Positions 1 through 37,777 of a stretch of 37,777 nucleotides of DNA are shown one piece after another. Below the pieces are notes generated by a model. It ran no database searches, was not told where the DNA came from, and saw only the letters and a list, made by a program, of their open reading frames with translations. Source of the DNA: a virus; IMG/VR virus record IMGVR_UViG_3300028829_001498, positions 1-37,777 of that record. One strand, given 5' to 3'. Both the position numbers and the translations under genes were made by a program. Position 1 is the first letter of the stretch, and each line of letters opens with the position of its first letter.

Positions 1-669
1 AAAGTATATAAATCAACAAAAGTTAATTTAGATTTATCACATAGATGTCCTTTAGAGTGTTTACGTTGTCCTAGACAAACGTATGATTATAAAGGTAAAA
101 TTCAATATAGAGGTGAATTAAAAAAAGAAGGTCTAAAAAAGAAACCAGTACCAGGCAGAGATATAACAATGGAAGAATTTGATAAAATTACAGATTATTT
201 TGCTACGATACAATTTTGTGGACAATATTCTGATCCTATACATCATCCACATTTTATTGATATGTTAAAAATGATAAAAAGAAAAGGTTTAATAAGTCAA
301 GTACATTGTGCCTCTAATTATAAATCAGACGAATGGTTTAAAGAAGCATTTGAGGCCTGTCCTGAAGCACAATGGTGGTTTGGTATTGATGGACTACCTG
401 AAGAAAGTCACAAGTATAGAAAAAACCAAGATGGTGAAATGCATTTTAAAAGATTAAAAATGGCAAGACAGATATTAACTAGAAAACCTATATGGCAATA
501 TATTGTTTTTAGTTACAATCAACATGATATAGAAAAGGCTATGAAAATGGCTGAAGATATAGATGTTATTTTTAGTGTCATAAACAGTGGTAGGTGGGAC
601 AACAAAGGTCCAGATAAACTAGCTCCTACAAACGGAAAAGGAATTAAAGCAAATGAATTTGAAAAATAA
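1..669 (+). CDS. Radical SAM protein, core domain (5' end outside window)
   Basis: The reading frame is open from the first base, so the gene begins upstream of the window. Visible residues 16-23 hold the CX3CX2C cluster motif (C16, C20, C23) that ligates the 4Fe-4S cluster of radical SAM enzymes, which cleave S-adenosylmethionine to start radical chemistry. A later stretch, FCGQYSDPIHHPHF, resembles the second conserved strand of the radical SAM barrel (usual form CGNxGDPLxHP). An internal ATG at 169 would exclude the cysteine motif and is not the real start. The frame stops at 669, while a cysteine-rich domain starts in another frame at 653. The two may be one enzyme split by a frameshift. 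The substrate is unknown. Confidence 0.85.
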   Translation, partial: KVYKSTKVNLDLSHRCPLECLRCPRQTYDYKGKIQYRGELKKEGLKKKPVPGRDITMEEFDKITDYFATIQFCGQYSDPIHHPHFIDMLKMIKRKGLISQVHCASNYKSDEWFKEAFEACPEAQWWFGIDGLPEESHKYRKNQDGEMHFKRLKMARQILTRKPIWQYIVFSYNQHDIEKAMKMAEDIDVIFSVINSGRWDNKGPDKLAPTNGKGIKANEFEK

Positions 670-1123
670 AATTAAATTTAATTTTCCACACGTAAGCGAA
701 TATGAAGAAAAAGGAAAAATAGGAACTAATCATACTAAACTATATGATGATGACGGTAATATAATATCAGATGAAGAAAATGGTATCAAAAGCAATGTTG
801 GAATAAAACCTATGTGCATTAGAGGAAACATGAACTTGGCCGTAACTAATAGAGGTCAATTATTACCTTGTTGTAAATGTGATACTCATAGAATGATGAA
901 AGATCCGGAGTTTAAAAAATTAGTGGATAATAGTTATCTTACAGATTATGATAGTGTAAATGACATATTGAATAATGATTATTACAAAGCCTTTCAAGAG
1001 TCATTAGAACGCAATAGAGGTCCTTTTGCTTGTTGGGATCTTTGTAGAACTAATAAAGAAAAAGGTAGACAAGAAATGACAGTAGCCGTAAAAGGTGAAT
1101 TAAAAATATGGGAAAGAAAATAA
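653..1123 (+). CDS. SPASM-like cysteine-rich partner or C-terminal half of the radical SAM enzyme
   Basis: This 156-residue frame overlaps the end of the upstream radical SAM ORF by 17 nt in the +1 frame. It carries C55, then a CCxC group (C73, C74, C76) in the context NRGQLLPCCKC, and later a CX3C pair (C127, C131). That arrangement resembles the SPASM/twitch auxiliary Fe-S domain that normally follows a radical SAM core in one polypeptide. It could be a separate subunit translated by coupling, the product of a +1 frameshift, or the result of a sequencing indel or recent mutation. The function of the pair is not recognisable from sequence alone. Confidence 0.7.
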   Translation: MNLKNKIKFNFPHVSEYEEKGKIGTNHTKLYDDDGNIISDEENGIKSNVGIKPMCIRGNMNLAVTNRGQLLPCCKCDTHRMMKDPEFKKLVDNSYLTDYDSVNDILNNDYYKAFQESLERNRGPFACWDLCRTNKEKGRQEMTVAVKGELKIWERK

Positions 1124-1131
1124 TATAAATA
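1124..1131 (+). promoter_or_regulatory. T4-type late promoter (TATAAATA), leaderless spacing
   Basis: An exact match to the T4 late promoter octamer, recognised by gp55-programmed RNA polymerase. It begins just after the stop of the preceding gene. The ATG of the next gene begins six bases after its last base, which is the expected +1, so the late mRNA would begin at or beside the start codon. Confidence 0.7.
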
Positions 1132-1136
1132 GTAGT

Positions 1137-1388
1137 ATGAAAAATTTATTAAGATCAATACTAGGTATATTAGTAGTAATAGTATGTATTAAAGTGTTTG
1201 CTTTATTTGTATTCTTATGCTATATTGGATTTTTTGTACCCGAATCACCAAATCCTCTAGAAAGTATTGAAGATAAAATAGAACAGGTTGAAAAAAAAGA
1301 ACGTGTTTTAACTGAAAACGAAAAAGAATTAGAGAAGAAATCTACAGAAAAAGACTGGAATGAAGTAGATAAGGAACGTAATAAATAG
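1137..1388 (+). CDS. Small single-pass membrane protein, unknown function
   Basis: An 83-residue protein with one long hydrophobic segment at about residues 8-33, followed by a highly charged, Lys/Glu-rich tail (about residues 42-83) that is probably helical or coiled coil. I do not recognise the family. It lies directly behind a TATAAATA late promoter and ahead of a probable tail gene, so late expression is likely. A virion or lysis-related role is possible, but nothing in the sequence proves it. There is no cysteine lipobox, so it does not look like a lipoprotein. No Shine-Dalgarno sequence is visible before the ATG, consistent with leaderless translation. Confidence 0.6.
   Translation: MKNLLRSILGILVVIVCIKVFALFVFLCYIGFFVPESPNPLESIEDKIEQVEKKERVLTENEKELEKKSTEKDWNEVDKERNK
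1380..1387 (+). promoter_or_regulatory. Late promoter variant (AATAAATA), leaderless spacing
   Basis: Matches the T4 late octamer at seven of eight positions and overlaps the stop codon of the membrane protein gene. The following ATG at 1393 again begins six bases after the octamer. The sequence around it (ATAAATAGTATTATG) nearly duplicates that at 1125-1139 (ATAAATAGTAGTATG). Confidence 0.55.
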
Positions 1389-1392
1389 TATT

Positions 1393-2013
1393 ATGACAAT
1401 ACTAAAAAACAGACAGCCTACAAAATTAGACTATGCAAGTCCAACGCAATTTAAATTTGGTATAACTAAACTACCAAAAGTAGAATATTTTTGTACAGCT
1501 GCAACAGTACCTGGAATATCATTAGCCAATACGCCAGCACAAGTAACACCACTTAAAGATATACCTTTACCTGGTGATAAGTTAGATTATGAAAAACTTG
1601 TTTGTACGTTTTTGGTAGATGAAAATTTAGAAAATTATCAAGAGATACACGGTTGGTTAAGAGGTTTAGGTTTTCCCGAAGATAACAAAGAACATCAAAA
1701 TCTTTTAGTAAGTGGTAACGATAGATTTCCTGGTAGTACAAGCAGTGTATTAGGTGAAGCAGGCCGAACAAAATATGCACCACCAAAAACAGGTGGTCTT
1801 TTTTCAGATGCTACGTTAAACGTGTTATCAAATAAAAATAATTCCGTAATAGAAGTTAGATTTAGAGACGTATTTCCTATTTCTCTAACTGGCCTCTCTT
1901 ACAACCAACAAGCAACAGATGTTGATTATCTTACGGCAACTGTTACATTTGATTATAAGATATACGATTTTGCTACTAAAGGTGCAAGTCGGACAACAGT
2001 TACAACATCTTAA
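1393..2013 (+). CDS. Probable virion structural protein, tail-tube (gp19/gp54-like) fold
   Basis: A 206-residue soluble protein. The early segment FCTAATVPGISL and the stretch FLVDENLENYQEIHGWLRGL (about residues 73-92) resemble the gp19-type tail-tube proteins of T4-like phages, in which a VDE.L.NY.EI..W pattern follows a strand. The C-terminal part (TATVTFDYKIYDF) fits the closing beta strands of that fold. It sits directly after a late-promoter-like octamer, consistent with a structural gene. It is longer than T4 gp19 (163 residues) and could instead be a baseplate-tube junction protein. The assignment is by pattern only. Confidence 0.5.
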   Translation: MTILKNRQPTKLDYASPTQFKFGITKLPKVEYFCTAATVPGISLANTPAQVTPLKDIPLPGDKLDYEKLVCTFLVDENLENYQEIHGWLRGLGFPEDNKEHQNLLVSGNDRFPGSTSSVLGEAGRTKYAPPKTGGLFSDATLNVLSNKNNSVIEVRFRDVFPISLTGLSYNQQATDVDYLTATVTFDYKIYDFATKGASRTTVTTS

Positions 2014-2019
2014 TAAATA
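2012..2019 (+). promoter_or_regulatory. Late promoter-like octamer (AATAAATA)
   Basis: Overlaps the stop codon of the preceding structural gene and lies 36 bases before the uvsY ATG. In an AT-rich genome such matches arise by chance, so this one is weaker than the octamers with fixed spacing to an ATG. Confidence 0.3.
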
Positions 2020-2055
2020 AGACTAGTAACAAAATGAAAGAAAAGTGGAGATATA

Positions 2056-2484
2056 ATGGACCTAGAACAGCTACAAAACGAAACAGATAAAGATTTAAAT
2101 ATTAACGATATAGAGTTAGATATTGAATCTTTAAAAACACCTCAATTACATAACAAGTATTTAAAATATTTAACAAAATTTAAATTACTATTAACACGTG
2201 CTGAAGATGAGTACAGAATTGTTAAAAGAGTAAAATGGGAATACTATACAGGCAAAGCCGATCAACAAGTATACGTAGATAGACCTTTTAATTTTAAACT
2301 ATTAAAGGTAGATGTACCACAATATATTGATTCCGATCCCGAAGTACAAAAGTTAAATCAAAAAGTAAAATATTTAGAGACGGTTGTTGACTTTTTAGAT
2401 AGAACTTTAAGACAAATAACTAATAGAACTTTTACTATTAAGAACGCAATAGACTGGAAAAGATTTACCAGTGGAGCTGTATAA
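2056..2484 (+). CDS. uvsY: UvsY-like recombination mediator
   Basis: The 142-residue product matches T4 UvsY (137 residues) in length and layout: an acidic N-terminus starting M.LE.LQ, a central ..YYTGKAD segment (T4 YYSGRGD), and a C-terminal DFLDRTLRQI..RTFTIKNAIDW stretch (T4 DFCSGALDAI..RGFAIKHIQDM). UvsY loads the UvsX recombinase on single-stranded DNA coated with gp32 during strand exchange and recombination-dependent replication. Its neighbours support the call: uvsW lies two genes downstream, and uvsX is elsewhere in the window. A GTGGAG sequence about nine bases upstream of the ATG can serve as ribosome binding site. The stop overlaps the next start as TAATG. Confidence 0.88.
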   Translation: MDLEQLQNETDKDLNINDIELDIESLKTPQLHNKYLKYLTKFKLLLTRAEDEYRIVKRVKWEYYTGKADQQVYVDRPFNFKLLKVDVPQYIDSDPEVQKLNQKVKYLETVVDFLDRTLRQITNRTFTIKNAIDWKRFTSGAV

Positions 2485-3044
2485 TGTATTTAACTAATAA
2501 CAATTGTATTTCCGTATCAAAGTTTGAACCAGATTATTGTAACAAACTAATTGCATTGTGTGATACTTTAAAACTGGAAGAAGCAGCTATACAAGACGGC
2601 AATGGTAAAAATCGTAGTAGTAGTGTTGCGTGGGTTAAACAAAATGATGAGTTGTATCAATCTATAGAAGATGTAATTTTTAATCATAATGTAAAAGCAG
2701 AATGGAATTTTGATTTAAAAGAATTTGAACCTTTTCAGTATACAATATATGAAGAAGGAGACCACTATGATTGGCACATAGATTCACACACTAAGCCTTA
2801 CCCTAATGGTTTTATTAGAAAGATAAGTTTTACTTTATGTTTAAATGAAGATTATGAAGGAGGAGAATTTGAAATTGCAAGTTTAAATCCTAAAGGAGTT
2901 AATCAAAATATAAAGTTTAAAGATAAATTTACGACAGGTACATTGATATCCTTTCCCTCATTTAGTTGGCATAAGGTACATCCGGTAACCAAAGGAACAA
3001 GAAAGGTTTTAGTAGGTTGGATTGTAGGTCCTCCTTTCGTGTAA
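2484..3044 (+). CDS. 2-oxoglutarate/Fe(II)-dependent oxygenase (PKHD-type hydroxylase-like)
   Basis: A 186-residue protein with a complete facial triad for iron: H98 and D100 in YDWHIDSH and the distal H166 in HKVHPVTKGTRKVLVGW, where R173 is placed to bind the 2-oxoglutarate carboxylate. The spacing and the HPVTxGxRxVLVGW signature match the PiuC/PKHD-type hydroxylase family. Such enzymes couple 2OG decarboxylation to hydroxylation of protein, small-molecule or nucleobase substrates; the substrate here is unknown. It is translationally coupled on both sides (TAATG overlaps) between uvsY and uvsW. Similar oxygenases are common in marine T4-like phages. Confidence 0.87.
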   Translation: MYLTNNNCISVSKFEPDYCNKLIALCDTLKLEEAAIQDGNGKNRSSSVAWVKQNDELYQSIEDVIFNHNVKAEWNFDLKEFEPFQYTIYEEGDHYDWHIDSHTKPYPNGFIRKISFTLCLNEDYEGGEFEIASLNPKGVNQNIKFKDKFTTGTLISFPSFSWHKVHPVTKGTRKVLVGWIVGPPFV

Positions 3045-4519
3045 TGCCAGATATAAGATACATCATAGTTGACAAGATAAACGATGTCTATTTAAAAGTA
3101 GACGCTGACGCCTCTATACGTAGAGAGTTATCAGAGTATTTTTGTTTTGAGGTGCCAGGTTATAAGTTTGTTCCTGCATATAGAAACAGAGTATGGGACG
3201 GAAAAATAAGATTATTTTCTTATGCAACTGGTCAAATATATGCCGGTTTATATCCTTATATACTTAAATGGTGTGAAGATAATAAAATACAAGTAGTAGA
3301 TGGTACTAAAACAGTTGATACTAAAGTTGATTTAAAATTAGTAGAGGCATTTACAAAAGCATTAAAGATACCTTTTGAAGTAAGAGATTATCAAAAAGAG
3401 GCATTTATTCATGCAACAACAAAGAGTAGATGTTTATTGTTATCTCCAACAGCCTCTGGTAAATCACTTATAGTATATCTATTAGTAAGATTTAATATGT
3501 TAAGACGAAAAGAAGAAAAGAAAAAGCTACTTATTATAGTACCAACAACATCATTAGTAGAACAACTATTCAAAGACTTCAAAGATTATGGTTGGAATCC
3601 AGACAAAAACGTACACAAAATATATCAAGGACATGATAAAGATACTAATAAAAATGTTATTATATCTACATGGCAATCAATATACAATCAACCAAAAGTA
3701 TGGTTTAAACAGTTTGGTATGGTCATAGGTGACGAAGCACACTTATTTAAGGCAGTTTCACTCACAAAGATAATGACCAAACTAGAAAAATGTAAGTATA
3801 GAATAGGTCTTACAGGTACTTTAGATGGTACTAAAACACACAAGTTGGTGTTAGAAGGATTATTTGGTGTTGTTAATAAGGTTATATCTACAAGTGAATT
3901 GCAAGAGAACAAACAATTAGCCGAATTAAAAATTATATGTTTAGTATTACAACATGACAAAGAAGTAAGACATATGATGAAAGATAAGAACTACCAAGAG
4001 GAGATGGATTACTTGGTACGAAATGAAAAAAGAAACAAATACATTAGAAACTTGGCCTCTAGTTTACAAGGAAATACTTTATGTTTATTTCAGTATGTTG
4101 AAAAACACGGTGATGAACTTGTAAAAATGATAAAAGAAAAGGCAGAGGATAAAAATGTATTCTATGTACACGGAGGAGTAGAAACAGATGATAGAGAAAA
4201 GATTAGAGAAATTACGGAGAAAAGTGATAACGCCATTATTGTTGCTAGTTACGGCACTTTTTCAACCGGAATTAATATACGGAATTTGCATAACATTATT
4301 TTTGCTAGTCCTTCTAAATCTCGTATAAGAAATTTACAAAGTATTGGTAGAGGTTTAAGATTAAAGGACAATGATTCAGCTGCGACTTTATATGATATAG
4401 CAGACGATATAAGTTATAAAGACAAAGAAAATTACACGTTAGCACATTTTCGTGAACGGATAAATATTTACAATGGTGAAGATTTTAATTATGAGATACA
4501 CAATATAGATTTGAAATGA
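3044..4519 (+). CDS. uvsW: UvsW-like DNA/RNA helicase
   Basis: Start chosen at the ATG overlapping the previous stop (TAATG), giving 491 residues (T4 UvsW is about 500). The N-terminal segment, FCFEVPGYKFVPAYRNRVWDG, corresponds to the T4 double-stranded-DNA-binding domain (FSFEADGYRFNPRFRYGNWDG). Walker A is SPTASGKS (134-141) and motif II is DEAH (230-233); the SF2 C-terminal half carries YGTFSTGINIRNLHN and QSIGRGLR (motif VI). UvsW unwinds branched intermediates and R-loops, remodels stalled forks, and shifts origin-dependent to recombination-dependent replication. An upstream in-frame ATG at 3017 would extend 27 nt into the oxygenase and is less likely. Confidence 0.95.
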   Translation: MPDIRYIIVDKINDVYLKVDADASIRRELSEYFCFEVPGYKFVPAYRNRVWDGKIRLFSYATGQIYAGLYPYILKWCEDNKIQVVDGTKTVDTKVDLKLVEAFTKALKIPFEVRDYQKEAFIHATTKSRCLLLSPTASGKSLIVYLLVRFNMLRRKEEKKKLLIIVPTTSLVEQLFKDFKDYGWNPDKNVHKIYQGHDKDTNKNVIISTWQSIYNQPKVWFKQFGMVIGDEAHLFKAVSLTKIMTKLEKCKYRIGLTGTLDGTKTHKLVLEGLFGVVNKVISTSELQENKQLAELKIICLVLQHDKEVRHMMKDKNYQEEMDYLVRNEKRNKYIRNLASSLQGNTLCLFQYVEKHGDELVKMIKEKAEDKNVFYVHGGVETDDREKIREITEKSDNAIIVASYGTFSTGINIRNLHNIIFASPSKSRIRNLQSIGRGLRLKDNDSAATLYDIADDISYKDKENYTLAHFRERINIYNGEDFNYEIHNIDLK

Positions 4520-4992
4520 TATCAGATGAAGATTTTAGATTTTTGTTAGAAGAAAGTCGGTACGCCAAAAAGATATTAGAAATAGGTACTGGCACAGGTA
4601 AAAGTACAACTGCTTTAGTGGCAAACAGAGCAGAGGTATATACTATTGACAAAGACGATATATTTGAATATGTTGGTATTGAAGATAACATAAACAGATT
4701 TCATTGTACAAGTGTTGATTATTGGAAAGAGTATGGTCATTTTGATTTTGATTTTGTGTTTGTTGACGGATCAATCGGCGTTTATGATTGCGAAGAAATA
4801 TTAAAAAGAACTAAGGATAATTTTAAAATTGTTTTCCATGATTATTTACCTAACGAAGAAAAATATCCTGGAAAAAATAAAGGTTGGTATAATATGAAAG
4901 TTTTTAAAGAAACTTCATTATTAACTTATGATATAATAACAAAAACTGGTGGTACTCATTGTGTATTAGCAGAGCTAAAAAAGGATAAATAA
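4516..4992 (+). CDS. Class I SAM-dependent methyltransferase, substrate unknown
   Basis: A 158-residue protein starting with an ATGA overlap on uvsW. Motif I is ILEIGTGTGKST (about residues 20-31), the SAM-binding glycine loop, followed by an acidic end of strand beta2 in VYTIDKDD and a beta4-like FDFVFVDGS. This is the Rossmann-fold methyltransferase pattern, closest in style to small methyltransferases of the type 24 family. No target-recognition domain is visible, so the substrate (nucleic acid, protein or glycan) cannot be inferred. It is placed with recombination genes, but that says little about its role. Confidence 0.7.
   Translation: MISDEDFRFLLEESRYAKKILEIGTGTGKSTTALVANRAEVYTIDKDDIFEYVGIEDNINRFHCTSVDYWKEYGHFDFDFVFVDGSIGVYDCEEILKRTKDNFKIVFHDYLPNEEKYPGKNKGWYNMKVFKETSLLTYDIITKTGGTHCVLAELKKDK
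4984..4991 (+). promoter_or_regulatory. Late promoter variant (GATAAATA), leaderless spacing
   Basis: A seven-of-eight match to TATAAATA that includes the last codons and stop of the methyltransferase gene. The downstream ATG (4997) begins six bases after the octamer, the same spacing as at 1124 and 1380. Confidence 0.45.
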
Positions 4993-4996
4993 TCAT

Positions 4997-5437
4997 ATGC
5001 ACCAAAAGACAGAAAATAACATTAAAATTATTAAGTTGGTAAACGGAGACGATATCGTTTGCGTGGTTGACTTTACTAAAAGACAATTAGATCCTGCAAA
5101 CAAAACAATCAATATAGAAAAGCCGTTACAAATAAAATACGTGCCACAAATAACAGTGCAAGGTTTCAAGGATTATATTGCATTGATTCGTTGGACGGCC
5201 TATACTAACGATGAACAAATTACTATACCAAAAGATAAGATAATGACAATTACAAGTGCTAATGATAGTATGAGTAAAAGTTATCTTGGTGTTGTTGATA
5301 CATACGAAGATATTCCTCTGGCGGACAAAGATGTAAAAAAGTCGCAAGTTAAATTTACCACCACAGAGAATAAAGAAATTAATAGAATCTTTGATGATTC
5401 AATATATGATGACGATGATGAAGGAACTTTACATTAG
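4997..5437 (+). CDS. Lsm/Sm-like small protein, paralogue A
   Basis: A 146-residue protein. Residues about 8-100 align with the product at 23226-23531: IKIIKLVNGDDIVCVV against VKILRLSTGEDVIAKV, INIEKPLQI against ISLKNPFVI, and ITIPKDKIMTITSANDSMSKSYL against VTVSKDKVVFMTEPKDEIRSSYE. The pattern of a short strand, a GDD/GED turn and a late KDKI strand resembles Sm/Lsm-type beta barrels, which commonly bind RNA, but this fold call is inference. The C-terminus is acidic (DDSIYDDDDEG). It is followed by hairpins, a terminator and a tRNA, so it ends a transcription unit. Confidence 0.6.
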   Translation: MHQKTENNIKIIKLVNGDDIVCVVDFTKRQLDPANKTINIEKPLQIKYVPQITVQGFKDYIALIRWTAYTNDEQITIPKDKIMTITSANDSMSKSYLGVVDTYEDIPLADKDVKKSQVKFTTTENKEINRIFDDSIYDDDDEGTLH

Positions 5438-5438
5438 A

Positions 5439-5481
5439 GGAGACCAGTACCTGGAGCTTCTCCCCAAACGGCTACACCGTT
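5439..5481 (+). other. Two tandem RNA hairpins after the Lsm-like gene
   Basis: Starting two bases after the stop codon, GGAGA (5439-5443) and CCAG (5444-5447) pair with CTGG (5451-5454) and TCTCC (5459-5463), with a four-base bulge (AGCT) between the two helices. A second hairpin follows: AACGG (5467-5471), loop CTACA, CCGTT (5477-5481). Neither has a T-run. Together with the terminator at 5516-5541 they could form a structured 3' UTR or a small RNA. Confidence 0.45.
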
Positions 5482-5515
5482 CATTATACATAAAATTATC
5501 AAAAAGTCAATGCTG

Positions 5516-5541
5516 ATTTCGGCACAAACCGAAATTTTTTT
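5516..5541 (+). terminator. Rho-independent terminator before tRNA-Gly(GCC)
   Basis: Perfect seven-base-pair stem ATTTCGG/CCGAAAT with loop CACAAA, followed directly by a run of T (5535-5541). It closes the uvsY-uvsW unit and lies two bases before the tRNA gene. Confidence 0.85.
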
Positions 5542-5543
5542 AA

Positions 5544-5618
5544 GCGGGTGTAGCTCAGTGGTAGAGCGTCTCGTTGCCAACGAGAAGGCCGTCGGTCCGA
5601 CCCCGATCACCCGCTCCA
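5544..5618 (+). tRNA. tRNA-Gly (anticodon GCC), CCA encoded
   Basis: Complete cloverleaf: acceptor GCGGGTG (5544-5550) with CACCCGC (5608-5614), discriminator T, encoded CCA (5616-5618). The D arm GCTC-AGTGGTA-GAGC is canonical and keeps GG. The anticodon stem TCTCG/CGAGA encloses loop TTGCCAA, anticodon GCC. T stem is GTCGG/CCGAT. The T loop reads TCCGACC instead of the usual TTCRANN, so position 55, normally T (pseudouridine), is C. The acceptor and D arm look like an alphaproteobacterial tRNA-Gly, suggesting capture from a host. It sits between a terminator and the gp55 promoter, so its own transcription start is not obvious; it may be made by read-through and processing. Confidence 0.92.
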
Positions 5619-5632
5619 AAATGCTTAAAACA

Positions 5633-5661
5633 TTGACATTTAAACTGAAAGATGTTATATT
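5633..5661 (+). promoter_or_regulatory. Sigma70-type promoter of gene 55, leaderless
   Basis: TTGACA (5633-5638), 17-base spacer, TATATT (5656-5661). The gp55 ATG begins seven bases after the -10 box, exactly where transcription is expected to start, so the mRNA should have no 5' leader. No Shine-Dalgarno sequence is present. Confidence 0.85.
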
Positions 5662-5667
5662 AAGAAT

Positions 5668-6249
5668 ATGAGTAAAACAAAAAAAGAACACTATGTTAAT
5701 AACAAAGAGTTTTTAGAGGCAATGAATAAGTACAGAAAAGCTGTACGAAGAGCGGCCAGATTAAAACAAGATAAACCACTGGTAGGAAACTACCTTGGAT
5801 CATGTTTTTTAAAGATTGCTAATCATTTGTCATACAGACCTAATTTTATAAATTATACTTTTAAAGATGACATGATATCAGATGGTATAGAAAACTGTCT
5901 ACAATACCTTGACAATTTTGATGGTAAAAAATCAAATAATCCGTTTGCTTACTTCACTCAAATAATCTATTATGCATTTATACGTAGAATACAAAAAGAG
6001 AAAAAGCAAGTGACTATTAAACACAAATTAATCAGCAATTCTAATTTAGATGACTTTGCTTTGCAACCAGGTGATGATAGAGAGTTTAAGAATCAAATGA
6101 CTGAATATCTACAGAAAAATTTACCAATGGACGCACAAGAAAAGATTGCTGAAGAAGTTAAAAATAGTAAAAAGAAACGTAAGAAAAGAACAAGTAAGAA
6201 TAGTTTAGATTATTTTTTTGAAAATTATGAAGATAGCCCTACTAAATGA
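5668..6249 (+). CDS. 55: Late-transcription sigma factor gp55
   Basis: The 193-residue product follows T4 gp55 (185 residues) closely: YVNNKEFLEAMNKY near the N-terminus (T4 YVNNKELLQAI), then DDMISDGIENCLQYLDNFDGKKSNNPFAYFTQ.. (T4 [32 protein letters not shown]), AFIRRIQKEKKQV and a C-terminal SLDYFFENYED that corresponds to the hydrophobic clamp-binding tail. gp55 replaces sigma70 on host RNA polymerase and recognises TATAAATA late promoters; its C-terminal epitope contacts the sliding clamp gp45. It overlaps gene 47 by 23 nt. Confidence 0.95.
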   Translation: MSKTKKEHYVNNKEFLEAMNKYRKAVRRAARLKQDKPLVGNYLGSCFLKIANHLSYRPNFINYTFKDDMISDGIENCLQYLDNFDGKKSNNPFAYFTQIIYYAFIRRIQKEKKQVTIKHKLISNSNLDDFALQPGDDREFKNQMTEYLQKNLPMDAQEKIAEEVKNSKKKRKKRTSKNSLDYFFENYEDSPTK

Positions 6250-7273
6250 TACACACTTTGGTTGCCGTAATGATTCTCCACATTTTATAAATTATCAGAA
6301 TAAGTTTTATGAGGAACAGTTTTTTCCTTATCTTATTAAGAATAATATTAAATGTTTAATACATTTAGGTGACGTAGTTGATAGACGAAAATTTATTAAT
6401 CATAATACAGCCCACAACTTTAAAAAAGTATTTTGGGATAGATTAAAAGAACTAGATATAGAAACTCACGTTATACTAGGTAATCACGATACATATTACA
6501 AGAATACAAATGAAGTTAATGCTTTGGAAAATCTTAATGTAGGTAACGAAGTTAAGATATACACTAAAGCCACCGAAATAACTTTAGATGGTTTAGATGT
6601 ATTGTTAATACCATGGATATGTGAAGACAATATGGAAGATACTCTATATAAATTAGATAACTCTACATCACAAATTGCCTTTGGTCATTTAGAAGTAAAA
6701 GGTTTTGAAATGCATAAAGGAGTTATGAATGAACATGGTCTAGAGAAACAAAATTTTAGAAGATTTGAAAAAGTATTTTCTGGTCACTTTCATAAGAAAT
6801 CAGATGACGGACATATCTTTTATCTAGGCACACAATATCAAATTATGTGGTCAGACTATAACTGTCCTAAAGGTTTTCATATATTTGATACAGATACTAG
6901 AGAACTAGAACGAATAGAGAACACTTTACCTATATTTAAAAAATTATCATATGACGATACTAAAGAAAATTATGACAATTTAGATTTATCTTCTTATGAA
7001 AATTGTTTTGTAAAACTGTTTGTTAATAGAAAAACTAATCCAGAAATGTATGGTAATCTAATAGAAAGGTTTTACAACAATACAAATATACATGAGTTAA
7101 TTATAAATGAAGATACAAATGACATAACACAAACAGTTAGAGTTGATACTATAGATCAAGGAGAAGATACACTGACATTTTTAGGTAATTATATTGAACA
7201 GATAGATACTGATTTAGATAAACACAAACTAAAAGAATTTGCAAAAGAATTATATACGGAGGCCAGTGAGTAA
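6227..7273 (+). CDS. 47: Recombination nuclease subunit gp47 (SbcD/Mre11-like)
   Basis: The ATG at 6227 gives 348 residues (T4 gp47 is 339) and begins MKIALLNDTHFG; an upstream TTG in frame is less likely. The metallophosphoesterase motifs are complete: D8/H10 in NDTHFG, GDVVDRR (48-54), GNHD (85-88), and later GHLEVKG and SGHFHKK. Together with gp46 it forms the Mre11-Rad50-type complex that resects DNA ends to make 3' single strands for UvsX-driven recombination and replication restart, and helps degrade host DNA. It is coupled to the next gene by an 8-nt overlap. Confidence 0.95.
   Translation: MKIALLNDTHFGCRNDSPHFINYQNKFYEEQFFPYLIKNNIKCLIHLGDVVDRRKFINHNTAHNFKKVFWDRLKELDIETHVILGNHDTYYKNTNEVNALENLNVGNEVKIYTKATEITLDGLDVLLIPWICEDNMEDTLYKLDNSTSQIAFGHLEVKGFEMHKGVMNEHGLEKQNFRRFEKVFSGHFHKKSDDGHIFYLGTQYQIMWSDYNCPKGFHIFDTDTRELERIENTLPIFKKLSYDDTKENYDNLDLSSYENCFVKLFVNRKTNPEMYGNLIERFYNNTNIHELIINEDTNDITQTVRVDTIDQGEDTLTFLGNYIEQIDTDLDKHKLKEFAKELYTEASE
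7258..7262 (+). promoter_or_regulatory. Ribosome binding site that fixes a GTG start at 7266
   Basis: GGAGG, the strongest Shine-Dalgarno sequence I noticed in the window, lies inside the 3' end of gene 47, three bases before GTG 7266. It argues against the upstream TTG start at 7239. Confidence 0.65.
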
Positions 7274-7625
7274 ATATAAAAATCCATTTGAAGGACCTTT
7301 TAAAGTAGTTAAAGGTAAAAAAATTAAAATTGTAAAAAGAAAAAGTGCCTACAGTTCAAAACCTTTACCTAACGATTTACTTAATGAGAAAAGAAAAAAG
7401 AAAATATACATACATGTGAATCAACATGTGATCAGAGCGAACAAGAAAAACAATGGCAACGATCCTGTGATAACAATCAAGCAAGGTAATAAGAACACCT
7501 ACTGCCATGAAGTTGAGATCAAAGGACCAAGTCGTATGCGATACGGGGGCAACGACAAACCCATATTGAGCTGTGGTGCGAGAGTTGTGATAGAAACAGA
7601 ATCAGAGATAGAGGTGATTAAATGA
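7266..7625 (+). CDS. Conserved small protein between gp47 and gp46, unknown function
   Basis: A 119-residue protein starting at GTG. The N-terminal third is basic (KNPFEGPFKVVKGKKIKIVKRK). The rest, from IHVNQHVIRANKK through SCGARVVIETE, looks like a compact beta-rich domain, and I recall similar sequences in the same position in marine T4-like phages; I know of no function. The codons from about 7400 onward are visibly richer in G and C than the first third and than neighbouring genes, suggesting different ancestry or unusual constraint at the nucleic acid level. Its stop overlaps the gp46 start by four bases. Confidence 0.7.
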   Translation: MSKYKNPFEGPFKVVKGKKIKIVKRKSAYSSKPLPNDLLNEKRKKKIYIHVNQHVIRANKKNNGNDPVITIKQGNKNTYCHEVEIKGPSRMRYGGNDKPILSCGARVVIETESEIEVIK

Positions 7626-9337
7626 TAGTATTTAAAAAGATAATGTATAAAAACTTCCTATCTACAGGTAATATACCTATAGAAGTTGAACTAGATAAAT
7701 CACACACAACACTAATAGTAGGTCAAAACGGATCAGGTAAATCTACTTTACTTGACGCATTATGTTTTGTTTTATTTAACAAACCATTTAGAATTATAAA
7801 AAAAGATCAGATAGTAAACTCAATAAACAATGCTGAATGTATTGTAGAAATAGATTTTACTGTAGGTCAAAAACAATATAGAATTATACGTGGCATAAAA
7901 CCTAATATATTTGAAATCTATTGTGACGGTATTCTTTTAAATCAAGACGCCAATAGTATAGACTATCAAAAATATCTAGAACAAAATATAATGAGACTTA
8001 ATTACAGGTCTTTTTTACAAGTAGTGTTATTAGGTGCTTCATCATACGAACCATTTATGAAGATGAAACCTAGATACAGACGAGAAGTTGTGGAAGAGAT
8101 ATTAGACATTAGAGTATTCGGACTTATGGATTTAATATTAAGAAGTCAACAATCAGACTTGGCTAAAAAGGTTATAGAAATGAAACACCGTGCTGATTTA
8201 ATACAAACCAAGTACGAAACAGAGTTAAATCACTTCAATGCTATCTCCGACCTTAATATGAACGACCTAGATGGTAAGAAACAGCTGGTTAACAAAAACA
8301 AAGAAGATAGTAAAGACTATATTAAAAAGATAGAAGAATTAAACGAACAAATAGGTTATAAGAAAAAAGACATAGAAAACAAAGACAAGGTACAAACAAA
8401 GGTAGGTCAACTATCTAAACTAGAAGCTAAAATAGAAACTAATCTATCTACCCACCAAAAGACATTAGAGTTTTTTGAGAATAATAATAACTGTCCTACG
8501 TGTACACAACCTATAGATCAAGAATTTAAAACAAAAAAAATAGAATCAACTAAACAAAAAGTAAAAACTTTATCAGATGGTATGAAAGAAATACTAAATG
8601 AGATAACTAATACAGAATTAAAACTATCAGAAATGAATAAAGTATCACAAAAGATACATGAACTAAATATTGATATATCCAAATTTGAAACTTCTTTAGA
8701 TGAGATAAATAAGTTTAGCAATAGAATACATGAAGAAATAAGATTGTTAGAAAACAAACAAGTTGATGGTAAAGAGATTGAGTCACAACTAGAAGAACTT
8801 AATAAACAATTAGAAGAAACTAGAATTGAAAGAGATAGAATAGTTGAACAAAAAGATTACGTAGATATATTAAGAGAAATACTAAATGACAAAGGTGCCA
8901 AGGCACAGATTATACGTAAGTATGTTCCAATAATGAACAACTTAATTAATCAACATTTACAGGCCATGGATTTCTTTGTATCGTTTCATTTAGATGAGGA
9001 GTTTAATGAGACAGTAAAAAGTAGATTTAGAGATACTTTTAATTACAATAACTTTAGTGAGGGTGAAAAAATGAGAATAGACCTTGCATTGTTATTTACG
9101 TGGCGACATATCGCAAAAATGAAAAACAGCACAAATACCAATCTATTAATATTAGATGAGATATTTGATGGCAGTTTAGATGGCCAAGGTACAGATGATT
9201 TCTTTAAGATAATAACACAACTTACAAAAGAAAACATTTTTATCATATCACATAAAGGCGATATAATGTTTGATAAATTTACAAATATAATCAAGTATGA
9301 AAAGTACAAAAATTTCACTAGATTACAAGCAACATAA
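7622..9337 (+). CDS. 46: Recombination nuclease ATPase subunit gp46 (SbcC/Rad50-like)
   Basis: The 571-residue product (T4 gp46 is 560) has a full Rad50 layout: Walker A GQNGSGKST (34-42), Q-loop region near FLQVVLLG (131-138), two long coiled coils on either side of a zinc hook CPTC (C291, C294), ABC signature FSEGEK (478-483) and Walker B LLILDE (508-513) with a D-loop-like SLDGQG. It powers end processing by the gp47 nuclease. It starts with ATGA coupling to the preceding gene. Confidence 0.96.
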   Translation: MIVFKKIMYKNFLSTGNIPIEVELDKSHTTLIVGQNGSGKSTLLDALCFVLFNKPFRIIKKDQIVNSINNAECIVEIDFTVGQKQYRIIRGIKPNIFEIYCDGILLNQDANSIDYQKYLEQNIMRLNYRSFLQVVLLGASSYEPFMKMKPRYRREVVEEILDIRVFGLMDLILRSQQSDLAKKVIEMKHRADLIQTKYETELNHFNAISDLNMNDLDGKKQLVNKNKEDSKDYIKKIEELNEQIGYKKKDIENKDKVQTKVGQLSKLEAKIETNLSTHQKTLEFFENNNNCPTCTQPIDQEFKTKKIESTKQKVKTLSDGMKEILNEITNTELKLSEMNKVSQKIHELNIDISKFETSLDEINKFSNRIHEEIRLLENKQVDGKEIESQLEELNKQLEETRIERDRIVEQKDYVDILREILNDKGAKAQIIRKYVPIMNNLINQHLQAMDFFVSFHLDEEFNETVKSRFRDTFNYNNFSEGEKMRIDLALLFTWRHIAKMKNSTNTNLLILDEIFDGSLDGQGTDDFFKIITQLTKENIFIISHKGDIMFDKFTNIIKYEKYKNFTRLQAT

Positions 9338-9340
9338 ATA
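9333..9340 (+). promoter_or_regulatory. Late promoter-like octamer (CATAAATA) before the deformylase gene
   Basis: Spans the gp46 stop codon. The deformylase ATG lies nine bases after it, and AGGAG (9341-9345 region) lies between, so this gene has a Shine-Dalgarno sequence as well. Confidence 0.35.
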
Positions 9341-9348
9341 GGAGTATT

Positions 9349-10089
9349 ATGGGAAGCACACAAAAAAATGTAATGAAGAAGCCAAAGGTGCAGATGAATA
9401 AACTTTCTGCTAATGCAAATAAACAGAGTCCTAAATCTTATACAAATAAGACTACAGAAAAAATAAATAAAGAATCAGAGACAGGTTTTCTTACGCCAAA
9501 AGATAACGTAGATGATGGTACTTTTAAACTAGTACCACCAAGAGACCCTAGAATACAATCAGCAATAGCACCTTTTTCAGATGACATGTTAGAAGAACAT
9601 GGTATCAAAGATAGACAAGAACTAACAGATAGAATGTTTAAAACAATGTTAAAGTATGGTGGTATAGGTCTTACAGCAAATCAAGTAGGATTACCTTTTA
9701 ACATGTTTGTTTTAGGTGCCCACGATCATATAGAAAAAGGTTTAAAAATGGCATGTTTTAATCCATTTATAGTTACTAAAAGTGAGGAAGAAGTAGTAAT
9801 GAAAGAGGGTTGTTTAACCTTTCCTTTTGTATTCATATCAAAAACTAGACCTAGAAAAGTGGTAGTTAAGTATGAAGACGAGAACGGTGCCTTACAAGAA
9901 GGCCACCTTGATGGTGTTGTTAGTAGAGTATTCCAACATGAGTACGAACACACGTTAGGCAAGACTTTTATAGATGGTGTATCTAAAATGAAACTAGATA
10001 TGGCATATAAAAAAGCAGGAAAACAAATGAAAGCCTATGAAAAACACAAGAAAGCCATGGAAAAAGTAGATAATAGAATGATTCCATAG
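9349..10089 (+). CDS. def: Peptide deformylase with N-terminal extension
   Basis: A 246-residue protein with all three deformylase motifs: GIGLTANQ (105-112, usual GxGLAAxQ), EGCLTF (153-158, with metal ligand C155) and HEYEH (197-201, metal ligands H197 and H201, catalytic E198). The enzyme removes the formyl group from nascent N-terminal methionine. Phage deformylases are known in marine phages and are usually compact; here about 60 residues of low-complexity, Lys/Asn/Thr-rich sequence precede the catalytic domain, plus a helical Lys-rich tail. The family assignment is certain; the role of the extension is unknown. Confidence 0.93.
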   Translation: MGSTQKNVMKKPKVQMNKLSANANKQSPKSYTNKTTEKINKESETGFLTPKDNVDDGTFKLVPPRDPRIQSAIAPFSDDMLEEHGIKDRQELTDRMFKTMLKYGGIGLTANQVGLPFNMFVLGAHDHIEKGLKMACFNPFIVTKSEEEVVMKEGCLTFPFVFISKTRPRKVVVKYEDENGALQEGHLDGVVSRVFQHEYEHTLGKTFIDGVSKMKLDMAYKKAGKQMKAYEKHKKAMEKVDNRMIP

Positions 10090-10094
10090 TAGGC

Positions 10095-10123
10095 TTGACA
10101 TTAAGGAAAGTTTATGATAGGAT
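10095..10123 (+). promoter_or_regulatory. Sigma70-type promoter (TTGACA-17-TAGGAT), leaderless
   Basis: TTGACA (10095-10100), 17-base spacer, TAGGAT (10118-10123). The ATG at 10130 begins seven bases after the -10 box, at the expected +1. Confidence 0.75.
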
Positions 10124-10129
10124 TACATT

Positions 10130-11470
10130 ATGACAGCAGTACCAAAAGAAGACTTTGATATACACGCTAAGCAAGATTTAGAAGGCGTTGAGAAGAAGTG
10201 GCAACAGTTTCAAGACGAAAATGATATATCTAATTTAGAAGATATAGACGAGAGAGTACTTAAAGAAGCTATAGAAAAAGACCTTGGTTACGTGTCTAAA
10301 ATGACAGTACAAGAGTATACACTATTTCAAAAGTGGCAAGAAGTACATAGAAAATATCCTACAACCGAATCAACTACACTGTATGGTACTGAAAAAATAT
10401 TAACATCACCTGAACAAAGAACTCAAATAGATACAGTTAGAAACAATATCTGGATTCCCGAATCACCTGAAGATTATGATAAGTTAGAACCTGTATTAGA
10501 ATTTACAGATGACAGTACAAAAAATTTCAAAGGTAAAGCAGTAAGAACTGCCAAACTATCAGAGAACTGGAATACATTAAGAACTTTCTTATCTACTATG
10601 AAAAACAATAGTAATATTGGTAGACAGTTATTCTTTAATGTAAATGACAATAGATCAGGTAAACATCTAGGTGTCATTTGTATATCTGGTGACTTTATGG
10701 ATTTAACACCTAGAGACAGTGCTATTGGCTGGGATAGACAGAGTAAAACTTTTGGTGGTATGATTAATCATACAGCAATTGGTTCTTCTATTGTACCAAC
10801 ACAACCACTAGGTTATAGTTACACAGGTGGTAAACTATTAGCATATCTATGTTTATCAGATGACGTACAAAGAATATGGCAAGAAAAGTATGGTGACAAA
10901 CTAGTTGGTGTTACCACAACATCTTTATATGGTAAAGCAAAAGCAAATACATTAAGTCAATATGATGGTTTAAAATACTGGAAACGTATGGGTTTTACTA
11001 TGGGGTCAGTATCATATGAACCACAACCAGAAACTAAAAAACTAATTAAACAATGGTTAAAGAAAAATCATACTAGAAAATACTTTGAGTGGTATGAGGC
11101 AACAAGAGCCAACGGCCAACCATTAAAGAGAGATCATAAGAATAGATCATATATGTTTACCTATTCTAAAATGGGTATAGATAAAAAACTAATTAAAACA
11201 GATCACGCTAGAGGTATCTATTTTGCAAGATTATATGAAAACACTTATGAGTATTTAAGAGGCGAAGTAAAAGATGACGGTCTAATATCTAGATTTGATT
11301 CGTCTACTGAAGCATTAGTTAAAGTATGGAAAGATAAACATGCCTCTAAAAGAATTAAAAACTTACTAGCAACCGATAGATTCTCTAAAGAATCACACTT
11401 CTATGATGATTTAATATACCTTGATTGGGAACAGTGCAAGGAAAAGTACTTGAATCAGGTAGGGAGATAA
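10130..11470 (+). CDS. DruA/DUF4338-like protein, paralogue 1
   Basis: A 446-residue protein. The central part (about 175-295) follows the DUF4338 pattern known from DruA of the Druantia defence system: GKHLGVICIS, then RDSAIGW (195-201), IVPTQPLGYSYTGGKLLAYL (221-240), IWQEKYGDKLVG, TTSLYGKA (263-270) and a LKYWKRMGFTMG close. The N-terminal 130 residues are acidic and helical, and the C-terminal 150 are charged. A second copy of the domain is encoded at 27378-28475. The biochemical activity of DUF4338 is not established as far as I know. Expression from a strong leaderless sigma70 promoter suggests early production. Confidence 0.65.
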   Translation: MTAVPKEDFDIHAKQDLEGVEKKWQQFQDENDISNLEDIDERVLKEAIEKDLGYVSKMTVQEYTLFQKWQEVHRKYPTTESTTLYGTEKILTSPEQRTQIDTVRNNIWIPESPEDYDKLEPVLEFTDDSTKNFKGKAVRTAKLSENWNTLRTFLSTMKNNSNIGRQLFFNVNDNRSGKHLGVICISGDFMDLTPRDSAIGWDRQSKTFGGMINHTAIGSSIVPTQPLGYSYTGGKLLAYLCLSDDVQRIWQEKYGDKLVGVTTTSLYGKAKANTLSQYDGLKYWKRMGFTMGSVSYEPQPETKKLIKQWLKKNHTRKYFEWYEATRANGQPLKRDHKNRSYMFTYSKMGIDKKLIKTDHARGIYFARLYENTYEYLRGEVKDDGLISRFDSSTEALVKVWKDKHASKRIKNLLATDRFSKESHFYDDLIYLDWEQCKEKYLNQVGR

Positions 11471-11546
11471 CGAATCTACCATGAAAAATATAATGTTCTG
11501 GTTGTGTTCTTTCAAAAAGTAAGTAAAATCAACGATATTTAATGGC

Positions 11547-11575
11547 TTGACTTTTCTGTATTTTCCATATAGGAT
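11547..11575 (+). promoter_or_regulatory. Sigma70-type promoter (TTGACT-17-TAGGAT)
   Basis: TTGACT (11547-11552), 17-base spacer, TAGGAT (11570-11575). The predicted +1 is about 11582, two bases before the ATG at 11584. That would exclude the in-frame GTG at 11578 from the transcript. Confidence 0.75.
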
Positions 11576-11583
11576 AAGTGTAT

Positions 11584-13875
11584 ATGAAAAAAAATACCAC
11601 TACAAATATTAGCCTTGACCAAAAAAGTCAACTAGCTAAACTTATCGCTACAGAAAATATAACTATTCAACATAACAATGTACGTACTGCTTCGTTTGAT
11701 GTAAAAAACAGAGTACTTACATTACCAATATTCAAAACAAAATCGCCAGATGTTTATGACATGCTTATCGCCCACGAGTGTGCTCATGCTCTCTTTACTC
11801 CTTATAAGTCGTGGGCAAAAATTCAAGATGATGAGCTACGTGCTTATGTAAATGTTCTAGAAGATTGTAGAATAGATAAAAAAATACAAACACAATATCC
11901 TGGTGTAGTTAGAAACTACATTAATGGTTTTGATATTCTTAACAAAGCAAATTTCTTTGGTACTAAAGACAAAGATATTAATAAAGACTACATGTTAATT
12001 GATAAGATCAATATGTTTTATAAGTCTTCAAAAAGACTACCAATATTTTTCTCTACTATGGATAATATCTGGATTAATAAAGTTAATGCTTTAAAATCAT
12101 TTAAAGATGTTGTTGAGTTAGCCAAGAAGATGTTAGATTGGCAGAAAAAAGAAACTAAAAAACAAGAAAAAGATAGTGAGTTTTCTGGTAGTGCTTTAGA
12201 TAAACTTTATAAACAACCAGATGAACATCAAAAGCCTGAAAAATCAGATGAAGAAAAACAAAATGATCAAGAACAAGAGTCTGCTGAAAAGCAAGATGAA
12301 GAAGAAAAACAAGGTGACGTAGATAAGAGTGGTGACTCTCAAACTTCTACAACTCATGGTGAGGGTGCCGAGAATACAGACGGTACTGGTTTAGACTCTA
12401 GAAAATTTATTGCTATTACTGATAAGAAGTATCAAGAAAACACAGCAAATATTACAGAGACAAAATACGATTACAGTTATGTTACTTTACCAGATTCTAA
12501 TCTAGAAAAAGTTGTTGTTAGAAATAAAACTTTCTTAAAAGAAATGAGAGATTATATCAAAACAGAAACTTACAGTTATTCTAGTACAATTCAATATCTA
12601 AACTGGTTAAGAAATGATTTTAAAAAGTATCAAAGTGATAACATGAAAACTGTTAACTATCTTGTTAAAGAGTTTGAAATGAAAAAATCTGCTACTGCTT
12701 ATAAAAGAGCAAGTACTGATAAAACAGGTACTATTGATCCTCTTAAATTAAAAGATTATAGATTCAGTGATGATATATTCAAAAGATTAACTGTACTACC
12801 TACAGAAAAAAATCATGGTATGATGATGTTGTTAGATTGGTCTGGTAGTATGTGTGCTGATCTTAAAAAAACTATTGATCAATTAATTAATCTAGTAATG
12901 TTTTGTAGAAAAATTAATATACCTTTTAAAGTATATGCATTTACAACTGAATATTGCGATAAACAAGGCATGAACCATAGAGATACGGATCCAACAAAGT
13001 CTAGCTGGAAATACAAAGCAAATGATATGTATCTAGAAAATTATAATTTAATTGAAATGGCAGATCATACTCTTAAAAAGAAAGATTTAGAAGAGTCTCT
13101 TATGTATCTTTACAATATGGGTTTATGTTATGACAATCACACTAGAGCGTCATATTGGGATTCTAAACCACAATACGAGGGTAGTAGATTTCATATGCCT
13201 AGTCAATACAGTTTAGGTACTACTCCACTTAACGAAGCTTTAGTTAGTTGTTTAAAACTAGTACCTTTGTTTAAGAAAAAATACAATATTGAAAAGATGA
13301 CTTTTATTACCTTAACAGACGGTGGTGCCAATTACAGTGGTGATAGTAAACTAGTTGATGTTGATGGTAAACTTACTAAAAAACACAAAGATGATTTGAG
13401 ACAAGGTGGTTCTTATAATTCTAAAGACAAGTATATACCAGTTAGAACTGTTATTAAAGTTGGTAAAAAACAATATGTTAACGAAGATGGCAGATCACAA
13501 TTAACTAATCAGTTGTTAGGTATGATTCAAAAAGAACATAACATTAAGACAATTGGTTTCTTTGTATTAAAACAAATTAAATATTGGACAATTGGTGACT
13601 ATGTTAGACATTGTAAAACATATGAGCAAAGAGAAAAAGCTATGGCTGATATTAAGAAGAAATTTCTTAAAGAGAAGTGTGTCGTTGTAACTCATAAAGG
13701 TTACAATAGATATTTCTTACTTAATGGTAAGACTATGAAAGTTGAGAATACTGATCTTTCTACAATTAAAGATGACGCCAAACCAGGTCAGATTAAAAAC
13801 GTATTTAGTAAAAGTATGAAAGGACGAATCACTTCTAGAACACTTTTAAACAAATTCATAGAGGAGGTTGCCTAG
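11584..13875 (+). CDS. Metallopeptidase-like plus VWA domain protein (CobT/MoxR-partner type)
   Basis: A 763-residue protein. The N-terminal region holds HECAHALF (HExxH zinc site at 64-68) in an otherwise peptidase-like helix. A Lys/Glu/Gln-rich low-complexity linker (about 190-270) follows, then a von Willebrand A domain with a complete MIDAS start DWSGS (418-422) and later TPLNEAL and TLTDGG. VWA proteins of this kind act with MoxR-type AAA+ ATPases, and such an ATPase (CobS) is the next gene. The start is taken at ATG 11584 because the promoter places +1 just before it; GTG 11578 is the alternative. The target is unknown. Cobalamin synthesis is an unlikely role here, since no other pathway gene is present in the window. 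Confidence 0.75.
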   Translation: MKKNTTTNISLDQKSQLAKLIATENITIQHNNVRTASFDVKNRVLTLPIFKTKSPDVYDMLIAHECAHALFTPYKSWAKIQDDELRAYVNVLEDCRIDKKIQTQYPGVVRNYINGFDILNKANFFGTKDKDINKDYMLIDKINMFYKSSKRLPIFFSTMDNIWINKVNALKSFKDVVELAKKMLDWQKKETKKQEKDSEFSGSALDKLYKQPDEHQKPEKSDEEKQNDQEQESAEKQDEEEKQGDVDKSGDSQTSTTHGEGAENTDGTGLDSRKFIAITDKKYQENTANITETKYDYSYVTLPDSNLEKVVVRNKTFLKEMRDYIKTETYSYSSTIQYLNWLRNDFKKYQSDNMKTVNYLVKEFEMKKSATAYKRASTDKTGTIDPLKLKDYRFSDDIFKRLTVLPTEKNHGMMMLLDWSGSMCADLKKTIDQLINLVMFCRKINIPFKVYAFTTEYCDKQGMNHRDTDPTKSSWKYKANDMYLENYNLIEMADHTLKKKDLEESLMYLYNMGLCYDNHTRASYWDSKPQYEGSRFHMPSQYSLGTTPLNEALVSCLKLVPLFKKKYNIEKMTFITLTDGGANYSGDSKLVDVDGKLTKKHKDDLRQGGSYNSKDKYIPVRTVIKVGKKQYVNEDGRSQLTNQLLGMIQKEHNIKTIGFFVLKQIKYWTIGDYVRHCKTYEQREKAMADIKKKFLKEKCVVVTHKGYNRYFLLNGKTMKVENTDLSTIKDDAKPGQIKNVFSKSMKGRITSRTLLNKFIEEVA

Positions 13876-13905
13876 ATGGTACTGGTATCAACAGTTATTT
13901 TAGGC

Positions 13906-13934
13906 TTGCTTTCTATGGTAAAACCTGATAGGAT
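13906..13934 (+). promoter_or_regulatory. Sigma70-type promoter of cobS (TTGCTT-17-TAGGAT)
   Basis: TTGCTT (13906-13911), 17-base spacer, TAGGAT (13929-13934), in the gap between the VWA gene and cobS. It leaves a leader of about 30 bases that includes AAAGGA before the ATG. Confidence 0.6.
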
Positions 13935-13970
13935 AAAGGATAAAAACAACGTAACAAAAAGGATAACACT

Positions 13971-15185
13971 ATGTTAAACACTAAACAAACACAATTTGTT
14001 GAACATGCTTATGCTATGTTTAACAAAAAAGAATTAACTGTAGAGCAGTTAAAGAAAGCCAATGTAAAATTTGGTTGTAAGTATGCTCCACAATGGTTGA
14101 TTAAAAATAAAGATTACAAGTTAGGTAAATCTTTGTTCAAATTACCTGTAGATGGTGAGGACGTTTCAGTACCCACAAAATCTGTAGTTAAAAGTAAAAA
14201 GACCACAGCAGTTGCTGAAGAAACTAAAAGTGAGGCTGCTTATATTGTTTCATCTTTAGTTGGCGATATTGTTCCTAAAAAGGATCCTATATTCGTTCCT
14301 TTTGGTAACTATACAGATATAAAATCTATCATAAAATCTGGTAGATTCTACCCTATATTCATAACTGGTTTATCTGGTAATGGTAAAACTATGGGTGTAA
14401 TTCAATCTTGTGCTGAGGCCAAAAAAGAATTAATCAGAGTTAACGTAACAATTGAAACCGATGAGGACGATCTATTAGGTGGTTATAGACTTAAAGATGG
14501 CCAAACTGTTTGGCAAAACGGTCCTGTTATTGAGGCAATGGAAAGAGGCGCTCTTTTATTATTAGATGAAGTTGATTTAGCTTCTAATAAAATCATGTGT
14601 CTACAACCAATACTTGAAGGATCAGGTGTGTACGTTAAAAAGATAAACAAGTTTGTTAAACCTGCTCCAGGTTTCAACATCGTTGCTACTGCCAATACTA
14701 AAGGTCAAGGTAGTGAAGACGGTAAGTTTATCGGAACTAACATTCTTAACGAAGCTTTTCTTGAAAGATTTCCTGTTACATTAGAACAGAAATATCCAAG
14801 TACGGCTATTGAGAAAAAAATATTAACCAATACGTTAAAAGCGGCTGGTAAATCAGACAAAGGCTTCATTGAGAAGTTGACTACATGGGCTGATGTTATC
14901 AGAAAAACTTATTTTGACGGTGGTGTAGACGAGATTATCTCAACAAGAAGATTAGTCCACATAACACAAGCTTATGCTATATTTAATAATAAAGTTAAAG
15001 CTATTCAAATGTGTACTAATAGATTTGATGATGATACAAAAAATTCGTTTGTAGAGTTATATACTAAAGTCGATTCTGGTTCAAGTGTTGAAGACATTAT
15101 GGAACAAAATAGACAACAGGATTTAGCTGCTCAATCGGATACTGACGAGGATAAAGATGAGTCGGAAGATTCTGACAATATCTAA
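13971..15185 (+). CDS. cobS: CobS-like AAA+ ATPase (MoxR family)
   Basis: A 404-residue ATPase with Walker A GLSGNGKT (133-140), Walker B LLLLDEVD (195-202) and a following NIVATANTKG sensor region, typical of the MoxR/CobS clade. The N-terminal 70 residues form a separate domain, and the C-terminus is very acidic. cobS is a common gene in marine T4-like phages and is named after the cobaltochelatase subunit, but in phages its role is unproven. Here it directly follows a VWA/HExxH protein, which favours a MoxR-VWA remodelling pair acting on a macromolecule. It has its own TAGGAT-type promoter. Confidence 0.9.
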   Translation: MLNTKQTQFVEHAYAMFNKKELTVEQLKKANVKFGCKYAPQWLIKNKDYKLGKSLFKLPVDGEDVSVPTKSVVKSKKTTAVAEETKSEAAYIVSSLVGDIVPKKDPIFVPFGNYTDIKSIIKSGRFYPIFITGLSGNGKTMGVIQSCAEAKKELIRVNVTIETDEDDLLGGYRLKDGQTVWQNGPVIEAMERGALLLLDEVDLASNKIMCLQPILEGSGVYVKKINKFVKPAPGFNIVATANTKGQGSEDGKFIGTNILNEAFLERFPVTLEQKYPSTAIEKKILTNTLKAAGKSDKGFIEKLTTWADVIRKTYFDGGVDEIISTRRLVHITQAYAIFNNKVKAIQMCTNRFDDDTKNSFVELYTKVDSGSSVEDIMEQNRQQDLAAQSDTDEDKDESEDSDNI

Positions 15186-15204
15186 ATCGTTTAGTGTAAT
15201 CCTT

Positions 15205-15228
15205 GTGGGTGGTGTAGTGGCCACCCAC
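15205..15228 (+). other. GC-rich hairpin in the leader of the bS21 gene
   Basis: Perfect eight-base-pair stem GTGGGTGG/CCACCCAC with loop TGTAGTGG; flanking CCTT (15201-15204) and AAGG (15234-15237) can add a lower helix across a bulge. There is no T-run, so it is not a normal terminator. It sits 31 bases before the bS21 start codon and could be a regulatory or RNA-stability element. Confidence 0.55.
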
Positions 15229-15259
15229 GTTATAAGGCAATCACTACAGAAAGGAATAG

Positions 15260-15466
15260 ATGTCAGGAATTAAAATTGATGTTAGAAATGGAAATGTGGA
15301 ACAAGCATTACGTGTATTAAAACGTAAGCACCTTAAAGATAATTTCCTTAAAACATATAAAGAAAAAATGTATTTTGAAAAGCCTTCAGAAAAAAAACGA
15401 AGGAAGAAAAAAGAAATGATTGCTAATAGCAGGAAAGCTAAAAAGTTACGTGAAAGAAATTTATAG
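15260..15466 (+). CDS. rpsU: Ribosomal protein bS21 homologue
   Basis: A 68-residue, strongly basic protein with the bS21 layout: N-terminal strand IKIDVRNGNVEQALRVLKRK (compare bacterial IKVRENEPFDVALRRFKRS), helix ..FLKTYKEKMYFEKPSEKKRRKKK (compare REFYEKPTTERKRAK) and a basic tail. bS21 binds the 30S platform near the 3' end of 16S rRNA, where mRNA leaders pair. Phage-encoded bS21 is known from pelagiphages and other marine phages and is thought to join host ribosomes and favour phage messages. It has an AAAGGA ribosome binding site. It is preceded by a GC-rich hairpin and followed at once by a highly structured non-coding region. Confidence 0.92.
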   Translation: MSGIKIDVRNGNVEQALRVLKRKHLKDNFLKTYKEKMYFEKPSEKKRRKKKEMIANSRKAKKLRERNL

Positions 15467-15467
15467 A

Positions 15468-15681
15468 TTTAACGCTACATTTGATATATATATTATGGTC
15501 AAGGCTGCTCGTAAGTCCTTTTGACAGCGTTAAAGGAAGCTTATAAGCTTCGGATATGGACTAACGTTTTTGGTGTTTTTATGGTCCTTAAATAAACGAA
15601 AACACCACTTATTGATATTCACTAGGGAACTGGTAGGGATCCTCAGCCTAGTGAATTTCTATAAGTACATACGTGCTTATA
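15468..15681 (+). ncRNA. Candidate structured RNA (at least five helices) downstream of bS21
   Basis: This is the longest non-coding gap in the window (15467-15746). Helices seen by eye are: TTTAACGCT (15468-15476) with AGCGTTAAA (15526-15534); GAAGCT-TATA-AGCTTC (15536-15551); GGTGTTTT (15572-15579) with AAAACACC (15599-15606); ATTCACTAGG (15617-15626) with CCTAGTGAAT (15647-15656), with an inner CTG..AGG/CCTCAG helix; and TATAAGTAC-ATAC-GTGCTTATA (15660-15681, one G-T pair). CGTTT (15565-15569) can also pair with AAACG (15594-15598), which would form a pseudoknot. I do not recognise the family. The remaining bases up to 15746 show no further clear helix, only a poly-A and AAGGA before the next gene. 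Confidence 0.6.
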
Positions 15682-15746
15682 TAATAGAAGTTGAACGATA
15701 GGTTGCATTTGGCTCCTGTTTTGGCTTCACTAAAAAAAAAGGAAAA

Positions 15747-16745
15747 ATGTTAGAAATAAACAAACTAACCAGGACTCTTATTGTTTCTCCTGGTTCAAAA
15801 CACATAGAAACAAAAATAATACCAACAAGTAAGATATATGTACCAAAGTCTGCTAAGGGTAAAACTCTTAACAGAGCTAGAAAAAAATATCTTAATCAAG
15901 ACCACATTAACAAATTAGCAGTAGCTTTAAAGGAAATAGATTACTCTAAAAGACCACCGATTGTTACAAAAAAACATCAATGGGTTGAAGGAGTATTTTA
16001 TGAATATGAACTTGTTGCTGGTGCTCATAGATTTTCAGCGTTTGAAAAAATGGGTATTAGTGAGTGGATATTTGACGTATACGAATTAGGAACACAAGGT
16101 GTTAAATCTGATTTGGCAATGTCAACTTTACAAATTAGAGAAAACGACCATCAACCTGAACTTGCAAGTACAGCTGATGACTTGACTAATATTATGTCAT
16201 ACCTAATTAGTAAAAATCTTATAGGCAATACAGAGCAATCTATATCTGATTATCTTGCAGAAAATACCTCAAACTTAAATGGTAACACTTTTAAAAAAGT
16301 GGTATTGGCAACTGTTAGAAAAAATGGTGCCTATCAAGATATAAGAACTTTTCCGTCTAGTGATATACCAACATTCATGGAAAAGAATATTAAACAAGGT
16401 GAAAAATACCCTTACGTTTGTGGTGGAAGTCACGATGTTAAAAGAGATAAATTTGGTTGGTCAGTTTTAGAAGGATACGAATATGAGTATTTGACCAATG
16501 CATTAAAAAGATTAGATGAAACTGATAAAGCTTCATACTTTATATTGCATACTAAAGCACCTACTGAAAAAAGAGGTCTTGATACAAGAAGAAAAGATAT
16601 GAAAAAATCTTTTGAACAACTTGAAAGAGGTATAGAAAAGGCATACAAGTATAAAAAGAAACATGGTGAGTGGCCATGGAATATTGAAGCCTTTCTAGGA
16701 CAAGATGTTAAAAACAAAGAAAGTAATTTCTTAACCACTATCTAA
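15747..16745 (+). CDS. ParB/Srx-fold nuclease-like protein
   Basis: A 332-residue protein whose N-terminal part has the ParB box: YELVAGAHRFSAFEKMG (AGAHRFSAF at 91-99; usual GEHRxxA) after a RPPIV strand. In ParB proteins this box binds CTP or carries nuclease/ATPase activity, while the following helical region binds DNA. No ParA homologue is seen nearby, so plasmid-type partition is unlikely. Proteins like this in phages are usually annotated ParB-like nucleases with unknown roles. It starts after AAAAAAGGAAAA. The C-terminal 130 residues are not recognised. Confidence 0.75.
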   Translation: MLEINKLTRTLIVSPGSKHIETKIIPTSKIYVPKSAKGKTLNRARKKYLNQDHINKLAVALKEIDYSKRPPIVTKKHQWVEGVFYEYELVAGAHRFSAFEKMGISEWIFDVYELGTQGVKSDLAMSTLQIRENDHQPELASTADDLTNIMSYLISKNLIGNTEQSISDYLAENTSNLNGNTFKKVVLATVRKNGAYQDIRTFPSSDIPTFMEKNIKQGEKYPYVCGGSHDVKRDKFGWSVLEGYEYEYLTNALKRLDETDKASYFILHTKAPTEKRGLDTRRKDMKKSFEQLERGIEKAYKYKKKHGEWPWNIEAFLGQDVKNKESNFLTTI

Positions 16746-16755
16746 AATAATTTTT

Positions 16756-16787
16756 ATAGGGGTTGTAATTTTAAAAACAATCCCTAT
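16756..16787 (+). other. Long hairpin upstream of the hsp20 late promoter
   Basis: ATAGGGGTTGT (16756-16766) pairs with ACAATCCCTAT (16777-16787), eleven base pairs with one G-T, loop of ten bases. The 3' arm runs directly into the TATAAATA octamer. It lacks a T-run on either side and so is only a weak terminator candidate. Confidence 0.5.
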
Positions 16788-16794
16788 ATAAATA
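16787..16794 (+). promoter_or_regulatory. T4-type late promoter of hsp20 (TATAAATA)
   Basis: Exact late octamer. The predicted start (about 16800) falls at a second hairpin, GTAGAC (16798-16803) with GTCTAC (16814-16819), so the transcript would begin with a stem-loop followed by an AAAGGAG ribosome binding site. Confidence 0.65.
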
Positions 16795-16850
16795 ACTGTA
16801 GACGCCATAATGGGTCTACTTAAATTAACTTGCTTAACAAAGGAGATAAT

Positions 16851-17300
16851 ATGACTAATAAAGCAATTTCAATTTTCAATCAATTAAGACCACTATCAGT
16901 AGGATTTGATGATGTGTTTGACCATTTCCAAGGAATGTTTGATCACCAATATGATTCTATAAATACTCCAAACTATCCACCATATAATATCATTAAGACA
17001 GGTAAATATACCTATGATATTCAGGTTGCTCTTGCAGGCTATGGTAAGAAGGACGTAGATGTGTCTTTTGAAAATAACACCTTAACTATTAAATCTGTTA
17101 AAGACGAATCAGAAAAAGAGGTTGAGGAAAACGATGGTATACTACACAAAGGTATTGCCAAACGTATGTTTACTAAATCTTTTACTATTGCCGATGATGT
17201 AGAAATCAAAGGTGCTGAACTAAAAGATGGTCTTTTAAGTGTTTCTATGGAACGAATCATACCAGAGAACAAAAAGGCTAGAAAAATACAGATAAAATAA
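16851..17300 (+). CDS. hsp20: Small heat-shock protein Hsp20
   Basis: A 149-residue protein from ATG 16851, chosen because AAAGGAG ends five bases before it; an upstream TTG lacks support. The alpha-crystallin domain is clear: YDIQVALAGYGKKDVDVSFENNTLTIKS, then the loop, FTKSFTIADDVEIKGAELKDGLLSVSMER and a closing KKARKIQIK with the C-terminal I-x-I type anchor. Small heat-shock proteins hold unfolding proteins. hsp20 is a frequent gene of marine T4-like phages, where a role during virion assembly has been suggested. The late promoter upstream agrees with late expression. Confidence 0.95.
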   Translation: MTNKAISIFNQLRPLSVGFDDVFDHFQGMFDHQYDSINTPNYPPYNIIKTGKYTYDIQVALAGYGKKDVDVSFENNTLTIKSVKDESEKEVEENDGILHKGIAKRMFTKSFTIADDVEIKGAELKDGLLSVSMERIIPENKKARKIQIK

Positions 17301-17313
17301 ACTAAAAAAAAGT

Positions 17314-17346
17314 GGAAGGGAGCATTGACTTCCTTCCTCTTTTATT
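17314..17346 (+). terminator. Rho-independent terminator after hsp20, overlapping the next promoter
   Basis: Stem GGAAGGGAG (17314-17322) with CTTCCTTCC (17329-17337), nine pairs with one G-T, six-base loop CATTGA, followed by TCTTTTATT. The -35 box of the peroxiredoxin promoter lies within the loop and 3' arm. Confidence 0.82.
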
Positions 17347-17353
17347 ATATAAT
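17325..17353 (+). promoter_or_regulatory. Sigma70-type promoter of the peroxiredoxin gene
   Basis: TTGACT (17325-17330), 17-base spacer, consensus TATAAT (17348-17353). The ATG at 17365 is about five bases after the predicted +1, so the leader is almost absent. Confidence 0.8.
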
Positions 17354-17364
17354 GAGAGTATATT

Positions 17365-17913
17365 ATGAAAATACCAAATATAACATTTAAGACTAGAGTT
17401 GGTGACCTGACCGAATCAGGAGAATGTAACTTTGAAGAAGGCAAATGGGTTGATGTAACATCAGCTAATCTTTTTGACAATAAAAAAGTTGTTTTGTTTA
17501 GTTTACCAGGTGCTTTTACACCTACATGTACATCACAACAACTACCTGGTTTTGAATCAAGAGTAAAAGCTTTTAAGATTTCTCACAACATAGATGAAGT
17601 TTATTGTGTTTCAGTAAATGATTCGTTTGTGATGAATGCATGGGCTCAAGCAGCAAATATAAAAAACGTTAAGATGATACCAGATGGTAATGGTGAACTA
17701 ACAAAAGCATTAGATATGTTAGTTACTAAAGAGGCTATTGGTTTTGGTTACCGTTCTTGGAGATATGCAGCTGTAATAAATGACGGTGAGATAGAGAAAA
17801 TGTTTGTAGAACCTGGTAAAGAGATCAATGATCCTTCGGATCCATATGGTGTTTCTTCTCCAGAAAACGTTTTATCTTACTTACAAAGTGAAGAAATTAA
17901 GAGGTCAGTTTAA
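17365..17913 (+). CDS. Peroxiredoxin (Prx5/AhpE-type thioredoxin fold)
   Basis: A 182-residue protein with the Prx5 active-site segment LPGAFTPTCTSQQLPGF, in which C55 is the peroxidatic cysteine and T52 and the later R (YRSWRYAAVI) are the usual partners. The VSVNDSFVMNAWAQ stretch is also typical of the family. It reduces peroxides using glutaredoxin or thioredoxin. It probably protects the infected cell or phage iron-sulfur and 2OG enzymes from oxidative damage; that role is inference. It has its own strong promoter directly behind the hsp20 terminator. Confidence 0.93.
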   Translation: MKIPNITFKTRVGDLTESGECNFEEGKWVDVTSANLFDNKKVVLFSLPGAFTPTCTSQQLPGFESRVKAFKISHNIDEVYCVSVNDSFVMNAWAQAANIKNVKMIPDGNGELTKALDMLVTKEAIGFGYRSWRYAAVINDGEIEKMFVEPGKEINDPSDPYGVSSPENVLSYLQSEEIKRSV

Positions 17914-17916
17914 GGC

Positions 17917-17945
17917 TTGACTTTTTATTTGATCTGTAGTAGGAT
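17917..17945 (+). promoter_or_regulatory. Sigma70-type promoter of tRNA-Gly(UCC) (TTGACT-17-TAGGAT)
   Basis: TTGACT (17917-17922), 17-base spacer, TAGGAT (17940-17945). The first base of the tRNA acceptor stem lies eight bases after the -10 box, so the primary transcript would begin at or next to the mature 5' end of the tRNA. Confidence 0.78.
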
Positions 17946-17952
17946 CAATAAT

Positions 17953-18026
17953 GCGGATATAGTATAAAAGTATTATGAGAGATTTCCAATCTTTAGAACT
18001 TGGGGCAGTACCAAGTATCCGCTCCA
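17953..18026 (+). tRNA. Aberrant tRNA-Gly (anticodon UCC) lacking elbow motifs, CCA encoded
   Basis: Acceptor GCGGATA (17953-17959) pairs perfectly with TATCCGC (18016-18022), discriminator T, then CCA (18024-18026). Anticodon arm AGAGA-TTTCCAA-TCTTT gives anticodon TCC. T stem CTTGG/CCAAG is perfect with a seven-base loop, but the loop is GGCAGTA instead of TTCRANN. The D arm has only about three pairs (GTA/TAT) and its loop AAAAGTA-like sequence lacks the GG dinucleotide. Thus both partners of the D-loop/T-loop elbow are missing, while known glycine identity elements (G1-C72, C2-G71, G3-C70, C35, C36, U73) are kept. A dedicated promoter abuts it. General tRNA finders may score it poorly. 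Confidence 0.75.
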
Positions 18027-18054
18027 TTAAACAATGAAAAAAGGTGAATATATT

Positions 18055-18717
18055 ATGAACTTGTCAACAGACACAATCGCAATGCTTAAAAACTTTTCTG
18101 ACATCAATCAGAATATTTTAATTAAGCCAGGAAATAAAATACAAACTATTTCCAATATGAGAAATATTTTAGCAGAAGCTGAAATAAAAGAAAAATTTGA
18201 TAGCGAATTTGCTATCTATGATCTACCACAATTTTTAAGATCACTAGACTTATTTAAAAGTCCTGAACTTAAATTTAATGGTGGTTCTAACATGACAATC
18301 AGTGAGGCTAAATCTAGTAAATCAGTTAAGTATTTCTTTTCTGATAAATCTACTGTATTTACACCTAACAAGATTAACATGCCAGATAATCATGTCACAT
18401 TTACATTAAAGAATGATGACTTGGCAGAATTACACAAAGGTGTTACAACTTTAAATTTACCAGATGTATCTGTAATAGGTGATGGTAAAAACATTAAACT
18501 TGTTGCAACAGATAAAAAGAATAAATCTTCTAACGAAGTATCTACTGTAATTGGCGAATCAGATATTAAGTTTACTGCTTACTTTAAATCAGAAAACTTT
18601 AAAATGATACCAGATGATTACGATGTAGCAATCTCAAAAGCAAAAATATCTAGTTTCATTTCTAGAGGTAAGAACGTAAAATATTGGATCGCATTAGAAC
18701 CTGACAGTGAGTTTTAG
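18055..18717 (+). CDS. 45: Sliding clamp gp45
   Basis: ATG 18055 follows AAGGTG and gives 220 residues (T4 gp45 is 228). It begins MNLSTDTIAMLKNFSDINQNILIKPG (T4 MKLSKDTTALLKNFATINSGIMLKSG), keeps FAIYDLPQFLRSLDLF (T4 VAIYDLNGFLGILSLV), NFKMIPDDYDVAISK and the C-terminal YWIALEPDSEF (T4 YVVALEADSTHDF). It forms the trimeric ring that tethers gp43 polymerase and, with gp55, activates late promoters. It is probably co-transcribed with the tRNA-Gly(UCC) gene immediately upstream. The upstream in-frame start at 18034 is rejected for lack of a ribosome site. Confidence 0.95.
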   Translation: MNLSTDTIAMLKNFSDINQNILIKPGNKIQTISNMRNILAEAEIKEKFDSEFAIYDLPQFLRSLDLFKSPELKFNGGSNMTISEAKSSKSVKYFFSDKSTVFTPNKINMPDNHVTFTLKNDDLAELHKGVTTLNLPDVSVIGDGKNIKLVATDKKNKSSNEVSTVIGESDIKFTAYFKSENFKMIPDDYDVAISKAKISSFISRGKNVKYWIALEPDSEF

Positions 18718-18719
18718 TA

Positions 18720-19019
18720 ATGAAATTCACAAAAACAGAATGGCACCAAGTATCTTCTGAATTTAAATATGATGTTCCAGATGAATCTATTATAGAAACA
18801 TTTGGCTCATTACAAAGATTTAAAGAAATCATATCACACCAAGACCAAGAATTTGGTTCTAAATTAGAAGCTCATGGTGAAGAACCAACAGCTGAGGAAA
18901 GTGATAAGTTTTGGGATTTTGTTTCCGAAAGTGATTATGACCGAGAAGATGATTGGTGGACTGATAGAAAAGGTGGCTATGATGTCACTTATCTATATGA
19001 AAAAGATGAAGTTAAATAA
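18720..19019 (+). CDS. Conserved small acidic protein between gp45 and gp44, unknown
   Basis: A 99-residue acidic protein beginning two bases after the gp45 stop. It contains a Trp-rich block (FWDFVSESDYDREDDWWTDRKGGYDV). I do not recognise a family or catalytic motif. Its position inside the clamp/clamp-loader operon suggests a replication- or transcription-associated accessory function, but that is context only. It does not resemble T4 gp33 or gp44.1 closely enough to name. Confidence 0.6.
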   Translation: MKFTKTEWHQVSSEFKYDVPDESIIETFGSLQRFKEIISHQDQEFGSKLEAHGEEPTAEESDKFWDFVSESDYDREDDWWTDRKGGYDVTYLYEKDEVK

Positions 19020-19041
19020 TGAATAAAGTGAGGTTTATATT

Positions 19042-19986
19042 ATGGCAGATTTCTTATGGGTGGAACAATACCGTCCAAAGACTATTGAAGATTGTATCTT
19101 ACCAGAGGATACAAAGAAAACATTTTTAGAATTTTTAGATAAAAAAGAATTACCTAATATGTTATTAACTGGTACTGCTGGTACCGGTAAGACAACTGTA
19201 GCACGTGCATTGTGTGAGCAGTTAAACCTTGATTATATCATAATCAATGGCTCAGACGAGGGTCGTCAAATAGATACATTGAGGTATAAGATTAAAAACT
19301 TTGCAACAACTGTATCTTTCAATACAGAATCAAAACATAAAGTAGTCATAATTGACGAGGCAGATTATATGAACGCCGAGTCTGTACAGCCTGCTTTAAG
19401 AAACTTCATAGAAAGTTTTTATAACAACTGTAGATTCATATTTACTTGTAACTATAAGAACAAAATCATACCAGCTTTACATAGTCGTTGTACTGTTATT
19501 GACTTTAAGGTCACTAATGGTCAAGTTAAGAAGACAGCTATAGCATTTATGCAACGTATGGAGGGTATCTTAAAAGAACAAGAGATTGAGTATGATAAGA
19601 AGACATTGGCTCAGTTAATTGAGAAACATTATCCAGACTTTAGAAGAACTATAAACGAACTTCAAAGGTATTCTGTACGTGGTAAGATTGACAGTGGTAT
19701 TCTATTCAATTTAAAAGAGACCGACTACAAAAATCTTATGCTTCATTTGAAGAAAAAAGAGTTTGATAGTATGAGAAAGTGGGTAATTCAACATTTAGAT
19801 ATGGACGCTACTGATTTATTCAGAGGTGTCTATGATATTTTATATGAAACCCTAGAACCTAAATCCGTACCACAAGCAATACTGATCATCGCCGGATATC
19901 AGTATAAGGCGGCTTTTGTAGCAGACCATGAGATCAATACAATAGCTTGTTTAACTGAAATCATGGCCAACTGTAAATTCAAATGA
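19042..19986 (+). CDS. 44: Clamp loader large subunit gp44 (AAA+)
   Basis: The 314-residue product (T4 gp44 is 319) begins FLWVEQYRPKTIEDCILP, the typical N-terminus of clamp loader ATPases. Walker A is GTAGTGKTT (44-52), Walker B with DEAD (105-108), and the SRC motif with the trans-acting arginine finger lies at 148-150. Four gp44 and one gp62 subunit load the gp45 ring on primer-template junctions. gp62 is separated from it here by a GIY-YIG-like gene, a small ORF and a tRNA, whereas in T4 the two genes are adjacent. Confidence 0.96.
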   Translation: MADFLWVEQYRPKTIEDCILPEDTKKTFLEFLDKKELPNMLLTGTAGTGKTTVARALCEQLNLDYIIINGSDEGRQIDTLRYKIKNFATTVSFNTESKHKVVIIDEADYMNAESVQPALRNFIESFYNNCRFIFTCNYKNKIIPALHSRCTVIDFKVTNGQVKKTAIAFMQRMEGILKEQEIEYDKKTLAQLIEKHYPDFRRTINELQRYSVRGKIDSGILFNLKETDYKNLMLHLKKKEFDSMRKWVIQHLDMDATDLFRGVYDILYETLEPKSVPQAILIIAGYQYKAAFVADHEINTIACLTEIMANCKFK

Positions 19987-20648
19987 TTGCTTGGTTATAC
20001 GGTTTCTTTCAGTTAGACATGAAATCAGGAATATATTTCCTGACAGTAGGTAAAACGACAGATAAAAAAGAACGAGTAGATAATTATAAAACTACAAACG
20101 CCAATATTACTTTTGAATACTTAAAAGAAGTTAAACCTAACTTCTTAACTAAAGCTGAAGGCGAGCTTTTAGAACACTTAAAGAAATACTATAAATTGTG
20201 GAAGACCTCTACCGAACAGTTTGAGATAGGTACTACAATAGAAGATGTACAAAAAGCAGAGAAGATATTATTAGAAGTGATGGACAAGGTCAAAACTAAA
20301 AGTAATGATGTTAAAGATATCACGTATGAATATGGTACTATTGATGGTGTGAAAGATATCAGAGATTTGAGAAAACCTTGTACTTTTATTCCAGGAGAAG
20401 TGGCTATGGTAGTCACTAGAGCTGGTGTCTATGCTAGAGGTAAAAAATATACTACAGAACGCTCAAGAACTTATTTAACTAAATACCAGAAAAAAGGCAG
20501 ACGCCTTATAGAATTAAAGCAAGAACAGCGAGTACCGATTAGCAACTATGCTTGGGATATAATACAAGTTGTGAAAGCAAACGAAAGAGAAAAACAAAAA
20601 CAACAAGAAGAATTTGAGAAGAAATATGGCAAAAAGAACGCTGTTTAG
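19983..20648 (+). CDS. GIY-YIG/T5orf172-like protein inserted in the clamp-loader operon
   Basis: A 221-residue protein starting with an ATGA overlap on gene 44. Residues about 16-45 read GIYFLTVGKTTDKKERVDNYKTTN, which fits the GIY-YIG superfamily branch called T5orf172/MUG113 (GIY..., then GxT.d...R...). The later LTKAEGELLEHLK and KTSTEQFEI segments fit the rest of that domain, including an E-x-F strand. The C-terminal half is basic and probably binds nucleic acid. Such proteins can be homing-type or repair nucleases. An internal ATG (20019) directly before the motif is an alternative start. Nuclease activity is inferred, not shown. Confidence 0.58.
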   Translation: MIAWLYGFFQLDMKSGIYFLTVGKTTDKKERVDNYKTTNANITFEYLKEVKPNFLTKAEGELLEHLKKYYKLWKTSTEQFEIGTTIEDVQKAEKILLEVMDKVKTKSNDVKDITYEYGTIDGVKDIRDLRKPCTFIPGEVAMVVTRAGVYARGKKYTTERSRTYLTKYQKKGRRLIELKQEQRVPISNYAWDIIQVVKANEREKQKQQEEFEKKYGKKNAV

Positions 20649-20790
20649 AGTGTGTTTAGTAAAATTGAGAATGCTTTGGGCTGACATAAGAGGTCATCAT
20701 GGAAAAGTTTGGGATTATGAACCAAGCCAGTACTACATGGGCATGAACAAAGGAAAAAGAGACCACGAAAAACGACACAGAATTAAATGA
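20626..20790 (+). CDS. Small basic ORF, 54 residues, unknown
   Basis: Begins at ATG 20626 inside the end of the preceding gene (23-nt overlap) and ends eight bases before tRNA-Thr. The product starts MAKRTLFRVCLVKLRMLWAD and ends with a Lys/Arg/His-rich stretch containing WDYEPSQYYMGMNKG. Overlap length and packing are like those of the surrounding real genes, and it fills a gap that would otherwise be empty, but no homologue is recognised. Confidence 0.5.
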   Translation: MAKRTLFRVCLVKLRMLWADIRGHHGKVWDYEPSQYYMGMNKGKRDHEKRHRIK

Positions 20791-20798
20791 AAGGAACC

Positions 20799-20874
20799 GC
20801 CCTTTTAGCTCAGCTGGTAGAGCAACTGATTTGTAATCAGTAGGTCGTCTGTTCGACTCGGACAAAGGGCACCA
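20799..20874 (+). tRNA. tRNA-Thr (anticodon TGT), CCA encoded
   Basis: Canonical cloverleaf: acceptor GCCCTTT/AAAGGGC, D arm GCTC-AGCTGGTA-GAGC with GG, anticodon arm CTGAT-TTGTAAT-type loop TTTGTAA giving TGT, T stem GTCTG/CGGAC with normal loop TTCGACT, discriminator A and CCA. It reads ACA codons, common in this AT-rich genome. Unlike the two glycine tRNAs in the window, its elbow motifs are intact. Confidence 0.95.
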
Positions 20875-20882
20875 GAATTATT

Positions 20883-21275
20883 ATGTACGAATTGAAAGAT
20901 TATTTAAAAGCTATTAACGAAACAAAAGTCAACCTTTTGGACACCACGGATATCGCCTGGTCTAAAAAGTACCCTCCATATATCATTAATAAGTGTTTAT
21001 CTATGTTTTGGGACACACTTCCACATGCCAATGAAATGAATGGTTATCACTTCTTGGACAAAGATATACAGTTTACTTTTTTACTAAATAGTATCAGACC
21101 AAAGAAACGTTTTGGAGGTAAATGGCTTAAGCAAACAAAACTAAATGACTTGGAATATGTTAAAGAGTATTATGGCTATAGTAATGAAAAAGCAAAACAG
21201 GCCCTAACCATACTCACAAAAGAACAAATTAATAAGATTAAAGAAGCCACATATAAAGGCGGGAGAACTAGATGA
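20883..21275 (+). CDS. 62: Clamp loader small subunit gp62
   Basis: A 130-residue protein matching the marine T4-like form of gp62: LKAINETKVNLLDT, PPYIINKCLSMFWDT, ANEMNGYHFLDKDIQFTFLLNSIRPKKRFGGKWLK and a C-terminal VKEYYGYSNEKAKQALTILTKEQI. This version is shorter than T4 gp62 (187 residues) but the same signatures occur in cyanophages, from memory. It bridges the four gp44 subunits in the loader. It is followed by regA with an ATGA overlap, the same order as in T4 (44-62-regA-43), supporting the assignment. Confidence 0.87.
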   Translation: MYELKDYLKAINETKVNLLDTTDIAWSKKYPPYIINKCLSMFWDTLPHANEMNGYHFLDKDIQFTFLLNSIRPKKRFGGKWLKQTKLNDLEYVKEYYGYSNEKAKQALTILTKEQINKIKEATYKGGRTR

Positions 21276-21712
21276 ATGAAGAAGTAAAGTGGTCACAGGA
21301 TAGCATGTTAGAAGTAACTCTAACCCAACCAGATGATTTTTTAAAAGTCAGAGAAACACTTACTAGAATAGGTGTCGCAAGTAGAAAAGATAAAACACTA
21401 TTTCAATCTTGTCATATTCTACATAAACAAGGGAAATATTACATAGTACATTTTAAAGAGTTATTTGCTTTAGACGGCAAGAAAGCAACTCTAATTAACA
21501 ACGATATTCAACGTAGAAATACTATTGCTATATTGTTACAAGACTGGAATTTAATAGATATTATTGAAAAAGAAACAGCAATATCAAATAAGGCACCATT
21601 ATCACAAATTAAAGTATTACCATTTAAAGAGAAAAAAGAGTGGATATTATCTGCTAAATATAATATAGGTAAGAAAATAGTTAAGGAAGATAATGCAGAT
21701 ACCAAAGTTTAG
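21272..21712 (+). CDS. regA: RegA translational repressor
   Basis: A 146-residue protein whose residues 12-135 align with T4 RegA (122 residues): LEVTLTQPDDFLKVRETLTRIGVASRKDKTLFQSCHILHKQGKYYIVHFKELFALDG against T4 IEITLKKPEDFLKVKETLTRMGIANNKDKVLYQSCHILQKKGLYYIVHFKEMLRMDG. RegA binds near the start codons of many early phage mRNAs and blocks ribosome binding. A short N-terminal and C-terminal extension is present. The mRNA of several leaderless genes in this phage would offer RegA an unusual target. Confidence 0.96.
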   Translation: MNEEVKWSQDSMLEVTLTQPDDFLKVRETLTRIGVASRKDKTLFQSCHILHKQGKYYIVHFKELFALDGKKATLINNDIQRRNTIAILLQDWNLIDIIEKETAISNKAPLSQIKVLPFKEKKEWILSAKYNIGKKIVKEDNADTKV

Positions 21713-23174
21713 AGACTATATAACAGAGAATACACAGACACGTAAGGGTAAAGCAATGACAGTTGCTATCCTAACTATAAACGATTCAAATAAACCTAAC
21801 AAGGATTCAACTGTTGAACTTATAGAAAAAGCTTGTATCAAAAAAAAGATCAAGTGTATTATAGTCAATACAAAAACAACCATTATTACAGGTAAAGATG
21901 AAGATAAGAACACCCTAACAGTGTTTAACTACGATGGTAAGAATGGTGAACATACTTTCGTAGGTAAAGATACTGCCTGTATAACAAGAGGTGGTGCAGT
22001 GGAAGACGAAGCTGGACTGTCTTTAATATCTGCCTTTCAAAATTCACAATCTTTTATGATGAATACAAGAGCTTCTATGCTTACTTGTGATAATAAATTA
22101 ACATCAGCTTTACTATTTGAAAAAAATGGTATACCTACACCAAGAACTGCTTTTATATCTAACGAAAAAAATATAAAAACAGGTTTAGATTTAATTGGTG
22201 GTAAATTTCCTGTCATATTAAAAACATTAACAGGTACACAAGGTGTCGGTGTAGTTAAAATAGAAAGTTATGAAGGCCTGGTTGCTACTGTACAAGCCAT
22301 GTGGAAATTAGGTGCTGAACTTTTAATACAAGAATTTATGGAAACAAAGTTTGATGTAAGAACTTTTGTAGTAGATAATAAAATTATTGCAAGTACAAAA
22401 AGAGTACATAGCTCATATGACTTTAGGTCAAATACACATAGAGGTGCCGAGGCAATGCCTTATATTTTAAGTGATGAAGAATACGAACTAGTTTTAAAAG
22501 CTTCAAGAGCTTCAAAAGCATATATGGTAGGAGTTGATCATATAGTAAACAATAAAAAACCATACATTTTAGAAATCAATGGTAGTCCAGGATCAGGTGC
22601 TGATTATCAAGGTTACCAATATAAAGATTATTATTCTGATCCAGAACCATCTGGTAGAATAGACGGTGAAAAAATGATGGAATATCTAGTAGATTATATA
22701 TCAGATAGAACTAATTGGGACAGACAATCTTTAGTAGAGAGTGGTTGGTTAGAAACGGTAGAACTAGAAGATGGTTTAAAAGTCAGAGCAAAATTTGATA
22801 CAGGTAACGGTGCTAAAGCATGTGCTTTACACGCCGATGATATTTTAAGTAAAGACAAAATTGTTAAATGGACATATGATGGTAAAACTTATAGTAAACC
22901 AAGACATGGTATAAGTAAAGTATTCAGAGCAAATGCTGAAGGAGAAGAACCATCAGAAACAAGACCAACAATTCTTATGGATATTACATTTAATGGTTTT
23001 ACATATAAAGATGTAGAAGTAGGTTTAGATAATAGACCAAGAGCACATTCCGATTTGTTGGTGAATCGTGAGATAATGAGACAAATGAACATTAGTGTCA
23101 ACCCTAATAGAACGTTTGTATTAAGTAAAAGACTAAAGCCGGTTGACAAAGACTACGATAAAGATGAAGAATAA
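21693..23174 (+). CDS. RimK-like ATP-grasp ligase fused to RimB-like zinc protease domain
   Basis: A 493-residue fusion. Residues about 22-335 form an ATP-grasp domain of RimK type: TCDNKLTSALLFEKNGIPTPRT, FPVILKTLTGTQGVGV, LIQEFMETKFDVRTFVV, and the metal/ATP site YILEINGSPG (291-300). RimK-type ligases add glutamates to a protein C-terminus (ribosomal protein S6 in E. coli) or to small molecules. Residues about 352-485 form a retropepsin-like fold of the RimB/ATP-dependent zinc protease family, with DTGNGA (369-374) and LVNREIM (456-462). The start with a well-placed AAGGA (21683-21687) adds 21 residues carrying FRDYITE, similar to tags on late genes here; an internal ATG (21756) is the alternative. 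The substrate is unproven. Confidence 0.83.
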   Translation: MQIPKFRDYITENTQTRKGKAMTVAILTINDSNKPNKDSTVELIEKACIKKKIKCIIVNTKTTIITGKDEDKNTLTVFNYDGKNGEHTFVGKDTACITRGGAVEDEAGLSLISAFQNSQSFMMNTRASMLTCDNKLTSALLFEKNGIPTPRTAFISNEKNIKTGLDLIGGKFPVILKTLTGTQGVGVVKIESYEGLVATVQAMWKLGAELLIQEFMETKFDVRTFVVDNKIIASTKRVHSSYDFRSNTHRGAEAMPYILSDEEYELVLKASRASKAYMVGVDHIVNNKKPYILEINGSPGSGADYQGYQYKDYYSDPEPSGRIDGEKMMEYLVDYISDRTNWDRQSLVESGWLETVELEDGLKVRAKFDTGNGAKACALHADDILSKDKIVKWTYDGKTYSKPRHGISKVFRANAEGEEPSETRPTILMDITFNGFTYKDVEVGLDNRPRAHSDLLVNREIMRQMNISVNPNRTFVLSKRLKPVDKDYDKDEE

Positions 23175-23177
23175 CGC

Positions 23178-23206
23178 TTGCCTTTTGATAGGCAATCATA
23201 TATAAT
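23178..23206 (+). promoter_or_regulatory. Sigma70-type promoter with inverted repeat
   Basis: TTGCCT (23178-23183), 17-base spacer, consensus TATAAT (23201-23206). TTGCCT and AGGCAA (23190-23195) form an inverted repeat across the -35 region, a possible operator. A 13-base leader with TAGGAG precedes the ATG. Confidence 0.75.
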
Positions 23207-23225
23207 TAACAACATAGGAGATATT

Positions 23226-23531
23226 ATGGAAGAAGTGAAAATATTAAGACTATCTACAGGTGAAGATGTAATTGCCAAGGTAGGAGAAAACGATCAAGGC
23301 ATAAGTTTAAAAAATCCATTCGTGATTATACCTCAACAAAGAGGACCAGGACAACCAATACAATTAATGATGTCACTGTACAATGCCTTTGGTAAAAAAG
23401 ATACGGTAACTGTTAGTAAAGACAAAGTTGTTTTTATGACAGAACCAAAAGATGAGATAAGATCATCTTACGAGCAAAACACAAGTTCAATCATAACAAA
23501 AAACAGTAAACTTATAACAGAAGCAACGTGA
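23226..23531 (+). CDS. Lsm/Sm-like small protein, paralogue B
   Basis: A 101-residue protein; ATG 23226 follows TAGGAG and lies downstream of the TATAAT box, so the in-frame TTG at 23178 (inside the promoter) is rejected. It is a paralogue of the protein at 4997-5437 (shared VKILRLSTGEDVIAKV-type N-terminus and SKDKV strand), but lacks the acidic C-terminal tail. The short beta-rich pattern is compatible with an Lsm/Hfq-like barrel, though this is inference. It heads a small operon with ferredoxin and DNA polymerase. Confidence 0.6.
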   Translation: MEEVKILRLSTGEDVIAKVGENDQGISLKNPFVIIPQQRGPGQPIQLMMSLYNAFGKKDTVTVSKDKVVFMTEPKDEIRSSYEQNTSSIITKNSKLITEAT

Positions 23532-23860
23532 TAACGGTAAATTTTATTAGGACAAATAATGAAAAAGTCCAAGTAAAAGTGCCACCAGGTTTCACTGTTA
23601 TGGAGGCAGCCAAAGAGGCTGATCTAGAGGAGATTCCTGCTAGTTGTGGTGGTTGTTGTGCTTGTGGTACTTGTCACGTATATGTAAACAATGCCTGGAT
23701 TGCCAAATTAGGTGAAATAGATTATAATAGTACTGAACAATCAATATTAGAATATGAAAAATCTTATAAGAAAGGCATAAGCAGATTAAGTTGTCAACTA
23801 TCATTAACAGAGGAACTTGACGGCATAACTTTACATTTACTTGATGATGAACTTTTATAA
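23528..23860 (+). CDS. 2Fe-2S ferredoxin (adrenodoxin type)
   Basis: A 110-residue protein starting at GTG in a GTGA overlap with the preceding stop. The cluster ligands are C40, C46, C49 and C89, in the CX5CX2CX39C spacing of adrenodoxin-type ferredoxins, set in SCGGCCACGTCHVYV. It transfers single electrons; likely partners are the Fe-S, radical SAM or oxygenase enzymes of phage or host. Ferredoxins are frequent in marine phages. The cysteine-dense region has extra cysteines C43 and C44. The C-terminus overlaps the start of gene 43. Confidence 0.93.
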   Translation: MITVNFIRTNNEKVQVKVPPGFTVMEAAKEADLEEIPASCGGCCACGTCHVYVNNAWIAKLGEIDYNSTEQSILEYEKSYKKGISRLSCQLSLTEELDGITLHLLDDELL

Positions 23861-26336
23861 ATCAGTTATAGAACATAAAGGTAAACTTCTTGTTAGAGGT
23901 ATACACGATGGCAAAGACTATAAAGAAAAGATAGATTTTGGTCCTACTCTATATTCTTTAACACAAAAAGATAGTAAGTTTAAAACATTAGATAATAGAA
24001 ATCTAAATCCTATAAAATTTAAAAACATCAATGACGCTAGAAGATTTAGACGTGATGTTGCAACTCAAAACTCTCCGATATATGGTCTAGAAAGATTTCA
24101 TTATCAATATATCAATGAACAATTTCCAGAAAACATCAAGTGGGATAAAAAGTATATTAAAATATTTACAATAGATATTGAAACTACAGTAACAGATGGT
24201 TTTCCAGATGTAGAAAACCCTACCGAAGAAATAATTTGTATCACTGTTAAGAATCAAACTAACAAACAAATTCTAACGTGGGCTGCTGGAGATTTCAAAA
24301 CAGATAGAACTGATATTACTTTTATTAAATGTAAAAACGAAAACGTTTTACTTATGGAGTTTATGAAGTTTTGGCTTAAGAATTATCCAGATGTTGTTAC
24401 TGGTTGGAATACTAAATTCTTTGATTTACCTTACTTGATGAATAGAATTAAACTAGTTGCAGGTGAAAAGGTTGCAAATAAAATGTCGCCGTGGGGTATG
24501 ATTGAAAAGATTGAAGTCATGGTAAGAGGTAGACCACAAACATCATATATTTTAAAAGGTACAGTGATGTTAGATTATCTTGATCTGTACAGATGGTTTA
24601 TACCTACTAGACAAGAGAGTTATAAACTAGATTATATTGGTGAAGTAGAACTTGGTCAAAACAAAAACGTAAACCCTTATTCTACTTTCAGAGAATTTTA
24701 TGAGAAAGACTTTCAAAAATTTATTGATTATAACATACAAGACGTTGAGATTGTTGACGCATTAGAAGATAAACTTGGTTTAATTGAGTTAGCATTAACT
24801 GTTGCTTATGAATCTAAAGTAAACTATGATGATATATTTTCACAAGTAAGAGTGTGGGATACTTTGATTGCTAATCATCTATTGTCAAAAAACATATGTA
24901 TACCACCAAGAGAAGAACATAGTAAAGATACAAAATATGAAGGCGCTTATGTAAAAGACCCTATAGTTGGCCAGCACAAGTGGGTATGTTCTTTTGATAT
25001 TAACTCACTATATCCACATATCATTATACAATATAATATTTCTCCTGAAAAGATAATAGGTCAGGATAATTCTGGTATTTCTGTAAACAAAATGTTAAAA
25101 CGTAATTTAGATTTATCTCATTTAAAAAATGAAAATGCCTGTGTTACACCTAACGGTGCAAAGTTTAAAAATGATAGTCAAGGTTTCCTACCTGAAATGA
25201 TGGAAACAATGTATAATGAACGTGTGATCTATAAGAAAAGAATGATCAAGGCTAAAAAAGAATACGAGAAAACAAAAGAACCACATTTACTAAAAGAAAT
25301 TGCAAGATGTCATAACATTCAATGGGCAAGAAAGATTGCTTTGAACTCAGCCTATGGTGCAGTTGGTAATCAATACTTTAGATTTTATGATGTAAGACAA
25401 GCAAGTGCTATTACAACAGCAGGTCAATTCATTATCAGATTCATTGAAGAAAAGGTCAATGGTTATATGAATAAGATATTAAAACAAGATGAAGACTTTG
25501 ATTATATTGTTGCCTCTGATACAGATTCAATCTATGTAACATTAGATAAACTAGTTGAGAAGACTTGTAAAGGTAAAGACAATGAACAAATATGTAACTT
25601 TATTGATAAGGTCGTTAACAGTAGACTAGAGCCGTATATTGAAAAATGTTTTGATGAATTATCCGAATATACAAATGCATTTAAGAACTGTATGGTAATG
25701 AAACGTGAAGTAATTGCCAACAAAGGTATATGGGTTGCAAAGAAAAGATATATGTTAAACGTATTAGACGATGAGGGTGTAAGACTTTCTGACCCTAAAC
25801 TAAAGATCATGGGTATTGAGGCAGTTAAATCATCTACACCACAAGTTTGCAGAGGTAAAATTAAAGAAGCAATCAAAATTATTATGAATAAAGATGAAGA
25901 TACTTTACAAAAATTTATTGCTGATTTTAAAACAGAGTTTAATACTCTATCTGCTGAAGCTATATCTTTTCCTAGATCATGTAATAATATTAAAAAGTAT
26001 AAAAACCCAGCAACTATATTCAGTAAAGGTACACCGATACATGTAAAAGGTTCTTTGATATATAATCACAAACTAAAAGAACTTAAATTACATAAACAAT
26101 ATCCTTATATACGAGAGGGTGATAAGATTAAATTTTTAAAACTAATAGAAGCAAACCCATTTAGATTTGATGTGATTAGTTATATTACAACATTACCTAA
26201 AGAGTTTGAATTAGACAAATATATAGATCGTGAAACACAATTTGAAAAAACATTCCTTGACCCTATGCGATTTATATTACAAGCAATAGGTTGGTCACAG
26301 GAAAAGAAAGCAAGTTTGGAGGCATTTTTCGGATGA
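23847..26336 (+). CDS. 43: DNA polymerase gp43 (family B)
   Basis: The third possible start (ATG 23847) gives MNFYKSVIEHKGKLLVRG, matching the T4 N-terminus MKEFYISIETVGNNIVERY; the product is 829 residues (T4 is 898). Exonuclease motifs: FTIDIET (D110, E112), WNTKFFDLPYL and later YNIQDVEIVDAL. Polymerase motifs: SFDINSLYPHII (motif A), KIALNSAYGAVGN (motif B) and ASDTDSIYV (motif C). It is the replicative, proofreading polymerase acting with gp45 and gp44/62. The gene overlaps ferredoxin by 14 nt and the GNAT gene by four bases. Confidence 0.97.
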   Translation: MNFYKSVIEHKGKLLVRGIHDGKDYKEKIDFGPTLYSLTQKDSKFKTLDNRNLNPIKFKNINDARRFRRDVATQNSPIYGLERFHYQYINEQFPENIKWDKKYIKIFTIDIETTVTDGFPDVENPTEEIICITVKNQTNKQILTWAAGDFKTDRTDITFIKCKNENVLLMEFMKFWLKNYPDVVTGWNTKFFDLPYLMNRIKLVAGEKVANKMSPWGMIEKIEVMVRGRPQTSYILKGTVMLDYLDLYRWFIPTRQESYKLDYIGEVELGQNKNVNPYSTFREFYEKDFQKFIDYNIQDVEIVDALEDKLGLIELALTVAYESKVNYDDIFSQVRVWDTLIANHLLSKNICIPPREEHSKDTKYEGAYVKDPIVGQHKWVCSFDINSLYPHIIIQYNISPEKIIGQDNSGISVNKMLKRNLDLSHLKNENACVTPNGAKFKNDSQGFLPEMMETMYNERVIYKKRMIKAKKEYEKTKEPHLLKEIARCHNIQWARKIALNSAYGAVGNQYFRFYDVRQASAITTAGQFIIRFIEEKVNGYMNKILKQDEDFDYIVASDTDSIYVTLDKLVEKTCKGKDNEQICNFIDKVVNSRLEPYIEKCFDELSEYTNAFKNCMVMKREVIANKGIWVAKKRYMLNVLDDEGVRLSDPKLKIMGIEAVKSSTPQVCRGKIKEAIKIIMNKDEDTLQKFIADFKTEFNTLSAEAISFPRSCNNIKKYKNPATIFSKGTPIHVKGSLIYNHKLKELKLHKQYPYIREGDKIKFLKLIEANPFRFDVISYITTLPKEFELDKYIDRETQFEKTFLDPMRFILQAIGWSQEKKASLEAFFG

Positions 26337-26830
26337 AAAAATTTAAAGATAATATAAACGACTTTTTTAAATGGGTTAAAGGTACAGAATTAGTTGAACT
26401 AGATGATATTGATGTATCAGAGGATCCTGTAAGACCTGAACTAACGTTAGGTTTTAGAATTACACAAGGTAGAAAAATATTTGGTTTAGAATATGATAAT
26501 GAAATAGAAGCAATAGTTTGTATTGCACAATGTCCTGAAGTACCATATACTATAAGAGAAATGGATTACATGTCACAAGCTGCCAATCAAGACGGCCAAA
26601 GAGGTGAAATAATTGTAGCATATACTGTATGGTCTCGTAAAAGAGGTGCAGGTAAAGAGATAATTAATAAGTTAGCTGAGTATGCAAAACAAAATTATTT
26701 TAAAAGATTGGTAACCTTATCGCCATTAACACCAATGGCTACAAGTTTTCATATAAAAAATGGTGCAAAACAAATTAAAGTAAGTGAAGATACTCAAAAT
26801 TTTGAATATGATCTCAACAAAAAAATATAA
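26333..26830 (+). CDS. GNAT-family acetyltransferase-like protein
   Basis: Starts at ATG 26333 in an ATGA overlap with gene 43, giving 165 residues. The C-terminal half has the GNAT acetyl-CoA signature: VWSRKRGAGKEIINKLAEYAKQ (RKRGAG at 102-107, usual R/QxxGxG/A), followed by a strand and TSFHIKNGAKQI, which fits the family's last helix and strand. The first 30 residues begin MKKFKDNIND. The acetyl acceptor is unknown. It is co-expressed with polymerase and an adenine methylase. Confidence 0.75.
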   Translation: MKKFKDNINDFFKWVKGTELVELDDIDVSEDPVRPELTLGFRITQGRKIFGLEYDNEIEAIVCIAQCPEVPYTIREMDYMSQAANQDGQRGEIIVAYTVWSRKRGAGKEIINKLAEYAKQNYFKRLVTLSPLTPMATSFHIKNGAKQIKVSEDTQNFEYDLNKKI

Positions 26831-27359
26831 TATAATCTACGCTGATCCTCCATGGCATTTTCAAAACTATAATAATGATAAGGCACAAACTAATCCTGCC
26901 AATCATTATCCTACTATGACAATGAAAGATATAGAAAATTTACCGATAGGTGACCTAGCAGACAAAGATTGTGTATTGTTTATGTGGTGTACCGATCCTT
27001 TACTACACAAACAAATACCATTGGTAGAGAAGTGGGGCTTTGAATATAAGACAGTAGGTTTCACGTGGGCGAAGACGAATAAGAATAGAATAAACAATTA
27101 CTTTTTCAAAGGTCCAGGATACTGGACTAGGGCCAACACCGAGACATGTATACTTGCAACAAAAGGTAAACCAAAAAGAGTTGATGGTAATGTAGATAGA
27201 TTAGTTGTGAGTGAACGTAGAGAACATAGCAGAAAACCAGATAGAATCAGAGACGATATAGTAAAATTATGTGGTGATTTGCCACGTATAGAACTATTTG
27301 CTAGAACTTCTATGCCTGGTTGGGATGTATGGGGAAACCAGGTTGACAAATTTAGTTGA
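26808..27359 (+). CDS. MT-A70 family adenine methyltransferase
   Basis: A 183-residue protein from ATG 26808, overlapping the GNAT gene by 23 nt. Catalytic motif IV is DPPW (13-16) in IIYADPPWHF, at the N-terminus as expected for the MT-A70 class. Further class features are LFMWCTDPLLHK, GFTWAKTN, GPGYWTRANTETCILATKG (SAM-binding region) and HSRKPDRIRDDI. The enzyme transfers a methyl group to N6 of adenine in DNA (or RNA). In a phage without a visible cognate nuclease it may protect phage DNA from host restriction or mark DNA for regulation. Confidence 0.9.
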   Translation: MISTKKYNIIYADPPWHFQNYNNDKAQTNPANHYPTMTMKDIENLPIGDLADKDCVLFMWCTDPLLHKQIPLVEKWGFEYKTVGFTWAKTNKNRINNYFFKGPGYWTRANTETCILATKGKPKRVDGNVDRLVVSERREHSRKPDRIRDDIVKLCGDLPRIELFARTSMPGWDVWGNQVDKFS

Positions 27360-27371
27360 ACGTGATATAAT
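27343..27371 (+). promoter_or_regulatory. Full consensus sigma70 promoter, leaderless
   Basis: TTGACA (27343-27348), 17-base spacer, TATAAT (27366-27371): a perfect consensus that overlaps the 3' end of the MT-A70 gene. The expected +1 is 27378, which is the second ATG of the next gene; the first ATG (27372) follows directly on the -10 box and would not be transcribed from here. Confidence 0.85.
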
Positions 27372-27377
27372 ATGAAG

Positions 27378-28475
27378 ATGAAAACATTAACAAATGATCA
27401 GGCCTTACACTGTGCCAATATATTCAATGACTATTTTGAAAAGTTTAGTCGTATAGATGAATATATGAGAGATCAAAAGTTATCTCAAATAATAGATGTA
27501 CCATCTGCTTTGCCTGGTATGGGTCTAGAGGGTAGTATATTTTCTAATTTTGATATGTCGCCTAAAGATATGGACTTTGAAATACTAGAGCCAGATAATG
27601 AAACATATGATACATTATTAAACATGACTTCTTCTCATACTAATATGTCAAGTGTACCTGGTAAAAATTTAAAGATTGCAGTAAGAGAAAAAAATAGTGG
27701 TCAATGGGTAGGTTTTATAAGATGTGGTTCTCCTGTTATAAACATGAAACCAAGAAACGATTTGTTAACTCATGTACCAGAATTAGTAAGTTTTAATAAG
27801 ACTTCTATCATGGGATTTGTAATAGTACCAACTCAACCTTTCGGTTATAATTATCTAGGTGGTAAACTATTGGCTGCCATATGTTGTAGTCATACAATAA
27901 GAGAAAAACTAAATGTAAAATATGGTATGAATTTAGCATTGTTTGAGACTACAAGTTTATATGGTAATAGTAAATCATCTAGTCAATACGATGGTATGAA
28001 ACCATATTTAAGATATAAAGGTTTAACTGATAGTGATTTTATACCTTTGATACATGGTAAACCTTTTCACGACCTTGCAACATTTGTTGAAAACAATGTA
28101 GGTAAACTTATTAAAGATGACGCCTCTAGTAGAAAGTTAAAACTAACTACAGCCATTATTGGTTTAGTAAAAAGAAGTTTAGACAAAAGTAATTTAGAAA
28201 GATTTAATACAACTATAAGTAATGCTAAGAAATTAACTGAAAGAAAAAGATATTATGTTAGTGACTATGGTATTAAGAACTATCTAGATGTAGTAAAAGA
28301 TAACAAGACAAAAATTATTAAAGGTGAGAATTGGGATAAATTTAACCTAAATAATATAATAGAATGGTGGAAGAAAAAGGCTGAGTCTCGTTATAATAAA
28401 CTGAAACAAGAAAATAGATTAAGAAGTGAGTTAGAGGTATGGACACCAAACGCAAAAATAGATATAATAAGATAA
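27378..28475 (+). CDS. DruA/DUF4338-like protein, paralogue 2
   Basis: A 365-residue protein from ATG 27378 (predicted +1); ATG 27372 adds two residues and would need upstream transcription. The central domain is a diverged copy of that at 10130-11470: GQWVGFIRC, FVIVPTQPFGYNYLGGKLLAAI, KYGMNLALFETTSLYGNSKSSSQYDGMK. It keeps ETTSLYG, close to the LETFVD-type segment of DruA proteins, but has RNDLLT where paralogue 1 has RDSAIGW. It lacks the long acidic N-terminus of paralogue 1. The activity is unknown. As with paralogue 1, it has a strong leaderless promoter. Confidence 0.62.
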   Translation: MKTLTNDQALHCANIFNDYFEKFSRIDEYMRDQKLSQIIDVPSALPGMGLEGSIFSNFDMSPKDMDFEILEPDNETYDTLLNMTSSHTNMSSVPGKNLKIAVREKNSGQWVGFIRCGSPVINMKPRNDLLTHVPELVSFNKTSIMGFVIVPTQPFGYNYLGGKLLAAICCSHTIREKLNVKYGMNLALFETTSLYGNSKSSSQYDGMKPYLRYKGLTDSDFIPLIHGKPFHDLATFVENNVGKLIKDDASSRKLKLTTAIIGLVKRSLDKSNLERFNTTISNAKKLTERKRYYVSDYGIKNYLDVVKDNKTKIIKGENWDKFNLNNIIEWWKKKAESRYNKLKQENRLRSELEVWTPNAKIDIIR

Positions 28476-28777
28476 TGGCTATTACAGAGGAATCATACAA
28501 AGACTTAAAAGAATATTGGGACTTTCAACGTATAAGAGAGTACAATTGGGAGAAACTATGTGAGGTTTGTGCTAACGTAGAATCAAACTTTGCATTTACA
28601 AATGGTAAATCTGGTGACGAGTTAAGAGATACATTATGGAATAAGATTGACCAATCTGAATTTGAAAAACCACCTAAAGGTTGGGTACCACAAGACGAAA
28701 AATATAGGTTATGGAACGAGGGTGAGCCTAAACCTATAAAGATTAAATTTAAAGCAGTAAAAACAATACAAGCTTGA
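28475..28777 (+). CDS. Small conserved-looking protein, unknown
   Basis: A 100-residue, charged, Trp-rich protein; ATG 28475 overlaps the previous stop (TAATG). An in-frame start at 28439 would add 12 residues. It contains YWDFQRIREYNWEKLCEVC and PPKGWVPQDEKYRLWNEG. There is no recognisable catalytic motif or membrane segment. It is separated from uvsX by a promoter, so it ends the paralogue 2 operon. Confidence 0.55.
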   Translation: MAITEESYKDLKEYWDFQRIREYNWEKLCEVCANVESNFAFTNGKSGDELRDTLWNKIDQSEFEKPPKGWVPQDEKYRLWNEGEPKPIKIKFKAVKTIQA

Positions 28778-28802
28778 CAAGATTGAACGGATATGTTATA
28801 GT
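28774..28802 (+). promoter_or_regulatory. Sigma70-type promoter of uvsX
   Basis: TTGACA (28774-28779), 17-base spacer, TATAGT (28797-28802). The leader is about 16 bases with AAGGAG before the ATG, so uvsX is conventionally translated. Confidence 0.83.
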
Positions 28803-28824
28803 AAGTGATAATTAAGGAGACAAT

Positions 28825-29844
28825 ATGAATGATTTTTTAAAAGATATAATTAAAGAAAGTGGTAATGAGTATGCAGGCTTAGTAAGCGATGGTATGGATA
28901 GTGATGTTACAAGTTTTGTAGACACAGGTTCGTATTCATTTAACGCCCTATTATCAGGATCAATATACGGTGGTATGCCAGCAAATAAGATTACTGCTAT
29001 TGCAGGTGAGGCTGCTACAGGTAAAACTTTCTTTGCATTAGGTATCGTAAAAGCATTTTTAGATAAAGACAAAGACGCAGGTGTTATCTATTTTGAATCA
29101 GAAAGTGCCGTATCAAAAGACATGATTGAAAGTCGTGGTGTTGATGGTAAAAGAATGGTTGTAGTACCAGTTGCTACAGTACAAGAATTTAGAAATCAAT
29201 CAATAAAAATTATAGACAAATATTTAGAACAACCAGAGGCGAAAAGAAAACCTATGATGTTTGTATTAGATAGTTTAGGTATGTTATCTACTACAAAAGA
29301 AATGGAAGACACGGCTGCTGGTAAAGAAACAAGAGATATGACTAGATCACAAATAGTCAAATCTACATTTAGAGTTTTAACATTGAAACTAGGTAAAGCA
29401 AATATACCTATGATTATGACCAATCATACGTATGATGTTATTGGTTCAATGTTCCCTCAAAAAGAAATGGGAGGTGGTTCAGGATTAAAATACGCTGCCT
29501 CATCAATCATCTATTTAAGTAAACGTAAAGAAAAAGACGGTACCGAAGTAGTTGGTAATATTATACATTGTAAAAATTACAAATCTAGATTAACAAAAGA
29601 AAACGCCATGATAGACGTTAAATTAACCTACAAACACGGACTTGATAAACATTATGGTCTTTTGGATATGGCTGAAGCAGCTGGTATCTTTAAGAAAGTA
29701 TCAACAAGGTTTGAAACACCACAAGGTAAGGTGTTTGGTAAATCTATCAATGACGATCCAGAGAAGTATTTTACAAAAGAGATATTACAAAAAATAGATG
29801 AATACGCCAACAAAAAATTCAGATACGGATCAGACGAAGAATAA
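28825..29844 (+). CDS. uvsX: UvsX RecA-like recombinase
   Basis: A 339-residue protein (T4 UvsX is 391) with Walker A GEAATGKT (61-68) preceded by [17 protein letters not shown], Walker [12 protein letters not shown], and later [11 protein letters not shown] and [18 protein letters not shown], all diagnostic of UvsX within the RecA family. It coats single-stranded DNA and drives strand invasion that primes late replication, helped by UvsY. It begins a unit with the next small gene and gp41 helicase, again as in marine T4-likes. Confidence 0.96.
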
Positions 29845-30121
29845 AAGGTACGTTTTTGCACAAAAGACAGGTGCAGATTACACGGCCATAAAATTGCTTG
29901 AGACGAAATACCGTAACGTAATCTACAAGTATGGTAAGGTTAGATTTGCTAAAGAAGAAAAAGCAGATGGCACCTTGCCAATGAAGTTTGATTATGATAT
30001 ACTATCCAATCCAGAATCAAAAGATATAGAAAGCCAAGAGTTTGTAGATTACATTGGTGACATATTATTAGAAGTAATGGAACAACAATTAAATGATGGA
30101 AAGGTAGAGTTTGGTGAATAA
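29798..30121 (+). CDS. Small protein between uvsX and gp41, unknown
   Basis: A 107-residue acidic protein. It overlaps uvsX by 47 nt in another frame because no later start codon precedes the well-conserved-looking core ([28 protein letters not shown]). From memory, related small proteins occur at this position in cyanophages, but I cannot name a function. The C-terminal part ([18 protein letters not shown]) is helical. Its end overlaps the start of gene 41. Confidence 0.65.
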
Positions 30122-31481
30122 CGAAAGAATAGAACAAACAATATTAAGAAACTTAATGTACAATGAGCCGTACATGAGAAAGTCAATACCTTTTTTAAAA
30201 GATATATATTTTTCTAAAAGAGAAGAACATATTTTATTTTCAGAAATACATAAATTCGTTGCAAAATATAATAATCTTCCTACTAAAGAAACTGTACTCG
30301 TTGAAATGGGTAACAGAAAAGACCTTAACGATGAAGAAGTTAGGTCAGTAAAAGATTTACTAGAAGTATTAAATCCTGAAGATGTTGATCAAAATTGGTT
30401 AATAGATACTACAGAAAAGTTTTGTAAAGACAGAGCAGTACACAACGCAGTACTAGAAGGTATTAAGATACTAGATAAGAAAGATAAAGAAAGATCGCCA
30501 GAGGCAATACCAAGTATATTGGCTGACGCCTTAGCAGTATCATTTGACAATCATATTGGTCACGATTATTTAAATGACAGTGAAGAAAGATATAACTGGT
30601 ATCATACTAAAGAGAAAAAGTTTCAATTTGATTTAAGTTATTTCAACAAGATTACCAAAGGTGGTGTACCAAGTAAAACATTAAACATTGCTCTTGCAGG
30701 TACAGGTGTTGGTAAATCTTTGTTTATGTGTCACGTAGCTGCTAGTTTTCTTGCACAAGGCCAAAATGTATTGTACATAACTTTAGAAATGTCAGAGGAA
30801 AGAATTGCAGAAAGAATAGACGCTAACTTATTAGATGTAACTATGGACGATTTACATGCCTTACCTAAAGATGTATACAATGATAGACTAAAAAAAGTAC
30901 AAGATAAAACTAAAGGTCAATTAATTATTAAAGAATATCCAACAGCTTCTGCTCATAGTGGTCACTTTAGAGCATTGTTAAATGAACTTGCATTAAAGAA
31001 ATCTTTTAAACCACAAGTGGTGTTTATTGATTATTTAAATATATGTTCATCAAGTAGATTTAAAGGTGGTAATATATCATCTTACTTTTATATTAAAGCC
31101 ATCGCTGAAGAATTAAGAGGTCTAGCAGTAGAGTTTGATTTACCTATATTCAGTGCTACACAAACAACTAGAACTGGTTTTGTTTCTACAGATATTGGTC
31201 TAGAAGATACCTCTGAATCATTTGGTCTTCCGGCAACTGCTGACTTTATGTTTGCCTTGATGTCAAATGAAGAACTAGAACAACTAGGTCAGATGAAAGT
31301 AAAACAGTTGAAGAATAGATATAATGATCCTTCTTTTCATAGATCATTTATTCTAGGTGTAGATAGATCAAAAATGAAATTATATGATGTAGAAAACAAC
31401 GCACAAAATATAGTAGACAAGGGAACTGAAACAAAAAAGGAAATAAATCCTTATGATAAGTTTTCAGATTTTAAAGTATAA
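30114..31481 (+). CDS. 41: Replicative DNA helicase gp41 (DnaB type)
   Basis: The product is 455 residues from GTG 30114 (TTG 30111 adds one residue), with AAGGTAG upstream. It aligns along its length with T4 gp41: AVSFDNHIGHDYL (T4 SISFDSYVGHDWM), FNKITKGGVPSKTLNIALAGTGVGKSLFMC (Walker A AGTGVGKS at 195-202), NVLYITLEMSEERIAERIDANLLDV, VVFIDYLNIC (Walker B) and ESFGLPATADFMFAL. It unwinds the fork ahead of gp43 and activates the primase. No primase gene (61) is seen in the window. Confidence 0.96.
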   Translation: MNNERIEQTILRNLMYNEPYMRKSIPFLKDIYFSKREEHILFSEIHKFVAKYNNLPTKETVLVEMGNRKDLNDEEVRSVKDLLEVLNPEDVDQNWLIDTTEKFCKDRAVHNAVLEGIKILDKKDKERSPEAIPSILADALAVSFDNHIGHDYLNDSEERYNWYHTKEKKFQFDLSYFNKITKGGVPSKTLNIALAGTGVGKSLFMCHVAASFLAQGQNVLYITLEMSEERIAERIDANLLDVTMDDLHALPKDVYNDRLKKVQDKTKGQLIIKEYPTASAHSGHFRALLNELALKKSFKPQVVFIDYLNICSSSRFKGGNISSYFYIKAIAEELRGLAVEFDLPIFSATQTTRTGFVSTDIGLEDTSESFGLPATADFMFALMSNEELEQLGQMKVKQLKNRYNDPSFHRSFILGVDRSKMKLYDVENNAQNIVDKGTETKKEINPYDKFSDFKV

Positions 31482-31741
31482 TGGCTAAGAAACAAAAAGT
31501 AAGATTTAATAAATCTGATAGAAGACCGAAGGCTGATAAAGACTACGATAAACTACACTATTCTAAAAAGATGGTTAAGAAAGGTCGTAAGATTATTTGG
31601 CAAGTAAAAGAACAACCTACTAATAATATAATAGGTACATATTTCTTTGAGGAAGACGCAGATAAATTAGTTAAATTTCAAAACGAACATAGAGTTTGGG
31701 AAATGAATGGTGGTATACCTAGATTTTTATGGAATAATTAA
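31481..31741 (+). CDS. Small basic protein after gp41, unknown
   Basis: An 86-residue protein beginning with a TAATG overlap on gene 41. The first half is strongly basic (KKQKVRFNKSDRRPKADKDYDK) and the second half is beta-like (IIWQVKEQ, IIGTYFFEEDADKLVKFQNEHRVWE), which looks like a small nucleic-acid- or protein-binding domain. It is not recognised. Being coupled to the helicase gene, it could be a replication accessory factor, but that is context only. Confidence 0.55.
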   Translation: MAKKQKVRFNKSDRRPKADKDYDKLHYSKKMVKKGRKIIWQVKEQPTNNIIGTYFFEEDADKLVKFQNEHRVWEMNGGIPRFLWNN

Positions 31742-31754
31742 CTTGCCTCTTTCT

Positions 31755-31762
31755 TATAAATA
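31755..31762 (+). promoter_or_regulatory. T4-type late promoter (TATAAATA) at the head of the right-hand block
   Basis: Exact late octamer in the gap after the replication genes, 18 bases before ATG 31780. A weak sigma70-like pair, TTGCCT (31744-31749) and TATGAG (31767-31772) with 17-base spacing, overlaps it. Confidence 0.65.
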
Positions 31763-31779
31763 TGTTATGAGAGAGAAAT

Positions 31780-33201
31780 ATGGCTTATAATTTAGCAACA
31801 CTATCAACACTAACACAACACGTACCGTCTAATATAAAGAAAGACTTTACTTCTTTATTAAATATGATGGTAGAGGGTGCATATTATGGCGATGATTCTC
31901 CTGTCACAAAATCTAAAGTCTACATAGTAAAAGTATCTCCAGACAATTTAAAAAAAGTCCTACCTACACTAGAAAAAAAGTATACTGCTAAGATACAATC
32001 AGGTGCTAAAAAACAAGCAGACTTTATAGTACAAGGTTATAAGATTAAATTTATAGAAACAGGTAAGAAGTCTGTAAAACAACTAGACGCACAAGTCACA
32101 GCAAAACAAGAAAATGCCTCACTATGGATTATAAGAAGAGCATTGAAAGACAATATTAGATATACTTGTCCTGAAGACATATCTAAAGACAAAAAATTTA
32201 AAGAACTAGTTAGAATATATCCAGATGTGGTAGAAGATGAGTGGTTACAAAATTTTTATGCACAACAGAAAAAAATGTTAGAAGTGTTTAGAGGTAAATC
32301 ATGGACAGAATATAACAGAGACGGTGGTTTTATGAATTATATCTCTAACGTAATAAGAGATAAGTTTAAGATTTCAAAAAAAGATAGTTGGAATCCTGCT
32401 GACATATGGTTAATTAAAAATGAAAATGATGTTAGAAGAACTATTGACAATGCAATGAAAGGTAACTCTGTATCTATATCTAAACTAAATGACGTAATGA
32501 AAACTTTATATAGTCAATACAAATTGGCAGGTATATCATTAAAAAAAGTTTCAGGTAAAGAAGCAAAGTATGAAGAAGTAAATACTAAAAATGCATTGAT
32601 GAAGGACTCCAAGTTTACAATGAAGTTAGATAGATCAGTTATGAAAATGGGTAACAAAACTGACAAGACATTAGTATCTGCTGATATGAGAATAGATATA
32701 AAGTCTGCTAACGATGTTTGTGAATTTCAGATAAGACAAAACGGAAAAGGATTTAATCAGAATTTAAAATTTGATGGCAAATTCAAAGGTTCTGGTGCAG
32801 CTCGTATAGGAAAAGTACCAGTAGACTTATTAGCAAGATTAATGGCCGAATATGGTGTAGGAAATAATAATAGATTATTTTTTGTAAATGATCATAATCA
32901 ATATCCTAAATCATTGGCTGCCTTTGATAAGGTAAAATCGGTATACCTAAAACGATTTAAATTAGTAAACCGATATACTGATACGGGTATTACAGATAGT
33001 AAATTTATTGAAAGTATGATAAAATCATATAACAGTAATGATCTAAAGAACGGTGTATCACATACTAAACTAATGGAACTAGATTTTTTATACTGTATTT
33101 ACTCTATATCACCAGCAAAAAGAAACAAAATGCTAACAGATATGGTGTTTTTAGCTGAGAAAAGAGGGTCACAATTTGGTCCTTTTGGCAAGTTATATTA
33201 G
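31780..33201 (+). CDS. Large unrecognised protein, probably late expressed
   Basis: A 473-residue soluble protein behind a TATAAATA promoter. Visible elements are a basic N-terminal third, DSWNPADIWLIKNENDVRRTI, then AGISLKKVSGKEAKYEEVN, and a C-terminal half with CEFQIRQNGKGFNQNLKFDGKFKGSGAARIGKVP. The combination of a W.PADIW segment followed by a SLKKV strand seems familiar to me from large proteins of other marine phages, but I cannot attach a function. A nucleic-acid-related role is possible given the following genes. No signal peptide, membrane segment or classical catalytic motif is seen. Confidence 0.6.
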   Translation: MAYNLATLSTLTQHVPSNIKKDFTSLLNMMVEGAYYGDDSPVTKSKVYIVKVSPDNLKKVLPTLEKKYTAKIQSGAKKQADFIVQGYKIKFIETGKKSVKQLDAQVTAKQENASLWIIRRALKDNIRYTCPEDISKDKKFKELVRIYPDVVEDEWLQNFYAQQKKMLEVFRGKSWTEYNRDGGFMNYISNVIRDKFKISKKDSWNPADIWLIKNENDVRRTIDNAMKGNSVSISKLNDVMKTLYSQYKLAGISLKKVSGKEAKYEEVNTKNALMKDSKFTMKLDRSVMKMGNKTDKTLVSADMRIDIKSANDVCEFQIRQNGKGFNQNLKFDGKFKGSGAARIGKVPVDLLARLMAEYGVGNNNRLFFVNDHNQYPKSLAAFDKVKSVYLKRFKLVNRYTDTGITDSKFIESMIKSYNSNDLKNGVSHTKLMELDFLYCIYSISPAKRNKMLTDMVFLAEKRGSQFGPFGKLY

Positions 33202-33209
33202 TATAAATA
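33202..33209 (+). promoter_or_regulatory. T4-type late promoter (TATAAATA)
   Basis: Exact octamer starting directly after the stop codon of the preceding gene, about 60 bases before the ligase-like gene. The gap down to 33268 has only a 14-codon ORF and no clear hairpin. Confidence 0.6.
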
Positions 33210-33268
33210 TAAGTACTTGATATATTGAATGAGAAAGTGAATTAATTTATGGATAAAATGAAAGAAAA

Positions 33269-34489
33269 ATGTTTAATTTTAAAGGTTTCATAACTAAAGA
33301 AAAGAACACACATTTAGAACATCTAGAAGACGATATAATTAATAGAGGTTCAGAAGGTGGCGATAATGCTATAAAGTTTCTAAAATCAATTAGAAACATG
33401 CTGGTAGGGTCATCTGGTGCCAAAGTAAATATGTCTGTCAAATGGGATGGTGCGCCTGCTATTGTGTGTGGTGTCAATCCAGAAAACGGTAAATTCTTTG
33501 TTGGTACTAAATCTGTATTCAACGCAACTCCAAAAATCAATTATACACCAGGTGATATTAGAAGTAATCATAGTGGACCTGTTGCAGATAAACTAAACGT
33601 TTGTTTAAGAGAATTAAAAAAATTAAGAATTACAGGTATCTATCAAGGAGATTTACTCTTTACAAACGATACTAAAATACAAAATATAGATGGTGAGGCC
33701 ATGATAACTTTCACACCAAACACAATTACATATGCAACACCAGTAAACTCTACTCTAGGTAAAAAAATTAGAAGAGCAAGAATGGGAATAGTATTTCATA
33801 CAAGTTATACAGGTAAAGACATGAAAAGTTTAGGTGCTGGATTTGGTACAATATCTGGTAGATCAGGATCATCGGCAGTATTTTTAGCAAGTGCTGGTTA
33901 TACAGATACTTCCGGTTCATCAACATTTACTAGTGGTGAACTATCTAGATTTGACGCCTTAATTAGAATGGCAGAGGGATCACTTTCAAAAGCTTCAACA
34001 ATATTAAATGAAATGTCAAGATCAAATGATTCTTTATCAGTTGGTTTCAGACTAAAGTCTTTCTTTAATCACTATATTAGAAACACACAAGGCCATATGG
34101 GTAAGGTTAAACAATTACAAAAAATGTTTAGAGATTACTACGAGAATATTTTAACGGAAGAAATAGCAAATAGAAAAACAGAAAAAGGTAAACAAAAGTA
34201 TAGAGATATATTAGATACTAATTTAAAATTTATAGATAGAAACGAACAAGCATTATATTTTACCATAGCTTCTCATGTAAGTTTAGGTAATGCAAAGAAC
34301 TTTCTAATTCAAAAACTATCTCAAATACAAAGTATCGGACATTTTATTAGAACATCAAGTGGTTACAGAGTAACTAATCCAGAGGGTTATGTTGCAGTAA
34401 GTAGAGCTGCTGGTGCAATTAAATTAGTAGACAGATTAGAATTTAGTAGAGCAAACTTTACTATTGCTAAAGATTGGGTAAAAGGATAA
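33269..34489 (+). CDS. ATP-grasp-independent ligase-like nucleotidyltransferase (KxDG family)
   Basis: A 406-residue protein with an ordered set of motifs like those of DNA/RNA ligases: motif I KWDGAP (58-63, K58 as candidate AMP-accepting lysine), GIYQGDLLF (123-131, resembling motif III), MGIVFHTSY (172-180, IIIa-like), EGYVAV (372-377, motif IV-like) and IKLVDR (384-389, motif V-like). A helical insertion separates IIIa from IV. It begins MFNFKGFITKE, similar to the N-terminal tags of neighbouring genes. It might join nucleic acid ends or simply adenylylate a target. It lies in a late block with two P-loop kinases and a nucleotidyltransferase. The family name is not recalled. Confidence 0.6.
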   Translation: MFNFKGFITKEKNTHLEHLEDDIINRGSEGGDNAIKFLKSIRNMLVGSSGAKVNMSVKWDGAPAIVCGVNPENGKFFVGTKSVFNATPKINYTPGDIRSNHSGPVADKLNVCLRELKKLRITGIYQGDLLFTNDTKIQNIDGEAMITFTPNTITYATPVNSTLGKKIRRARMGIVFHTSYTGKDMKSLGAGFGTISGRSGSSAVFLASAGYTDTSGSSTFTSGELSRFDALIRMAEGSLSKASTILNEMSRSNDSLSVGFRLKSFFNHYIRNTQGHMGKVKQLQKMFRDYYENILTEEIANRKTEKGKQKYRDILDTNLKFIDRNEQALYFTIASHVSLGNAKNFLIQKLSQIQSIGHFIRTSSGYRVTNPEGYVAVSRAAGAIKLVDRLEFSRANFTIAKDWVKG

Positions 34490-34508
34490 TGAAAACATTT
34501 AAACAGTA
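34489..34508 (+). repeat. 20-base direct repeat, copy 1 (start of adenylate kinase-like gene)
   Basis: Identical to 35081-35100. Each copy begins at an ATG and encodes MKTFKQ plus the first two bases of a Tyr codon. It marks either a duplicated tag-encoding segment or strong codon-level conservation. Confidence 0.9.
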
Positions 34509-35094
34509 CGTTACAGAGGTAGATAACAAATATGTTTATGCAGTTGAACAACCAAAGATTGTTTTAATTGGTGGTCCAGGTTCGGGTAAATCTACTTATG
34601 CAAAATTTTTAGTAAAAGAATTTAATATAAAACATATCTATCCTGGTGATTTATTGAGAGCAGAAAAGGCCAAAGGTGGTGATATTGCAGATAGATTATC
34701 TGATTTAGGTAAAGGTGGTTTTGCACCTAATGATATTGTTTTAGAACTAGTATTCAAGGCTGTTGCAGAGGCGAAAGGTGGTTTTGTATTTGATGGCTTT
34801 CCTAGATATATGCAACAAGTAAGAGATTTACAACACAAAAAGATTAGCATAAACAATGTGGTCTTTCTAAATGTAAGTGAAAAAGAAGTTATTAGAAGAT
34901 TGACTGCTAGAGGTCGGGCTGATGATAAACCAGAAATTATAAAAAATAGAATATCTTTATATAAAAAAGAAACCGGTCCTGTAATTGATTATTACAGAGA
35001 CAAACAAGGGTTCATAGAAATAAAAGCTGAAGGTGGAGAACCGGAAGAGATAGCAAATACAATAATAAATAAGGTTAAAAATGAAAACATTTAA
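34489..35094 (+). CDS. Adenylate kinase-like P-loop kinase with capsid-targeting-like N-terminus
   Basis: ATG 34489 (TAATG overlap) gives 201 residues. Adenylate kinase motifs are in order: P-loop GGPGSGKST (28-36), GDLLR (53-57) of the AMP site, FDGFPR (101-106), and RLTARGRADDKPEIIKNR with the lid arginines, followed by YYRDKQGFIEI. The lid is short. The enzyme would interconvert ATP, ADP and AMP, or phosphorylate another nucleotide. Residues 1-20 (MKTFKQYVTEV...) lie outside the kinase fold and resemble the T4 IPIII leader MKTYQEFIAEA. It overlaps the next gene by 14 nt. Confidence 0.82.
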   Translation: MKTFKQYVTEVDNKYVYAVEQPKIVLIGGPGSGKSTYAKFLVKEFNIKHIYPGDLLRAEKAKGGDIADRLSDLGKGGFAPNDIVLELVFKAVAEAKGGFVFDGFPRYMQQVRDLQHKKISINNVVFLNVSEKEVIRRLTARGRADDKPEIIKNRISLYKKETGPVIDYYRDKQGFIEIKAEGGEPEEIANTIINKVKNENI

Positions 35095-35100
35095 ACAGTA
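35081..35100 (+). repeat. 20-base direct repeat, copy 2 (start of small conserved gene)
   Basis: Second copy of the repeat at 34489-34508, again exactly at a start codon. Confidence 0.9.
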
Positions 35101-35437
35101 TGAAAACAAAGTAGAAGAAATTGATTCTATTTGTGAAAATATGAAATACGATGACCTTGTGGTAGAAGAAGCCGAACATCAAGGTAAAAAAGTAAAATTA
35201 AATAACCCTACCAGATCAAATGATGGTAAAAAGAAGTTTTACGTATATGTAAAAAATGAAAAGGGTAATATAGTTAAGGTTGGATTTGGTGATCCGAATA
35301 TGGAAATAAAAAGAGACGACCCTAATAGAAGAAAGAATTTTAGAGCAAGACACAACTGTGCTAATCCAGGTCCTAAATGGAAAGCAAGATACTGGAGTTG
35401 TTATCAGTGGAGAGCTGGCGCTAAGGTGGACAATTAA
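35081..35437 (+). CDS. Small conserved phage protein with tag-like N-terminus, unknown
   Basis: A 118-residue protein. The N-terminus MKTFKQYENKVEE shares the tag of neighbouring genes; an acidic linker follows, then a compact basic domain from about residue 35: KKVKLNNPTRSNDGKKKFYVYVKNEKG, VGFGDPNMEIKRDDPNRRKNFRARHNC and GPKWKARYWSCYQW. I recall this domain from T4-like cyanophages, but without a known function. The two cysteines and many aromatic and basic residues may suit nucleic acid or capsid binding. It precedes sufE by 11 bases. Confidence 0.65.
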   Translation: MKTFKQYENKVEEIDSICENMKYDDLVVEEAEHQGKKVKLNNPTRSNDGKKKFYVYVKNEKGNIVKVGFGDPNMEIKRDDPNRRKNFRARHNCANPGPKWKARYWSCYQWRAGAKVDN

Positions 35438-35448
35438 AAGGAGATATA

Positions 35449-36108
35449 ATGTATATAAAAGGTGGAATGAAAAAACTAAGCAAAGCAATAGCAAAATCTA
35501 CTAAAGAGAGTTTAGATAGAGAAATAGCTATCGCAGAAGAGGAACAAAGAATAATGGACGAAGAAAATGGTATCAAATTTCCTACAAATCCGGAAATAGA
35601 CCAAACATATGAAGCGCCTGAACCTATATTAAATGAAGATAGAAAGTTAGTTGAGTTGGCTGATGGTTCAAAATTAGAAGAAATGTCAATCAAAGAAAAG
35701 ATTGGTACATGGTCACACAATTTTAATCAATTAGACCCACACAATAAATTTTTCTACTTGTTAGAACAAGGTAGGGGTATTGTTGAACTAGATGATACAA
35801 AAAGAATAAATGGATATAGAGTATACGGATGTGTTAGTCAAGTATGGGTATTGCCGTTACTAAAAAATGAGAAGATGATCTTTGAAGTAGACGCTGATTC
35901 ACACGAGGCTAGAGGTGTAATGTATATTTTACAATCAATATTTTCAGGTCACTCACCATCTGAAATTTTAGAAGTAACAGATCAAGAAATAATTGATATA
36001 GGTTTCTTTGAAACATTGAACGAAAAAAGACGAGATGGTACTTTTGCAGTAGTCAATGCTATAAGAACATATGCCAAAGATATGGTTGAAATGTTATCAG
36101 GCGAATAA
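35449..36108 (+). CDS. sufE: SufE-like sulfur acceptor with N-terminal extension
   Basis: The C-terminal 130 residues follow SufE: YGCVSQVW (C128 as sulfur-accepting cysteine; usual V.GCQSQVW), FEVDADSHEARGVMYILQSIFSGHSPSEIL and a closing RRDGTFAVVNAIRTYA (usual SR.NGL..M...I). SufE takes persulfide from the SufS cysteine desulfurase and hands it to the SufBCD scaffold for Fe-S assembly. The first 75 residues are an acidic, coiled-coil-like extension not seen in bacterial SufE (about 140 residues). It has AAGGAG before the ATG. A second ATG at residue 7 is possible. It may support the phage ferredoxin and radical SAM proteins. Confidence 0.85.
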   Translation: MYIKGGMKKLSKAIAKSTKESLDREIAIAEEEQRIMDEENGIKFPTNPEIDQTYEAPEPILNEDRKLVELADGSKLEEMSIKEKIGTWSHNFNQLDPHNKFFYLLEQGRGIVELDDTKRINGYRVYGCVSQVWVLPLLKNEKMIFEVDADSHEARGVMYILQSIFSGHSPSEILEVTDQEIIDIGFFETLNEKRRDGTFAVVNAIRTYAKDMVEMLSGE

Positions 36109-36120
36109 AACGGAACAGCA

Positions 36121-36813
36121 ATGAAAAACTTACAAGAAGTAAAAGCATTTTTAAATGAGGGTGTCTATGACAAAGGCATTTTCAAGGCCTTCTTTTTGGC
36201 GGGAGGACCTGGATCAGGTAAATCTTTCGTTACGCAAACCGCTTTTGCCGGTATAGGATTAAAAGTAGTAAACTCTGATACAATTTTTGAAAGAGAATTG
36301 TTAAAAGCAAACATGTCACTAAAAATGCCAGATGAGGAAGCATACTTTAGAGATAAGATAAGAGCAAAAGCAAAAGTTACAGCAGGTTCACAATTAGACG
36401 CCTATGTAAGAGGAAGATTAGGACTTGTTATTGACGCAACAGGTCGTGATAAAACTGTTATCAGTAGACAATATTCTATGTTAAAAGCAATAGGTTATGA
36501 TTGTTATATGATCTTTGTAAACACAAGTTTAGATGTGGCCTTAATGAGAAATGAATTAAGACCTAGATCAGTGCCAGAATATCTTGTAAAGAATAGTTGG
36601 AACAAAGTACAATCTAATATAGGTTCTTTTCAACAAATATTCAGACCAAGTAATATACTAATTGTTGATAACAATAGATCAGAAAAAGAATTAGTAACCA
36701 ATACCATTCAAACTGCTTCAAAATATATTAGAAGACAAATGAATAAACAGCCAGATAATTATCTAGCAAAACAATGGATAGCAAGAGAACTAGCAGCTAA
36801 GAAAAGAATATGA
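36121..36813 (+). CDS. P-loop kinase (AAA_33/polynucleotide kinase-zeta toxin type)
   Basis: A 230-residue protein with Walker A GGPGSGKS (28-35) in FFLAGGPGSGKSFVTQ, an acidic catalytic segment VVNSDTIFERE after it, and GLVIDATGRDKTVISRQ, as in polynucleotide-kinase- and zeta-toxin-like kinases. YDCYMIFVNTSLDVALMRNELRPR resembles the lid of that group. No phosphatase domain is attached. The N-terminus MKNLQEVKAFLNEG contains FLNE-G, which fits a T4 gp21-type cleavage site (L/I-x-E). The substrate (nucleic acid 5' end, nucleotide or small molecule) is unknown. It overlaps the next gene by four bases. Confidence 0.72.
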   Translation: MKNLQEVKAFLNEGVYDKGIFKAFFLAGGPGSGKSFVTQTAFAGIGLKVVNSDTIFERELLKANMSLKMPDEEAYFRDKIRAKAKVTAGSQLDAYVRGRLGLVIDATGRDKTVISRQYSMLKAIGYDCYMIFVNTSLDVALMRNELRPRSVPEYLVKNSWNKVQSNIGSFQQIFRPSNILIVDNNRSEKELVTNTIQTASKYIRRQMNKQPDNYLAKQWIARELAAKKRI

Positions 36814-37777
36814 TTAAAAAATTTAAAGATTATTTAATTAAAGAAAGTATCATAGATATACCTAGAAAAACATATGCTCCTGGTGTATTTGATAAGGCTG
36901 ATAGTAAAGACCCTATAATAAAACCTAGTGTCAAAAAACAAATACAAGATCAGATTAAAGAATTTGAAAAAGAATATCCTGTTAATAAGATAGCATTAAT
37001 AGGATCAATACTAACAAAGAGATATAGAAATGACGCTGATCTTGACATTAATGTATTGTTTGATGTGCCAAAAGAAAAACAAGAACAAGAAAGAGTTGAT
37101 CTTTCTCAAAAGTATTTGTCAGCAAAGAACCCAAAAAATATTCAAGGTAAGTTAATACCTGGTACACAACACCCTATCAACTATTATTTTTTAACTGATC
37201 AATCAACTTATGATGATCAAAATAAAAAAGCAGACGCAGTGTTTGATATAGAAAACGATAAGTTTATTAAAAGACCAGACGACTTTACTTTTGATACAAA
37301 CTTATATGTAAAAGAATTTGAAAGAAAAGTACAAGAGTTAGATGTAATTAAAGGTGAATTAAAAAGAGATATAATAGATTACAATGAATTAGTTGAATTA
37401 CAACCAGATGATATCTTAAACTTACAAGACAAAATTAATACAAAGTTAGAAGAAATAGAAGATAGTATTTCAGATGTAATAAAAATAGGTGATGATGTTG
37501 ACGCAGAAAGAAGAGCAGCATTTAATAGTGATATGACACCAGACCAAATAAGAAAGTATGGTAGTAAAAATAGATTACCTAAAAATGTTATCTATAAAAT
37601 GTTAGAGAAATACCACTATTTAAAATTCTATAAAAAATGTAAACAAATTTTAGATGATGGTAAAGTTACAGACGATGAGATAAAAAGTTTGACTAACGAA
37701 CAAATAGATGAAATGAATTTAGAATCCATTGCTTCAGCATGGACAGATTTAATTAGAAGAACAATTAAAGCACCTCA
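36810..37777 (+). CDS. Pol-beta-type nucleotidyltransferase (3' end outside window)
   Basis: The frame is open from ATG 36810 (ATGA overlap) to the window edge, at least 322 residues. Residues 62-82, IALIGSILTKRYRNDADLDIN, hold the Pol-beta superfamily motif: G65-S66 followed by D77-x-D79, the metal-binding pair. The N-terminus MIKKFKDYLIKES is tag-like. The later part is helical and charged. Relatives with this motif add nucleotides to RNA, antibiotics or proteins, or modify phosphates; the target here is unknown. A third catalytic acid may be D103 or beyond and cannot be assigned by eye. Confidence 0.7.
   Translation, partial: MIKKFKDYLIKESIIDIPRKTYAPGVFDKADSKDPIIKPSVKKQIQDQIKEFEKEYPVNKIALIGSILTKRYRNDADLDINVLFDVPKEKQEQERVDLSQKYLSAKNPKNIQGKLIPGTQHPINYYFLTDQSTYDDQNKKADAVFDIENDKFIKRPDDFTFDTNLYVKEFERKVQELDVIKGELKRDIIDYNELVELQPDDILNLQDKINTKLEEIEDSISDVIKIGDDVDAERRAAFNSDMTPDQIRKYGSKNRLPKNVIYKMLEKYHYLKFYKKCKQILDDGKVTDDEIKSLTNEQIDEMNLESIASAWTDLIRRTIKAP

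Follow-up and report, generated by a model that had tools for sequence, protein, structure and literature searches.

A block of genes at positions 33269-37777 of the window, by which we mean the entire 37,777-nucleotide stretch of DNA analysed here, raises the question of whether a KxDG ligase-like protein, a P-loop kinase and a Pol-beta-type nucleotidyltransferase encoded side by side are parts of one kit for the repair of nucleic-acid ends that is made late in infection and packaged, as a sequence-only reading had suggested. We put the probability that the block is a late operon encoding a virion-targeted nucleic-acid end-repair module at roughly 40%. The DNA is a T4-like marine phage fragment of the Kyanoviridae type, and all genes of the block, as well as the features described below, lie on the + strand. 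The four genes originally named are found where they had been placed and two internal ones had been overlooked, giving the order DUF6267, a divergent ligase-like protein (406 aa, 33269-34489; PF19782, E = 4.9e-120), an adenylate-kinase-like (ADK) protein with the tag MKTFKQYVTE (34489-35094; PF00406, 7.9e-34), a 118-aa protein with the tag MKTFKQY (35081-35437; phrog_7595, 1.6e-12), an untagged SufE-like protein (35449-36108; PF02657, 4.3e-23), an AAA_33/zeta-type P-loop kinase with the tag MKNLQEVKAFLNE followed by G (230 aa, 36121-36813) and a Pol-beta nucleotidyltransferase with the tag MIKKFKDYLIKE followed by S, which runs into the contig end (36810-37777; NTP_transf_2, PF01909, 3.9e-6).

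The T4-type late promoter TATAAATA is found at 33202-33209, 60 bases before DUF6267, and its conservation supports a late promoter at the head of the block: the motif is present upstream of DUF6267 in 140 of 276 distinct stretches from relatives, where 10.5 are expected. This conservation is confined to DUF6267: before the kinase and Pol-beta genes, 0 of 120 and 0 of 137 distinct upstream stretches from relatives, respectively, carry the motif. Within the window as a whole TATAAATA is not over-represented (5 seen, 9.7 expected).

The shared N-terminal tags are real and resemble the capsid-targeting sequences of T4 IpI-III. All 82 distinct kinase tags have L/I/V-x-E at the domain border, which is the T4 prohead-protease site, cleavage by gp21 occurring after L/I-x-E (PMC9026906); the Pol-beta tags have a border E in 76 of 78 distinct cases and an aliphatic or aromatic residue-x-E in 69. 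A gp21-type protease is encoded in each of the 8 relatives searched, in a region that lies outside the window fragment. The DUF6267 tag, MFNFKGFITKEK (33269-33304), has a degenerate protease site, I-T-K-E and not L/I-x-E, while that of its relatives reads MQSFKQYLSE-A. A strict tag pattern gave no clear tags in the DUF6267 block of the HTVC008M genome because the tags there are short (for example, MIPFILKE-GLYD and MYNDLLVE-DKN). Cyanophage DUF6267 is untagged, and the untagged forms have neither the late promoter nor a kinase neighbour. Tagged homologues of the HIGH-type enzyme (see below) have been detected in S-SM1 and S-CREM2 virions (PMC3037559, PMC10665884), a detection that in S-CREM2 is possibly carry-over by the authors' own account, and the S-CREM2 virion table does not list DUF6267 (PMC10665884). 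That the proteins of the block are made late and packaged is likely on these grounds; the case is good for both the kinase and the Pol-beta/HIGH protein and weaker for DUF6267, given its degenerate tag, the untagged cyanophage form and its absence from the S-CREM2 table. A tag together with an L/I-x-E site provides a simple rule for listing candidate packaged enzymes in uncultured phages.

DUF6267 is assigned to PF19782 with 401.8 bits in a profile search (curated cut-off 27) and occurs in 469 phage records, being nearly universal among marine T4-like phages; no mention of it by name was found in a literature search, and PADLOC and NCBIfam searches returned no informative name. In an alignment of 123 diverse relatives K58, W59, D60 and G61 of motif I (33440-33451) are identical in every sequence, as are the motif III-like Q126-G-D128 (33644-33652) and motif IV E372-G373 (34382-34387), with D128 and E372-G373 placed on predicted strands. 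The motif V-like segment K385-L-V-D-R389 (34421-34435) retains an invariant K385 and has V387 in place of the second lysine of KxK, R389 being conserved in more than 90% of relatives. The invariant motifs KWDG, QGD and EG..V and the single motif-V lysine follow one another in the order seen in ligases. A chance occurrence of KxDG was considered and is ruled out by its invariance in the 123 relatives.

An AlphaFold model of DUF6267 (pLDDT 86.6) predicts a nucleotidyltransferase-like core interrupted by a five-helix insertion between motifs IIIa and IV (residues 222-351; 33932-34321). With an alignment of 56 closer relatives motifs IV and V had been poorly modelled and a PDB search was uninformative; the deeper alignment gave the better model. 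In BFVD the nearest fold outside the family belongs to an RNA ligase (E = 1.6e-3, probability 0.97), and RNA ligases are the main neighbours there beyond DUF6267 itself. Comparison of the model with the PDB gave no significant match, 15 of the 50 listed matches being ligases or capping enzymes and NAD DNA ligases predominating in this weak list. At the sequence level neither DUF6267 nor the kinase nor the Pol-beta protein had a significant ligase match in the PDB, hhalign against T4 proteins placed RnlA at or near the top with a non-significant score, and PF09511 and PF09414, the T4 Rnl1 and Rnl2 families, do not match the window protein at E values up to 1. Judged by its motif order and predicted fold, DUF6267 very probably belongs, as a divergent member, to the ligase/capping nucleotidyltransferase superfamily, and the description of the KxDG protein as ligase-like stands. 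It would then be a conserved protein of marine T4-like phages previously unrecognised as a ligase.

Such a ligase might act on DNA, with DUF6267 replacing the missing T4 gp30 in the sealing of Okazaki fragments and recombination nicks, and tagged late copies mending nicks in the entering genome. The near universality of the family, its place behind UvsX and gp41 in the replication cluster and the absence of a recognised DNA ligase from 7 of 8 relatives searched all fit, as does the report that cyanomyoviruses lack gp30 and might have distant homologues (PMC2984593), a gap that DUF6267, if a ligase, may fill. However, the host ligase may suffice for these phages (PMC2984593), Stenotrophomonas phage DLP_6 carries both gp30 and DUF6267, the BFVD neighbours are mainly RNA ligases even though NAD DNA ligases predominate in the weak PDB list, and the tag and the late promoter that many lineages have are unlike a replication enzyme, so that we consider this role improbable.

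The Pol-beta domain has an active-site motif, G65-S66...D77-L-D79 (37002-37046), that is invariant in 161 sequences; it matches an MntA-type family (0.0017) and does not match the RlaP family at E values up to 1. Near-identical contigs contain the gene at full length (769 aa), which adds a C-terminal half with a second, HIGH-type and cytidylyltransferase-like nucleotidyltransferase domain (PF01467). This HIGH domain gives weak matches to NMN adenylyltransferase families and has been called NMNAT-like in cyanophage proteome papers; its likeness to NMNAT points to NAD as well, which counts against an end-repair reading. The block could then be an injected NAD/nucleotide module, with NMN adenylyltransferase activity in the HIGH domain, nucleotide handling by ADK and an NT5C-like protein, and adenylyl transfer by DUF6267. 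The ADK and NT5C-like neighbours and the fusion of DUF6267 to a HIGH domain in S-PM2 are in keeping with such a module. On the other hand, ADK is optional, there is no clear NAD role for Pol-beta or DUF6267, and the ligase-order motifs of the latter are typical of enzymes that transfer AMP or GMP onto nucleic-acid ends; we regard an NAD module, too, as rather improbable.

The kinase has a Walker A motif, GGPGSGKS (36202-36225), whose K34 is invariant in 172 sequences along with D53, D105, R147 and R149. Its profile matches are to AAA_33 (1.6e-10), the PHROG polynucleotide kinase family phrog_505 (7.8e-8), Zeta_toxin (2.2e-7) and PSTK (4.9e-5), and among its relatives Zeta_toxin matches reach 1.5e-14 and are in some cases the better ones. 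By sequence the enzyme is equally close to zeta toxins and to polynucleotide kinases. A fused HAD phosphatase is absent from the 230-aa window protein, a separate NT5C-like HAD gene lying downstream in relatives. The kinase by itself was dismissed as proof of RNA repair, being zeta-like also. The zeta and PSTK matches, together with the MntA-type match of the Pol-beta domain, would suit injected effectors with proteins, RNAs or small molecules of the host as their targets, which would shut down or redirect the cell in the manner of Alt, one of the packaged T4 proteins. The conserved fusion of the kinase to the ligase-like protein nevertheless fits repair better, and an effector role seems quite improbable.

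DUF6267, the kinase and the HIGH-type nucleotidyltransferase appear to form one module, a conclusion supported by both fusion and synteny. Kinase-DUF6267, kinase-Pol-beta-HIGH, ADK-kinase (in three relative loci) and DUF6267-HIGH fusions are found, and the order DUF6267-kinase-Pol-beta is conserved in relatives. In Melnitz phages the kinase lies ∼52 kb from DUF6267, a separation that counts in part against the earlier reading of one combined system. ADK, the 118-aa protein and SufE are variably present; the domain of the 118-aa protein is elsewhere fused to HIGH-type enzymes. ADK and SufE were rejected as core members, both being optional neighbours. That these are unrelated accessory genes with only a late promoter in common, as the come-and-go neighbours and the Melnitz kinase might suggest, is highly improbable in light of the several fusion types and the conserved order of the core proteins.

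For the end-repair module we envisage the following sequence of events. T4-type late transcription from TATAAATA, a promoter conserved in relatives, would yield DUF6267, the kinase and the Pol-beta/HIGH protein; their tags would bring them into the prohead core, where the gp21-type protease would trim after L/I-x-E. We infer this packaging from the tag and protease-site logic of the sequences and from the virion presence reported for homologous HIGH enzymes. The enzymes would leave the capsid with the DNA at ejection, DUF6267 would use AMP on K58 to activate a 5' end and seal the break, the kinase would provide 5' phosphates and the Pol-beta domain would restore lost nucleotides. The target would most likely be cleaved tRNA or other RNA, a host RNA-cutting defence being reversed from the onset of infection. 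We give end repair as the role an even chance, and RNA as the substrate is a tentative assignment that falls short of that. The lack of a significant PDB match, the weak profile scores and a motif V minus its second lysine count against end repair. Of the proposed RNA-repair set, the joint occurrence of ligase-like, kinase and Pol-beta classes is upheld, and the RNA specificity is tentative, given no RlaP match and an equally zeta-like kinase. It is unlikely that there is a class of marine T4-like phages whose capsids hold an entire pathway for RNA repair, comprising a new ligase family with a helical insertion, a kinase and two nucleotidyltransferases, that mends broken tRNA from the start of infection. 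If the kit repairs RNA, the phage would bring its counter to tRNA-cutting defence ready-made into the cell instead of producing it after infection, and a DUF6267 ligase would provide a context for the adjacent nucleotidyltransferase repeatedly found in virions.

In T4, RnlA (RNA ligase 1) and PseT (Pnkp) repair tRNA after PrrC. The window block resembles this pair in combining a KxDG enzyme with a P-loop kinase, and the RnlA core ends EGYVAV...K, as in DUF6267; unlike RnlA, DUF6267 has a helical insertion, a single motif-V lysine and no PF09511 match, and unlike PseT the window kinase is without a fused HAD phosphatase. RnlA and PseT are not known to be packaged. A described phage RNA-repair set consists of an ATP-grasp ligase, PNK and an RlaP Pol-beta (PMC7824862); the same three enzyme classes co-occur in the block, which differs in having another ligase family, no RlaP match, an extra HIGH-type domain and capsid tags. 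Zeta toxin/PezT kinases share the P-loop fold and an [ED]xTGR-like segment with the window kinase, whose type differs in being tagged and fused to ligase-like or nucleotidyltransferase partners, with no antitoxin seen. The direct homologues are cyanophage T4-GC71 (DUF6267) and T4-GC190, a cytidylyltransferase and virion protein, which are adjacent or fused; T4-GC190 is tagged and present in the S-SM1 virion, whereas T4-GC71 is untagged, its untagged forms are without late promoter or kinase neighbour, and there is no Pol-beta domain. With T4 IpI-III and Alt the block shares an N-terminus of the MKTFK.. or MKTYQEFIAE type, an L/I-x-E site and late expression, and it departs from them in its putative cargo, a set of enzymes where the T4 proteins are small inhibitors or an ADP-ribosyltransferase.

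The window, an IMG/VR fragment of 37.8 kb, comes from a T4-like marine myovirus; in it DNA polymerase, UvsX and gp41 helicase genes, and then the block studied here, follow one another with order and content as in Pelagibacter phage HTVC008M and other Kyanoviridae. Six genes make up the block, all on the plus strand: DUF6267 (33269-34489), an ADK-like gene (34489-35094), a gene for a 118-aa protein (35081-35437), one for an untagged SufE-like Fe-S protein present in only some relatives (35449-36108), a kinase gene of AAA_33/zeta type (36121-36813) and, from 36810 until the contig end cuts it off, a Pol-beta nucleotidyltransferase gene. The block seen in the sequence-only reading is confirmed, and its four named genes are present, although the 118-aa and SufE-like genes had been overlooked. 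The truncation was not visible to that reading; near-identical contigs establish it, the full product (769 aa) running on into a HIGH-type cytidylyltransferase-like domain (PF01467), with genes for a DUF5824 protein, an unknown protein and an NT5C-like HAD protein following in turn. Just 5' of the block stands phrog_1462, an unknown protein (31755-33201) with its own copy of the T4-type late promoter motif TATAAATA at 31755, whose relatives precede DUF6267 in many phages. A phrog_19197 protein (27372-28475) also matches PF14236, DruA of the Druantia defence system, below the threshold (2.4e-5).

Searches of Pfam, NCBIfam and PDB sequences gave DUF6267 no name besides its own Pfam family, and a literature search found no paper naming it. 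Aligning 123 diverse relatives shows K58-W-D-G-A-P-A, K81, Q126-G-D128, N151, Y155, H177-T178, E372-G373, V375 and K385 among the residues that never vary. The motifs of DNA and RNA ligases and capping enzymes come in the same order; KEDG followed later by EGYVAV...FKIK in T4 RNA ligase 1 (RnlA) corresponds to KWDG and EGYVAV...IKLVDR in the window protein. Confidence is high in a second AlphaFold model (mean pLDDT 86.6, pTM 0.81), in which the motifs sit on strands and residues 222-351, preceding motif IV, form a five-helix insertion. When the BFVD structure set was searched, the top 13 matches (E below 0.001) were, where named, family members or similar cyanophage proteins, rank 14 (E 1.6e-3, prob 0.97) went to an RNA ligase from Agrobacterium phage Atu_ph07, and seven further ligases or capping enzymes fell among the best 50. 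The PDB structure search gave no significant match, 15 of its 50 best (none significant) being NAD ligases, T4 Rnl2, capping enzymes or fungal Trl1, and in hhalign T4 RnlA and the Atu_ph07 ligase rank over control proteins, with weak scores. We read DUF6267 as a divergent ligase-superfamily member outside the Rnl1, Rnl2 and DNA ligase families; its apparent ligase-like motifs and predicted fold are new and among the firmer findings. Atu_ph07, a jumbo phage, has a kinase homologue and a weak RNA-ligase match to PF09414 ∼10 kb apart (39484-41820 and 52163-53137); the protein with the RNA-ligase match is probably the nearest structural neighbour of DUF6267.

The order DUF6267-kinase-Pol-beta recurs across the IMG/VR loci retrieved, in which ADK, the 118-aa gene and SufE may or may not be present; the count is biased, the loci having been fetched using these same proteins. 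Fusions of kinase to DUF6267 (locus L417), of ADK to kinase and of kinase to Pol-beta-HIGH (related loci), and of DUF6267 to HIGH (a PHROG profile and S-PM2) tie the parts together into one module. One related locus (L048:8005-10977) encodes a Pol-beta/HIGH protein with an N-terminal PAP2-type phosphatase domain fused on. DUF6267, which is T4-GC71 and is adjoined by T4-GC190, occurs in 469 phage records. Among isolates the kinase is confined to HTVC008M, the Melnitz phages (there ∼52 kb from DUF6267) and Atu_ph07, and the Pol-beta protein was absent from 50,697 phage records. The late promoter motif is not enriched over the whole window. Of 276 distinct relatives, however, 140 have it within 200 bases 5' of the DUF6267 domain (expected 10.5, maximum 19 in 50 shuffles), and it never stands before the kinase or Pol-beta genes, which points to an operon headed by one late promoter, conserved and again a new and firmer element. 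Untagged DUF6267 genes have neither promoter (0/26) nor kinase neighbour (0/17); tag, promoter and neighbour co-occur. These counts, like those for the promoter and for the tag borders, come from related sequences and are not independent events.

Late, packaged RNA repair had been proposed, and the ligase-like DUF6267, late promoter and tags bear this out in part. A phage RNA-repair set of ligase, kinase and Pol-beta nucleotidyltransferase has been described (PMC7824862), and the match of the block's enzymes to it favours the proposal; on the other side, a profile search gave no RlaP (RNA-ligase-associated Pol-beta) match for the Pol-beta domain, the kinase resembles zeta as well as PNK, and the partner HIGH domain is similar to NMN adenylyltransferases. 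A serious rival is that DUF6267 acts as a replicative ligase, since 7 of 8 relatives searched lack a recognised ligase (the PF09511 search having no positive control), but DLP_6 carries the T4-type DNA ligase gp30 besides DUF6267, which weakens it. We put nucleic-acid end repair at a probability of about 0.5, and RNA as the substrate at somewhat less than even.

The capsid-targeting-like tag agrees with published virion proteomes, a further new and firmer point. The cyanophage cytidylyltransferase T4-GC190 was found experimentally in the S-SM1 virion (PMC3037559) and begins MKKFSAFLNE-A; S-CREM2 gp154, beginning MKNFSSFLTE-A, is also a virion protein (PMC10665884 Table 3), with the authors' caution that carry-over during purification is possible (PMC10665884). 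The tagged protein was thus in the virion in both cases checked, and the sole untagged DUF6267 that could be checked (S-CREM2, 302 aa, near 58.9 kb) is not in the virion table (PMC10665884 Table 3). A RimK-type ATP-grasp protein of the window (21693-23174; TIGR00768, 9.5e-43) starts with the tag-like MQIPKFRDYITE and has an RloA2 retropepsin-like match at its C-terminus; two related loci (L166:15343-15768, L168:15109-15531) encode a further tagged protein of unknown function (MKTFKKYLNE-H) ∼5 kb beyond the Pol-beta gene. All 82 distinct kinase tags have E before the domain, with L (58), I (23) or V (1) at -3, and 76 of 78 Pol-beta tags have E at the domain border. The T4 prohead protease gp21 cleaves after L/I-x-E (PMC9026906), and a gp21-type protease is present in 8/8 relatives searched; the putative protease site at the tag border is likewise new and firmer. 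The block's tags, MKTFKQYVTE, MKTFKQYENK, MKNLQEVKAFLNE and MIKKFKDYLIKE, resemble MKTFKEF of T4 IpI and MKTYQEFIAE of T4 IpII/IpIII.
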